Source: Isoetes taiwanensis (Eukaryota; Streptophyta; Lycopodiopsida; Isoetales; Isoetaceae). From it: DNA of 64,000 nt. Below are positions 1-64,000 of this stretch, piece by piece (positions within the stretch are counted from its first letter, which is position 1; the number at the start of each line of letters is the position of its first letter). The notes beneath the pieces are model-generated. The model saw only the letters and a list, made by a program, of their open reading frames with translations. It ran no database searches and was not told where the DNA came from. The position numbers were made by a program, and so were the translations under genes. Where the stretch lies: positions 62,001 through 126,000 of the forward strand of contig JAJEKV010000585.1 in NCBI GenBank assembly GCA_021234155.1, read 5' to 3'.

Positions 1-1040
1 AGTTAGATATGTATGATTAGGTTAAGATGTTCATATGATATTGTTCATGATGATTATGGGATGATGGTTGATCATGTTTGTTCCTCTTGTGTTGGGAAGG
101 GGGTAGAGACCTAGGGCCATATGTAGTATGTTCCTAGTATAGATCCCTTTAGTTCCTATTAGATTGCGGGCCCTGTGCATAGGAACCCACCGTGCTATGG
201 AGGCTATGATGTGACTCAAAGACTACACAACGGGCTAGAGGCAATATGGAGGGAGGATCCCCGCCGAAAGGGGGACTACTTGGGATCCCATAGTGGGCTA
301 GGCTTATGGCCGGCCACTGCGGTGGGCCGGCATGGGTCCGGACACCTCCCCGGGCTAAGGTGTTGCCCCCCGCCTCAAGAGTTGCAAGTGTCGGCTTGGC
401 TCTTGTTTTGGGGGTTCACGGGTACCTAATCGTGTCGCCACGATTCTCTAGCTGCCTGTGGAGCCTCTAGACCCCCGGAGGGGAGATGCAACCCTTCCTA
501 CCTCGACGGACTGTGGAGATGCAACCCGAGTAGTCCCGATGGGTGATGCCATGGGATTGCATATCCGAAGGTTAGAGTCATGCCAGAGCCTCGATCTAGC
601 CCATCCGCAAAGTATGCACAGTGAGGGGCGGATGGAGTGGTCAACCCTAGCCATTGTCTTATGCCAGCCCCGCCATTGTTATGACTCGGTCCGCTTCTAT
701 CTTGAGGCCTATCCAACACCGACTTCCTTATATGTCGATCCACTCGTGGGAGCTCTCACATTTTATGGTATGTGGCTATGTTCTTTTGCACCTTTGATAT
801 GTGATGGACTACCCTTCGAGGTAGTATTTGTATTGTTGATGCTAGTTCTCGACATGTTTATCGCCTCACTGTTATAGGAGCCCATAGGGAAGGGCGCCAA
901 GACACCTTCAGATCCCTCCCCGCACTAGGGTCACCCTAGAGCGGGGTAGACGGAGGGCCCTCTGGGCGGCCGCTGAGCCGATGGGGATTTCGCCGAGTGT
1001 AAGTACCGAAAGCCAGATATTTAGCAGTGGAGCTGCCACA
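1..1040 (+). repeat. 5' LTR, 3' two-thirds only
   Basis: Collinear with 12239-13285, starting at the shared AGTTAGATATGTATGATTAG. The two copies differ by substitutions and many one- to few-base indels, often in homopolymers. It ends GCTGCCACA at 1040, directly before the primer-binding site. The matching end of the 3' LTR is GCGTCACA, so the terminal inverted repeat has decayed here. Confidence 0.92.
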
Positions 1041-1041
1041 A

Positions 1042-1054
1042 TGGTATCGAGCCA
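1042..1054 (+). other. Primer-binding site, initiator tRNA-Met
   Basis: TGGTATCGAGCCA, one base short of the usual plant retrotransposon sequence TGGTATCAGAGCCA complementary to the 3' end of tRNA-iMet. It lies 1 bp after the LTR end, as expected for minus-strand priming. Confidence 0.88.
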
Positions 1055-1513
1055 TGTTCTTGGTTGACCAGAACTAGCACCCACCATAACCTTGAAAGTA
1101 GTCTAACAAGCTTATAGGGTGTGAAATAAAATTTCCACCATCGAACCCTCAAAATAAGGGAAAAATTTTTCTTAGGTAGTGGGTCCAAATTAGCTTAAGT
1201 GTTAGACTAAGAAATGAATCAGTTAATTCATCCTCTAGTAAATTGGTGTGGAAATTATGTACCGTGATCAAATTTCACATATAATGGGTCAAGAATCATG
1301 CCAACGGAGACCCGAAAGTGAAAAATGGCACTAATTCATAATTAGCACATCAAACCATTAGGAAATTCGAAAAAATTTAAAGTATAATACAAAATTAATA
1401 CAAAGTTAATATATACATTAATAATTAAATAATTACTAAATATGGTGTAATTAATAAGGGAGGCCATAATAAATAGGGTAATTATGGTGGGAGAATATTC
1501 CTAGGGACCCTCC
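1055..1513 (+). other. AT-rich leader, no gene seen
   Basis: About 460 bp between PBS and the H3-like transcription unit. It is A/T-rich with short runs and contains no recognisable coding motif. The first 30 bases resemble the sequence after the PBS at 58051-58100, so they are genuine element leader. The remainder may be the upstream region of the captured gene. Confidence 0.5.
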
Positions 1514-1570
1514 TTTTAAATATCTCGACACCTCATTCCCTCTCTCCAACCCTTCACCTTCACCTCTCTC
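1514..1570 (+). promoter_or_regulatory. Candidate core promoter and CT-rich leader of the H3-like gene
   Basis: TTTTAAATAT at 1514-1523 is followed by a pyrimidine-rich stretch (CCTCATTCCCTCTCTCC...) up to about 1570, then the ATG at 1612. A weak TATA-like box with a CT-rich 5' UTR is a common plant layout. It would allow expression independent of the LTR. This is inference from composition only. Confidence 0.35.
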
Positions 1571-1611
1571 TTGATCAGCCTTTACGCCACCCATTTCTTG
1601 AACCACAAGAC

Positions 1612-2693
1612 ATGGCACGCACCAAGCAAACCCACAGGAAGCCTCGGCCCTAGGCCCACCTCTCCATGGCGCAAAGCCAGGGCGGCATGTCAAGAAGGTC
1701 CCCGAACACCTTCGGCCGGGCCAGCGACGAGGAGTTCCCTAGCAAAGAAGAAGAAGAAGCCACCGTGAGCTTCCATGATGCCGAGGAGAGCCCCCAGCAG
1801 CAGCTGGCCATCGAGGCACGCAGAGAACGGATGAATCTCGCCACTTCGGGCCTCGGACACCGAGGTGGAAGAACAAAGTTGAAGAACAGTGGAAGAGCAA
1901 AGACCACCACCAAACCGAGGAAGCGGGCCCTTCCTAAGTGCCCAAGAAGAAGGGTAAGGAAAAGGTCTGGAGTGGCCGGAGGAGAGGGCCGCCAGAAGAA
2001 GAGGGAGCGGGAAAGGGAGCTCAGCAAAGAAGAGCGAGGATAAAAGAGAAGAAACGACCGACCTCGCCAAACTGGCCGTTATTGAAGAGCCCTGTAGAGG
2101 AGGAAGTGCAAGAGGAGGGTATGAGAAGAGGAGGAGGAGCCGCAGCAGGATCCCGGAGGCGAGACCACCCTACCCTAAGTGGCCGGAGCCACCTAAGGTG
2201 GTGAAGAAGCAAAAGGTAGGGGAGGGCATTCAAGGCCCCGACAGACCGCGAAGTTTAAGCGAAGATGGCGGGCATACAAGGAGTACCTCCGCCGCTGGAC
2301 GCAGGTACAACGATTGGTATTGCCGGGCCAAGAGGTGTAATGGGGGCCGCGGAGGGCGGCAGTCAAGAAAAATCAGCCAAGCCACCCCACCTAGACCGGA
2401 AAACCCAAAAGGGTTCACCACGGCCTAACAAATGGTACGCCCGGTGTTTAGGGAGATCAAGCACTTCCAAATGTGCACAAATCTCCTCATAAGGAAGGCG
2501 CCTTCGAGCGCCTCCTTAGGGAAGTCATGCAGAGTTCCCGACCATTATAGGATCACTCCTCTAACGCCCCGGCCCCGCAAGAGGTCGCCCGAAGCAGAGC
2601 TGGTGCAGCTCTTTGAGGAAGGAAATTTCGTGCCATCCATGCTAAGAGAGTCACCCTTATATGCTAAAGGACATTCAAAGCCCTAGGCCCTAA
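1612..2693 (+). pseudogene. Histone H3-like gene (H3 tail plus H3 histone fold) carried inside the retrotransposon
   Basis: ATG 1612 opens MARTKQTHRKPRP and then a TAG at 1651. The first ten residues match the universal H3 tail (ARTKQTARKS) except A7 to H, keeping K4 and K9. The same frame resumes after the stop with a long, highly charged Lys/Arg/Glu-rich segment (about 1666-2040). At the far end an H3 fold is readable in shifting frames: KWY (2430s) before the alpha-N helix, FREIKHFQMCTNLLIRKAP at 2447-2503 (canonical LREIRRYQKSTELLIRKLP), EAELVQLFEEGNF at 2591-2629 (canonical EAYLVGLFEDTNL), AIHAKRVTL at 2632-2658 (identical to H3 up to the last residue), then KDIQ and a stop at 2691-2693. 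Breaks: TAG 1651, a missing T in the LPF-equivalent, a missing G before AIHAKR, and a 1-2 base change before KDIQ. The tail-to-fold distance of about 270 codons is far longer than canonical H3 (about 40) or typical plant CENH3. It could be a divergent H3/CENH3 variant, a captured and decayed host gene, or an intact gene damaged by assembly error. The H3 identity is secure; function is unknown. Confidence 0.85.
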
Positions 2694-3370
2694 TTTTGTA
2701 AATTTTGTTAGAAAGTTTAAATTTTCATGTACTATGTTTTCTTATTAATATAAAAGTATTTCCCTCCTGTAATTAGAAAAATGTTGTATGCTTGAAATTT
2801 AGGAAATAGAACACAATTGTAGTAGAATTCTTCATAGCACCCTCGAAATATCCTAGAAATCATGACTACAACAAAATTTTGGCAAAAAATCATCAAAAAA
2901 GCAAAATTTGGGCCCAACCGGTGAGATCAAGGCTTAAACGCTGTCCTCTGTGTTCATGACGCTGGGAGGCCATCCGCAAGGACTCACCCGACCGCCCCCA
3001 AAAACATGCTTTTAGATGTCGGGTTTTGCTCAAAATAAGTTGCTAGTTAGCTTAGAATCGCCCAATTAGCCATGTTAGCATTTGAAATTCCCAAAATGAC
3101 CAAAAATTGGCCCAAAATAGGCCAACCGGTGGTGAGAGCCCAAACGCTGTCAAGGTTTCACGACGCCGGAGGCCATCCACGCGGACTCACCCGGTCAGCC
3201 CATTTTTGACCCAAATTAGCCAAATCGACCAAACAAACCGCCATGTAGTGTTGTTTGCTTTGCTTTGCTTAAACTTGCACTTCATGGTAGCTCAATTGGA
3301 CACCCGTGAGTCAGAGAACCAAGGTCTTCCCCATCTAGGAACCTTTTGCATTTAATCCCGAGGTCAACCA
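2694..3370 (+). other. Non-coding spacer with a diverged direct repeat
   Basis: AT-rich sequence follows the H3 stop, like a 3' UTR. Two related segments of about 90 bp, 2909-2999 and 3120-3200, share the order CCAACCGGT...GAG...AAACGCTGTC...GACGC...GGAGGCCATCC...GGACTCACCCG. They lie just upstream of the TATA box at 3376. No coding sequence is seen. Confidence 0.5.
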
Positions 3371-3375
3371 TAGTC

Positions 3376-3384
3376 TATAAAAGG
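3376..3384 (+). promoter_or_regulatory. TATA box of a second internal transcription unit
   Basis: CTATAAAAGGGCCTC is a near-ideal plant TATA box. It is followed by a pyrimidine-rich leader (about 3395-3490) and an ATG at 3494. Its position well downstream of the LTR and upstream of gag suggests a captured promoter rather than the element's own. Confidence 0.5.
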
Positions 3385-3391
3385 GCCTCAT

Positions 3392-5035
3392 TTGTCATTT
3401 TCCCTTCCACGTAATCGCTCCCAACCACTTAGGCGATTTTCTAACTCCTCACCGATCCTTGCAAGTCATTTTTTCGTGACCCTTCCTTGCTCAATGGCTT
3501 CAAGAACTTTGAGAGATGGTACAATGTCAGTAAGCCATATCCATCAGCTCCCCACTGACCAAGCCTCTCTCAGGTTTGACCACTTGTTTGATCTTCATGC
3601 AACTTTGTCTAGAACACCATACTATACGATATCATGTGCCAATATGACCAACAGGTCCTACCTTGGAAAGTTAGACTACCCCCTAGGGGAGGGAATTGGG
3701 TTTCTCTTGAGACACTCACCCAAGCCTTAGGTCGAGAGATGGCAGGATCCAAAGGCAAGAAGCAGCTATGGGATAGGACTAGGACCATGCCAGATTACAT
3801 GACCTGCAGACATAATAGGCATAGGTACCTTTCAGCTCGCACAGCCCTTGCCCCTTCATGCATTATAAGTCAATCAACAAAGTAGGGGAACCTTCCGCTC
3901 AGCCCTTAGACTTAGCTCCACTTGATACCCGAGGGCCCCGTGATCAAATCCTGAATATAGAGTCCTCCTCCCTTAACGAATACTATGGCACGACGCCAGG
4001 GGCACCATCTCTGCAGATCCATGAAGACTACGAGCAGCTAGGGGAGCAAAACCCAGAGTGGGAGAGCAGAGAGGCGACAAGAATGCAGAGGTACATGTCG
4101 AGGCATGACGACGACATCAGAAGAGCCACCGAGCCACCGGTCTAAGATCATACTGTCGCCGATAGTCATCGACTTCGGAGAGGAGTACATTCTAGCAAGT
4201 GACATCCTCAACTTGTCATACCGCCAGAACAGTGGACTTCGAATCGACGAGCTTCTAGGCATGATAGCACATGGAAAAAAAGCACGGACCTCATCGACTA
4301 TTCATACCGTGAGATTCCAAGGAGCCGGGCGGAGAGACATTCTTATGTGGGGAGACAATGTCCGACATATAGGGCCTATCGCCAGATAAAGGAAATCTAT
4401 CGACAGCAGGAACCCCGCCATTTCGCAGGAGGAGTTCTAGCAGATACAGAGCACATAATACAAACGGGGTGGAGGGGCCCAAGCCTCAAGCCAAAACGGT
4501 TTGAGCCAGAGCATGAGGGAAGGGTCCAAGAGCATCAACTTGGACAATGCAACCAAAGATGTGGAGAGACCATGAAGACCTTATGGCAAGAGATGCCTAT
4601 GACTGGAGCTGCTCAAAGGAAAGGCACGGATCACGAGGCACGTAAGGGTATGGCACTACGCTACTATCTTCCAGCCCTCACCAAGGGCAAATGGTAGTCT
4701 TCCACAAGGAGTTCAGTCCAAGGGGAAGAATCGCTGGCACTTCTCATAGCACTTCTCGGGCTTCGGCAAAGATTCAAGATATACCATGAAGATCACGCCA
4801 TCCTTTTCAAGAGGTCAGAAGGCTTCCATTGCCTCGACTTCGCTTAGGGGCCACCTCGGGGATGCATCACTTTCGTAGTAGCAAAAGAATCGCACTCTTA
4901 ACTCCCGGAACCAGAAATGGCGCGAGCACTCGAGGGAAGATCGACAAGGAACATCCTGCGCAACCTCGGCAAAGGCCTCCGATTCAGAGATGTGAAGAAT
5001 TTCTTTAGGCTTTCAGGAGGCCATTGATCAGCTAT
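3392..5035 (+). pseudogene. Unidentified decayed coding region between H3-like gene and gag
   Basis: Open stretches in changing frames suggest one former reading frame. They are 3494-3730 (begins MASRTLRDGTMSVSHIHQLP), 3634-3885 (with WKVRLPPRGGNWVS and a basic segment), 3858-4145 (acidic, LDLAPLDTRGPRDQ...), 4105-4389 (SPIVIDFGEEYILASDILNL) and 4347-4697. I do not recognise a family. It has a TATA box upstream and an AT-rich tail at about 5035-5090, so it looks like a second gene unit rather than gag; gag with its own zinc knuckle starts later. It could be an element-specific ORF1, a captured host gene, or an older insertion. Confidence 0.35.
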
Positions 5036-5092
5036 AAGATTTCCTTTTAAGTTTTAAATTGTATTGAGTAATCTCTTTGATATTATCATGTA

Positions 5093-5130
<38 letters not shown>
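5093..5130. repeat. (ATAG)n microsatellite
   Basis: About nine uninterrupted ATAG/GATA units, lying in the AT-rich gap between the second cargo region and gag. Confidence 0.97.
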
Positions 5131-5312
5131 GTACTTCTATATATTAATGACTTAGTATCATCTTGACTTGTAAGTGGAAATTTCACATGATTTCTTTTGT
5201 ATCTAACAATGAATTAATTGTAAACGGATATAATTGATATGTAAAACAAATAACAAGCATTGATGATCAATCCTTGCGTGAGAAGGAACACCGCTCAGTT
5301 CCCAAGGCCGTA

Positions 5313-6560
5313 ATGACAAAGATCGCGGATACCAAGGAACCTATTCTGGACGCGGATCAGGATGACAACAACGAGGAAATGACAGGGAGGCAATCAACGC
5401 AAAGGCTGGTACAGATGAGGAATCGATGCATCGGCTGATCCATTGGGCCACCCCATTGATGAATGCCCAAGAATATGCACTCGCACCACCTCCACCTCCA
5501 CCACTACCTCAAAGAAGGCATTGAGGAAGGTCCACAGCCAGGAGGGGCAAGACAACCAGGGGAAATGTCAGAGACAGGAAGAGGAAAAGGAAAAACAGAA
5601 GATCTCCAACACCACCTAGCTCTAGCTCATCAGACACTTCAGACCATGACAGTTCTAGCTCAGAAAGTGAGTCCGACACTCCACAGGTAAGAGCCAGGGC
5701 AAGGAAGGAAGATGATTATCAAAAGAAAGTTGACAGCGCTATGAGCAATGTGTGGAAGACTAGGAAGTTGGGTCAGTTCTCAGGGAAGGACAGATCAGGT
5801 ATGGAGGCAGAAGCCTGGCTTGACGAGATGGAAGAGTTCGGCAACTCTTATGGCATGAAGGATAAGGACATAGGGGAAAGTTGCTACAAAGAAACTTGAT
5901 AGGAGCAGCTAGAATCTGGGTGGAAAGGGTATGCTAAGTCTAACAAGCTCAAAAGGAACGGGCCAGTACTTGATTCAAGACCTTCAAAGAAGGCTTTTTT
6001 CGCAGACATTATGTGCCTAGGTCACATACTAGCAAAAGGTAGATCCAACAGTTCTATAGATTGAACCAGGGTACATTGTCAGTTGCAAAGTATACAGAGG
6101 AATTTATGCGACTTAGACTCCATGTTCCCCGAGTGTCGAAAAAGGCAAGCGGCCGAGACTTACATTGAGGGATTGAACAAGAATATCAAAAGGCTAGTCC
6201 GAGCAATCAACCCTAAGTCAAGGGCGGCCGAGGATAAAGCCATAAGTTTGAAGAAGCTCCAAAGAACGCTGTGTGAGAGACAATCGGCCTTCAAAGGAAG
6301 GTCAACGGGACAGTACCAAGGGCAGCAACAGAGTAAGCAATCAGCAACCACGCCATCAGGAGGCCAGCAGCAAGGGAGAGCTCAAGGTAAGAACTTTGGG
6401 GACCGTAAGCTGCAGAATGCATCAGGGGGCAGCGTGTTAAAGCGTATTCTAGACAGCCTGACGAAAGAGAAGAGACAGGAATGTATTGAGAAGAAGCTTT
6501 GTTTCGTGTGCTTCCACCAGGGCACCAACCCATGATTGCCCATTCGGCCATGCGCAGCCT
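5313..6560 (+). pseudogene. gag: gag (capsid/nucleocapsid) of the chromovirus, frameshifted
   Basis: The likely start is ATG 5313 (MTKIADTKEPILDADQDDNN). A proline- and serine-rich segment follows (about 5465-5690), then a retrotransposon-gag capsid-like region (AEAWLDEMEEFGNSYG around 5810-5860; 6083-6300 rich in Arg/Lys), a Gln-rich linker (QYQGQQQ, about 6315-6400) and a CCHC-like zinc knuckle starting LCFVCFHQG at about 6499-6530 that is completed in another frame. At least three frame changes and one stop interrupt it. Gag packages element RNA into particles in the cytoplasm. The family assignment rests on position before protease/RT and on the knuckle. Confidence 0.72.
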
Positions 6561-6699
6561 TGGCAGAACTTATGGATTGGGATTCACCAACAGAAGCAGA
6601 TGAAGACGACGACCAGCATGAGGCCCAGGACTTCATAGATGGTGAGTGCCACATATGTGCAAACATTGAGTCAGATGACATTGAAAGTCAGTCAACAGT

Positions 6700-7015
6700 C
6701 ATTGCGGCTGAGGGGATCATAGATAGCAGTCCATATCTAGTATTGATAGATGTAGCTCTCATAACTTTGCCTCCTAGGCTGGCTGCCCTAATGAAGAACA
6801 AGGTATTGAAGTCTAAGCCAAGGCCAGTTGTTATATAAAACGGCGGCCATTCGCACACTAAGGGGAGGAGGATCACATTCGACATAGACCTTAGTGGAAG
6901 TAAGTGGCCGATGGGGGCAGAGGTCATGGAGATTGGAAGGTATGACCTTATAGTAGGAATGGAGTTCCTAAAGCCAGCAAAAGCCATGATCATTGCGACC
7001 GCAATGAAGTCGCCA
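6700..7015 (+). pseudogene. Retropepsin-like aspartic protease, degenerate
   Basis: Between the zinc knuckle and RT. LVLID at about 6740-6755 followed by SSHNFA in a neighbouring frame corresponds to the catalytic D-S/T-G-A..NF loop. RLAALMKNK and the segment DLIVGMEFLKPAKAMI (about 6945-6990) match the usual protease C-terminal pattern (IL/VGM.FL). The D-(T/S)-G motif is interrupted by a frame change, so this copy would not be active as written. Confidence 0.6.
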
Positions 7016-7199
7016 TGACAGCCGGACTGGCACCAAATTCATAGTGAGAGGTAAGAAGACGACTTCTTCTATGCGGTGTATTTCTTGAAGCGGTTAAGGA
7101 AAAGTATAGAAAGAAATAAGGTGGATTACATCTTGAGATTGGAGGCAATCGAGCCCCCAATAAGGAGGGAAACGATCAAAGGGAAAGCAATTGCCCAAG

Positions 7200-8070
7200 C
7201 CGGTAGCTAGGCTTATTTCAGAATTCAAGGATGTATTTCGGATGAGATCCGCAGCTACCACCTTATAGGGGTGTGGAGTGTGAGATCACATTAGCACGGA
7301 TGCTAAGCCTACCAAAGCAAAGGCACCATACGGGATGAGCACACCGAGGTTGATTGAGCTCAAGAAGCAACTCCGTGAATTGCTTGAGCTGGGTTTTATT
7401 AGAGCAAGTGTGTCTCCTTTTGAGCACCCATACTCTTCGTGGAAGAAGAAAGATGGCGTTTAAGAATGTGCATAGACTATCGCCAAACTCAACAAGCGGG
7501 TGACGATAAAGAACAAGTATGCTTTGCCAAGGGCAGATGATTTAATGGACCAGCTCCAAGGAGCAAAGGTATTCTCCAAGATTGATTTGAGGTCAGGGTA
7601 CCACCAAATAAGAATAAAAGAAGAGGATATCCATAAGACCGCCTTCAGAACGCGGTATGGTCACTTTGAGTTTACAGTAATGCCCTTTGGATTGTCGAAC
7701 GCTCCAGCAACTTTTATGCGCCTCATGAACGACGTCTTCAGGGATTTTCTAGATGAGTTTGTCATTGTTTTCTTCGACGACATTCTAGTCTACAGCAAGT
7801 CCATGGAAGATCATGATCAGCATTTGAGGAAAGTCTTGGAGAAGCTGAGACGCCATCGATTGTATGGCAAGCTCTCCAAATGCCACTTTGCTACCGAAAG
7901 AGTGGAGTACTTGGGCCATGTCATATCGGCGGAAGGAATCTCCACCGACCCCTAAAGATCGAAGCGGTAGTAGATTGGCCAGCTCCAAAGAATGTGGCGG
8001 AAGTAAGAAGCTTTCTAGGCAGCGGGGTTATTATTACGAGAAAGTTCGCGGAAGGACTTCGCTAAGTGGG
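7200..8070 (+). pseudogene. pol: Reverse transcriptase, Ty3/gypsy chromovirus type
   Basis: The longest open part is 7500-7955. Motifs visible in order: RMCIDYR (7460s, another frame), [34 protein letters not shown] (7570s), [34 protein letters not shown], catalytic [11 protein letters not shown] at about 7770-7800, and [10 protein letters not shown]. The YxDD-box equivalent FFDD is typical of chromoviruses. The frame is lost at 7955 by a one-base shortening of a C run (GACCCCTAAAG), and 5' of 7500 by a small indel. RT copies element RNA to cDNA in particles. Confidence 0.92.
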
Positions 8071-8105
8071 CGCCCCTTGACTGGGACCTCACTAAGAGTG
8101 TTAAG

Positions 8106-8600
8106 GTGAAAGATTGGAGAACACATTGGTTAGAAAATGTTCAAGCTTCATTTGAAAAGCTTAAGGAGGCCTTAACAACAGCACCAGTGCTAGTTCTGCC
8201 AGATCCAGACAAGGACAAGATAGTAGCAACAGATGCAAGCAAGATAGCAACAGGTGGAGTCCTTATGCAAGAAGGAAGGGTAATAGCTTATGATTCCAAG
8301 AAGTTGAACGACACCGAAAGCAAGCAGCTTATCCAACCCATGATCGGGAACTTCTAGCGATTGTCGGGGCTCTTCGTGATTTGGAGGCATTATTTGCTTG
8401 GGAGGAAGTTTCAGGTTAGATACCCGATCACCGAGCCTCCAATACATTTTACCCAACCACTCTGAATCCGAGGCAAAGGAGGTGGATGGAATTCCTAGAA
8501 GAGTATGACTTTGAGATTGCTTATAAGCCGTAAGTCGAATGTGGTCGCCGATGCTCTTTTCTAGAAGACCTCTTGAAACCGTAATTCATTGTAATGCTTT
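8106..8600 (+). pseudogene. pol: RNase H domain of pol
   Basis: The open segment 8106-8357 contains FEKLKEALTTAPVLVLPD, then ATDASKIATGGVLMQ (first catalytic Asp) and RVIAYDSKKLNDTESK (Glu region). Downstream frames show LLAIVGALRDWRHYL and VVADAL, the last matching the C-terminal N.VADALSR motif. It degrades the RNA strand of RNA:DNA hybrids. It is collinear with the RT and broken by small indels. Confidence 0.85.
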
Positions 8601-10560
8601 ATCAACTCTTTTTTGGTATGTCAAGAGAGAATTGAGGAGACTTTACCATCTCGATGGTGATTTCAAGGAGGTATGGGAAAGCCTTTCTAGAGAGGCTAGA
8701 AACAGATAAGGAACGAGAAGCCTTCAAGCATTATAAGAAGGAAGGCAACTTGTTGTATCATAAGCATAAGTTGTGTGTGCCCTAAATCATGGGGTAAGGA
8801 AGCTAATCCTCCATGACACACACAACAGCCCAATAGAGGGGCATGCGGGGTTTATGAAGACCTACTTCAAGATTCAAGTAGCTACGCCGGCCAAGGATAG
8901 GTTCCCATGCGTTATGAAACTATTTTTTCGGGACGTATAAAGTGAAAAATACGTATTTTTGGGAAAAATACGTATTTTTGTATTAATACTCGCCGGCGGT
9001 AGGAAAAAAAAGTTCCGGCGTGTGAAACCTGTTCGATTTCACCTTGAACTTTCTTCGGCGTGGCGAAGTCTAAGTTTTAAACTACGCGAGATCCCCTCAC
9101 CCGACACCGGCGTAAAAGCGAAGCCTTAATGTTAAACTTCGCTGCGGGAAACTCTTTTCGGCGTAAAGAGAAATATAAAAGGTTAAACTTAAGCGTTTTT
9201 GTTGGCGTAAGCATTCTTTGCGTTTAAACTTACCTTGAAGGCGGTTAAAATGGCGGCCAGTTTTAAACTGGCGAAGTTTTCTATATATATTTGGTGGCGT
9301 TAAAACTACGAAGTTATTTGTTTAAACTTCTGTGAAGATGTTTTCGCGTAAAGCGAAAGCGGTTCATTTAAACTACCTTGAAACTATTTCTAGTTGGCGT
9401 AGCGAAAATCTTGTTTAAACTACGAACCCGGACCGGCGTAAAGCCCGAAGCGGTTATTTTAAACTGCAGCGAAAGTTTTCGACGCCGGAAATTTTTAGCC
9501 GTATTTTTTGACGTATTAAGCGTCAAATTTGTGCCGTATCAAGCGAAAAAAAATACATATTGCGATAAAAACGTATCTGATATTGAACCTATCCTTGCTT
9601 CGGCCGGAATGAAGAAGCAGATAGCAAGATATATTCGCGAAAGTGTCGGTTGTGCCAGCAAACCAAAGCGAGCAGCTTCGAATCCAGGTGCCTTGGAACC
9701 TCTAGCAGTCTTAGAATGCGAAGTGGGAAGTGGTAAGTATGGATTTTATCACGGGACTCCCCAAGACTCTTGAGGCAAGGATGCATTGATGGTCGTAGTA
9801 GACAAATTATCTAAGATGGCACATTTTGTGCCTTGTAGAACTTTGACACAACATTAGATCTTGCCAAGCTATTTGTGAAGGAGATTTTTTAGGCTCCATG
9901 GCATGCCTCGGGGAGATAATATCGATAGAGATTCCAAGTTTATGAGTGCTTTTGGCGGGATCTCTTCAAGACCATCTCACACTGAAGCTCTCCATGAGCA
10001 CGCCTTATCCCCAAACGGATGGTCGGGGCGGAGAGGACTTAATCGAATCATTGAAGATATGCTTAGAAGCTTTGTGTGGAATAAGCAGTCCAAGTGGGAG
10101 GAGTACATCCACTTGGTGGAATTCGCCTACAATAGTGCCAAACGGAGTCATCTCGGATGTCTCCTTTCATGGTAAATTACGTTACTTGGGTCTTAACCCG
10201 GGACACTTGGCACAATCCCGTGTCAAAGGTTGAGGTGTCCCAACAAATGCTAGGAGATATGCGTGAGTTGGTGGAAGAGGTGAGGGGTTACCTCCTAGCA
10301 GCAAGAAGTCGGGCAGAAGAGTGTAGCCGACAAGCAATGGGACAAGTAAGAGAGTTCAAAGTAGGCTTATGGCGTGTGGTTGAAGATCAAGGTCAAGCAA
10401 GCTAAGCGGATTGGGAGTTGCAAGAAGCTTGCCCCTAGGTGGGCTGGTCCGTTGAAGATTTTGGAGAGAGTGGGCTCCCAAGCCTACAAGTTGGATCTTA
10501 GGCCCATCTCAAAGTTCACAAGGTTTTCCACGTAAGTTTATTAAAAGGCACAATCCTAAC
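8600..10560 (+). pseudogene. pol: Integrase (zinc finger, catalytic core, C-terminal domain), interrupted by a foreign insert
   Basis: The H2C2 finger is split. HDTHNSPIEGHAGFMKTYFK-like codons lie at about 8812-8870, and MKKQIARYIRESVGC follows at 9610-9655, with unrelated repetitive DNA between (about 8890-9590). The core reads KLSKMAHFVPCRT (about 9800-9840), DRDSKFMSAF (9930-9950, second Asp) and LNRIIEDMLRSFVWNKQSKWEEYIHLVEFAYNSA at 10040-10140 (with the catalytic Glu region). The C-terminal part has GPLKILERVGSQAY (10445-10490). Multiple frame changes. It would insert the cDNA into chromatin if intact. Confidence 0.85.
8890..9590. repeat. Inserted block of degenerate ~45-bp TTTAAACT repeats with palindromic left end
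   Basis: Sequence unlike the flanking pol gene. Two perfect 16-bp palindromes AAAAATACGTATTTTT occur at 8945-8960 and 8964-8979. They are followed by roughly ten copies of a core (G/T)TTTAAACT(A/T)C spaced about 40-57 bp (near 9075, 9132, 9181, 9221, 9261, 9299, 9320, 9366, 9412, 9455), separated by GGCGTAAAGCGAAG-like words. The right side also has CGTATTTTTTGACGTATTAAG. It separates the two halves of the integrase zinc finger. No coding motif is seen. Confidence 0.7.
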
Positions 10561-10790
10561 CCCGAGGAGGTTTTGGATACTCCAACTTTGTTGGAAATGA
10601 CGGAAGAGCAAGTGGAAATCGTGCTGAAGTTACTTCTTGATAAGTCATTCAAGAAGACTAGGAGGTCTCAGTTCCTCGGTATTTGGTTAAGTGGAAACAC
10701 TTGCCAGTGGAAGACGCGACGTGGGTATTAAAGCAAGATTTGGAGAAGCAATACCCGAGTTCATGAAGGAGTTTGATGGGCTTAGTCGTC
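10560..10790 (+). pseudogene. C-terminal chromodomain of the integrase
   Basis: EEVLDTPTLLEMTEEQVEIV leads into LLDKSFKKTRRSQFL (about 10630-10675), then, one frame over, YLVKWKHLPVEDATWVLKQD (10678-10737) and an acidic end. The spacing (L.D.R...R.....YLVKWK..P.EDATWE) is the chromodomain pattern of plant chromoviruses, which steers integration to chromatin marks. The break is one base at a CTCGG run. The typical first aromatic cage residue is not clear, as in group II chromodomains. Confidence 0.85.
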
Positions 10791-10799
10791 TCAGGCCAC

Positions 10800-11636
10800 A
10801 GTCGACCACGACTCGCCGGAGGTTAGCTTAGTATGCTTCTTAGTTAACCTTAAGTTCTCGGCTCATGTCCTCTAGTTGGTAGAATACATGTGCGGAATCT
10901 TGGAACGTGTGGGCGATGATGAGATAAGCCTTTAAAGGCGTTCTCTAGGGCCAACATGCACCAAGAGGTGCGCATGACCAATAAGGGTCATGTGAGAGAG
11001 AGAAGGAAAGGCATGGTGCGTGATGATGGGACATCGATTCGGATGCTCCCTATGCCACGATGTGGGGTCGCACACCGGCGTAGGGGGTCATGGTGAAGGT
11101 CAAAGTGATCATCTTGCGCGATGATGGGATCGTGAGACGTTCCCTAGCTTGAAACCCTTGGGGCATGATGCACTAGGGGGTTCGGCACCGGGTAACCGAA
11201 AGTACAAGGTAGCACTTGATCATGGGCGATGATGGGATCATCTTAAATGGTCCTTAAGCTCAAACCGGAAGGGCCATGATCGAAAGTGCAAGGTATTGGT
11301 AAGGGGGTGGTCCCCTAAAACCACAATTTTATTAATTAGACTAACGTAATGTGCTCCAGGCAAGTGAGAAGGAGCATCGAGGTGGAGCGCATTACGAGAA
11401 GATGGGGGAACCATAATTTAGATTATGAACCCTAATAACTCTTATAATAATGTTTTGAATTATTGTAAGAAGTAACCTTGTTAAGGCTATATAATTTTGT
11501 ATAAGTACAAATATAGCCTAAATTTTGACATTTAACTCTTTAATAACAAGTTGATCGTTGAATTTAAGTATATGTGTGTTGTTTTGCAGGATCGAGTAGC
11601 CTCGTCACCTTAAGCAATTGAGGACAGCATTGTTCT
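10800..11636 (+). repeat. 3' untranslated region with ~105-bp repeats
   Basis: Non-coding stretch between pol and the polypurine tract. The motif GCG(T/C)GATGATGGGAT and relatives recur near 10913, 11018, 11118 and 11226, about 100-107 bp apart. They are accompanied by GGGGTCATG/GGGCCATGAT and AAAGTRCAAGGTA words. The rest (11400-11600) is AT-rich. Confidence 0.7.
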
Positions 11637-11648
11637 AAGGGGGAAGAA
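11637..11648 (+). other. Polypurine tract
   Basis: AAGGGGGAAGAA immediately precedes the TGTGACG start of the 3' LTR. It is the plus-strand primer position of LTR retrotransposons. Confidence 0.85.
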
Positions 11649-13285
11649 TGTGACGTTAGGGGGAATATACGCTATATATACGTATATTCCTGGACCCGTC
11701 ACCATACAAGTCTACCTGGGTAGCCTTGTATGCATTGGGAAGTGGCAAGGGGTGCACATCTAAGTTAATTGTTTAACTTAGATAACCTTAGGATAAGACC
11801 CATTTCCACATGGCCTTATCCTATTGGGCAACCGCCACACGGCCTCATCCTAGTGGTGCCACGTGGCATCCCATGTGGACCCACACCTATATTAGCTCTA
11901 ACCCTAACCCTAGACCTTTTTCCCTGACCTAGCACCTAAACCCCCATCCACGCGCCCGAAACTCCGTTTCGAGCACCGTTCGTCGTAGCCTAGCCTGGAG
12001 CAGCAGCCCCTGGAAGGTGTGTATGATCGTAGAGGGAGCAAGTCTTCGAGCCACGTCAAGGAGCATGGAGACGCCAGGGATGGGAGGAAGCGCCGTGGAG
12101 GAGGTAGGTTGAGTAGAGTCCATGTCAGTTCATCTGGGAGTTAGCAATCCAGATGGGTTAGTATTTCGTAGCTAGAGTAGAGCCACCCTAGATCCTTTGT
12201 TGAACATCTTGAGACCTAATCAATGAACCCTAACTAATAGTTAGATATGTATGATTAGGTTAAGATGTTCATATGATATTGTTCATGATGATTATGGGAT
12301 GATGGTTGATCATGTTTGTTCCTCTTGTGTTGGGAAGGGGGGTAGAGACCTAGGGCCATATGTAGTATGTTCCTAGTATAGATCCCTTAGTTCCTATTAG
12401 ATTGCGGCCTGTGCATAGGAACCCACCAGGCTATGGAGGCTATGATGTGACCCAGCACTACACAACGGGGCTAGAGGCAATATGGAGGGAGGATCCCTGC
12501 CGAGTGGGGACTCTGAGGGGGATCCCATAGTGGGCTAGGCTTATGGCGGTCACCGTGTGGGCGAGGCATGGGTCCCAAACACCTCCCGGGCGAAGGTGTT
12601 GCCCTGCCTCTCAAGAGTTGCAAGTGTCGGCTTGGCTCTTGTTTTGGGGGGGTTCGGGTGCAATCGCGTGTGTCGTCACGATTCTCTAGCTGCCCGTGGA
12701 GCCTCTAGACCCCGGGAAGGGGAGATGCAACCCTTCCTACCTCGACGGACCAGGGAGATGCAACCTGGAGTAGTCCCGATGGGTGATGCCATGGGATTGC
12801 GTATCCGGAAGGTTAGAGTCATGCCAGAGCCTGATCTAGCCCATCTGCAAAGTATGCACAGGAGGGGCGGATGGAGTGGTCAACCCTAGCCATTGTCTTA
12901 TGCCAGCCCCGCCATTGTTATGACTCGGTCTGCTCTATCTTGAGGCCTATCCAGTCAGTCGACTTCCTTATGTGTCAGATCCACGGGTAGGAGCTCTCAC
13001 GTTTTATGGTATGTGGCTATGTTCTTTGCACCTTTGGATATGTGATGGACTACCCTTCGAGGTAGTATTTGTATTGTTGATGCTAGTTCTGACATGTTTA
13101 TCGCTTCCGCTGTTATAGGAGCCCATAGGGGAAGGGCGCGCCAAGACACCTTCGTGTCCCCTCCCCGCACTAGGGTCACCCTAGAGTGCGGGGTAGACGG
13201 AGGGCCTGTGCGGCTGTTGAGCCGGATGGGGGATTTCCTGCCGAGAGTACGGCCGAGCGCCGTATATTTAGCAGGGAGCGTCACA
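11649..13285 (+). repeat. Complete 3' LTR (about 1.64 kb)
   Basis: Bounded by the inverted termini TGTGACG and CGTCACA. The last 1047 bp duplicate window positions 1-1040. It contains a short telomere-like run CTAACCCTAACCCTAG (11898-11913). Related LTR ends occur at 57528-58049 (+) and 63493-64000 (-). Confidence 0.93.
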
Positions 13286-13929
13286 GGTGAAGATTGGAGG
13301 TCAAGATGGGTTGGATAAAAGTGGTGCAACAAAAAGGAGAGTAGTATTAAACACCGTCAATTCATTCTTGAGGCAAACAAAAACAATGAATCTCCAGATT
13401 AAACGGGAAATATTGATTGATGTACTAGAACATAAAGCTATGGAAGAGATAGTTGGGGATCTCTTGAAGAATATGGAAGCAAAAACAACCATAATAGATA
13501 ATATCAGAGATTCAATCCATATCATGAAGCCATCAACTAGTCTAGATTGTATGGCTGCTAAAAAATCTTGTTTAGCAATGGCAATAGGCAATGAAGTAAA
13601 AAGCACTCTATGAAGTTCTTGATGTTCATCCAAGAAATTTGATGCTGCAAAGAGAGACAAATTTGAGATAAATTGCAATTCAGGAAAATGGGTGTACTAT
13701 AGAAGGGGAAGAAGATGTGATTCCATTTCTGATTCATCATTGCTCTTGTACGTGTTTTTTGGATTTCTAATACTAGGGTCTCTCCAAACACAAAGGATGT
13801 GAAATCTAGGAGACTTGAAAGAAATATCGAGAAGAGCATGCTACACATTACTTAGAGCAAAGCCAAGTTAGTTACTACTCTATTATCTATCTACTCTTTC
13901 AAGCTTGATTTGATCCGGGTTTTCTCTAG

Positions 13930-14340
13930 ATCCTCTGAATGCAGTTATAGATTGTGTATTGTAGATAGTATATTATAGTTTTAGATCCAAGATAGATTGC
14001 ATTATGGTTGGAATAGATTGTGGTTTTGGATTACATTGTGGTTAGATTAAACTGTGGTTCAAGTCATATTGTGATTCGTTGCATTGTGGTTTAAACTTGG
14101 TTGTGGTTGTAGATTACATTGTGGTTCTAGATTATGGTTTTGATTAGATTGTGGTTTTGGATTGGAATGTGGTTTTTGGTTTCAATTTTCTTGTGATTGT
14201 GGTTGTGGATTACATTGTGGGTCTAGATTATGGTTTGATGGATTGTGGTTTTAGGTTAGATTGTGATTTTAAGGTTTCTAATGGATATTGTTTTATTTTG
14301 TGGTTTGGAATTTCATTATTATAGTTTGAGGTTCATGTTT
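13930..14340 (+). repeat. GTGGTT-rich intron array in the transposase gene
   Basis: About ten copies of TGTGGTT in 400 bp (for example ATTGTGGTTTTGGATTACAT), within the intron 13867-14389. The same word on the opposite strand fills an intron of the minus-strand gene (21950-22400). Confidence 0.75.
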
Positions 14341-15496
14341 TGCGGTTTTGGGGTTTGAGATTGATAATCAACTATTGTTTTGTTCTTAGATGCAACTCTA
14401 TAAAGCTTTCAAAGCAAAACATCCAAATGTCAAAGTTGGAGCTTCAGCTTTTCAAAATTTGAAGCCGTGGTTTGTAGTGAAGCTAGCAAAGTATAACACT
14501 TGTTGTTGCATACATCATGTCAGGTTACAAATGTTGCTGGATGGTTTAACTAAATTCAGGAAGAAGCACTCAAAGTCATGTACTTGTGAGTGCAAGATTT
14601 TTACAGACATCAGTGATCTTTGGAAATGTATTGTTTGCCAGAAGGGTGAGATTGATGAATTCTATAGTAAGGATTGTCTTGACGGTACTTGTAGTGAGTG
14701 TGGGATAAAGAAGTTTGAAATCTGCCCCAAGGAATTAGAGAGTGAGGAGGTTGTGAAATGGGAGTACATCGACTATGAACATGGAGGTGTGGATAAACGT
14801 GGAGAGCCTAAGAAAGTTTTGAAACACCAATACAAAGAGACCACACCAGCAGTGCTAATAAGCAAACTCAAAGGCGGGTTGGAAAAATTTCCCTCCACAA
14901 TTTCAAATACAAATGGCAAGATAAAGCAGGTTTATGGAAATGCTCGATAATCTCCTTCGGATGTCATAGTGCCAAATTGGTAGATTTTTTGGGAAAATTA
15001 CACATTGAAAGAGAGAACACAGGTGCAATCTCAATACTGGACAAGCATGCAAGTGACCATTCTTGTCCACATTACTTATCATGTGGCTGAGAATGGTGAA
15101 GTAGTAAAAGAAACACATTATTATATATCAGATGACCGCAAACATGATACCTTATTCGTGCAGCATTGCTTTAATATGCACTTCAATTATATGGAAGAGC
15201 AAGGACTAAAACCACGTAGGCACTGGGTTTTTTCTGATGGTGCGTTGCATCACAATTCAAAGCTGCAAGGCCATTTTATTTTATTGCTAGATACTCTTAT
15301 GGACTCTAATTCATATGATGTGGAATTACTTTGGTTCAAAACCACGGAAAGGGAGAACATGATGGCAAGGCTGCTGAATTAAAGAGATGGATCAGAATGG
15401 TCCAACCCCTATATCGATACTAAGATAGAGAATGCACATGATATTGTGGAGTACGCCAAGGAGTTATTTTTCTCGTACAGTTTCTTCTAAAGAGGA

Positions 15497-15519
15497 ACCA
15501 AAAAAAAAAAAAAAAAAGA
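15497..15519. repeat. Poly(A) run in the transposase gene
   Basis: An uninterrupted A tract between coding-like segments (RGTK... and FFGKLKSKSMAKEW). It disrupts the frame. It may be a slippage or assembly artefact. Confidence 0.7.
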
Positions 15520-16904
15520 TATTAAAAGATTTTTTGGGAAGTTAAAGAGTAAGTCGATGGCGAAGGAATGGGGAGCACATACGGTGAAGGATACTCAAAA
15601 ATTCATAGTGTAATGCCAAGATTCAGCTTGGGATCAACAACTCAATTACGAGGTTTGAAGATTCTCATGCTTTTGTAGTTTTGTTTAGATGAACATTGGG
15701 ATAGATCGAGAAGAACCGGCATATGTGAATAAGTGGGAACTGGTGGAAATTGAACCTGCTTCTTCATCTACTTGTGATGCAATTGAGGTTAGAAAGTCAC
15801 AAAGGCCCTTATATTCAGGTGTTAATATTGCTGACCGGGTCAGATGTGGAGATTACTTTGCGTAAAGGGCAAAGCACCAAAAACAACCACGAAGGGGATG
15901 ACTTTTGGTTGCTTGCATGTACAAGGGAGAAGTATGTAGTGGAAAAAAGACTTCAAAGATAATGGGCGTGGTTCTTAAAAGGTGAAAGTATATTAGAAGG
16001 AACTTACTCAAAAAAAAAAAATTCCAAGTTCAAAGAGAGGTTATGAATTATGTTCTCAAGAAGGAGTTGCAAAGGTTTACTCTACACAAGTATGTGGTGT
16101 TAGAATCCCACTAATGAAAGGAAATTATGCTATCAAAGGACATCCTGTATTTCATCTTCTAGATCCTAAGGATGAAGAACAGATCAGAGCCAACTTACCA
16201 CCTGTGTTGTCAGATGATGATGATGGTGATGGTGATGGTGATGGTGAGTGAACACTTGTTGTTGTGAGCAGATGATGATGATGAACAGATCAAAGCCACT
16301 TGCCATCTGGGTTGTCATGATGATGATTTTCATGTATTGATGTTTTAATAGATAATGATGATGATGATGAGTTGATATATCTTGTATTCTTCTACTTGTG
16401 TTTTCTGTGCTTGTATGATAATGTTATTGTTTAGACTTTATGTTATTAATGTTTTATTCATAACTAACATATGTTTAAAAGGTGTGTTGGTTTATTCATT
16501 TGATAGATATTGAATGAATAGGTGTTAGGTTCAAATCCAAGGATGTTAAGTTTGAATTTTGTATTCATGAATGTTAAAATAATTTTGGATCTATGTCTTA
16601 CATGGTAGAGTAGTCCAATACAAAAACCCTAAACCTATCAATATCCCACACCAATATCCCACATGCCAAAGAAGCAAAAGTAGCATGTGTATATAAGATG
16701 CACCTAGAAGTGATTAAGTATCATGTGATTGGGCCTTGTTGACGAACCTTTGGAGACATCCAAGGGGGATGGACCTGTGGTGCGCGTAGACGATGCCCTA
16801 CAATTAGTCGAGCCACATTGGTCTGAGATCTAACGACCTCGAATCGGATATAATTCGAGGGTTCTCTTTAAACGGAGATTTACGGAAGGCAGAGGCCGAG
16901 ATAG

Positions 16905-17335
16905 GTCCCAATAAAAGTCGGAGTGGATATCCCACTATGATGGCTCACATGATCTAACCTCTAGGGTGGCCTCCTAGAGGGTATAACCCCGAGGGTGAGA
17001 TAGGTCCCAATGAAAGTCCGGATGGATATCCCACTATGATGGCTCACATGATCTAACCTCTAGGGTGGCCTCCCTAGAGGGTGTAACCTCGAGGGTGTAT
17101 AGTATAGTGTCTTAGAGGTCTTAGAGGGTTGTTGTGAATGATATGCTTGTGTTGGGGGTTGTTGTGAATCCCACCCACTATGATGGCTCACATGATCTAA
17201 CCTCTAGGGTGGCCTCCTAGAGGGTGTAACCTCGAGGGTGTATAGTATAGTGTCTTAGAGGTCTTAGAGGGTTGTTGTGAATGATATGCTTGTGTTGGGG
17301 GGTTGTTGTGAATGATACATGTGTTGACAATTGAA
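16905..17335. repeat. Tandem repeat, ~100-180 bp units
   Basis: Three copies of GGATATCCCACTATGATGGC...CACATGATCTAACCTCTAGGGTGGCCTCCTAGAGGGTGTAACC...GAGGGTG. The last two include an extra TATAGTATAGTGTCTTAGAGG...GGGTTGTTGTGAATGATATGCTTGTG block. CTAGGGTGGCCTCCTAG is a partial palindrome inside each copy. Confidence 0.9.
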
Positions 17336-17464
17336 TTTACAGGACAATGATGGTGAATACATCCGAGACGAGACATGGAGGCACTATGTGTATGTATAAA
17401 AGTATATATAATCTGCATACAAAATGGTACCATGCATAAAATCCCAAACAACAACTAAAAAGAA

Positions 17465-17650
17465 AAAATAAAGTGAGTGAGTGAGGTAGTAGTGAGATGG
17501 GGGCTTCCCCTTGAGAGTGAGGTCGATGAGTGAGGTGGAAAGCTCCCCTCGAAAGGGGATGAGTGAGGTGGGGCGCTTCCCTCGAACGGTGAGGATGAGT
17601 GAGGTGGGGGCGCTTCCCCCATCGCCGTTGAGGGACTTCGCAGCATTAGA
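17465..17650. repeat. Short tandem repeat, GAGTGAGGTGGGGGCGCTTCCC units
   Basis: Four to five degenerate units of GATGAGTGAGGTGGGGGCGCTTCCCCTCGA, about 35-40 bp each. The GC-rich block contrasts with AT-rich neighbours. Confidence 0.85.
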
Positions 17651-17689
17651 CTAAGTCCTTAGAGAGGTCCTTAAAAAACAAACTCCAGA

Positions 17690-18210
17690 ACTCCAACTCC
17701 AAAACTATACTATACAACTCAAAACGTCAAAAAGAAAAACAAACAAACCACAAACTCAAAACTCCATTTCTCAAACTCCACAAACTCAAACTCAAATTCT
17801 CTTTTTGACTTGTTACTACACAAACACAAACTCCACAAACTAAAACCCCAATTCTCTCTGTGGCTTGTTACTACATAAACTCAAACTTCCAAACTCTAAA
17901 CTCCACAAACTAAAACTCCAATTCTCTACGTGGCTTGTTACTACATAAACTCAAACTTCCAAACTCTAAACTCCACAAACTAAAACTCCAATTCTCTTTG
18001 TGGCTTCTTACTACATAAATTCAAACTTCCAATTCAACTCTAACTTTGTGTTTACAATATATTCAAAATCTGAATAAGCAAGTCATGTCTATTACAATAA
18101 AAAACTTAAACTCCAATTCTCTTTGTTGTTTGTGGCTTGTTAGTACATAAATGCAAACTGCCAATTCAACTCCAAGTTTGTGTTTACAATGTATTCAATT
18201 CCAAGTTTGC
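17690..18210. repeat. ~70-bp tandem repeats, CTCCACAAACTAAAACTCCAATTCTCT
   Basis: At least five units combining TTGTGGCTTGTTACTACATAAACTCAAACTTCCAAACTC and CACAAACTAAAACTCCAATTCTCT. The first unit boundaries are vague and the later ones (17870-18010) are nearly identical. A final variant carries GTGTTTACAATGTATTCAA. Confidence 0.88.
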
Positions 18211-18326
18211 GTTTACAATGTATTCAAAATCTGAATAAGCAAGTAATCTCATATCTATTATCTATTACAAGTTATGTCCATAATCTCTAAAAACTTGATT
18301 ACATATACAAATAATCAAGTAATCCC

Positions 18327-19142
18327 TTATACTAGACACAACCTGTGGTGTAAAACATCGGTTTGAATAGTGTAACCAATTTCAGATGGCAAAGCATCTT
18401 CCTCCATGATGATTTTAGCAAACATACAAATATACAATCCACATGAATAACCATTTGATTGGAGAGGATGAGGGCTAAGATGGCACCACCGCAAATTCTC
18501 TTTGAATTGGGCTGCTCGTGGGGAAAGCTTGGCCAAAGCTTCTATTAGCCTGTTATAAGAGAGGAAAGTCAATTCCTACATAATCAAAATAAGTTTACAT
18601 TTGAATTCACAAATTGACCACTTACCTGCTTATAGGGGTCCAATCATACCTTTGACAACCAAGGCTATCAAAGTGCAATATAATTGGATAAGTGTAATTG
18701 CTAGGGGCTAAAAGACCCAATATCACAGCTGCAGTCCAATGATTCCTATGGCACATAGGAATAATCAAACATGCACAATGGTCCATATCCAATCCCAGCA
18801 ACAATTTGGATATAACAAGTTCTTTTTTTATTTTTATATATCCATATGTTAGTGCATGACATATGTATACTTGTTTTCTTCGTTCCTCATCCAAATGTAG
18901 CCACTCATTTCTAAGCAAAATACACCATGCTATAAAGAGGTCACAACAGAAAGTACAATCCTAGGTATGCAACAATTTACCTCATGAACAGATCAATGAT
19001 CGTATTATTAAGCCATCGTGTCTCATTGTCCAGAATGTCTACTTCTGTGCTCATTATAGTGATTGGGTTGGATTCGGCGCAATACACCATGGGTAGAAAG
19101 TTGTCGAGCAATTCTACTAGGGATCTGCTCCTCTTCCTCAAT
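18327..19142 (-). CDS. Ulp1-type cysteine protease domain (peptidase family C48), three exons
   Basis: Exons on -: 19142-18981, 18910-18626 and 18550-18327, separated by introns of 70 and 75 bp with GTAAAT...TAG and GTAAGT...CAG borders that keep one frame. Exon 1 gives RLRKRSRSLVELLDNFLPMV...LFMR. Exon 2 holds NHWTAAVI (catalytic His) and LHFDSLG (catalytic Asp). Exon 3 holds PLQSNGYSCGLYICMF (oxyanion Gln and catalytic Cys) and ends at a stop. All four catalytic positions of SUMO/NEDD8 proteases are present, and there are no stops inside the exons, unlike its neighbours. No convincing ATG precedes exon 1; an acceptor (TTAATAACAG) at 19143 implies upstream exons, possibly those of the phosphatase-like domain. 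Plant DNA transposons are known to carry Ulp1-like genes. It should remove SUMO or a related modifier; the substrate is unknown. Confidence 0.85.
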
Positions 19143-19280
19143 CTGTTATTAAGGTAAATAATACAATCCAAGGAAACAAATGCATTTTAACACATTTAGA
19201 TTTCAAAGTAGATTTCAGATATCTTACACAATGTTTTGTAACAAATTAGATCTAAAATAGTTTATAGATTCTAGTAATAA

Positions 19281-20030
19281 TCAAATCTTGTTCTTCTTCT
19301 TCATAGCCACAATAAATTTTTCAGAGATATCATCCAACCAATTTTCTATTGGATGATCTTGTACATATGTAGCAACACTATCAGCAGAAGAAAGGCCCAA
19401 CAACCATGGCTTCAAAACTTTGGTAAAATAGTCTCGATCACCTTGCTCAGGATTGAAGGTGATAGGAGTGACTATAGTGTGTCGGGCATTTTTGTAACCT
19501 TTGTACATATGGTCATCAACCAAGAGTGTATTGACCACTTTATATGATCCCGCAAGAGGTTTGTGATTGTACACTTTCTCTAGAATCTTGAAGTTAATAT
19601 TGATTTTATTAACTTTAGTGCATGCTCTAGTGAGTTCCTTTAGACCCCCATTGGAATATTAATGCACTCCTTATATCTATGGAAAGAACTTTTAGTTATC
19701 GTGTTCAAGATGGTACCATCAAAATCAGCCCATATTGCAATGTCAAACTGGTTTATACACCAGCCAAGAAACTCGAATAAACCTTTCCTGAATACCAACA
19801 TCTTTGTTTTGGAAAGCATCAAAAGTTCTAGTGGTGGATCCACCCTTGGTATGACATTCCTACTAGTTTGCTCGTAGAATTTTCCAAGCACACCATTGAA
19901 ATCAAAGATCAATAGTTTTTTAGACAACCCGATTCTCTTGATGGTCGGAGATGATGCACAATCACTTTCAGGTATAATAAGGTCCATTTTCTTCTCTTTG
20001 AACTCTCCATCAGAATTGTCGTACTAGTAA
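19281..20030 (-). CDS. FCP1/NIF-like (TFIIF-interacting CTD phosphatase family, HAD fold) domain
   Basis: Reading on -: YDNSDGEFKEKKMDLIIPE (around 20020-19965), KKLLIFDFNGVLGKFYE (HAD motif I, with the second Asp replaced by Asn as in many plant relatives), MLVFRKGLFEFLGWCINQ, FDIAIWADFDG, then after a shift VNTLLVDDHMYKGYKNARHT (NIF motif ..LVDD...) and NWLDDISEKF, ending KKKNKI and TGA at 19281. The only break is near 19645, where a G run is one base short (GGGGG); one more G would join the two halves. The FCP1 homology domain normally dephosphorylates proteins such as the RNA polymerase II tail. The Asn substitution makes catalytic activity uncertain. An exon boundary precedes it, so it continues from the RING-like exons. 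Confidence 0.75.
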
Positions 20031-20079
20031 AACAACAAGATACAACGGTCAAATATGGAGGAAGAACGAGAAAAAAGAA

Positions 20080-20460
20080 GCTAGGGAAAAAATGAAACCT
20101 TTTAACTCAATCAATGCGGTGTATCTTACTTGGTTGTTTTGTGGATGGTGGTTGAGGTAAAATGCTATTTGACATTACATTGTCATCATCAAATTGTATT
20201 TCTTGAGCCAAGAGAATTGCTATATATTTAGAGAATTAGTACACTAATTTACTAACTGTAATGGAACAAAAGTGAAGGAAGAATACCTTTGTTTTTTTCT
20301 AGTAGATATCTCTTCGACATTTTGGGGTTTCGATTTCCAATTTGCTACTTGTATCTATACCTAAAGAAATTATAGCTTCAGTATGAATAATATTAGAACT
20401 ATCAAAGGAATAATAAAATTAGTATCTTAAACCAACCAGATATGAAATCTTTGACTTCTA
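20080..20460 (-). CDS. Small linker exons between RING-like and phosphatase-like domains
   Basis: On - there are short open pieces flanked by plausible splice signals. About 20330-20287 reads SKLEIETPKCRRDIY and ends LEKNK before GTATTC. About 20218-20135 reads AILLAQEIQFDDDNVMSN...STKQP before GTAAGA. About 20460-20440 also looks exonic. They connect the serine-rich exon to the domain at 20030. Boundaries are approximate and would need transcript data. Confidence 0.4.
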
Positions 20461-20478
20461 CTACAAAAAGTGGTTTTT

Positions 20479-21789
20479 TTAATGCAACGAACTTCTCCTC
20501 ATTGTCAAAGCTAGAAAGCGGTTTTTCGGGACAAGTGGACTCCGCTTGCTTGGTAGAGCTAGAGGGTTTATTGAGCTTATCCTCCTTGTTGAAGCTAGAA
20601 AGTGGGTTTTCGGGATCACGGTGGAAACTTCCTGCTTGGTAAAGCTAGAAGGGCTAGGAGCTCCAAATAGAGAAGGTTCATTGTAGCTTTTGGAGACATC
20701 TACTGCACTTGACGTAAATTTGGAAGCATCAGCATATGCTGCACTTGACTCTTCATTTAGATTTGACTGCAATTTGAAGCCTGCATGCAGGAAGATACAA
20801 GAAGAATGAAAAATAACATAAGTTATTCTAATACAAACTATTAACTTTTACATTACCTTGTTTCTCACTTTCTGATTGTCCAGTGTGCTCTTCTTTCTCA
20901 ATTTCAGGTTGTGTTGCATTCTCCACTTGGATCTTTTGCTCTTCTATCTGTGAGAATAGATATCCCTTATCTCTACTTGTGCTTGCATATGTGGGATTCA
21001 TATGGACATCTAAAAGGACAACCAACAAAACCATCAACATTAAATGATGTTAAGAAGTTGATTGCTTAACCACTTATACATACCATATGAGTGTACAACT
21101 TTCTTCACGCCAAATGCAGCAATCCAAGTGGCAGATATGATCTGGTCACAATCTGGGCTACAACACTTATCCCTATAACTGAAAACAAGAAATTATACAC
21201 ATCAATTTAAAGAGCTTAATGATCAAAATATAACTATTGTTAAGATCAAAATTTACTATTGCTCATACCTTAATAATGAGGCCAAACATTGAATATGGTA
21301 AAGATGGTTACACTCTGTAGTAACAAAGGGCAGTGGCTTCCCATCATATTCCAAGAATCTTCTACAATAGGGACATACACGTTCATGTGAGTCTGATAGG
21401 AAATTTGTTTCTATAGACTCGGGTAGATAAGGATCTAGTTTAATCCCGTTCTCAAGGACATTGCAGCCTTCAATAAGCCTTTCAAGACACGGTCTGAGTT
21501 TTGCAATCTCATCATTGTCCCCTTGCCTCCTCTTCTCAATAGCATCAAGATCTTCCTCTACAACAACCAATGATGCCACAACTTTAACTACCTCGGCTTC
21601 CTTCATATCTACCACCTGTTGCACACCTGCAGCTGCTTCCTTTGTCATTCCTTGCATCAAGCATTTGATGTCTACAATTTCTTGCATATAATGCTCCCTC
21701 TTCTCCCTCAATGATTTGAAGGTTTTCTTCAACTCTTTCCATTTGTTATATATTTGTTGTAGCCTGCAATCAACCTCTTTCACCTTCAA
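20479..21789 (-). CDS. Coiled-coil plus RING-like zinc finger protein, exons of the same minus-strand locus
   Basis: Exon 21789-about 21269: coiled coil (LQQIYNKWKELKKTFKSLRE, then a stretch rich in E/V/K) leading to CPYCRRFLEYDGKPLP and TECNHLYHIQCLASLL. Its donor is AG|GTATGAG. Exon about 21180-21083: YRDKCCSPDCDQIISATWIA supplies the last Cys pair, so a C-x2-C...C-x-H-x2-H-x2-C...C-x-x-x-C finger is completed across the splice. Next come 21031-20858 (QKIQVENATQPEIEKEEHTG, acidic) and 20782-20479 (serine-rich, with two near-copies of FLAS/LT...R.SS). All junctions keep the frame. A RING would suggest ubiquitin or SUMO ligase activity, which is inferred only from Cys/His spacing. Starts are uncertain. 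Confidence 0.65.
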
Positions 21790-21949
21790 TTAGGTGGACT
21801 CCTTCCATTTTGTCATCACCGTAAGGAATCAGAATGAAACAATTCATTACAATTCAAGAAATTAGTTGAGTGGATACAAGTATATTCCACAATCTAAAGA
21901 AACTTTATTAAAGGCTCAATCCACAATCTATATTCCACTCACTATAATT

Positions 21950-22400
21950 CAGGTCCAATCTATAAAATATAATCCACAAAGCACAAAGTATAAATCCTTA
22001 ACCACAATTTAACCATCACAAATGCAAAACCACAAACCAAAGACAAATGCAAAACCACAAACCACGTAACACAATATAAAATTCCCCAATCCACAAACCA
22101 AAACATGCAACCACAAACCACAAACTACAGAACACAATATAAAATTCACTCAATCCACAAACTAAGACACCCAACTCATAAACCAAATCCATTAACCCCA
22201 AACCACAAATCATAAACCACAAACAACAAATCCAAATATATAAACTACAATCTAAATTCACAAACTCTAAATCATAATTATATACTACAAACAATATAAA
22301 TTCACAACTCCAAACCACAATTCTACTAAAGAACTACAATTTAAGAACTCCAAACCACAATTCTACTAAAGAACTACAATTTAAGAACTGCTGACAAAAA
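21950..22400 (-). repeat. AACCACAAA array in an intron of the minus-strand gene
   Basis: Many copies of AAACCACAAAC / CCACAAACCAAA on + (GTGGTTT on the coding -). Two near-identical units CTCCAAACCACAATTCTACTAAAGAACTACAATTTAAGAA sit at about 22312-22390. It mirrors the GTGGTT array in the transposase intron. Confidence 0.75.
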
Positions 22401-22499
22401 CTATCACAAAAGCTATGACCACAATAACCAGAAAGGCTAGGCTATGAACAAACCAATGATTATTAGGACTCTACAATGTTTATCAAAAAGTACTTACTA

Positions 22500-23096
22500 T
22501 CAGAATGTCCAAAGGTAAAATCTCCTTTTTGCATCTCCAACTTTGCTGAAACCACCCACATTGTGTTGCGTAAGCTCATTTACAGACAAAATGCAAATTA
22601 AACAAAATAAAAATTACAACTTGTATTACCATATTTCTGTCTCTTAGACTCCACGGTTTTAGAATCAATCGTGGTTCAGTGATGCCTGAATCTTGTATAG
22701 GTTTTAGTGTTTTTCTAGTCCCACTATCTTCTTCGATGGGTATATTATCTTCTTCTAGCATTGAAGACCTCTTTTTTGAAGCATGCTTATAAAACTCAAC
22801 CAATCTATATCCTTACCTTTAACATCATGCAAAACCATGCTACAAACCATAACTTGACTAACCTGCCCATTTTGAACATGACTTCTTTCCTCATAGATTG
22901 CCCTATAAATGCTCAGAAAAGCCTCTTTCTTTTCTTTTTTCAGAGCCCTCAATCTATAGGATTGTTTATTCTCCACCTTTGGTCCCCAATACTTGCGCAT
23001 CTCTAATGGATCCACAAACTTTTCCTCATGCTTTAACAAATCCCTGTATGATAATCCACTATCATTCAAGACATTTTTTTCCATTTCTACAACCAT
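22500..23096 (-). CDS. N-terminal exons of the minus-strand locus, unknown domain
   Basis: ATG at 23096 (MVVEMEKNVLNDSGLSYRDL) opens an exon continuing through EMRKYWGPKVENKQSYRLRA and ending near VLHDVK before GTAAGG. A second open part, 22803-22576, contains EFYKHASKKRSSMLEEDN. A short exon at about 22551-22500 reads LEMQKGDFTFGHSD before GTAAGT. The protein is charged, with no motif I recognise. Its position suggests it starts the transcript that runs on to the RING, NIF and perhaps Ulp1 exons. Confidence 0.45.
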
Positions 23097-23129
23097 GAAA
23101 TTTAAGAGACCAAGGACTGAACCAACTCC

Positions 23130-23480
23130 ACAAGGTCAAAAATCAATCAAAATTGGCACTACATACAACAAAAGCTTTGCCACAAGCTCTAGCTATGATC
23201 CGACAATCTTTGTGCTATGATCCACAAGCTATAATCCACAAGATCTGGTTGTGCTTCCGCAATCTCTATTTAGGTCTTTTTCACAAGGTCAAAAATCAAT
23301 GGAAACAAAATCCAAGATCAGATATAGCAAAAGCTTTTCCCAAAAGCTTTTCCCATGATTTGGCAAGCTATGATCAATCTCTGTTTGGTGGCTATGATCC
23401 ACAAGAGATCCGTTTGGCTATGATCCACAAGCTACGATCCACAAGATCTGGCTATTCTTCGGCGGTCTCTATTTAGGTCT
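23130..23480. repeat. Tandem duplication, ~155-195 bp units
   Basis: CACAAGGTCAAAAATCAAT...AGCAAAAGCTTT...ATGATCCACAAG...CCACAAGATCTGG...TCTCTATTTAGGTCTTT occurs twice, at about 23130-23275 and 23280-23485, with internal repeats of GCTATGATCCACAAG. It lies just upstream of the minus-strand gene start, near the presumed right end of the transposable unit. The following 23485-23700 holds no gene. Confidence 0.8.
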
Positions 23481-23710
23481 TTGTGGTGTTTTTGGTTATT
23501 TTTTGGCGGTCCACGTTATTTTGGTCTCCGTGGCATTTGGCTTGTGTGGCAAATTCAAAAGATCCTATTCTCGAGAAAGATATCATGCCAAAGAGAGGGA
23601 ATTTTATTTTTGCACTATCATAAATGCTAAATGATTTGAATTTTTGTGTGTACAAACCACAATCTTGAACTATGTTTTGGACTATTTTTGTGGTGAAAAA
23701 ATGAGCAGAA

Positions 23711-24215
23711 TTGAGACACCATACCATGAATCCACCCAATCCTCCAGTCCAGCCATCAAATTGGGTTGGTTTGGTTTCACGCCAGACCAGGGCGTCACGT
23801 CCCTTAACCATTATTCCTAATGGCACGCAACCTGCCTTTGCAGTCGACACCATTCCTCATGAAGAAGAAAAAAAGATTCACTTTGCACCTGACTTGGAGA
23901 AACTCATGCCGCATGTCATGCCTAAAGTTCGCCAAAGCATTCTGAACCTCATCAAGCTGCTGAAGGCCGCATGTTGGCTAATGTTCATGCCACCACTAGA
24001 GCTCAACAAAGACAAGAAGCACCTTCCACATCTCAACCTCCACGCTCTCAGACATATCCAAATATAGCTGCAGAGGTTGACCTACTCAAAGAAGTCGCTG
24101 CTTCATTACCACGCACTCCAGCACCCGTGGATCCAAAGATCCTTTTTCTCATGTGCCTCCGGAACTCCAAGAGGAGGCAAAAATCAAAATTCCTTTAAGT
24201 CTTGCAACGATTTTG
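23711..24215 (+). pseudogene. gag-like C-terminal segment of the Tat-like element
   Basis: Frames 23711-24067 (NPPNPPVQPSNWVGL, HFAPDLEKLMPHVM) and 23971-24340 (AEVDLLKEVAASLPRTPAPV) are broken at least twice. The region sits directly before the protease. No zinc knuckle is seen. The assignment rests on position. Confidence 0.45.
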
Positions 24216-24324
24216 AAACTCTGTCCTTCTCTCAAGGACCAGTTACCACTCCCGACTGTTTTGGTTGGGGCTGTTGCTACCTCTACACCCACGGTACATG
24301 CCACGGTGGGCAATCAGCAAGTCA

Positions 24325-24720
24325 ATCATGTTTAAATTGACGGAGGTAGCGCAGTTAATCTCATCACGGATAAACTCCGCAAAACAAATGGGCATCAAAC
24401 AACTCTATCGTGCCCCATATGACATCAAATTGGCTAATGGCCATATCACGCGACCTCAAAGCGCCACGCCTCTTCTTCACATCAACATTGGTGATCTTCG
24501 ATTCCCCCTTGGAATTTGGTGTTTGGAAGGTCGAGAAGATCCGTGATTATGAAATGTTGGTAGGGCTGACCTTTTCCGCGCCAAGAGTATCCATTCGGGC
24601 CACGGATCAATTAGTCATCACCGATGGTCACCTCAATGCCACCATGGACTTGGAAACAGCAAAATCATTTCGGCCGACAATGCTCTCCCGACACCGATTC
24701 GAGGACGCTTAGAATATCTA
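24325..24720 (+). pseudogene. Aspartic protease region
   Basis: IDGGSAVNLITDKL at about 24338-24380 is the D-G-G-S/A-x-x-N-L/I motif typical of Tat-type retropepsins. Downstream there are ITRPQSATPLLHINIG-like and TDGHLNATMDLETAKSF segments. Frames shift repeatedly. Confidence 0.6.
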
Positions 24721-25290
24721 TCATATTCGCCCACTGCACGCGAAGTCAGCCCTGTCATCCTACCCCGAATATGCTGATCCGCGGGGAGAAATGACGCTTG
24801 ATCGTGACCGCCCGTACGCCTTTGCTTGACCCCTACACCGCTCCTTGCAAATCAAGATCCAACGTGTTGATCACTTCTGATGCCGAAGCTTCCCCCCGAT
24901 TCTCGTTGATGTACGCCGTCATGAAGCAACCCTCTTGATGAAACTCAAGAACCTCTTCTTCACAACGCAGTGCCACACATCCCGTCATGCTTCAACCTCC
25001 CGGCCATATTGTCCAGACCGGAAGTTATTCCTCATATTCGGATTCTCGGGTTGAGATTGTGGACGTGGACAACAATCACCTGTCCGCCTTTGTCGCCAAT
25101 CTTCCGACACCCTATCGCAAACGTAATCGCCACGCTTTCTTCAAAAAGTTCAAACACATTTTTCGCTGGAGTTACAGAGACCTTCGGGGAATCAACAAAA
25201 CTTGGGGAACTCACCATTCCTACCAAATCGATGCACGCCCAAAGATAGCAACGCATAAAGATCGCTCAACCCCAATTACCGCGGATCGAA
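24721..25290 (+). other. Protease-RT linker, heavily broken
   Basis: Short frames only (SSYSDSRVEIVDVDNNHLSA around 25018-25080). The sequence is coding-like in composition but has no assignable motif until the RT begins. Confidence 0.4.
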
Positions 25291-26230
25291 GTCAAGGCGT
25301 AAATTGACAAACTCCTTGTCGCAGTTTGATCTATGAGGTCAAACATTCTGAATGGGTGAGCCCCATAGTCATTGCACTCAAACACAATGGTAATATCCGC
25401 TGATTTATGCGTGGACTACCGAAAACTCAATCGTGCCATGGAGCGTGATCATTTTCCACTTCCCTTTACTGCACTCAGGTTCTCGGGAAGAGGTTGCCGG
25501 ACATGAGATGTACTCCTTCATGGATGGTTTTTTCCGCTACAATCGATCTCAATCAAAGAATCTGATCAACTCAAGACTACTTTCACCACCCCGTGGGGCA
25601 CTTTTTGCCTACAAGGTGGTTCCTTTTGATTATCAAACTCTCCATCAACGTTTCAACGCATCATGCTCTCGCTTTTTCATGATTTTATGAAGGAAAATCC
25701 CTTCTTGCAAATTTTTCAAGATGACTTCTCCGCCTACAGCCCATGGCTGACCATTTGGATAAATTGGAACTCGTCTTCGGAAATGTGATGAGTCCCAAGA
25801 TTAGTCTCAATCCCCGAAATGCACCTTTGCGCACCCAGGTGTTCGTTAGGGGACGTGAGTCGCAAAGGTGTATCACCACGGATCCCCGCCAAAATCAGTT
25901 GTGTGCTCAAGGCTCAAGCACCCGCCAATATCAAGGAGACACGCTCTTTCCCCGGTAAGGTCAATTATTACTCCACCTTCATTCCCCGGACTAGCGTACC
26001 ATTGCGCATCCCATTCATAAACTCACGGGTGATGAATCCACCGGGCTTGGAATTCCCCAATGGATGCTGCTTCCAACAGCTTGAAGCTTTTGCTTACTCA
26101 GCCCCGGTTCTTGTTCCTCCTCAATGGGACAAGCCCTTTCATGTACATGTCGATGTCTCCAGCGTTTTGCTATTGAGCAGTTCTTTCTCAAGAATATGAT
26201 GCGCATTAATCGACAAATCAAACAGATATG
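25290..26230 (+). pseudogene. pol: Reverse transcriptase, Tat-like
   Basis: Motifs in several frames: VKHSEWVSPIVIALKHNG (25340-25392), CVDYRKLNRAMERDHFPLP (25410-25465), GHEMYSFMDGFF (25502-25535), TTFTTPWGTF (25575-25605), IFQDDFSAYS (catalytic DD, about 25714-25742), DHLDKLELVFGNVMSPKISL (25750-25812). The strand and order are clear. At least six frame changes. Confidence 0.85.
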
Positions 26231-26600
26231 CCAAATTTAAAACTCAATTCTGGCGAGCAAAACTACTCGCCACCGAAGCGTGAAGCCTTGGGTTTAATTT
26301 TCAGGTCCAACGCTTCCGTCACTATCTTTTGGGCAAATGATCAAATTCTTTGTTGACCACCAAGCACTTCTTTATTTGATCAACAAATCCACCCACGGGC
26401 CGCATTGCTCGTTGGGTCCTCCTTCCGCAAGAATTTGCATCTTTTGAAATTGTTCACAAGGCAGCCAAATCTCATGTTGTCCCGATTATCTTTCACGCGA
26501 TCCACACGGATGATCCCTCCACCGGAGTCTCGACGCCTTTCCCCGACGCTCAACTCTTTTCTCGTCACGGCCACACCCCATTGGTTCCATGACTTTCAGC
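26080..26600 (+). pseudogene. pol: RNase H region
   Basis: LVPPQWDKPFHVHVDVSS (first Asp region, about 26108-26160), KLLATEREAL-like wording near 26262-26290 and FVDHQAL (26350s) correspond to gypsy RNase H. It is broken by frameshifts. Confidence 0.6.
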
Positions 26601-26639
26601 AAGATCTCCTCACGTGCGCTCTTCCACCGTGAGGACGCC

Positions 26640-27890
26640 ACGCCTTCTCAAGTTGCGACAACCTGGCCGACACCAATTTCTCCGCGAGGTCCCCGTGGAC
26701 TACACCATGGTTGCAGGCCATCTTTACAAAAGGGTAAGGATACCGCCCTTCGACCGCGGTTCTCCCTCATGAGGTCCCGTGATATTGTTCGAGAAGCCCA
26801 TGAAGGGCCTTGTGGTGGTCATTTTCATGGTGACACCACGCACGACAAAAATCCTTCTTGCCGGGTTATTTTGGCCCACGCTCTTCAAAGACGCCACGCC
26901 CACGCCCAGACGTGTGATGCTTGCCCGGCGGTGGGACGCCCACGGCCCGCGGACGCTTTCTTCCCTTTGACGCCGGCCGCCACGCCCCTTCCCTTCAAAG
27001 AAATGGGGAATGGATTTTGTGGGACCCATCGATCCTCCCCGCAAGAGACGCAAGCACACCCGCGTTCGCCACATTCGGGTTCTCACCGACCACGCTACCA
27101 AATGGGCGGAAGCTTGCGCGACTTCCGCACAACACCGCGGCAAGCACGCCCAAGGTCATCTATCAACAAATCATCACGCTTCTCGCTGCCCCACCTGAGC
27201 TGGTCGCGGATCGTGGTGTCCATTTTATCAATCATACCATCAAGGAGTCGACGGATTATTCCATCGATACATCATCACAAGAGCACACCTTACTATCCTC
27301 GTGGGAACGGTTTGGCTGAAAGCACCAACAAAACTCGTCACCATTCTCAAGAAAAATTTGTGACGCTTTCTCAGACCGGGACCGCAAAACAAACTTCCTA
27401 ATGTTCTTTTGGGCTTACAATACTTGTTTCAAAAATAGCTACCGGGTCACACTCCTTTCAAATTGGTTTATGGTCAAGAAGCTCTCATGCCTTTTGAGTA
27501 CATTCTCCCAACTCTTCGTTTTCAACCGGCTACAGCCCATAATCCGCCGCCGACTAAAAAGAAAGGGTTTATCAATTGGAACAGTTGGATGAACTTAGGC
27601 ATTGATGCTTATGTTCGTGTTCTTCGTGGACAACGGTTGCGTAAATCATTGCATGACAAAAGACTTAAAACAAAAACATTCAAAGAAGGAGATTTGGTTC
27701 TTCTTTATGATTCTCGCTACAAAAATTTTCCCAAGTTAAAAATTTCGGGCTTGGCCCTTATCAAATTGTTCAAGTGGTGCAACCCAAATTTTTCTTTCGC
27801 TGAAGTTAGATGGAACTCCATTACCTACATCGGTTAATGGCTTTCGGCCAAAACATTTCATACCACGTAAAAGTGAAAATCAACAAACGG
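26640..27890 (+). pseudogene. pol: Integrase of the Tat-like element
   Basis: H2C2 finger: EAHEGPCGGHFHGD (26795-26835) and QTCDAC (26908-26925). Core start: MDFVGPIDPPRKRRKHTR (27010-27063) with VLTDHATKWAEA (27082-27115). Later come LVADRGVHFINHTIKE (27202-27245, second Asp) and GNGLAES with the Glu region (27303-27320). C-terminal part: MVYGQEALMPFEYILPTLRF (27463-27522) and FKEGDLVLLYDSRYKNFP (27680-27733). Several frame changes. The order matches a single degraded integrase. Confidence 0.82.
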
Positions 27891-28150
27891 ATGTTGTTCC
27901 GCACACAAACACAACAGATAGTGACTAAACCAGCAAGCATATTTATATTATAGGTGAAAGTTTTTTATAAAAAGGTGGGCATGAACCCAAAAGCTATTTC
28001 CGCTTATGGGCACGCCTGCCTATATACAAAAACGGGCTCGAGCCCTATCTACTAAGACCTAAGAAGAAAAACCCTCTACTCCGGTTCGGAGCAGAGGTGA
28101 TACGCAGGATGTGGTAGTAATTTCCGCCGTGGTCCAGCCAGCAGTGCGTA
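27890..28150. other. Non-coding joint after pol
   Basis: Contains GGGCATGAACCCAAAAGC...GGGCTCGAGCCC. This resembles the GGGCATGAGCCCC...GGGCCTAAGCCC wording of the minus-strand LINE end at 43700, so a short LINE tail is possible. No gene is seen. Confidence 0.3.
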
Positions 28151-28151
28151 A

Positions 28152-28608
28152 TCACCTCCATCCCGTTGGTGTGGGGATCGGGATGCTCAGCCTATCCCCA
28201 AGACACCACTCCGGCCCATAGCAATGCCACGCATTGTGGCACCGCCAGAGGTCCGCATACCCATTTTGCACGTAATCCACTCGTGCAGCTGGAAGGCATA
28301 GTGCATTTGTCATGCAAAACCGGAAGAAGTTAGACATACCGGCGCCATCGGGTGTCTCCGCTTCAACCCTCGCTTCTCTTTATATAGCCAACCGAGGTAC
28401 TCCCCGACGGCGTGGACCAATCAAAAATTCGCCAACGTCGTTGCAATGCAAGGCTGTTACTAAATGGGGAATCTTTTCTCCCCGCATATCTAGCCATGGT
28501 ACCTTCTGACACCTTCGTTTTAATGATATCCCACTTCGAGTTGCCAAAGATTAAATGACATTCCTTCTTTTCACGCCCGTCGAACATTAATGTGTGTCCT
28601 TTTGCCAC
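28152..28608 (-). CDS. Possible antisense ORFs with TATA box, between pol and 3' LTR
   Basis: On -: 28608-28363 (MAKGHTLMFDGREKKECHLI) and 28337-28152 (MSNFFRFCMTNALCLPAARV). CTATATAAAG on - at about 28376-28387 is a good TATA box for the second. Tat-group plant elements are known to carry additional sense or antisense ORFs between integrase and the 3' LTR, which makes the location plausible. No domain is recognised, and chance ORFs remain possible. Confidence 0.3.
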
Positions 28609-28619
28609 CTGTCACCTCA

Positions 28620-29411
28620 GATCATTCACTTACGTCTCATCGCCACCGTTCATTGCTTCTCCCTTTATCATTTGGGGACAGCCAAATTTTGCCTTTCAAT
28701 TGCCCACTTCGCATCTATCGCCACCTGGCCTCATCAACGGTTGAAGGTTCGCCCTCATCATGCCCCTTCACCTACACTTGCGCGCCCCTAAAACCTTTTC
28801 GCCTATCTCAAGCCTTCGCCGGTTCTCTGGCTCCGCCTTCTCCGCCAGTTCCTTCTGTTCGACGCTTTTCGCCATGGCTGCCCCCCTAAACTTTCTACAC
28901 TTCAAGCTTCGCCCAAGGGACGACTCTTTTCGGTCCAGGGTCTTTCGGCCCACTTTTCGAGAGGCCCTTGTTGGTCCGGAAGCCTGAAGTAGCTGAACGC
29001 CAAAAGCTTTACGAATTTTCACAAATGGAGCTCCCGCCCCAATCCGCAAGTAGCGATTGGCAAAATAGTTCATAGCTCACATCGCCAACAGCCGGAAGGA
29101 TTTGCTACGGTGGTGGTTTATGGCACCACTATTTTACTTACTCAAGATTTGATTTCTCGAGGTATTCCGAGATCCCTTTGCAAAACCTTCGTCTCTTGGG
29201 CCGCTTTTTACGGGACATGGATCGCCTTTCGGGGTTGGCCCACGCTTATCAAGCCAACCAAAGATCGCCCACAAATATTGCCGCCACATGACACTTTTGT
29301 GAAGTTTACGTGGCTTAAAAATTGCTTGGGCATTCCATCAAGAACACCCATATTAATAAGCCGTTTTATAATATGGTCATCAATCGCCATCCACTCCAAT
29401 CTCCATGTTGA
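28620..29411 (+). other. Coding-like extra region, part 1, unassigned
   Basis: Proline/serine-rich frames (28590-28987) and 29110-29580 (TILLTQDLISRGIPRSLCKT) suggest decayed coding sequence of the extra ORF of a Tat-like element. No motif is recognised. Confidence 0.3.
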
Positions 29412-30377
29412 TTGGCCACGGCTCTTATTCTACCGCCTTCTTCAAGAAGTAGACCGCATTCGGCTACTCCCTCCCTCCTCACTCGAATCTCGCGGGTGGC
29501 CATCTTCATGCCCTCATTCACATTACCTTCCTGTTCTTGTGAGCCCTTCCACTTCCCATACCTCCACTCAACGCCTCTGATTCCCAAATCAAACCCAACA
29601 GTCGTACCTTCACGCCGGACTTCTCCCGATCATGTTCAACACCGGACCACGCGATGTTATCAGATCCCTCTTCCTCCTCCAAGCCACGCCTTCCCATTCC
29701 CCGGCCATGCTTCTCAACAATCTCGCACAAGGCAAAGAATGGGGCCTTGCACCTCCACATCCTCGGCCGGCTCGCACAAATTCCAGCAAGATGTTCAAGC
29801 CGCTCACATGCAGCTACAAGCATCACAGGAGGCTCTCATGAATGGTGTTCAGGCGTCCCTGGAGGCTTCCGATGCTGTTCAAAGAGACCTTCAAGCTGCC
29901 ACTACCCATGTTCAAACTTTGGAGGCCCAACTTCAAGAAAAGCACGAGGCTCTATTACAGGCCCGTATAGATCTCAAAAGTGCTCAGGATCAGACCAGCC
30001 TACTTACAGATCAGCAGGCTCAGCTCCAAACCCAAATTCAGGACTTATTGGAACAAAACAAGTCCAAAGATACCCTCCTGGGTGCCAAAGAGAAAGACAT
30101 TGCTAAGCTCGACACCTTGTACTCAGAGCTTTGTGACAATTACAGCACTCAAGTTCAAAACTCATCGAAGCGTGGACGCCACTCACCTCCCCTTGAAGCT
30201 CGCCTTTCCACGCCGACCAATCGCTTAACGCCCCTCCAGACTCAGCTTTTGAGGCTCGTAAAACAAAAGGTCATCGATGACGCAGAGATTGTCACGCCGC
30301 TTCCATACTCCCGCAATCCTCTTCACATGCCACGCTTCCCCGTAAACGGGTCCCGGATCAGTCCCGCCCTTTGTTAG
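29412..30377 (+). CDS. Extra ORF with coiled coil in the Tat-like element
   Basis: 321 codons open. The N-terminal half is Pro/Ser-rich. Residues roughly 130-250 form a long heptad-like coiled coil (LQASQEALMNGVQASLEASD; ATTHVQTLEAQLQEKHEALL; QAQLQTQIQDLLEQNKSKDT), then a basic segment SSKRGRHSPP. It is the longest intact frame of this element, lying between integrase and 3' LTR. Plant gypsy elements with additional ORFs in this place often encode coiled-coil proteins of unknown function. The true start could be internal, since the first 100 codons may be a different frame of older sequence. Confidence 0.5.
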   Translation: MATALILPPSSRSRPHSATPSLLTRISRVAIFMPSFTLPSCSCEPFHFPYLHSTPLIPKSNPTVVPSRRTSPDHVQHRTTRCYQIPLPPPSHAFPFPGHASQQSRTRQRMGPCTSTSSAGSHKFQQDVQAAHMQLQASQEALMNGVQASLEASDAVQRDLQAATTHVQTLEAQLQEKHEALLQARIDLKSAQDQTSLLTDQQAQLQTQIQDLLEQNKSKDTLLGAKEKDIAKLDTLYSELCDNYSTQVQNSSKRGRHSPPLEARLSTPTNRLTPLQTQLLRLVKQKVIDDAEIVTPLPYSRNPLHMPRFPVNGSRISPALC

Positions 30378-30389
30378 AAAAAGGAGAAT

Positions 30390-31860
30390 CGGATCCATGA
30401 CCTTGAACACCAGCCTCAAAGAAGCGGTTCAATCTGGTCAAGAAGCCCAACACAAGCGGGAGGGCTATATTGACATTGCTACAAACATCCGGGTGGACTT
30501 CTCTACCCTTCCAGCTATCTTGACTATGTGGTGGCCCGACCGGCACCTCTTTTTCTTTTGAAGTGGTACGCCGCCAATGGCAATGTTCATCAACAACCAC
30601 TCACAAGTGTGGACTTCCTTTGGATCTGGCCGGATCTTTCTATAGCGCATAAGGGTTTATTTTGTGCACTCTTAGTCTTTGATCAGCCATCGTTGAAGAT
30701 CCCGAATTAGTCATCTTCCGAAGTTGTTCAGCCAATGACTTATGTTTGTCATGACTTCTACCTGGTGGATCTCCATGATAAATTCTGAGATGAGGCCCAT
30801 CGTGTTTTTAGAGGCAACTCCAATGTCGCTTTGGTTGTTATCACCAACCAACAAATATTTCAAGGATCCCGCCTGGGCCTCGGACTTTTGAACAGAGTAC
30901 ATGCCCCGAATCGGCTCAAGACTTACCTCTGTGGGCGTGTCGAAACTTTGGAAGGTAAACAAAAATCGGGCGCACCCCGATGATCTTGAGTTTGCCCAGA
31001 TTTATAAAAGACTTGGGAGGCTACAATCAACTCCGTGGCCTTCCTCGAAAGCAAGACCATCCCCACGGGTTGGGTCAATCCTCCTCCCCGCCTATCAATT
31101 ACTCTCTACTTCAGAATGGGACCATTGGTGTCGCGGTTTTGATCAAACTCTTGTTCAACCATTTAGGGACATGGCTTTGCAACCCACACACACGGGCATG
31201 CTTCCTCTCCATGTGCTTCCTTAGGAGCCCCTCCCCACCCACGGTTCCTTTTTCTCGACCGGGCGCCTTCCCTTTTGGACGAAGGTCATGGATGGCCACT
31301 GGGTCGACTCGCCGATCTCCACCTGATCTTGGTGGGATCCCCGATTTGTCCGGACGCCCAATTGGGAAAATAATGCCACTTTGGACACTAATGAAAATTG
31401 GATTTATATCGGTAATGAGCGTGGTTGGCAAAGCCCGGCCGATGCCTTGCATGGTCTTGATACCTTCTTGCATCGCCGCCACCTCACCGCACCCTTCACC
31501 CACCGGGCCAAGCTGGTTTTCGGTTGCTCTCAAATGCATCCCCGCCCGCTTTTAAATCGGTAAGGCGCCCACTCTTTTCATCGCAATCCGAATGCTGCCG
31601 GTGCCTTCGGCCTCCGTGACCGCCTTCTCATGGAGTGCCGCTTTATACCTTCGGACGCCCATGTCGCCTCGAAGACATGGTGCGCTCTCACTTCCTCATT
31701 GAGGCCCATCCCGCCCTTTGGGCTCAACACCCCGACGCTCTTCAAACACGCCGGGACCTCATTGCTCATTACCATAATGGCGCTCTGCCTCATTCGTGAG
31801 GATCACTTTCTGATCGCTGGTTTCCCCGCCTCGGAAGCACTTCCTCCTTTTTCTTGACCG
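30390..31860 (+). pseudogene. Coding-like extra region, part 2, decayed
   Basis: Overlapping broken frames on +: KEAVQSGQEAQHKREGYIDI (about 30420-30480), LKWYAANGNVHQQPLTSVDF (30560-30620), 30901-31224, 30980-31555 and 31630-31857. W/P-rich words repeat the style of the preceding ORF, so it is probably the rest of the same extra protein. No family is recognised. Confidence 0.35.
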
Positions 31861-31870
31861 AAAGTGTCAT

Positions 31871-31881
31871 TTGGTGGGGAG
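31871..31881 (+). other. Polypurine-like tract
   Basis: TTGGTGGGGAG directly precedes the TGTTAG start of the LTR. Confidence 0.55.
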
Positions 31882-32463
31882 TGTTAGTCCTGTGCCTCCC
31901 GGTACAGGACTATTCATGCATCTGACGGACCAGGTCAAGCTCAAGGATCCACGCATTGCACGGGTCAGCCGCCAAAAGCCCCAAAGAAAGACTAAGCGGC
32001 CAGACCACGCAGCCAAGGCCGGGTTCGCTACCAAGAGGCGCCGCCAGACAAGTGACGGCCCACATCGCAAGGCGTCAACAAGTGATTCTAGGCACTTCAA
32101 GAGGCACCGCCAAAGATTCCTCAGAATCAGGCCTCCTTCCGTGAGTCGGCACCGAGATCACCGAGTGTCTATATTGGGCCAAAGGCCATTGTACTATATA
32201 TATGAGTAGAGCTAGCACATGAGTTTAGATGAGTTTTGAGTCTTGTCTCCCGCCTTTTCTCGATTGTAGAGCTCATGTATGTTCATCATTGATATCAAAG
32301 AAGCTTATCATTTTCCCCTCATTGTTCTCTTTTGTTCTGTTTTCTTCTTCTTGTTCTCTTCTTGCAAATCCCGCGTGACATAGTCCCCCGGATTCTCCTG
32401 TTAGATCCACGGGTCCTCACAGAGGGCTGTCTTGCAGGAGTTCCCGAACCCAGACCCCAAACA
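31882..32463 (+). repeat. 3' LTR of the Tat-like element (right edge approximate)
   Basis: Starts TGTTAGTCCTGTGCCTCCCG. It contains TATATATATGAG (about 32195-32206) as a promoter TATA and a CT-rich U5 (TTTTCTTCTTCTTGTTCTC). The right end is set at ...AAACA by the usual CA rule only. No second copy in the window allows a check. Confidence 0.6.
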
Positions 32464-33620
32464 CCCATTCAAGCACTTTCATTATTATCGCTCGTTTCAT
32501 AGCGCATCCCAAATTTGCAAATCTAAAATCGAATGTGAAAGCTCATCTTGAAAATCCAAAACCCAATATGGAAAGCTAAAATCTCGATATAACCTTGGAG
32601 ATTATTCTAGTTGCAACTGAAGAGAACGACTTGTGTTATTGTAATATCAAAATCAATTTGAAGAGAGCTGCTTGATTTGTATAACAGAGGTGAATTTGAT
32701 AAAATTGGTTTGCTTCCTACCTTAGTTGATTTCAAATTGACTTCTTTCTATATTGCAGATGCCAAGATCTAGAGCAAAGACAATATTTTTGTGTAATAAG
32801 AAGAAAGATGCTGATGAATAAGAAGAGCTTCATATTTCGCTTGGATCTACCAGTCCTTCTAGAAAACTGAAATTCGCTCAAATCGGATCTCTGATTTAGA
32901 AGATATCGACAATTGAAGTTCAGGTTCTATTTACAGAATACTCTGCGACTTTAACATTCTTTGGCATGCCTTTGCCTTTGCCTTTTGTTCAAAGATATAT
33001 ATACTATCTCTATATGATTTGCCTATTGCATAATCATATCGGCCACTCCCTTGAGCTCATTGTTAGATGTTAACCTTAAACCATATCACCGTTGATCCCT
33101 CATGGTTTGATGACTAGGTTCGTAGCAGCCGCCAAAGCGGCCGGAATACTTGTGCCTCCATCCGACATTCTATTATTCCAATAAGGATTGGCAAGTCATG
33201 TTATCTTAGAAAATTACAACAAAAAACCTCAATGAAAAGTCCACGTTAAACTATATCTAGAAACATTATAGTACATCTAGTCAAGAACCACTAACATTTT
33301 GGCATGTCGTGCTTACTCAAAAAATTAGGATGAAAAACCACAAATGAAAAGATCTTATTAAACTATATATATAGAAACCTTGAACTATTGCCAGTTAAAA
33401 CTGCTCCCAAAACCATCTACACATATAAAAAAACCAGTAAGTATATCTTTCTTACTCTCAATGTTGCAAACCTCATAATTAAGCACATGGCATGTCAAAC
33501 TGGTACCAAAATCCTTGATCAATTGACAGAGTTTAAACTAGCATACAAAACCACATTTTCATTCTAAAAACCACCATAATATGTGGATTTTATTGAGGAA
33601 AAATGTTTTGCATAGAAAAG
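32464..33620. other. AT-rich DNA, no gene seen
   Basis: Low-complexity plant intergenic DNA. Only short frames without family motifs on either strand. Confidence 0.6.
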
Positions 33621-33660
33621 CACTAGTAAACGTGTGCCCGGCATTGCCGGGCTAATGTCC
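33621..33660 (+). other. Helitron-like terminal signature (candidate)
   Basis: CACTAGTAAACGTGTGCCCGGCATTGCCGGGC holds a perfect 8-bp stem GCCCGGCA/TGCCGGGC (33636-33643, 33645-33652). Plant Helitron termini often carry a short GC-rich hairpin next to CTAGTA-type wording. No helicase or second terminus was found, so this is weak. Confidence 0.3.
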
Positions 33661-35300
33661 TAGGATGCGTTTTTAACTCCGTCTTTAATGTCTATATGTG
33701 CAACTTCGACAATAACGCATGTTGATATTGGCAAAAATAGACATTGTTTGCTTTTATAATTATTTTTGTTATTGAAAATGTCTAATGACAATGTTATCAA
33801 TGTATTAACTTTGCATGTATAGATTTTAATAAAGAAAACAATGCTTTATAAGAAATTTGGGCGCCACTCCTAAAGACGAAATTTTGGAAAGACGAATCCT
33901 CCACCTACAACTCTTAAAGCACATGTGCATAAACAATGTTACCTCAGGTAGACTTCAGCAAATAGGAAGTCATCAATTAGTTAGATAAAGTGCTCCAACT
34001 TGACAACCTCGTTGGTACAAAGTTTTAAACTTATAAACCCCAATCCAAGAAGTCATAAATATTCCATTGGTTGTATTGACAATATGATACCCTAAACTCG
34101 TAACTCCCAAACCGTAAATCCTAAATCACTATAAGACAATAGTGTGTCCAACAAATGGATGTCTGGAAGGGGGCATAGCATCTGTGTGTATATCTATAAA
34201 ATGCCCTTGCTAAAATTGATGCATTTATAATATTAATTCTATTAACAATATAACTTGCTCGAGGGAATGAAAATTTTGAATGGATCGACTTTTATTTGAA
34301 TAGTTGATGAGATTTATGGAGATTATGATTGATCATAATCGCTGCAACCAATAACATTCCACTTGGCAGTTCGATCAATCTATATAAATTGCTTGCTTTT
34401 ATTTTTTATCTCTTTAATATAGAGCTTTCATTTTTTTAGTGTGCTGCAATATCTAAGTATTAACGTGCAAGACTTAAGCTGCAGATCCTTCATACGGCCA
34501 ATGTTCCTCATACAATCAGCGTAAAACAACCCTAATGTGTTTCACTTTAATTTGTGTCAACTTGATTTAAAGGTAGATATTTTTATTTCTAAACACAAAA
34601 AGACTTGAAATAAAATACAGACATTAGTGTTTTTTCTATTTTTACAGACCAACTCGTGGCTGAGGTGGAGATCATCTAATAATAATGACTTTGCTTGAAC
34701 AATTTGCACTGTTCTTTTCTGCTCCTATATTAAAGGAAGAAAAAAAAAAACTACAGATTGTAGATGAACACAATAAGCTTCTTAGTAACTAACACATCTA
34801 TCCATGTAAGTAAATTTCATACACAACCAATTTATGTGCTTCAAGCTAGAAATCCACATTGCATATTAAGAAATTCTGTCAAAATGTAGTATAAATTGGG
34901 GATCATAATTTAGTCAATGTACAAAGTATAATTGATTCACCTTCAACTGCCAAGGAAGTATACAATAGACCTTCTAAATTATCACAAAGGAATAAATTGA
35001 TGTGGCTTTTCAGCAATAAAGATAAGCTTGACTCTTACTGCTCCTTTCTTAAGCATTGAAATGCTGAATTGATATATCAAAGACAAATTACAAAAGATTA
35101 CCTTCAACTTCCATATTTGTTGTTCTTGTTGTTGCTGATATTAGACTGAGTGATGGTTGCAATGATAGCATTCGCCTAGAGGTTATTTGGTATATCTAGA
35201 TGTCCCAAAAATGACAAAGAACTGCAAGAGTGGCATATTCCAAAGGATATCACATAGTTAGTAAGCTCGATAATAATATCAGTTGTGAATAATACACAGA
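33661..35300. other. AT-rich DNA, no gene seen
   Basis: Contains A/T runs and no recognisable motifs on either strand. Confidence 0.6.
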
Positions 35301-35429
35301 TTATATATTACACTTAATCAATCATTTAATCCAAGCATGGAGATTATAACCCAGTATGCCTCTAATTTATCTGTTAGCAAAGAGTTGAGGTACAAACAAA
35401 CAGGTTTTATTGGATGTGCACATTTTGAG

Positions 35430-36915
35430 TTCTTCAATTACAGGCCTGATGCATCGTCCTATGAACCAGGAAGCACCAGCGGCGAGCTCACTCTAATAGA
35501 CAAAAAGGATGCAACTGATCTTTGTTGGTTGATCCAACCTGCTGGTTGTTCCTTCTAGAACAAGATCAGCTGAAAGCAATTTATGGGCAGAATGTATCGA
35601 CTTACAAAAGGTTAAGAGCCATCTCCAAAACTTGATTTGCAGAACCTGATTTCCGCAGGCATGTTGCAAATGCACTACCTACCTCTGCATCATAGAATGA
35701 CAAAAGATGGGAATGGCATATGGCATGGCTATGGTAGAGCAGAGGGATCTTGGCCACTCTTAAACACTTTTTATTGTAAACATATTGCTTACTATTGGAT
35801 CTAGACAATTCCAGACCCATGAACTTAAATGCCATATAGAGCACAATACATTTCATTGGCAGTCATTGTATTTGCTACATGGCTTTGAAAATGGCTACAT
35901 GCAGGGCTTTGCATAATAATTTGCTGAAGGATAAGTAAGGCTGAATTGTAAAATATAACATTTCTTTTAGTTACTCCACGAAACAACAAGTAAAGGAAAA
36001 GCTTTGCTGCACAAAACAAATTACATTGTATGTGTAAATAACCTACTCCAATTCAACGCCAATTTGCCTCCTTTTACATCCATATGCCAGCCTACATCCA
36101 TGCCAGCCCCATAAAGCAAGCATAACAACAAGCCGGAAGCATCTTGGAGGTAATATGTTCTGATGTTTGTGGCCTTTATGAAAGCCTCTTCAGCCAACGG
36201 ATCAGGATAGGTTGTGATTCTTCTGCAAAATCTTGTGACCGCAAATGAAATTTGCTTCTAGCATCTAACCAAGAGAGTGGTCTCCTATCATCCCTTCACG
36301 TGAACGTAGAAATAACCCATATCTGAACATGCAGATGCCTTCTAGAACATCCTGATCATTGTCACTGTAATTATGGCCTCCTTGTATATTACTGTAATTA
36401 TGGCCTCCCTGTAAAATGGTAGTTCATTTTAAGTCCAGTTCATTAAACAACATATGCTGAGCATAAATTAAATGCATACGTACTTGGTATTTTCACCTTA
36501 ATTATAAAGATTAACCCTTGCATCAGTTTGGTGGCATATATTCTGCAGATGCCTTGAAATATCTCTTAGACAACAATATCGAAAGCAATTTGTATAAGAG
36601 GTTCTTGGACATGAATTGGCACCTCTGCCTCAAGCAGGTGTATTCTACAAACAAACAGTAAGATTAACAAACTATGAAAATATCAGAAAGGAACCATATA
36701 AAAAAACACAAATGTTTCAAGAAAAAATAATGAGAGAAACATACGGGTAACCTTTGAGAAGCAGAAAATCCGATGTTCTTGGCAGTAGATATGCCATTCA
36801 AATGGCTTGGCTGAACAGATACAAATCTTCAAATGTGAAAATATTACATCTTGCTTGTTTGTTGCCACAACTCCTCTAGAGCCTACGAAATATGGCTCAA
36901 AACATGGCAAGAATG
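35430..36915 (-). pseudogene. Possible decayed multi-exon gene, unidentified
   Basis: Exon-like pieces on - with splice-like borders. About 36914-36752 (EPYFVGSRGVVATNKQDVIF...EWHIYCQEHRIFCFSK before GTTACC); about 36648-36525 (HLLEAEVPIHVQEPLIQIAF, with a stop soon after); about 36415-36262 (GGHNYSNIQGGHNYSDNDQD, then EGICMFRYGLFLRSREGMIG); about 35685-35598 (EVGSAFATCLRKSGSANQVL, then EMALNLL before GTAAGT). Composition and splice signals look genic, but phases between pieces do not agree and I recognise no family. It could be a pseudogene or a coincidence of ORFs. Confidence 0.3.
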
Positions 36916-37101
36916 GTCTGAAGAAATAGAAGGATAAATAAAACCTAACCTACACAGAATGGCCACCACAAAGATAGTTTCAAAGTTTTATATGCATGAA
37001 CTTACTTCTCACAAGGAAAACGCATGAATTTTGATACTTTTGGAACCATTGCGTTCTGTGGTTGCTTCGGCCATTTTGAGGAAGTATCATGTATATGAGA
37101 G

Positions 37102-37131
37102 GGATAACACCCTAGAACTCGGGTGTTATCC
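37102..37131. repeat. Perfect 11-bp hairpin
   Basis: GGATAACACCC (37102-37112) and GGGTGTTATCC (37121-37131) with an 8-base loop, in AT-rich non-coding DNA. It may be a transposon terminus or a chance stem. Confidence 0.6.
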
Positions 37132-37865
37132 GCCTTACCAACCTGGGCCCGAAAGTTTTATGGAGGTCTTGTGGTGATTTTAGGTGTTTATGGCCATTTC
37201 GCATAACAAACTAGGTGTTTATACGCTTTTTAGTGTGTTACTGGTGGGTAACAACATTGCAACACATGGCTACGATCTGATCTCAACGTTAAAACTTGAC
37301 GGCCAGGTTGTTAAGGCAGAAGGCATCCACTACATTATGGGAGGAGGAGGTATCCTGGATATTCAGTAAGATGGAATAAAAAATAAGAAATGGTTTTACG
37401 GGATGCGCGAAAAACATTTCCAGTCCCAAAATTTGACTTTTGGACGAAAAATGAATGTTATCGGCATTACCGACGACCAGAAAAAAGAGGACACCCAATC
37501 CAAAAAGCATTTTAAGTAAGTAGATATCATAGTGGTTTTGTAGTGGTTATCTATAATAGTTCAAATGTTGGATGCCTTGCATGAATAACTGCTCAAAGTT
37601 AGAATGCTCATTCTGCATCATTAATACCCGCTGAAGAAGCAAGGTCTGGTTCCCTTTACAAGAATCAACCTTTTTCCTTTTGTATAGGAGTCGTTACAAA
37701 TGGACACTGCTACCCGCAAACTCTACAATTTAGTTATATAAATATATAAGTAATATCTGGATGCTGGATCTTTGGCACAAATTCAACACCTAATCGGTTT
37801 GGCTTGATAACGCAAGCAAGTGAGCTCTATCTGGATTTACCCATTCTTAAGAGTCTGATAGAGCA
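37132..37865. other. No assignable gene
   Basis: A 61-codon frame (37184-37369) has no motif. The rest is AT-rich. Confidence 0.5.
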
Positions 37866-37975
37866 TCTGCTAGTGGCTAGTCCATTGGGTTAGCAATTAA
37901 GAGATCTTGTGTTCAAATTTTTGGGGGTCCGTCATACGTCCTCGTAGATGTTGCCCATGTGGCATGATATCTATC
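37866..37975 (+). repeat. tRNA-derived SINE-like fragment
   Basis: TAGTGGCTAGTCC (A-box-like) and TGTTCAAATTTTTGG (B-box-like) are spaced as in tRNA promoters, followed by a short unique tail. Similar to, but more degraded than, the copies at 40841 and 42381. Confidence 0.35.
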
Positions 37976-39430
37976 TATTCATCTTCGAACAATTTAACTA
38001 TCTATTCATCTTCGGACAATTTAACTAATATAAGACAATGATCGTGTTTTGGCTTTGGTACAAAATATCTAGCATAATAATAGGGGGTTTCTTTAGTATT
38101 TTTATGCATTTTTTACTATGATTTTCATATGATTTGATAGCTGTATATTGTAAGACATCTAATGTGTATATCTAGAGTGTGCATACACTCATACAATTCT
38201 TTGTGCTATTTTGCAACGGTCTTACACGTGAAACATGCAATATTTATGTTTTTCCTGCTTTTATATTTCTCACAAATAATTTTATAATTTTTACTAGAAA
38301 AGGCCGCCCTTTTTTTAAGCTACCCCTCACCTTGGCCTCAGCCTTCAGCCGAGGCCTCGCCTCGGTTTGGACATCTTTGGTATTATTCCTACTCCTATAA
38401 TTCTAAAGTATCACCGTTAGGAGCTTACTCAACCTCGGCTCGGTCTTGGCCTTGGGCTGAAGCATTGCCTACCAATTGCAAAGTATCACCCATTGGAAGC
38501 TTACTCACACCTACTATCAATTCCAAAGTCTCACCCATTAGAAGTTGACTCACACCTATTGTACTCAACATTCAAGTATCAGCCATGAAGAGTTGACTCA
38601 CATCTCCTACCAATTTGAAAGTATAACATATGAGGAGCTGGCTCTTACCTACTACAATTTCAAAGTATCACCCATGTAGTGCTTATACACATCCACTACC
38701 AACACCTATCATTTCCAATGCATCATCCATTGGGAACTTACTCGCACCTACTACCAATTGGCAGCCGCACCCATTAGAAGCCGACTCACACCTACTGCCA
38801 AATCCAAAGCATCACACATGAGGAAAGCATCATCCACGTGGCTCAATGTCTATATCAATGTCATTGAACATCCATTTGACAATTCTAAAGAATCATCTAT
38901 TGAGGAGTCATACCTACTATGCATGGGGAGCTTACCCCTTCCAAAGCATTGCATATTTTGAAAACTTTCTATTCTTGGACTGAGCTTGCAAAGTCAAAAG
39001 CTTCTATTTTTAGACTGAGGTGCTGCCCATGAGCATTTGGAACATACCAGAACATTCTATTTTGACTTTTTGCAAAGTTTCAAAAAACTTTATGTTTTTA
39101 GACTGAGGGGCTTACCCATATGAGACTTTCTATTTTTGGACTATACTGCTTGTTCATGAGCATTTGAGCATGTAGAACATTCTACTTTGCCTCTTTGCAA
39201 TTTTTCAACAAACTTTCTATTTTCAGACGTAGGTGCTTATCTATGAGCATCTAGAATATTATAGAACTATCTAGAAGATCCTATTTTTTCTATTTTTGGA
39301 CCGAGGTGTCATTCCAGGACATTTTATTTTTGGAACGAGGTGCTTATACACATCTATTACCAACACTTATGAATTCCAATTTATCACCCATTGAGAGCTT
39401 ACTCACACCTACTATTAATTCCAAAGCCTC

Positions 39431-39935
39431 GAGTGTCAGCACTCTGCCCACTGTGCAAGCAAAGGGATGAGACCATTGAGCATTGTTTCTTTTTATATCG
39501 TCATCTCCAGCCTGTTTGGTCTTGGTTGCTTTCTCTTTTTCATGTGACATTGACAAGTCAGCAAGTGCTTCTGGCTATTTATCCGGATACTTGGAATAAG
39601 GTGCAGAGCCAAGCATTTCATTTGGCATTAGGATGGTTGTTGTGGTCCATCTGGAAGCGCAGAAGATTGTGTATCTTTCAGGGTTTTGGATATTCCTCCT
39701 GCAGTTGTCCTCCAGGACGCACAAGCTAGAATCCCTAAGGTCTACCATTGTTCTTCGCTTGCTCCTGCCAAGCGACAGTTGATATTTGAGTCCTATTTGA
39801 GTGTATTGTCTTATGCATAGGCTGGTGGTTCTACTCAGTGGATCATGATTATCCTTTCAGATTTTATTCTTGCCTCTGCATTTGTATCTGGCTTTTGGCT
39901 TGGTGTTTCAATAAAGTTTGTCGTTCTTCAAAAAA
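39431..39935 (+). mobile_element. 5'-truncated LINE with zf-RVT end and 13-bp target-site duplication
   Basis: Encodes CPLCKQRDETIEHCFFLYRH, the Cys/His zinc-binding end of plant LINE reverse transcriptases (zf-RVT), then LAIYPDTWNKVQ and LALGWLLWSIWKRR. It ends AATAAAGTTTGTCGTTCTTCAAAAAA. It is flanked by ATTCCAAAGCCTC at 39418-39430 and again at 39936-39948, which is type A repeat sequence, so it inserted into the array. The length and missing RT core show 5' truncation. Confidence 0.88.
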
Positions 39936-40160
39936 ATTCCAAAGCCTCATTAACTTAGTACCATTGACAATATACCTACTACCAATTCTAGAGTATCACC
40001 CATGAGGAGCTTACTCCCATCTACTACCATTTCCAAATTGTTGCCTATTGAAAACTTTCTATTATTGGACCGAGCTTGCAAAGTTTCAAACCATTCTATC
40101 TTTAGACTGAGGGTATGAGCATATAAAACATTTTAGAACATTGCTTACTTGGCGCATCTG

Positions 40161-40275
40161 GAACATTCTAGAACATTCTACTTTGACTCTTTATATTCAA
40201 AAAAAACTTTCTATTTTTAGACTGAGGTGCTTATCCATGACCATCTAGATCATTCCAGAACATTCTAGAAAATTC
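40161..40275. promoter_or_regulatory. Heat-shock-element-like motifs in the type B repeat, cluster 1
   Basis: GAACATTCTAGAACATTC (40161-40178) is four perfect alternating nGAAn/nTTCn units. TTCCAGAACATTCTAGAA followed by AATTC (40253-40275) is five. Canonical heat-shock-factor sites need three. Whether they act as promoters or enhancers is unknown. Confidence 0.55.
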
Positions 40276-40334
40276 TAGATACTTTCAAAAACACTTTTTA
40301 TTTTTAGGCTGAGGTGCTTATCCATGATCATCTA

Positions 40335-40352
40335 GAACATTCTAGAACATTC
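40335..40352. promoter_or_regulatory. Heat-shock-element-like motif, cluster 2
   Basis: GAACATTCTAGAACATTC, four perfect units, same position in the type B repeat as the previous copy. Confidence 0.55.
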
Positions 40353-40733
40353 TATTTTTGGTTGTTTGCAAAGTTTCAAAAAAACTGCTATTTTTAGACT
40401 GAAGTGCTTACCCATGAGCATTCTAGGATATTCTATTTTGAGTGTTTATACAGTTTCAAAAAAATTACTATTTTTAAACTGAGGTGTTTACCCAGGAGCA
40501 TTTTAAACATTCTAGAACATTCTATTTTGAGTGTGTGCAAAGTTTAAAAAAACTTTCTATTTTTAGACTGAGATGCTTACAAAGTTTAAAAAACTTGCTA
40601 TTTTTAGACTGAGGTGCTTAGCCATGAGCATCTGGAATATTTTAGAACATTCTATTTTGAGTGTTTACAAAGGTTCGAAAAAATTAATATTTTTAGACTG
40701 AGGTGATTGCCCATGAGAATCTGGAAAAATCCA

Positions 40734-40751
40734 GAACATTCTAGAAGATTC
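40734..40751. promoter_or_regulatory. Heat-shock-element-like motif, cluster 3
   Basis: GAACATTCTAGAAGATTC, four perfect units, near the end of the B block before the SINE. Confidence 0.5.
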
Positions 40752-40840
40752 TAGAGCTACCTAGAATACTAGAGCATTCTTGAATTGATCAACTTTCACC
40801 CTTAACTATATGTGAATCTCTAGCTATTTTAGCAAACTAA

Positions 40841-41030
40841 TGCTTGGCATAGTGGTAAGTAGAGGGGATTTGGGAGGCAAGAAGCAGGGTTCAAATCCTT
40901 TATGCTACATCAAACTTTTAAAAGCCCTCCACTGAAATGCAGGGAGGACATGGAGGGCCGAGATCACGCCACGTGGCGCCTCCTTTACTGTCGATGGGGG
41001 TTTACCTCAGTTTAGAAAAAGCAGACACCC
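40841..41030 (+). repeat. tRNA-derived SINE copy 1
   Basis: A-box-like TGGCATAGTGG (40845-40855) and B-box GGTTCAAATCC (40888-40898), about 33 bp apart, are followed by an unrelated body (AAAGCCCTCCACTGAAATGCAGGGAGGACA...CGCCACGTGGCGCCTCC) shared with copy 2. It is a pol III type retrotransposed element, too diverged for a functional tRNA. Confidence 0.7.
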
Positions 41031-41976
41031 ATATACTCCTATAATTCCAAAGTATCACCCGTTAGGAGCTTACTCAACCTCATCTCGGGCTCGGCCTTAG
41101 GCCGAGGCCTCGCCTCGGTCATACACACCTACTACCAATTGCAAAGTATCACCCATTGGTAGCTTACTCACACCTATTACTAATTCCAAAGTATCGCCCA
41201 ATGGGAACTTACTCACACCTCCTATCCATTCTAAAGTTTCACCCATTAGAAGTTGACTCACACCTACTGTACTCAACATTCATTTGTCAATCTACAAGGA
41301 GCTTACTGTGACTTACCACCAATTCCAAAGTATCACCCCTGAAGAGTTGACTCACACCTACTAACAATTTGAAAGTATCACGCATGAGACGCTAACTCAT
41401 ACCTACTACAATTTCAATGTATCACCCGTGTAGAGCTTATATACACCTACTACCAATACCTATCAATTCCAAAGTATCATCCATTGGGAGCTATTCACAC
41501 CTACTATCAATTCCAAAGTTGCACCCATTAGAAGCAGACTCACACCTACTGATACCTACTACAATTTCAAAGTATCCTCCATTTAGGGCTTATACATATC
41601 TACTACCAACACTTCTCAATTCCAAAGTATCATACATTGTCAGCTTACTCACATTTGGTGTCAATTCCAAAGTGGAAACTTTCTATTCTTGGACTACGCT
41701 TGCACACCTAGTACCAATTCCAAAGCATCATACATGAGGAAAGCATCACCCATGTGGTCCAACATCCAATACTACCAATTCTAACCTTAGCATTTTGTAA
41801 CGTTTCAAAAAACTTTCTATTTTTAGACTGAAGGTCTTACCCATGAGACTTTCTATTTTTGGACTGAGATGCGTGCTCATGAGCATCTAAGCATGTAAAA
41901 TATTTTACCTTGCCTCTTTGCAATTTTTCAACAAACTTTCTATTTTTAGACTGATGTGTTTACCCATGTGCGTCTG

Positions 41977-42124
41977 GAACATTCTAGAACATTCTATTTT
42001 GAATGTTTGTAAAGTTTTCAAGAAGCTTTCTATTTTTAGACTGAGGTGCTTATCCATGAAAGAAAACTTTCTATATTTAGACTGAAGTGCTTACCCTGAG
42101 TATCTTGAACATTCCAGAACATTC
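41977..42124. promoter_or_regulatory. Heat-shock-element-like motifs, cluster 4
   Basis: GAACATTCTAGAACATTC at 41977-41994 and GAACATTCCAGAACATTC at 42107-42124, each four perfect units, one repeat period apart. Confidence 0.55.
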
Positions 42125-42334
42125 TATTTTGCCTCCTTGCAAAGCTTCAAAAAAACTTTCGATTTTTAGATTGAGTTGCTTACCCATGAGTATCTCGAAC
42201 ATTCCAAAACATTCGCTTTTGGCTTCTTGCAAAGTTTCAAAAAAAACTTTCTATTTTTAGATTGAGGTGCTTACCATGAACCTCTACACCATTCCAAAAC
42301 ATTCTAGAAGATTAGAAGATTTTAGAGCTATCTA

Positions 42335-42352
42335 GAACATTCTAGAACATTC
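42335..42352. promoter_or_regulatory. Heat-shock-element-like motif, cluster 5
   Basis: GAACATTCTAGAACATTC, four perfect units, just before the second SINE. Confidence 0.5.
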
Positions 42353-42380
42353 TTGATTAATTCTCAAATTATTTTAACAA

Positions 42381-42560
42381 ACTAATGCTTGGCCTAGTGT
42401 TAAATATTGGGGAAGGGGAGGGGCATGGACCGGTGTTTGAATCCCGCACTCAACTTGAAAGTTTTTGAAGCCCTTCATTAAGATGGAGGAAGACCACAGA
42501 GGGCGAGATCATACCATGTGGCCTCCACAATCGTTAGAAGGCGAATCAAGCTGTGCTCAC
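42381..42560 (+). repeat. tRNA-derived SINE copy 2
   Basis: ATGCTTGGCCTAGTGTTAA (A-box) and GTTTGAATCCC (B-box, 42434-42444), then a body like copy 1 (AAGCCCTTCATTAAGATGGAGGAAGACCA, CATGTGGCCTCC). Same place relative to the B repeat block as copy 1, so it was probably amplified with the array. Confidence 0.7.
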
Positions 42561-43215
42561 TCACTCAAAGACGTGGAAGAGGAATCGGTATGCTTCACGA
42601 GCATTTTGTAAAACTTGCCCCTTCACTTTGTCGTTGTTTATTGTACTTTTTAGTGCTTAATCCATGCATCAAGAGACTCCAATAACAAAATGTAGATATA
42701 AAAGATATATCAAAAGATAAAGTATTGATTCACGCAAATTGGTAAAATGTAATAAAGGTCTAATTCTTAGATTTATGGGGATTGGTGCTTGCTTGATCAA
42801 AGACCTCATGAGTGGCCTAACATTGACAATGCCCAGTTCAATTGAATGTCCTTGTAGCTTGAACAATTTTATAAGCTATGTAAAATCTTGGGCCCAACTC
42901 TCCGGTAGCCCTCATCAAAGTTCTCACTCAATAGTATTTTTTATATATGAATCGGTGCGGGCACCCCATACGATAAACCGATGCTTATCTTCTAAGGTGC
43001 TTGTTTATACCATCGCATCTTAAAAATGACATGACCTTTCTTGTATCTTAATTGTGGATGTTTTAAAAGGCAAAGGTCGAAGCAACATGTGATTACTTCA
43101 AATCATGGTTTTTCAAATCATGGTCCTTGGACTGGCTATGTCTAGATAATTTTAGAAGCACAAAATTACCACTAGCATTAGCATTATCTTCTTCTTGGTA
43201 GTCTTTTAATATTTG
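42561..43215. other. No assignable gene
   Basis: Short frames without family motifs, for example 42739-43023. Nothing further is supported. Confidence 0.5.
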
Positions 43216-43345
43216 ATTATTGTGTTTGTTGATGGGGCCTAGTCCCCAGGTTTTAGATGGGATGTTGCCCTTGCATATGCCGTCCCATAACCTGGTGGGT
43301 TCTCGTGGACGTAAAAATTCATCTTATCTTATCTTATTGTGATTC
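43216..43345 (+). mobile_element. LINE 3' end fragment
   Basis: GGGGCCTAGTCCCCAGG...GGTGGGTTCTCGTGGACGTAAAA followed by (TTATC)n-like CATCTTATCTTATCTTATTG. The ending matches the reverse complement of 43672-43700 and the 3' end at 52650. Confidence 0.6.
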
Positions 43346-43671
43346 CTTTGGGGCATTCCAGTAGCTGATTCTTAGCACATGTGACTTTATGCGAGCTAAT
43401 TCCAGCAAGGCTTTCTTGTTGTAAAAAGATGCAGATCATTCAAATTTAGCGTACAAGGGCTTAAGCCCTTTGGAAATTTAATATGCACATTATTCAAGTT
43501 CCAGTCTCCACAATCTATTTTCATAGTATTAATTTATAGGGGATGCTCTTGTTGTAAACACACAATTAGCAAGTTGCATGCACTTGTCACTTTGTATTAT
43601 TCTTTGTCACTTTGTCGCTAAAAACCTATTCTATTCTATTATTCTTTTATTAAAAAATAAGATAAGAGTGT

Positions 43672-43775
43672 TTTAACGTCCACGAGAACCCAACGAGTTA
43701 TGGGCAGAACGGAAAAAGAGGGCATGAGCCCCAATAGAACAGAGGGCCTAAGCCCAAACGATACAGGACATGGGG
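43672..43775 (-). mobile_element. LINE 3' end fragment, reverse orientation
   Basis: TTTTAACGTCCACGAGAACCCAACGAGTTATGGG on + is the reverse complement of the same 3' terminus, followed on - by an A/T-rich pentamer-like tail to the left (GATAAGAGTG, TATTCTATTATTC). Confidence 0.6.
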
Positions 43776-43789
43776 ACTAAAGGTCCCAA

Positions 43790-44320
43790 AGGTACCAAAT
43801 TTTTTACTTACACCCAAACACACATTAATATTAAAAGCATAAACCTTCTTACATACCCCCGTTGTTTGGGTGCATATTGACATGAGCTGTGTAAAGCTAT
43901 ACGGATAGTTATATTACATAATTTAATTAACTTTTGTGCCATGCTTGTTTAATGTTCATCCATCAAGTCAAGTGAACCACTCTCTCGAGCTTGCCATGTT
44001 CTTTCTTTATTAATTTGTCTGGATACCAGAGCATAGAAGCACCACATCCTGTAGGCAACTAATTACACCCAAACACTAATGAATAAACATTAATATTAAA
44101 AGCATAAACCTTCTTACATATCTCCCATTCTTTGGGTGCATATTGACACGAGGTGTGTAAAGCTATACGAATAGTTATATTACATAATTTAATTAACTTT
44201 TCTGCCATGCTTCAAGTCAAGTGAACCACTCCCTCGAGCTTGCCATGTTCGTTCTTTATTACTTTGTCTGGATACCAAAGCATAGCAGCACTGCATCCTG
44301 TAGACAACTCACTGCATGCA
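43790..44320. repeat. Tandem duplication of about 280 bp, plus a third partial copy
   Basis: Units begin ATTAATATTAAAAGCATAAACCTTCTTACAT (about 43829 and 44091) and include AGTTATATTACATAATTTAATTAACTTTT and GAACCACTC.CTCGAGCTTGCCATGTTC. A shorter relative lies at 44505-44625. Non-coding. Confidence 0.9.
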
Positions 44321-44639
44321 ATACAGGTCGCGAACCAAGCTGGCTAGGAAGAGTGGAAAGCAAGCAATGCCATGTGATCTAATGACCTAATCGGTTATGT
44401 AGATTGGGCGGGAGTGGTAAAAGATCTCTGCTTCCCAATTTGGATGTTGGATAATACACATTTCTTAGTGCAAATACCTATATCAACCTTTGGAATTAAA
44501 TGGATTAAAAAATTCTAAGACTGTATATGGACAATTAAATTACACAACTTATGTAACTTTCATGCCATACTTGCTTAGTGTTCATCCATCAAGTCTCCTG
44601 AACCATTCCCCCAAGCATGTGCTATATCAAATCCTTCCC

Positions 44640-44925
44640 TTCTCAAGACTGGTAGATATCGGTCGTTTGCCTTGCGGGAATAAATCTTTGAAGACTGATC
44701 AAACTCGATCATCTGTCTTAAAGATATCCATCTCCTCTCAAAACTGACCTAACTCGATCGTCTGTTTTGGAGGCTAAAAGACTTCTCCTAAAGTTGATCA
44801 CCTGATCATCGGCTTTGAAAGACCTGCTACCTCTTATCTAAGGCTGATAATATTACCATCGACCTTAAGGGAACTTCTACATTTCTCTTATCTAAGGCTG
44901 ATAACTTACCATCTACAAGAGACAT
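44640..44925. repeat. Degenerate repeats around GATCAAACTCGATC
   Basis: GACTGATCAAACTCGATCATCTGTC, GACCTAACTCGATCGTCTGTTTTGG, GTTGATCACCTGATCATCGGC, and twice TCTTATCTAAGGCTGATAA. Roughly 60-bp spacing. No gene. Confidence 0.6.
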
Positions 44926-45892
44926 CTCCAAAAATATACTTAGGATCTGGCTATTGCGTTGCAGTCACAATAACCTCCTAGTATCTTTCCTTAAAGGAAA
45001 CCATTTGAAAACACCTTCAATCAAACACCTAGAGTCCTATTTATGTTATAAATCGCAAAACACCTAAAACCCTAGGTTGCGCCAGGCATCTATAAAAATA
45101 AGGTGGTTTCTCCAAACTAAATTCGCAAACTTCAATGAACAACGTTAGACTAGCAAACTCATGCAGTATTATGGCTCCTCTTGTCTACTAATGCCATTAT
45201 CTGCATAAAAATTGTTGAGTTAAATCATCACCTAGCATAAGTTCATCACAAAGACCAATTAAATGTCCACCTCTAGCATAGTTTCAAAGCGTTACAATTT
45301 TACTGTCAATAATTCAGGGTAGCCTTGTGGCGTGACGTTAAAATCTAAACCTAAGAATATTCAAGCAACAACCAAACCAAAGGTCATAATTTCAAGACAC
45401 TTGGCTAAACACGTCTTTAGATTGATTTTCTTTCAATGAGGTCTTGAGCGATGGAACCATTGCAATTAAATGATGTCCGAAACCTGGGCTTTTCTGCAAC
45501 TACAAATTTAGGGCATCGAATAGCAAGCTAGGGTTTCGGCTGGACTGTATGGCTAGGTTTTAGGCGGATTCCACAGCTCTGTGGCATCGAAGGTTCAACC
45601 GCTTCTGATTGACAGATAGCTTCAGGGCGAAATCCAAAGTATAATTGAGAATGGCGACTAGATTCATTTGGCAGCTTGCTTTTGCATTTCCAGAAGTTTC
45701 AGTTCTGGCTCTTCTTGGTCGAACATGGTATTCAAGCTCCACTTTTTATAACAGAAGGTAGGAGTTCAGAGTATACACTAATTCTTCTGTAATCTTCTAG
45801 ATTTAATCTTAAACGTATGTTATCTAACAGATTTATCACCAGGCCTTGTTAACAGATTCCCATAGGTTCGATCTGGACTCTTGATACCTATT

Positions 45893-46010
45893 CTTCCTTT
45901 AAATATAGTCATTATGAGCATAAGGCCATAGACCAAAACTGGCGAACCTGATTCCTTTTAAATATAGTCATTATGAGCATAAGGCCATAGACCAAAACTG
46001 GCGAACCTGA
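45893..46010. repeat. 59-bp tandem duplication
   Basis: TTAAATATAGTCATTATGAG...GGCGAACCTGATT is repeated with a period of 59 bp and almost no divergence, so it is recent. Confidence 0.95.
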
Positions 46011-46164
46011 TGTATGAGACATCATGTGTAAGAGTAGCCAACGATACAGAATTTGGGAATTTGGTACAGTTTATGTGCTTTGATATCTAAGGTATAAGTC
46101 ATCTACAATAAACTTCATGTTAGTTTTACCACTAATACAATATCATAATCGGTGGTGTATTCCT

Positions 46165-46335
46165 CTGATGCCACATGGCATCAACCAATATCATGGAATA
46201 AGAAATTGGATTCAAGAATTCTGGATTCCACATGGCATCAACTAATATCACAGAATAACAATTGGGTTCAAGTATTCGTTTCCTGCCACATGGCATCAGC
46301 CAATATCACGGAATAACAATTGAATTCAAGGACTT
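46165..46335. repeat. Three ~58-bp units with TGCCACATGGCA palindrome
   Basis: CCACATGGCATCA occurs at 46171, 46228 and 46286, each followed by ACCAATATCA.GGAATAA.AATTG.ATTCAAG. Confidence 0.92.
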
Positions 46336-46524
46336 TGGATTACTGGTCCAACCGGTGGACACGATTAAGATATTGCATTCAAGAAACCGGTGGTCACGAT
46401 CAAGAAGCTTGCTTGAGCTTAAACTCCGGCAATGAAAACTACAGGATTAAGGTTCTAAGGTGCGTGCTTCAATAATTGAGAGACCCAGATATCAAAAGTT
46501 TATATCTATATTAGCAGGTGCTTT

Positions 46525-46650
46525 GTTCTCTATATTCTCCGTGGACTTTAAAAGCCCTTCTATTCTATTCTATTCTATTCTACTCTATTCTATTCTATTC
46601 TATTCTATTCTATTCTAATCTATTCTATTCTATTCTATTCTATTCTATCC
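46525..46650 (+). mobile_element. LINE 3' end with (TTCTA)n tail
   Basis: CTCCGTGGACTTTAAAAGCCC resembles the GTGGACGTTAAAA terminus. It runs straight into about 17 TTCTA units with two interruptions (46558-46650). Confidence 0.55.
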
Positions 46651-47985
46651 TGTATTCACCAATAGATACCATAACGAAGTCACAATATGTCTATCAAAAG
46701 ATAACAACTTGTCTTGTTAAAAGAAATAATAAAGGAAGAGAAATAACACTTAATCAAGATAGATATATAATGTGTCAGGAAGATACAAGTATCGAAGGAA
46801 TGACAACTAGAGGAAAATTCCAACAATCTATGCGAGAATAGCTACATCCACTTAAAGACCAGTTGAACAAAGACCTGAAATAAGCACTCTTAAATTGTTT
46901 GGAGAAAGCCAAGAAAGAAGGAGGCAACTTGATGCGAAGACGCAACTTGATGCGAAGATGCGGGAAGCGAAATACCAACTTACTAGAAGATGTCTTATGC
47001 CCTCTGATCTTAAGCACTTCCCTTCTTTTAGAGCCATTAATCCGATGGTATCTAAAAGCCCCCTCATGTTGATTCCTTTTGATTTTGAGCCCCTATTTAT
47101 TTAGGTTGCTAGCCCCATTGGTTTGTCCAAATATGCCCCATTTTCCTTATGGGACAATAATAATTCAATAGTCATAGTTACCTTTTTGTTGTCTTCTTAT
47201 CTCCCACAGAATTCTCTCCAGTTTATCTTGTCCTTGACCACATATACATTATTACCTCGTGCCTCTTCCTAGGGTTCTTATTTTTGTAATTTTTTTTATT
47301 ATTTGTCAATATTTGAATTGTTGATTTATCTTCTACTTTATATAAACCTAATGCACGTCTTTACCAATTGTACAAAACTTTGGAGGCAATAAGAATGAAA
47401 GGATATCATAATGTGGCTAGAATACATTTGTATATTTCATATCAACCATGTGGCACAAACAAATACAACTTTACCATGCAATTATAAGTATCATGAAATT
47501 GGTTTCGTGATTTAGGAATTAATTTAATTTGTTTTTTATCATCTCTGCATGCTAAGAGGTCTATGGGGACTCAATACAAAAAGAACACAATAGTCTTATC
47601 ATTATGCTGGATTTAAAATACCCACTTGCGAAGGGTTTGTAAGCAGAAATTTTTTAGAATTGAATTGAATTGAATGGCTTTTATTATCCACATAGGCCTA
47701 TGTGATCCAATAAATGAATGCAGCAGACTTATTACTATCCAGGTTAGAAAACCCACTGCCCGAAGGGTTTTCGAGGGAAAAACTATGGCAGTAATAAGAA
47801 TGCTGACAAACTATACAAATATACATCATGAAATACACATGTCAGGTGAATGTTTCAGGACCATTCCTCTCACGATGTTGCTAATGGTACCCTTGATGCT
47901 GATGTTGCTGATGTTGCTGCTACTGCTGCCGCTGCCGCCTCTATTGCTCCAGCCTCCTTAGTTCGCACTGCTCATACCTCAAATG
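46651..47985. other. No assignable gene
   Basis: AT-rich. Frames at 46775-47104 and 47674-47961 lack motifs; the latter ends in a CTG-type run (GATGTTGCTGATGTTGCTGC). Confidence 0.5.
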
Positions 47986-47989
47986 TATC

Positions 47990-49270
47990 TTCCTAGGAAA
48001 CGTGCCTTCGGTTGGTGTCTTGGAATTGTCGAGGTTTTCCCTGGCGTAAAGGTGATGGCTTGAATCCCATTGCAAAAGATATGGATATCCTTCTGCTCAT
48101 GGAAACGTGGGAGCATTCAGCCAAACGGCTACCTCATTTTACAGGCTATCAATTTTTTTCATTATTTAATGAATGTCATGGGCAATGAGGTTGCGGTGGA
48201 GTTGCTTGCTATTTCAAGGATGCCCTTGCTCCATATATCACGCTTCATAAAGCTGATAGATATAATCGTTACATGTGGATCAAACTTCATTGCCACAATA
48301 GTAGTACCATTTTTGTTGCTGCCTGTTACTTTCCACCTACATCATCACCTTTTTATGATGAATATGATGTCGCTCGCAGTGATTCCTATGGTGATCTTTA
48401 TGATGACATTGCTCAATTCAAACAGTTGGGGCATGTTATTCTTCTTGGTGATTTCAATGCTCGCACTGCTGAAATGCAAGCTGCTCAACTCATATTTGAG
48501 GATGTTCGTGACCCTTTATAGATGTCTGCTAATGATACAGTCTTTCCATGTTCATCGTCTGATGCTAACAAACCCGTCTCAACATTTGGAAGGGAGCTCA
48601 TCCAGTTGTGTGAAGTCTTTGAGATGGTACTTTGTAATGGCTTAGAGCAATGGCCACACTCTAAAGGTATTACATGCATGTGATAGGCGGGTGGTGGTGG
48701 TACTAGTATTGTTGATTATGTCATTTCCCAAGTGCAAGCCTTGGATCCCATTTCAGATTTCCGAATTGGCACAAGGCATAGAGATGAGGAGATAAAATCT
48801 GATCACTATCCACTTTTGTCATTAAAGTGGCAGCTTCCACCTCTTCAACCCATTGCTATCCCGGCTCAGCCCTCGCATTATTCGCTTGACTTATTCTAGA
48901 TCTTTTTGAATATGAGCGGACATTAGCTCCTGGCGGCTGCGTGTATTTTGGATTACCCAACTCTTCAAGAGCGTAATGCAGCATTTGCTGATGCTTTGCT
49001 TACTTCTGCTGTCTCTTGCGTTGGCACACGCACTTCTGGTGTTGCTCATGCTGGTAAGAAATCCTTTCCTAGAAATGCCTGGTTTGATGAAGACTGCAAG
49101 TAGCTCAAAAACAATTCGCGAGCGATAGTTGAGCGGATCACGCGACATAATGCCATTCAGAATTATAAGTCTATTTTGAAACGCAAGAAGGCACGCTTTG
49201 TTGCTGAGCATCAGAAGCACATGTTTGAATTACTGCTTAATAGAAACAAACGTTGCTCAAGTTGAAATGA
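47990..49270 (+). pseudogene. LINE ORF2 fragment: APE endonuclease and start of the linker
   Basis: Begins RLVSWNCRGFPWRKGDG (about 48010-48060), the N-terminus of L1-type endonucleases. Then METWEHSAKRLPHFTGYQFF, HKADRYNRYMWIKLHC, FVAACYFPPTSSPFYDEYDV and the catalytic LLGDFNART (about 48446-48472). Further on come SIVDYVISQVQALDPISDFR and SDHYPLLSLKW (48798-48830), then NAWFDEDC (49072-49100) and KARFVAEHQKHMFELLLNRN. The RT core is absent. Several frame changes. Confidence 0.88.
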
Positions 49271-50530
49271 TTTTGCACATCAGGTTTAAATAGTAGTGTA
49301 TAAATCATCAGAGACATTCCACGAAGCAGTCATGAACCTAAGAGCCAAATCCACATTGTAGAAAAGAAAGGCAAAACATACCAGCCCAGAAGCAAGCTTC
49401 AACAACCTGCTGCACTCCAAAAGAAACATTTTGAGTTTGTCACCTTTATGTAGCAAAGCTTAAGGTGGAAATTTCGTTAAGCAGGAAGCCCTCGACCCTA
49501 ACCTCATATATGAGTGCTTGTTCATTGACCTTGGTGCTTCTTCAAAAAAGCTTATCACAACCTCAAACCCCCCCAGAACTTTTACCCTGAAACAAACCGG
49601 GATGGAAATGCTATATCGTAGAGCATCTCAACCTTGAGACAAACTAAAATGAAAATGCAGGGTTGCATGTGATGTCTGAATATGTTTACTTCTAGAAAGG
49701 AGCATTCAAGAATGAGCACAAGTCACTCATTAGCACAGCCCCGCAAAGCTGGCAATGCAATGCGTCGTCATGTTTTGGAAATCACGGAGGTTGCAAATCC
49801 GGCAGACTTTGATCAGTAGATAATTCGTTAAAAGCGACTATGATGGGCATCCCCGACTCTGGAGTGCTCACGCTTTTCACAAAGGTTCTTTTTCTCAATT
49901 TTTTTCCTCTTATTTAGCTTTAGTCATTTTTGAGGTTCATGCGGTACGTCAGTGTTCTGGAGGATATTCTTCATAGATAGCACAAATGCAGAATCTGGAT
50001 AAAGTTTCAGGCCGCTTATTTGGATTGTGTATAACCAAAGAAAATGACGATAGCGTTTGTGCACCAAGCTTCCTTGGATGATCATGAAAACATCTGCATT
50101 TCTTTCTACAATTGGTGGTCTCTTTCCTGTGTCTAGTTCGTGTTTGTCAAAATGACACATATGCGTCTCTTGTGGCAGTTCTCTCCAAGGAGGAGTGTAT
50201 CATACATCCAATGTACAAATTATATTAGTTCAGGAAGTGCTTCTGGTATTAGCATCTAGGTTTTTGAGATTAGAGATGCTATATTTGGTTAGCCCTCGAT
50301 AAAATCAAGAAAGAAAACTTTGTTTTTTGTCACCCATTTGTCAAAATATCCTTAAAAAATGGCAAAATGTAAATATCGAGCAAAGAATAGGTGTCTTTAT
50401 CCAAGAGTGACTTGGTCCTAGTCATGGGGTAAGCTGACCCTATGTTTGACCATATTTGGCTAGCTCATAATGTGCAAAAGCCCCATTATTATTTACACTT
50501 GGAATTTAATAACTACATTGGTAGAATCTG
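49271..50530. other. No assignable gene
   Basis: A 78-codon minus frame (50160-49924) and short others lack motifs. AT-rich non-coding DNA. Confidence 0.5.
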
Positions 50531-50534
50531 TTAG

Positions 50535-51040
50535 AACTCCAACCAACACATAACAACCAACACATAACAACCATTGACATTAACAACCAACACATAACAA
50601 CCATTGACATTTAAATTAAAATCCCCCTTAAACCCCCTTTGGTTTGGGTGCATATTCACACGGGGGGTAACTCCGGGCAACGAGAGCTGTTGGATAGGCA
50701 TATTCACCACTTATTCCTTAATCTATACCGTACGTAAAGTTTCTCGTTTGTGGGGTATGCAAGTACAAAATTTGCTATATCAGATAACAAGATTCGCAAA
50801 ATACTATAAGATTTCGTTTTAATACTATATGCCGCTGATTTCGTGACGCAAAAATACAATTATGAGGGCTCTCGCCCCTCTACGCCACCCCTCGCGGTGA
50901 ATATACACCCAAACCAAAGGGGGTTTAAGGGGGATTTTAATTTAAATGTGTTGGATCCAATGGTTGTCTTAATTAATGTCAATGGTTGTTATGTGTTGGT
51001 TGTTAATGTCAATGGTTGTTATGTGTTGGTTGTTATGTGT
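50535..51040. mobile_element. Foldback/MITE element with ~130-bp inverted arms
   Basis: The left arm, 50538-50672 (ACATAACAACCAACACATAA ... AAATCCCCCTTAAACCCCCTTTGG), is the reverse complement of 50900-51040 (CCAAACCAAAGGGGGTTTAAGGGGGATTT ... ACAACC in reverse). Both arms contain a direct repeat of ACAACCATTGACATTAACAACCAACACATA. The centre (50700-50880) is unique and non-coding. Confidence 0.9.
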
Positions 51041-51780
51041 TGGGGATTTAATTTTATATGTTGGATGCTAATGGTTTGTGTTGCACAAAAAAATTTTGAA
51101 CCCTTCGGGGCCTTAGGGACTACCCTCCCCCTCAAGTGACAAAAAATTTTAGAATTCAAAAGTAAAAAAAACTAGAATTCATTTGAGGCTTTCATCACCG
51201 TAGCTTTTTGAATTTGATGACAATAAAATAAATAGAACATAAGTAAAAGTTACCATAAAGATAGAGCAGATTGATCCCATTATTCGAAAGTCATAAAGTT
51301 TGCAACACAAAGAAAAAACCCCCGCTATTATGCTACATATTGTTACTTCGCTACAACTATTTCTCTTTGACAATGACACCATTGTTTATCAATCCATATG
51401 ATTTTGATGCTCCATCTCTAGCTTAAAGGTAATGCATGATTCACCTTACGGTTCGGTTAAAGTTCCAAACCTACAATATAAATGCATTCTTGTGGCCACC
51501 GCTTGACCGGACCAAGGCGACATGGAAAAGGGTGTGGAATAATCCACTGTTGTGTGCATAAGAATCCGTTTGTTGATTGAAGCTAAAGGTCGGCCGCTAT
51601 GAACAATCCGGCAGCCGTGAATATCCAAGAGTTGGAAGCAAACAGAGGGCCTAAACTTGAATCTGAAAGAAATCTTAGGAAGGAAACAAAATGGGGTTTT
51701 GCAAAGACTACATTGTAGAATCGTGAAACCAATACCTTGTAAAAAAAAAAAAAAAACATTATGCACGCGGAAGAAACATT
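51041..51780. other. No assignable gene
   Basis: Short frames only. An A run occurs at about 51741-51757. Confidence 0.5.
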
Positions 51781-51867
51781 AAAAACAAATACCTTTTGTA
51801 AGTGTGAGCAAAAATCCATCTCGTGGTAGTAAAATCCACTCCCGCAATAAGAATCCAAGAGGGCAAG

Positions 51868-51985
51868 TACACACATGCACACACATGCACATGCACATGC
51901 ACTTGCACTTGCACATGCACAGTACACATGCACATGCACATGCACACATGCACATGCATGTGCACATGCACATGCATACACTTGC
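51868..51985. repeat. (ACATGC)n microsatellite
   Basis: CACATGCACATGCACATGCA with interruptions. It is self-complementary in places (TGCACATGCA / TGCATGTGCA), so open frames read through it on both strands. These are not genes. Confidence 0.97.
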
Positions 51986-52079
51986 GCAGTGTTCATGCAC
52001 AAACACATGCAGAGGAAGACAACAACCCTCGGATTGTTCCAACCAACGAAAATCAACGGCCCATAAAGGGTGCACTCTA

Positions 52080-52600
52080 GAAATACTATTTAGTACACAT
52101 CAACGAATACAACAACGAAATCATAGAAAAACCATGTGAAAAAACGTATAAAAATCTAAAAGTAACCCCCTGTTATTGTGCTACATATTAAAAACTCTAT
52201 ATACAAATTGTGATAAAAGAAAACCAAAGAACTTTTGTACCATACTTAATGCGAACAATGATCGGTGCATTTGATCACAATAGTCGACAAATATAGTTAT
52301 GGTAGTTCTAGAAGTAAAAGTTAAATCGATCCTGTGCAGGTGAAAATACTTGAAAGCCCGATTCAAGAGCGCCGCTTGAAATGCTCTACATCCTCCCATG
52401 TGGCAATGATATCACACAACCACGTACTTCTATACTATATAGGAGAATCTGCTCAAGCAACACCAGAAACAAATGTGCCAGTGGGAGCAGTCAAAGCTAC
52501 GAATTACGGCAATTATTTTGCATAACATGTAGCCATAGAATCTACACCAAGTGCTTCACTATTTGACAATGATATTTGAAGAAGATCTATGGTACCATGA
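52080..52600. other. No assignable gene
   Basis: Short frames on both strands without motifs. Confidence 0.5.
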
Positions 52601-52648
52601 ATGAAGGAAGGAAGGAAGGAGGGAGGGAGGGAGGGAGGGAGGGAGGAT
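52601..52648. repeat. (GGAA)n/(GGGA)n microsatellite
   Basis: GGAAGGAAGGAAGGAGGGAGGGAGGGA next to the LINE 3' end at about 52655. It is probably the tail of that LINE read from the other strand. Confidence 0.95.
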
Positions 52649-52649
52649 G

Positions 52650-54170
52650 GATATTTTAACGTCCACGGAGGCCAACTGGCCTCTGAGACAGTGATACAAT
52701 ATAGCGAAAAGTTTGCAAACACAAAAGAAAACCACAGAAACCCTGTACAATGTGTCTCTACCACTGGGATGAAAAAACCCCCCATGTAGGAGGTAAAAAC
52801 CCTTGTAGTAGGCGTTGAGAGGCCCTATCTGGGCGCTCAAATTCCCTCGTGGCCGTGAGGGACTCCCCTAACGATGGAGACTGCGCGAATGTAGGATGCA
52901 AACGCGGCAACCATTGGCTAAGCAGCCAGTTGATGAATTGCTATCTCGAGCATCCGAGATCGGCATGAGCCGCCGGATGTGTGCATATGCCGGGCATTCC
53001 TGTAGAGCATGGTGTTCATCTTCTACTATCTCGCATGTGACAAAGATCGCATAATCTCTCATGCCGGGGATTCCCCGCCCCTCCCCTGTCTCAATTCTAA
53101 GATGGTGGGACCCCGTCCTTATTGCGCCTATGGCTCTTCATTTCTTGGTAGAGATGTGTGCCTTCAAATCTTGGTGGGGGCCATGTTCAGCGACGGATTA
53201 ACTGCGTGTGGTAGTGCTCGTTTTGGGCTTTGCAAGAGTGGACGATCCCACGAGAGGCAAAGAAAGCGCCATTCAAATGCACGGCTCCCGCCCGCGATAT
53301 CCGACATATCCATATGTGTTGATAGTCTACGGAGCATCTTGCGAACCATCCCCTACAATGCTCCTGCCACACTCTCTTCAGACGTTGTGGCCCTTGTGCC
53401 AATAACAGAGCCGAGGGAGGAAGACGTTGTGCATCCATTCTGTCAACCTTATGGAAATACGCAAGGTGCCGCGTGACATAGCGAGTATCGCATAGGGCCA
53501 AAAGCCAGTCTCATACAGCAAAATCGGATATGGCACCATGTCCTTGACGCCTAGGCTGTATGTCAGGAAAGCCTTCTGTACCCTCTCTAGCTTATCCCAA
53601 GTACCCTTGCTAACCGCTGGCCCCCATACCTCTACCCCATATAGCAATACTAGTTCCACGAGTGCTCGGAACAGGTGTGCTTTGCATGCCCAATCGCAGA
53701 GATCTATTCTATAACAGCTATTATGCATTGCATACAAGGCTTTCCATCCCGCGCTGACCCTTCTTTCTACACAGTCATCCCATAGCATGTTAGCAGAGAA
53801 ATCGATTCCCAGATACTTAAAGGTCCTTACAACTTCCATCCTTTGTCCTCTGTAATAGAAGTCTGGGATATCATGATGCGTAGACAAGATTGGCAACAGC
53901 TTGTTTTTCTGCCTTGACTGTCATTCCTGCTATGTCACAGAATTGACTGAGAGCATTCAAATGTTCCTGCATACTCCTAGCTATATGGGACAATAAGCCC
54001 AGATCGTCTGCATAGAGCAACTGTTGTACTGTATATGCCTCTCGCAACTGCGGGCCACCACCTCCATGTTCTTGCATAAAAGAATACAGTCATCTGGTAG
54101 GGACATAAGCTAAAAGGTTAACATCGTCTGCATATAACAACATCAAGGCATGGAATAAGATAAGGGTGAA
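52650..54170 (-). mobile_element. LINE, 5'-truncated, RT C-terminal half to 3' end
   Basis: On -: VQQLLYADDLGLLSHIARSM (RT YADD box, about 54035-53976), QFCDIAGMTVKAEKQ, VVRTFKYLGIDFSANMLWDD, VLLYGVEVWGPAVSKGTW, then CEIVEDEHHALQECPAYAHI (zf-RVT, about 53038-52975), and the 3' terminus GTGGACGTTAAAA at about 52668-52655. A second, separate YADD box (LLYADDVNLLAYVP) lies at about 54150-54100, upstream in the same orientation. Confidence 0.88.
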
Positions 54171-54199
54171 ACTTGCAATTTTTAAGCACATTTTTAAAA

Positions 54200-54790
54200 T
54201 TTTTTGGCTAAAGTAAATTGTGCTGATTTATTTAAGGTCATCACATTTGTTTCATTGATACAACATATGCAGGCTCAGTGAAGATGTGCAGAAACATATG
54301 GGATAAATAATGTGTGCTTGATCTCCACTTGAATTTGGTAGATTTAAGCCTAAAGGGATAATCTAATTCATGAATACTTTAATGGTTTAGCAGTGTGACC
54401 TTTTATTTCTTGAAGGATACAATTTATTAAATTTAAATAAGGTAGTCATCTAAGTTTTGCAGCGAAAAAACTATTGAAAGAAACTTTAAATGAAGTTAGT
54501 CCAACAACATTGCTACACTAACTGCTAAATCATCGAAGACCTGTAAATAAAGACTTACACACTCTTTAAACACAAGTTTGAATAGATTGATTTTGAGATC
54601 AATCCAGATGATTAGGTTTGAATATTTTTGTCTTCTATACTCAGTCAATGCTACAGTATTTCAGTTAATGACTTTAGCTACAGTGTTTTCCAACGGTTCG
54701 AGTTGAAATTGTCTAAATATAAGCTAGCTAATATAGAAGTTGAATTTGAAAATTGAATGTGTGGAATTAAGTTGCTACTAATATTTCACA
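54200..54790 (+). repeat. Probable copia 5' LTR (left edge unknown)
   Basis: AT-rich sequence ending ACTAATATTTCACA, two bases before a tRNA-Met primer-binding site. No second copy is present, so only the right edge is supported. Confidence 0.4.
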
Positions 54791-54792
54791 TT

Positions 54793-54804
54793 TGGTATCA
54801 GAGC
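54793..54804 (+). other. Primer-binding site, initiator tRNA-Met (copia)
   Basis: TGGTATCAGAGCAGG, matching the usual Ty1/copia PBS of plants. Confidence 0.85.
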
Positions 54805-56340
54805 AGGAAATTGTTTTGCTTGTTATAGCAATATTTCAAGCAAGTTTGGAGCTAGTTTGTTGAGTAGTCTTATATAAAGGAGGTACAGGCTTTTACGTCT
54901 AGAAAGATGCCATAAAGTACATTTTGGCAGTGGAAGACTTGTGGGATTTGGTTGATCTCTCTGGAGAAGGTTTTGCTCAAATTGGTACTGAAACAAGTAA
55001 CACAACAAGGTAAGTTATACGTGGTTGAGCCAACAATCAAATTAGCATTGCAACTGCCAGCTCGGGTGGCTACTTTAGGAGAAACTTCTGCAACCATTAG
55101 TGTTGGAAAAGCTATGAAAAAATCAAGGAAGCCGAAGGCATAATTATCTCAAAGTTAGTGCAACTATTAGATTGAAATTCAAAAACTTATAGCAAGTACC
55201 CCTGTATGCATACTTGGAGGGGTAGTAGTTGGAGGGGTTGCGTTGATGCGCCATTAAGAATATTAAAACACATATAACCCATGAAGGAGCATGGAAGCAA
55301 GTGTTATCGCAAAAGCCAACAAAGCCTACGTGCATCATCTCTATGGCGAACGTGAACCACTACCCTTGCTCTAGGATTGCCAAGTGCCCGCCCTACAAAA
55401 GGTGCGTAGTGCTCCATGGTCTATATTAGTTGAAGAAGGTTATAAGTACCAAAAAAACATATTGTGACTTGAATTAGACTCATAAACATCCGTAGTCCTA
55501 CCTCCATCCATGTAAACCACGTTCCCGGAAATAGAATGAAGCACTAAGAAGAAACTGGACGAAGAAATGGATGTTCACATGAATGTAAGAAGGAATAAAA
55601 CATTAAGAAACAATTATATAACTTGCATATTGTACCCATATTGTACCCCATAATGCTGGGTACTTTTTGTTCTATGGGATTATAGTAGGCAAGAATTTTT
55701 GCTTAAGCATTACGAAAAGAAAACCTCCTCCCAAATCGATTTGCTTGAGAATGAGTTGAGAAGAATGAGGTTGAGAGATGACATTAATATTTTAGAGTTC
55801 TTTGATAGATTTAATAGAGTCATTGCTGACCTAGAGGGTGCTAGAGCAAACACTTCTGAAAGGAGTCAAGTTCTTGCCATAGCAAGAGTAGCTTGTGAGA
55901 ATGAACATTGTTTATTAGAAACGTGGCCAAAACCAGAGAAGAACTGAAGAAAAACAAAAGAAAGTTGTAAAGGATCAAATGACAAAGGGGCATGTTTCTA
56001 TCGTCATGAAACTGGCCATTTCAAAGATAATTGTCCAAAACTGAACACTAATTTTAACTTCTATAGATGTGAGGAAAAGGAGATATGGGTGCTAAATGTC
56101 CAATACCAAAGGACTATGGAAGTTATTAAAAGGAGGAGGAACCAACATGGGATGTGGTGAAAGGAGACCTATAGATTACATATTGCAAGAGAAAAATATG
56201 ATGCGAACAATGAAGAAAATACAAATGAAAATGAGGTAAGGAGTGAATTTGCAACTTATGATAATACTGATCACAATACTTTTGTAGTTGATAGTTGAGC
56301 TAAGTGATGGATCTAAAAGAAAAATATAGAAGAACTAGTT
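54805..56340 (+). pseudogene. Ty1/copia gag and start of protease, truncated
   Basis: The open segment 55699-55947 (LLENELRRMRLRDDINILEF ... TSERSQVLAIARV) matches copia gag (UBN2-like). ACFYRHETGHFKDNCPK (55990-56040) is a degraded zinc knuckle. FVVDS near 56283 is the protease D-S start. It is closely related to the oppositely oriented gag at 59682-60032. 54820-55690 carries only short frames. No RT follows. Confidence 0.7.
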
Positions 56341-57520
56341 AGGTATTGTGTGGAGCAGGGAGACAATTGACTTCCAATATTCTGTTTTCAATTTAAAATG
56401 ACAGGGAAAAGTTCACAATCAAGCAAGCTTAGAGTAGAGGAAGAACGTGGATTGCTAGAAGAGAGAGCAGAAAGAAATAGTGTTGGTGATTGCCAAATGC
56501 CGAAGAGGCAGCCAAGCTTTGCGACACCTTTGCTCTTGATTGCTAGCATTGTATATACAAAATGAATGTAGGAACAATTACCGTCATCAGGATCGGCAGT
56601 TCCTGCTGTGCCACAAGAAATAATCCTACAAGAATTTGAAAATGTATCCAGAACTTCCACATTTTCCTTAGCCGTTACTGACTAATTATCCCCTTTGAGC
56701 ATTTCATTTGGCCTTTTCATCGGCGAGCTGGGCTTGCATTATTGAAGTTATCCAGTATTGATGGTGGCAGGCTTGTGTGCAGTGAATTTCAGAGACTTAT
56801 TACTGTGTTTCTAATGCTTATAATTTACTACGAGAAAGCACATGAAATCTTATGCAATATGTTATTAGCTTTTACTAAAGAGATGGATTGACAAGAGGAT
56901 CAAAACTATATGAGTGCCAAAATCGGAGCCAACATAGATTAATATAAAAGCAATTTTTTTCTATATGAGATTGGTAGGGGCATCCGATCCATACCCAATT
57001 GATATAAATGTTCAAATTGGGGTGCTAAAAACACAAATCGTACAAACATTTTGAAGCAAGACATGCTAAGAGGAAAGACAATGACTAATGTTGTATTTGA
57101 CAAAAAAATCAATGTCTCAAAATAAAACCACTGACCATTAACTTTGGCCACTAAACTTACCTAGTTCATTCTCTTGGACAACCTTATTTAAATGCTCCAT
57201 TGTCGGCGACGTTTAACGTAATTTCATCACTAATTTAATTCTTTCCCTCGACATCATGCCAAACCAACAGACATTAAATGAGATCTTATTCTTTCCCATT
57301 GGACTATGGATGGTGCCCAACTCTGTTATATACTAGCAAAATTTTAAGAATCAAGGCATACATGACTTCACAAAGAATGGAAGACCACATGCACATGTCA
57401 AAAATAGGGCTATACATATCATCTAGTGTTCTACATTATATAAACATCGAGCCAAATCCAATAGGAGAGATTATAACACATATTAATCTAATATTCCCCA
57501 TTAGATGTATTCTAAATATT
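56341..57520. other. No assignable gene
   Basis: AT-rich DNA. Short minus frames at 56660-56388 and 57151-56939 lack motifs. Confidence 0.5.
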
Positions 57521-57527
57521 CCTCCTG

Positions 57528-58049
57528 GGGAGATGCAACCCGGCAGTAGCCCTCTTGGCTACGTACCCGGCAAGCTACGGTCCGGTCCCAATACTTTTCA
57601 ACCTACTTTGCAAAGTGTGCACGGGAGGGGCATGGAGTGGACTACCCAACAACCATGTTCTTATGCCAGCCCAATTCATTGCCATGACTCGGTCTGCATT
57701 GACTTCTGGAGACCCCAACCGTCAGTCGATCCCCTATGAGTCTGAGCCCTGGGTAGGATCTTCCCTTGTTGATGATATTGATGTTGTTGTATATGCTATG
57801 TTATGATGTGTTCACCCTTCGAGGTGGACTTATTGATGTATTGATGTTATGTGCTCATGTTTGTTCACGCTTCCGCAGCTAGGACGGTCCCAAAGGAAGA
57901 CGGGCAAATGACCCATCCACTCTCCCCTCACTGGCCCAGTTCATGGGATTGGTGTCAGGTGGATGGCCCCTGCTAGTTTGGCTATCAGGGGGATGAACTC
58001 CGCCTTCGGATACGATGGGAGCATCATAGACGAAGTAGGGGACGTCACA
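57528..58049 (+). repeat. 3' portion of a chromovirus-family LTR
   Basis: Shares with the 1-1040 LTR the words GGAGATGCAACCC, CAAAGT.TGCAC.G.GAGGGGC.TGGAGTGG, TCTTATGCCAGCCC, ATGACTCGGTC and CTACCCTTCGAGGT-like wording. It ends GACGTCACA (terminal inverted repeat). Strongly diverged. Confidence 0.85.
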
Positions 58050-58050
58050 G

Positions 58051-58100
58051 TGGTATCAGAGCATGATCTTGGTAGACCAAGATCGAGCACTGACCATTCC
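58051..58100 (+). other. tRNA-Met PBS and leader of the same element
   Basis: TGGTATCAGAGCATG at 58051-58065, then ATCTTGGTAGACCAAGATCGAGCACTGACC. This parallels TTCTTGGTTGACCAGAACTAGCACCCACC after the PBS of the first element. The element is cut off by LINE sequence from about 58085-58100, so no cargo can be checked here. Confidence 0.75.
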
Positions 58101-58560
58101 CTGTTTATCATCAAATCATTTGTAGTGCTTAATAAAGTTCCAGAGTCAGACCATGCAGGCTTACTTTTGGAATTGAACTTGGTTTTGCAGAAAACAAAAC
58201 AATCGGATGTTTTTGCGCCTAAACTCAAATTAGACTTTAATTTGAGTGCAGATTACAAGAAGAAAGTTAGTAAGCTCCTTGAGGCCGCGAAATGGACTGG
58301 TATGCTAGAAAATAATTTAGCTTTGCTTTCTGACATATTGCTCTGTGCAGCTCGCTCCATTTTTGGATGCACCAAAAAACAAATTTCTGAGCATCCATGC
58401 AATGGTTGGTGGGATGAAGAATGTCGTGATGCCGTGCTCACCTTCCAAAGAATTGCTATTTTAAACCCAAGTGGTTTAAGAATCTAATTAGATGTAAGAA
58501 GCATTTGTTATTTGAAAGAAGACAAGCTATGATAGGTTCTTTGTTTCAAGCAAAACCTGA
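58085..58560 (+). pseudogene. LINE ORF2 fragment (endonuclease end and linker)
   Basis: VLNKVPESDHAGLLLELNLV (SDH motif closing the APE endonuclease), LLEAAKWTGMLENNLALLSD, then HPCNGWWDEECRDAVLTFQR. This parallels NAWFDEDC in the LINE at 49072. It stops at about 58560 where copia sequence begins. Confidence 0.75.
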
Positions 58561-60190
58561 GTGTACCTGCAGGTTAGTTGTCGTTTGATCCCATTTATGA
58601 TGCAAAAATCTTTGAATTTTATTGACAAATATTCACCCCCACAGTCTGATCTTATGCACTTTAGCTTTTCACATGCTCTCCATTTCTTTAACGAATTGTT
58701 TAAAAGCTGCCAAAGCTTGAGATTTTCTAGTAAGACAATAACAAATATACTTCTTGCTATAACCATCTATAAATGAGATGAAGTATCTTTTGTTGGTCAT
58801 GCTTCTAACATTTAGAGGGCCACACAAATCTGTATGAACTAGCTCACGTATTCTTTTTGCTCTGTACTTTGATTTTTTAAATGATAGTCTATTAAGTTTG
58901 CCAAACATGCATCCTTCACAAATGAATCCTTGCTTCTCTAATTCTTTGCATTCTATTTTCTTAGCCAGAATTTTTAAATTGTTGTAGTGTCTGTGAGCTG
59001 GACGTTTGTGCCACGGTTCGATGTCATGAGTGTTCACACAATTAATGCTATTGCACAAAGAACTTCTCATTTCAAACAAGTTTCTACACTTTTTTGCCAG
59101 GAACTTCAATTCATTTCCAATAACTATTTTACATGCTTTAGAGTCAAAATTGACTCTATATCCCAGATCCACCAATTGGCTAACAGATATCAAATTTTTT
59201 ATCATGTTGGGAACACACAAGACATTTTCTACATCCACTATATTTCCTTGCAAATCTGTTAACTGTAGCAGCCCACTCCTTTCAATCAAATGCAATGCTC
59301 CATTTCCAACTTATATATTCTTGGAGTGCACTTGTTTGATGTCCTTGAGCAGGTCCACAGATTGAACTACTGATCTCTCAGCTCCATTATCAACTATAAG
59401 TGTGCAGCATGATATTAGCTCCAACAAAATCGTCAACAATAGGGCAAAAATATATTAACTCATTTTCATCTTCGATGTCCTTTCTTTTCCTTTTCTTTAG
59501 CTTGAGCAATATGCACACCAGTCTGCCTTCTTCACCCGACCCCTGCTTGCATTATATCTTCCTCCTCTGTTATCTTTCCCATTACCTCTTTCTTTGTCAT
59601 AGTCCTTGGGGTAGAACATTTAGCTGCCACATGTCCTTTACTACCGCAATTGTAGCAGTTATATTCATTCTTTAATTTAGGTCAATCCCTTTTGAAGTGT
59701 TCTGCCTCATGGCAATAATAGCAGTTTCCTTTGCTTCTCTTGCCAATAAATAGTACTTCAGTAGTGTCAATTTCCTTGAGCATCTCCTTCTGCTCATGCT
59801 CAGTCCTCAGTACATTTTTCGCCTCTTCCCTTGTCTTACTCATATTCCTTATGAATAGAGCTAGCTGGTCATTTTCACTAACAGACCTTAAAATATGTAG
59901 AACTTGGCTCCTCTCAGATATGTGAACTCCTGCTCCAGCCAAATCAGCTACGATGTTGTCAAAATTATAGAAGAAGTCTGACACATCTCCATCTTCTTGT
60001 AACCTTAGCCCTCTTAATTCGTTTTCTAACATATCTATTCGAGAACTTGTTTTCTCTTCGTAATGCTTTAGCAGAAATGACCATGATCAAACATTCAACA
60101 GATAAGTCAATGGACCGATAGGGAAGATCTAATGGAGCCAAGCCCAAACTAAATTTTTCGTTTTCCTTTTTCTTCCACATAGAATATCAA
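58527..60190 (-). pseudogene. Ty1/copia gag-protease-integrase fragment
   Basis: On -: gag LENELRGLRLQEDGDVSDFF ... SERSQVLHILRSVSEND (60030-59850); two zinc knuckles, CYYCHEAEHFKRD (59730-59692) and CYNCGSKGHVAAKC (59670-59625); a protease remnant before 59300; GAG-pre-integrase WHKRPAHRHYNNLKI ... CEGCMFGKLNRL; integrase VHTDLCGPLNVRSMTNKRYF (Asp) and IRSDCGGEYLSIKFKDFC (second Asp; about 58640-58590). The catalytic Glu, RT and RNase H are missing because it ends at 58530. Long open frames (59295-58669) suggest moderate age. Confidence 0.88.
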
Positions 60191-60640
60191 CAATTTTTTT
60201 TTAACATTCACCTTCCATGCAATTCTCATTTATATTTGATGTTCCATGGCTTATTAATCTATTTGAATGTGAATTAACTCTCTTTTAGGCCTGGTAGTCT
60301 CATAGATACGAGAACGTTCATTTCCTTTTATTTCATTATCTCTCATGTCTGACCTCTATGCCACCCAACATTTACAAGCAATTGCAATTTTTGAAGATTA
60401 TGGATGAATGCATACCTAGTGATACCCACCAACATCGTTGTGCTTTGTATACACAATATATACTCAAAATATTACATGTTATTATAGTACTACTAGTGTG
60501 TGATATTACATATAGACTATTATATAAAGCTCAAATGACACTTCCTGCATTGCTACTCAGGATCTAGAGTAAACAATGATACATGGAAACATCTTCAGTT
60601 GTTCAAGCTTCAACTTATTTACTTTCTACCATAGGCTGGT
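60191..60640. other. No assignable gene
   Basis: AT-rich, short frames only. Confidence 0.5.
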
Positions 60641-61030
60641 AGAGGTGAGACCAAGGCCTCTACAAGGTGAGGGTAAGATTACCCAAAGGGTCGATAGTGC
60701 AGGTGAAGGTGAAGGGCCCCTTAAGGGTGCAGCGAGGGACCCCCTATAGGTGAAGGGGAGGGTTCTTTAGAGGGTGAGGGAGAGGGAGATGGTGAGGACG
60801 TGGGAGTAAAGGGGGGGGTGGGCGGTGGAGGTGGTGGTGGGCGATGATGATGGTGGTGGAGGTGGCGGGCGATGACAATGGCGGTGGAGATGGCGGTGAT
60901 GGTAGAGGTGGCGATGGGGGTGGAGGACAAAACTTGGATTTAGTATCATTTATCATATTTGCCAGATTTTTCACAAGATTTGAAGATATATGGAGGAGGA
61001 GGAGGAGGTGGCCTGCGTGGAGATGGAGGA
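60640..61030. repeat. G-rich purine/GGT low-complexity block
   Basis: GGTGAAGGGGAGGGTTC then GGTGGAGGTGGTGGTGGGCGATGATGATGG and GGAGGAGGAGGAGGTGG. The many G runs could form quadruplexes. Open frames on both strands here (Pro/His-rich or Gly-rich) are repeat artefacts. Confidence 0.9.
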
Positions 61031-61665
61031 CAAAAGATGGGCTTATAAGTTAATTTATCACAAATCTTAGAGATATTTGCAAGAGAATGATGAACGAGGA
61101 ACAAAAGTGGAAAGGAGATAAATAGAACCTTCTCCATGGCGACGCTTGCATGCCATACATATTGGGCTCCATCATTTATATTAAGGGAAAGGCCACCAAA
61201 GTCTAGTAGTTTGGTTGAACATTTGGGCAACTGAATATAGCATCTTTATAGTTTCTAGATTATAGTAAGAAATTTAAGACCTAGTTGCACCATGGGTCAC
61301 TTTCCGAACACTTGGGCATGCTCGTTTTCTTTGGAAGTTTAGATTTAGATTGACTCAGCAAGATTACGACCTTAGACACTTTGTTATAATTAATGCATGT
61401 GTATTGCCAATCCAATCCATAGCACAATAATTGAAGTCAATATATATACATGTCCACTTATTCAATATAGAAGCAAATATTGTCACATTTAACTGATTAC
61501 TCTTATTTGTTGTGGGGAATAGGAATCCAATAGTATTACCCCAAAATGTGATAAAGATACTTGCAAAGAATACAGAAAACTATCTTTAGGCTTGACATTC
61601 ATCACAACAGCAGTATACAATATTTAGGAAAGGAATGAGAGGGAGTGACCATAGGAATAACGTTG
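61031..61665. other. No assignable gene
   Basis: AT-rich, no motifs. Confidence 0.5.
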
Positions 61666-61666
61666 A

Positions 61667-61960
61667 TGGATCAAAGCATGGAGGTGGGGGACACTTTTGT
61701 TGTCAGTGCCACATGGTGCTTAGTGGGTGCTTTCTGGGGCTATTTTCTTTGTATTTTTTTAAAATATTTTTCTTTTATTCTTTTGATATTTTTCCCTAAA
61801 ACGCATTCATATTATGCCTTGGAATACAAAATTTTAGTTTCGTCGAAGCTATAGAAAAAAAAGATAAAAATAAAATAAGGTTTTCAGCATTAAGTGCTTA
61901 GGGGGTGCTTGGCTGGCGCAAAAATGCCCCCCAGCTCCATGCTTTGACCCTGAGCTACCC
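61667..61960. mobile_element. MITE copy 1
   Basis: The left end GGATCAAAGCATGGAGGTGGGGGACAC is the inverse of the right end GCCCCCCAGCTCCATGCTTTGACC (about 61929-61952). Subterminal GTGCTTAG.GGGTGCTT (61719 and 61891) is also shared. The interior is AT-rich with no ORF. About 290 bp. Confidence 0.8.
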
Positions 61961-62015
61961 CATAACAAACTATATGTAGTTAAGAGTGAGGACAGTGGTG
62001 ACAACTTCTCATTGA

Positions 62016-62020
<5 letters not shown>

Positions 62021-62050
<30 letters not shown>
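62021..62050. repeat. 30-bp poly(A)
   Basis: Uninterrupted A30 between the two MITEs, followed by AGCTTGCCCGTTCG. It may be the tail of a retroposed sequence ending there, but none is recognisable upstream. Confidence 0.9.
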
Positions 62051-62053
<3 letters not shown>

Positions 62054-62363
62054 TGCCCGTTCGATTTTTCGAGGAGATTCTAATGAGAAAATGTTGCAAC
62101 GACCTTGAGGATGTCTCGAAGACCGAAGATAAAAAGATGGCGAAGCCGAATACAATATGTAGCAAACTCGCGTGATGCGAGAAGGACTTAAAAAAGGGCA
62201 GAACACAGGGAAAGTACCCATTAATCGTTAGGAAAAAATAAAAGAGGAATGTGCACCGCGAGCGAGCGACCACCTAAAAAAGAAAATAAACTTAGCAAGT
62301 CATAAGCATCCATGGGACATTGGTATCAACAAAAATATACATAGGAAAAAAGCATCACCAATA

Positions 62364-62640
62364 GATGGGTCAAAGCACAGATATAGGGTGCATTTATGTG
62401 CCAGACAAGCACCCATCAAGCATCCAGCACTGGAAAAGTTATTTTTATCCCCCTTTTTTATTCTGTTAAGCTTGAATTTTGTATTACAAGGCAAAATATC
62501 AATATGTTTCGTATCAAAAAAAATAAAATAAAAAATATTCTTAGATAATACAAAGAAAAGCCCTTAGGAAGCACCCCCTAAGCACTACGTGTCCCTAACA
62601 CAAGACGTGTCCCCCACCTCAATGCTTTGACCTAGGTGGA
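62364..62640. mobile_element. MITE copy 2
   Basis: The left end GGGTCAAAGCACAGATATAG is the degraded inverse of the right end GTGTCCCCCACCTCAATGCTTTGACC (about 62606-62632). It shares AAGCACCCCCTAAGCAC (62570-62586) with copy 1. Same family, opposite decay pattern. Confidence 0.75.
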
Positions 62641-62744
62641 AAGGAGAAAATAGCATTACCCCAACAAGTGGAAAATAAATAGCATCAACCAATGGTGGAA
62701 AAGAAATAGCATCATTCAATGGGTAAAAAAATAATAGGATCACC

Positions 62745-63165
62745 CAGACTCCAACAGTATTGATGAGTTCTCTGCTCTAATTGGTCCTCCATCTATAGCA
62801 ATTGAGGATACAACATTAATGATTGCTCCATTAGAAGGTGAAATCCTCATTATCTTAAGAAGTATAGCTCATGGGAACAGTTCAGGGCCAGATGGCATTC
62901 CCCCTGAGCTATATGACACCTTTTGAGAGCTCACGAAGCAGGACCTAGTGACTTCATTCAAGGGGTCTAGGAAGCCACCAAACTTCATCCAGCTATCAAT
63001 GCAGGCCTCATTGCTCTGGTACCTAAGGTAGAAGCTCCTTTTGCCTTCTCAAATTGGAGACCAATATCGCTAACCAACACTTCTTATAAAATTCTAGCCA
63101 AGCTTTTGTCTACCAAGCTGAAAGGGATATTGCAAAACAAAAATAATCCGGTATAGTCAGCCTTC
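62745..63165 (+). pseudogene. LINE reverse transcriptase fragment (N-terminal RT motifs)
   Basis: SGPDGIPPELYDTF (about 62885-62925), then NAGLIALVPKVEAPFAFSNW and RPISLTNTSYKILAKLLSTK (63060-63118), which are RT blocks 0-2 of L1-type elements. A stop and frame changes interrupt it. It is truncated on both sides and ends near an A-rich TGCAAAACAAAAATAATCC. Confidence 0.85.
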
Positions 63166-63492
63166 CTTCCTTCTAGATCATGATATATACTCTGTAACAC
63201 ATACTGGGCGCTTGTGTTCGAACCCCCACAACAATGTCAACACTTTACTCTAATTAATCTAGAGTACTTCAGTATTATTTTGTGCCAAACTTCACTGCCT
63301 ATATGGCCGTGATTATTTGTCTGCGCCACATGCCTGTCAAATTGACAGCAACCTACCCTCTTTCGGGGTTGTTCTATCGTAATGGTCTAATAGTATCCAA
63401 CCATTGTTGGATAGTCATCTCCTTCTAGGGTATCTAGATATGGTTGGGGCAGTGTTTCGAACCATTGCTTTAGTGCCTAAATAAATGTCATT
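63166..63492. other. No assignable gene
   Basis: Joint between the LINE fragment and the reverse LTR. No motifs. Confidence 0.5.
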
Positions 63493-64000
63493 TGTGACGC
63501 TCCCAGAATATATACGACCCTCGGACGTATACATACGGGGACTTTCCCCTCCCATGGCGATCATCTCACCATGAGCAGGGCCCTCCGTCTATTTCGGGCC
63601 ATCTATGAAATGAGGCCCGAAGAAGGACACGAAGGGGTCATTCGGCCCACGCCTTCAATGGGACTCCTACGTCGCGGAAGCATGAATACAAGGGTTAGCA
63701 CACAGCACGAATATACATAAATAACCACCACGAAGGGTGGCGCATCCATCCAAAATACCAACGGCATAGAATATGCATCTAATCCTAAGAAAACACCCAA
63801 ACCCTGAGGTTCTACCGGCTCGGACTCCGTGGGGATCGTCGGTGACGGCCGGGCCTCAAGAGATCAGCCAGGACCGATTCTTGGCATGGCGTTGGTGGCA
63901 TAGAACATTGGCTAGGGTTGTCCACTCCATCCGCCCCTCCCGTGCACACTTTGCGGATGGGTCAATTCATGCTATGGCTTTGCTATAGCCTTCCCGGAGA
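63493..64000 (-). repeat. Chromovirus-family LTR, reverse orientation, cut by window end
   Basis: TGTGACGCTCCCAGAATATATACG is the reverse complement of the 3' LTR end (CGTATATTTAGCAGGGAGCGTCACA, with differences). CCACTCCATCCGCCCCTCCC and GCACACTTTGCGGATGGG follow in the expected reversed order. A third family member in the window. Confidence 0.88.

Follow-up and report, generated by a model that had tools for sequence, protein, structure and literature searches.

Core histones are seen as a property of the host, while chromoviruses are known for reading the marks on host chromatin. A first-pass annotation of a 64,000-nucleotide stretch of the Isoetes taiwanensis genome (the whole stretch is called the window below) had placed a histone H3-like gene between the PBS and gag of a chromovirus, which raises the question of whether a retroelement carries, and maintains, an H3 of its own.

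An H3-like gene within a chromovirus

A Ty3/gypsy chromovirus was found to occupy the window from its start to position 13285, with the TG..CA LTR ends, 5-bp TSD, tRNA PBS and polypurine tract of such elements. The window opens inside the 5' LTR, the 3' part of which lies at 1-1040 (+ strand) and which starts 597 nt upstream of the window, at C314:61404. The 3' LTR (TGTGACG...CGTCACA) was placed at 11649-13285 (+) by LTR comparison and from the sequence, and a repeat comparison within the window showed 89.9% identity between 1-1033 and 12239-13279. It is followed by the 3' copy of the TSD, GGTGA (13286-13290, +), whose 5' copy lies upstream of the window in L009, which is the window copy. The PBS (1042-1053, +), which we take to be of the tRNA-iMet type, reads TGGTATCAGAGCC in copies L011, L014 and L049 and is one base shorter in the window copy; the polypurine tract was read from the sequence at 11637-11648 (+).

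Within these boundaries, all on the + strand, lie ORF1, which is the histone H3-like gene (1612-2693); an ORF2 region (approximately 3495-5040) for a protein without assigned function, broken in the window copy and with a homologue in a sister-family copy; gag (5525-6535; Pfam Retrotrans_gag, 9.5e-17 in copy L014); reverse transcriptase (RT, 7476-7955; Pfam RVT_1, 9.6e-36); RNase H (8127-8324; Pfam RT_RNaseH_2, 5.1e-19); and the integrase core with a C-terminal chromodomain (9780-10780). The last is broken here and was assigned through copy L011, in which the integrase C-terminus matched Pfam Chromo (5.6e-11) and SH3_Tf2-1 (2.3e-23). The integrase also contains a 712-nt insertion (8886-9597), missing in all 15 fetched copies with a match spanning the site; a short tandem repeat of period 19 lies inside it at 8944-8980. 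Gag and the order PR-RT-RH-INT were found in the window family, with the protease there recognized by eye, and gag through RNase H, including protease, was found in a sister family. The RT showed 65-74% identity to the 120 relatives listed, the named ones being mostly from plants. With its LTRs, TSD and PBS and the domain matches to gag, RT and chromodomain, the locus has the chromovirus setting that had been proposed for it.

By eye, TATA-like stretches with pyrimidine-rich leaders were seen at 1500-1520 and 3370-3385, just 5' of ORF1 and ORF2, and each of these ORFs may possess its own promoter. Elsewhere in the window, pieces with 74-78% identity to the LTR of this element at 57609-57761 (+) and 63838-63994 (-) are relics of related families nearby, a weak Peptidase_C48 (Ulp1 protease-like) match at 18625-18960 (-; E 0.011, under the cut-off) perhaps marks another mobile element, and diverged tandem repeat blocks with units of ~45 and ~90 nt extend over 38390-42306. 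An Rfam search of the window gave no match.

The N-terminal part of ORF1 (1612-2431, +) comprises the H3 tail start MARTKQT.RK and a long Ser/Glu/Lys/Arg-rich linker; in the window copy, the ATG at 1612 opens MARTKQTHRKPRP and a stop follows. Some 0.8 kb 3' of this ATG, and again on the + strand, the H3-fold motifs follow in the correct order (2432-2693), and Pfam Histone matched this fold in L011 and L022. When canonical H3 was aligned to both strands of the window with frame changes tolerated, the best score was 198 at 2327-2687, the runner-up reaching 55, and the ATG 1612 site ranked third on the + strand with 51. The motifs and this alignment confirmed the annotated arrangement of an ATG with an H3 tail followed by an H3 fold on one strand. 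The single-frame ORF at 2429-2686 had 155 PDB matches up to E=10 (best E 0.0084), and among the 60 listed all were histones and all but one were H3 or an H3 variant; the same ORF alone had no Pfam match up to E=1. The joined ORF1 pieces matched H3s at 1.4e-31 to 9.3e-21 among the best 120 of 2158 protein matches; these 120 covered 18-41% of the query, mostly 19%, and none of the six that were inspected has the ORF1 tail in common with the query. A protein search with the fold alone matched 4 proteins.

The annotation stood as to the presence of an H3 gene, to which it must be added that the reading frame is interrupted in the window copy: the tail ends after 13 codons and the fold runs across three frames and a stop. 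Between the two LTRs of the window copy there are 57 substitutions (31 transitions and 26 transversions) along with 38 indel events, of which 30 involve a single nucleotide. Such an indel-rich pattern is unusual for natural LTR divergence, which suggests that part of the damage to the window copy may be assembly error. Among the copies fetched, only this one has both LTRs covered, and its LTR divergence gives no age because it mixes age with assembly error. According to the accessible text of the genome paper, the assembly rests on nanopore reads with racon and pilon polishing and totals 1658.30 Mb, distributed over 204 scaffolds and 909 further contigs (PMC8566536).

A weak AT-rich inverted repeat (1372-1403 / 2694-2725, 75% complementary), seen in the window copy, brackets ORF1 and is possibly a trace of the H3 gene's entry, or chance. 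A nested non-LTR carrier was rejected, the repeats over 1000-5400 being three inverted-repeat pairs of 14-32 nt, among which the pair around ORF1 is the longest.

The H3 gene in the window family and in sister families

The fold DNA was used as query against the genome (1,658,258,908 bases, 1110 contigs) and gave 637 loose candidates, of which 40 were scored; all 40 had E<=1.1e-79 and 88% identity or more (88-92% apart from the window itself). Twenty copies, including the window copy, were taken as 10-kb stretches and 20 as 1.6-kb stretches. The LTR and the H3 fold were found in the same order in all 20 of the 10-kb copies, which come from 19 contigs, in agreement with the position given to the gene between PBS (1042) and gag (5525). 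The match extended to gag in 18 of these 20; it was lost at el 2761 in L028 and at el 4367 in L023, and it stopped within gag in L027. L016 had no match for el 1034-1173, on the PBS side. Both L013 and L026 miss ~660 nt of the ORF1 linker, with nearly identical breakpoints, and they are perhaps a deletion derivative that is still multiplying.

These copies bear on whether the locus is an artefact, either a misassembly or a host H3 pseudogene that lies beside an LTR element or is nested within one. The assembly is noisy, as this reading would have it, but the recurrence of the LTR-H3 order on 19 contigs and the 5-bp TSD make it scarcely credible. One-off cargo was rejected along with misassembly on the 40 scored family matches and this order; copies lacking H3 with a clean site, the outcome named for a one-off insertion, were not seen among the 20, all of which carry H3.

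The profile search proposed by the annotation gave matches far beyond threshold, with Pfam Histone (PF00125) at 8.4e-30 and 1.3e-29 in two other copies (L011, L022), and the best PDB H3 match was 2.5e-31. In this error-prone assembly, 3 of the 40 copies (369, 370 and 375 aa) have an ORF1 without interruption between Met and fold, and in the other 37 it is not open throughout; the H3 ORF that the annotation proposed to look for in other family copies is present, and intact in just these three. Of the 40 copies, 22 have an open fold, in a scan that ended short of the broken fold of the window copy. An H3 start motif was found in 33 of 40 copies (30 MARTKQT, 2 MAHTKQT and 1 MARTKQI), and 5 of the 7 copies without it are short stretches that perhaps end before the start. 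Residues 8-9 are RK in 24 of 40, and S10 is absent in the copies read.

Searching the genome with canonical H3 gave 9022 loose candidates, of which 150 were scored. Fifteen showed 96-98% identity over all 136 residues and were taken as host H3 genes, and the other 135 showed 71-86% identity. Twenty of the 135, spread along the list, were picked by hand, and 600 nt at 4.4-5.0 kb downstream were translated. A same-strand PR-RT of the window lineage was found downstream of the H3 in 18 of the 20; of the two loci without this match, L051 was integrase-like by eye and L065 was not. In the 9 kb of the sister-family copy L049, ORF1 is open (409 aa from Met), ORF2 is open, and a gag-pol frame of 951 aa reaches into RNase H. 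Sister-family ORF1s matched PF00125 at 2e-40 and 4.6e-42. Those of L049, L070 and L072, and in pieces those of L073-L075, have an N-terminal module unlike the window-family linker, and the starts read were MAITK, MANTK and MATTK, of the pattern M-A-x-T-K; in L071 the module is diverged and the start is METVKQ. The module matched no Pfam family at E<=0.5 (L070, L071), and Foldseek with a sister ORF1 model gave no match at E<=0.001. Furthermore, the sister gag has a zinc-knuckle-like stretch (Pfam matches under the cut-off), and ORF2 was homologous across both groups in a single comparison (28% over 87 residues, E 1e-5).

When the RTs of 26 elements carrying H3 were placed in a tree together with 25 background RTs, all 26 fell into one clade (100/99.8), split into the window family (100/97) and the rest (97/95); branching order within the groups is unsure because several rows were pieced together across frames. 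The H3 tree showed the same two groups. The sister families (99/95) branch with host H3 bearing H87/L90 (95/82), presumably the plant H3.3 type, and the window family forms a long branch (100/100) of unsure place. The C-terminal residue is P, against A in host H3, in L049 and in 17 of L070-L087 (L085 changes frame), and a terminal P occurs in 20 of the 22 open window-family folds (L014 continues beyond P and L034 changes frame). The simplest reading would be a single capture predating the split of the two groups; two separate captures are possible because the H3 tree gives the window-family H3 no firm place. The elements were sampled through H3, and such a sample cannot give the share of relatives without H3. 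Relatives in other organisms were sought among proteins and viral contigs, sets that do not include plant genomic DNA; in the viral contigs no RT match was found, and a sister ORF1 query matched one distant histone (38% identity). Gypsy expansion has been reported in Isoetes, in the accessible text of the Isoetes sinensis paper (PMC10541799).

Selection on ORF1

We calculated dN/dS against one reference copy per region after removing gap-adjacent codons: L011 served for ORF1 and the control, L012 for RT-RH, and L014 for both ORF2 and gag. The results were 0.17 for ORF1 and 0.20 for its fold (39 copies each), 0.13 for gag (17 copies), 0.21 for RT-RH (16), 0.47 for ORF2 (18) and 0.61 for a non-coding (UTR) control (38). 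Pooled pairwise dN/dS was 0.18 for 20 of the 22 open folds, the two with local frame changes being excluded. In these 20 folds, singletons comprised 11 synonymous and 11 nonsynonymous changes, and shared changes 13 and 6, respectively. Shared changes, i.e., those present in at least two copies, gave nonsynonymous/synonymous site ratios of 0.29 for ORF1 (tail 0.28, fold 0.23), 0.18 for gag, 0.19 for RT-RH and 0.52 for ORF2, compared with 1.01 for the UTR control. For singletons the ratios were 1.00 for ORF1 (tail 1.04, fold 0.81), 0.73 for gag, 0.57 for RT-RH and 0.85 for ORF2; that of the UTR control, 0.52 (77 changes), was below expectation, and the control is therefore not a clean 1. The ORF1 pattern is that expected if selection works in the replicating lineage and ceases after insertion.

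Outside CpG-type contexts the values were 0.15 for ORF1, 0.15 for gag, 0.26 for RT, 0.32 for ORF2 and 0.36 for the non-coding control. CpG hypermutation was rejected as the source of the low ORF1 value, which persists outside these contexts, and this version separates less than the shared-change test because the control is also just 0.36. The sister fold showed a dN/dS of 0.031 at a pS of 0.49 (19 copies), and two host H3 genes showed 0.039. ORF2 occurs in both groups of the lineage (L014, L049) under weaker constraint (0.47-0.52) than ORF1. The 5' UTR (1100-1498) has 27 mismatches per kb between copies and the ORF1 tail 111-125, mostly synonymous (38-39 copies); subfamily recombination or UTR constraint is possible for this low UTR divergence.

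Judged from these substitutions, ORF1 is under purifying selection, like gag and RT, as the annotation had asked of the H3 ORF in other family copies; mere capture of a host gene, one of the options that it raised, understates the case given this selection. A host H3 captured by chance and now decaying as cargo would account for the broken window copy, and in P. fijiensis, a fungus, every hAT-borne H3 copy except the original is inactivated, according to the accessible text (PMC6710886). We nevertheless reject it as very improbable on the ORF1 dN/dS, the shared-change ratio against that of the UTR, the sister-fold dN/dS and the presence of the gene across one RT clade. This signal stands unless it was created by choosing the copies for their likeness to H3: copies were picked by fold similarity, which lowers fold divergence, and the tail ratio should not fall by that alone. 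Altogether, the H3 of this lineage is, as far as sequence comparison can tell, an old, selected gene, present in two sister groups of families.

Possible roles and known systems

Seventeen DNA-contact and H3-H3 bundle positions, which we chose as known H3 sites, were unchanged (17/17) in each of three families, with one representative per family. The window-family representative and host H3 have different residues at 29 of 86 positions, and the chance of 17 unchanged is 0.00035 assuming random positions; DNA-contact and H3-H3 positions are generally conserved in H3s. The window family has K56 and K79 changed and positions 87-90 wholly different, the latter being tied to the assembly route of H3 in the accessible text of a review of viral histones (PMC9145170). 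AlphaFold models of two ORF1 proteins were poor (mean pLDDT 52.0 and 58.7), and their helix layout alone fits a histone fold. CENH3 is marked by a longer loop 1. This was absent from the fold, which aligned to H3 gap-free (MAFFT alignment and 86-column set), and a CENH3 identity is unsupported, with a tree that had no true CENH3 row. The proposed bias toward centromeres is unsupported, given this gap-free fold and the position of the sister fold next to H87/L90-type host H3.

We regard a lineage-borne, selected H3 that acts as an element-encoded nucleosomal variant as the probable explanation. The protein would most likely be nucleosome-forming, and we infer a use to the element. A Ty3/gypsy chromovirus lineage would have taken up a host H3 gene long ago and retained it as the first internal ORF, before ORF2, gag and pol. 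The element H3 would pair with host H4 and enter host-type nucleosomes as an H3 variant, the host octamer being the likeliest partner because the constraint matches that of host H3. On those nucleosomes it would display its N-terminal extension, which is ARTKQT.RK plus linker in the window family and, in the sister families, another module followed by a coiled coil. The benefit, of which we are less sure, might lie in the chromatin formed on newly made element DNA or at its targets, which could, for example, resist silencing or provide a landing mark for the element's own chromodomain integrase.

The same tail and fold could serve a protein that does its work away from nucleosomes, tying up H3 chaperones, methyltransferases or tail readers and so weakening the silencing of the element. 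Such a decoy would fit the H3 start motif in most window-family copies, the RK at 8-9 and the diverged positions 87-90, and viral histone mimicry has been described (PMC10208167, accessible text). However, neither the DNA-contact arginines nor the H3-H3 interface would have to be preserved in a decoy, whereas all 17 positions are kept, and the sister families have little tail start but a more constrained fold, which leaves this role unlikely. Another role would be structural, the histone fold with host H4 packing or escorting element cDNA in the particle or pre-integration complex. ORF1 precedes the other genes of the element, as a structural gene might, its evolution resembles that of gag, and giant viruses organise DNA by histones of their own (PMC9145170, PMC12297534, accessible text); against this, the sister gag has its own zinc-knuckle-like stretch, and a fold as constrained as that of host H3 points to the host octamer as its partner. 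We consider this role improbable.

If the element H3 is a nucleosomal variant, a doubtful extension is that the element runs its own signal loop, in which the H3 tail or module marks nucleosomes on element DNA or at targets and the element's own integrase chromodomain reads them, which would put carrier and reader of the mark both under the element's control. The marks might, just as tentatively, be the tail start (K4, with RK at 8-9 as well in window-family copies) or the N-terminal module. As part of this doubtful extension, element-encoded H3 may be abundant enough to form a real part of host chromatin. As described in the accessible text on MAGGY, its chromodomain reads H3K9 methylation (PMC3350952).

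A retroelement lineage that maintains an H3 of its own would be a mobile source of histone variants. It would give genomic parasites a new means of influencing chromatin and hosts a route to gain histone variants, and histone evolution under selection would be traceable in many diverged copies. A literature search found no retroelement with a histone gene, with poor coverage of subscription papers, and novelty is unproven. The word 'histone' is absent from the main text of the Isoetes taiwanensis genome paper (PMC8566536) and from the Isoetes sinensis paper (PMC10541799), and the main text of the viral-histone review (PMC9145170) has no word starting with 'retro'.

Among the closest known systems are H3L in hAT DNA transposons of Pyrenophora (PMC3538342) and hAT-borne H3 in Pseudocercospora (PMC6710886), which, in the accessible texts, are likewise transposable elements with an H3-like gene in many copies. 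Those carriers are TIR DNA transposons, whereas the carrier here is an LTR retroelement, and its H3 is old, selected and joined to other N-terminal modules in sister families, whereas the accessible text on the fungal H3 reports no selection over element evolution. Single viral histones, such as bracovirus H4 and xenomavirus H3, are thought to enter host nucleosomes and resemble ORF1 in being captured core histones with a conserved fold and an extended or divergent N-terminal tail, but their carriers are DNA viruses or descendants of these, and not a retroelement (PMC9145170, accessible text). CENH3/CENP-A is also an H3 variant with a divergent tail; the fold here differs from it in being gap-free against H3. 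Plant chromoviruses share with this element the LTRs, a tRNA-Met type PBS, gag, PR-RT-RH-INT and the chromodomain, whereas the H3-fold ORF1 and ORF2 between PBS and gag are extra here, and the RTs form their own clade against 25 background RTs. Finally, MAGGY and similar elements have the integrase chromodomain in common with this element, but MAGGY, in the text accessible, reads the H3 of its host (PMC3350952), whereas the element described here brings its own H3.
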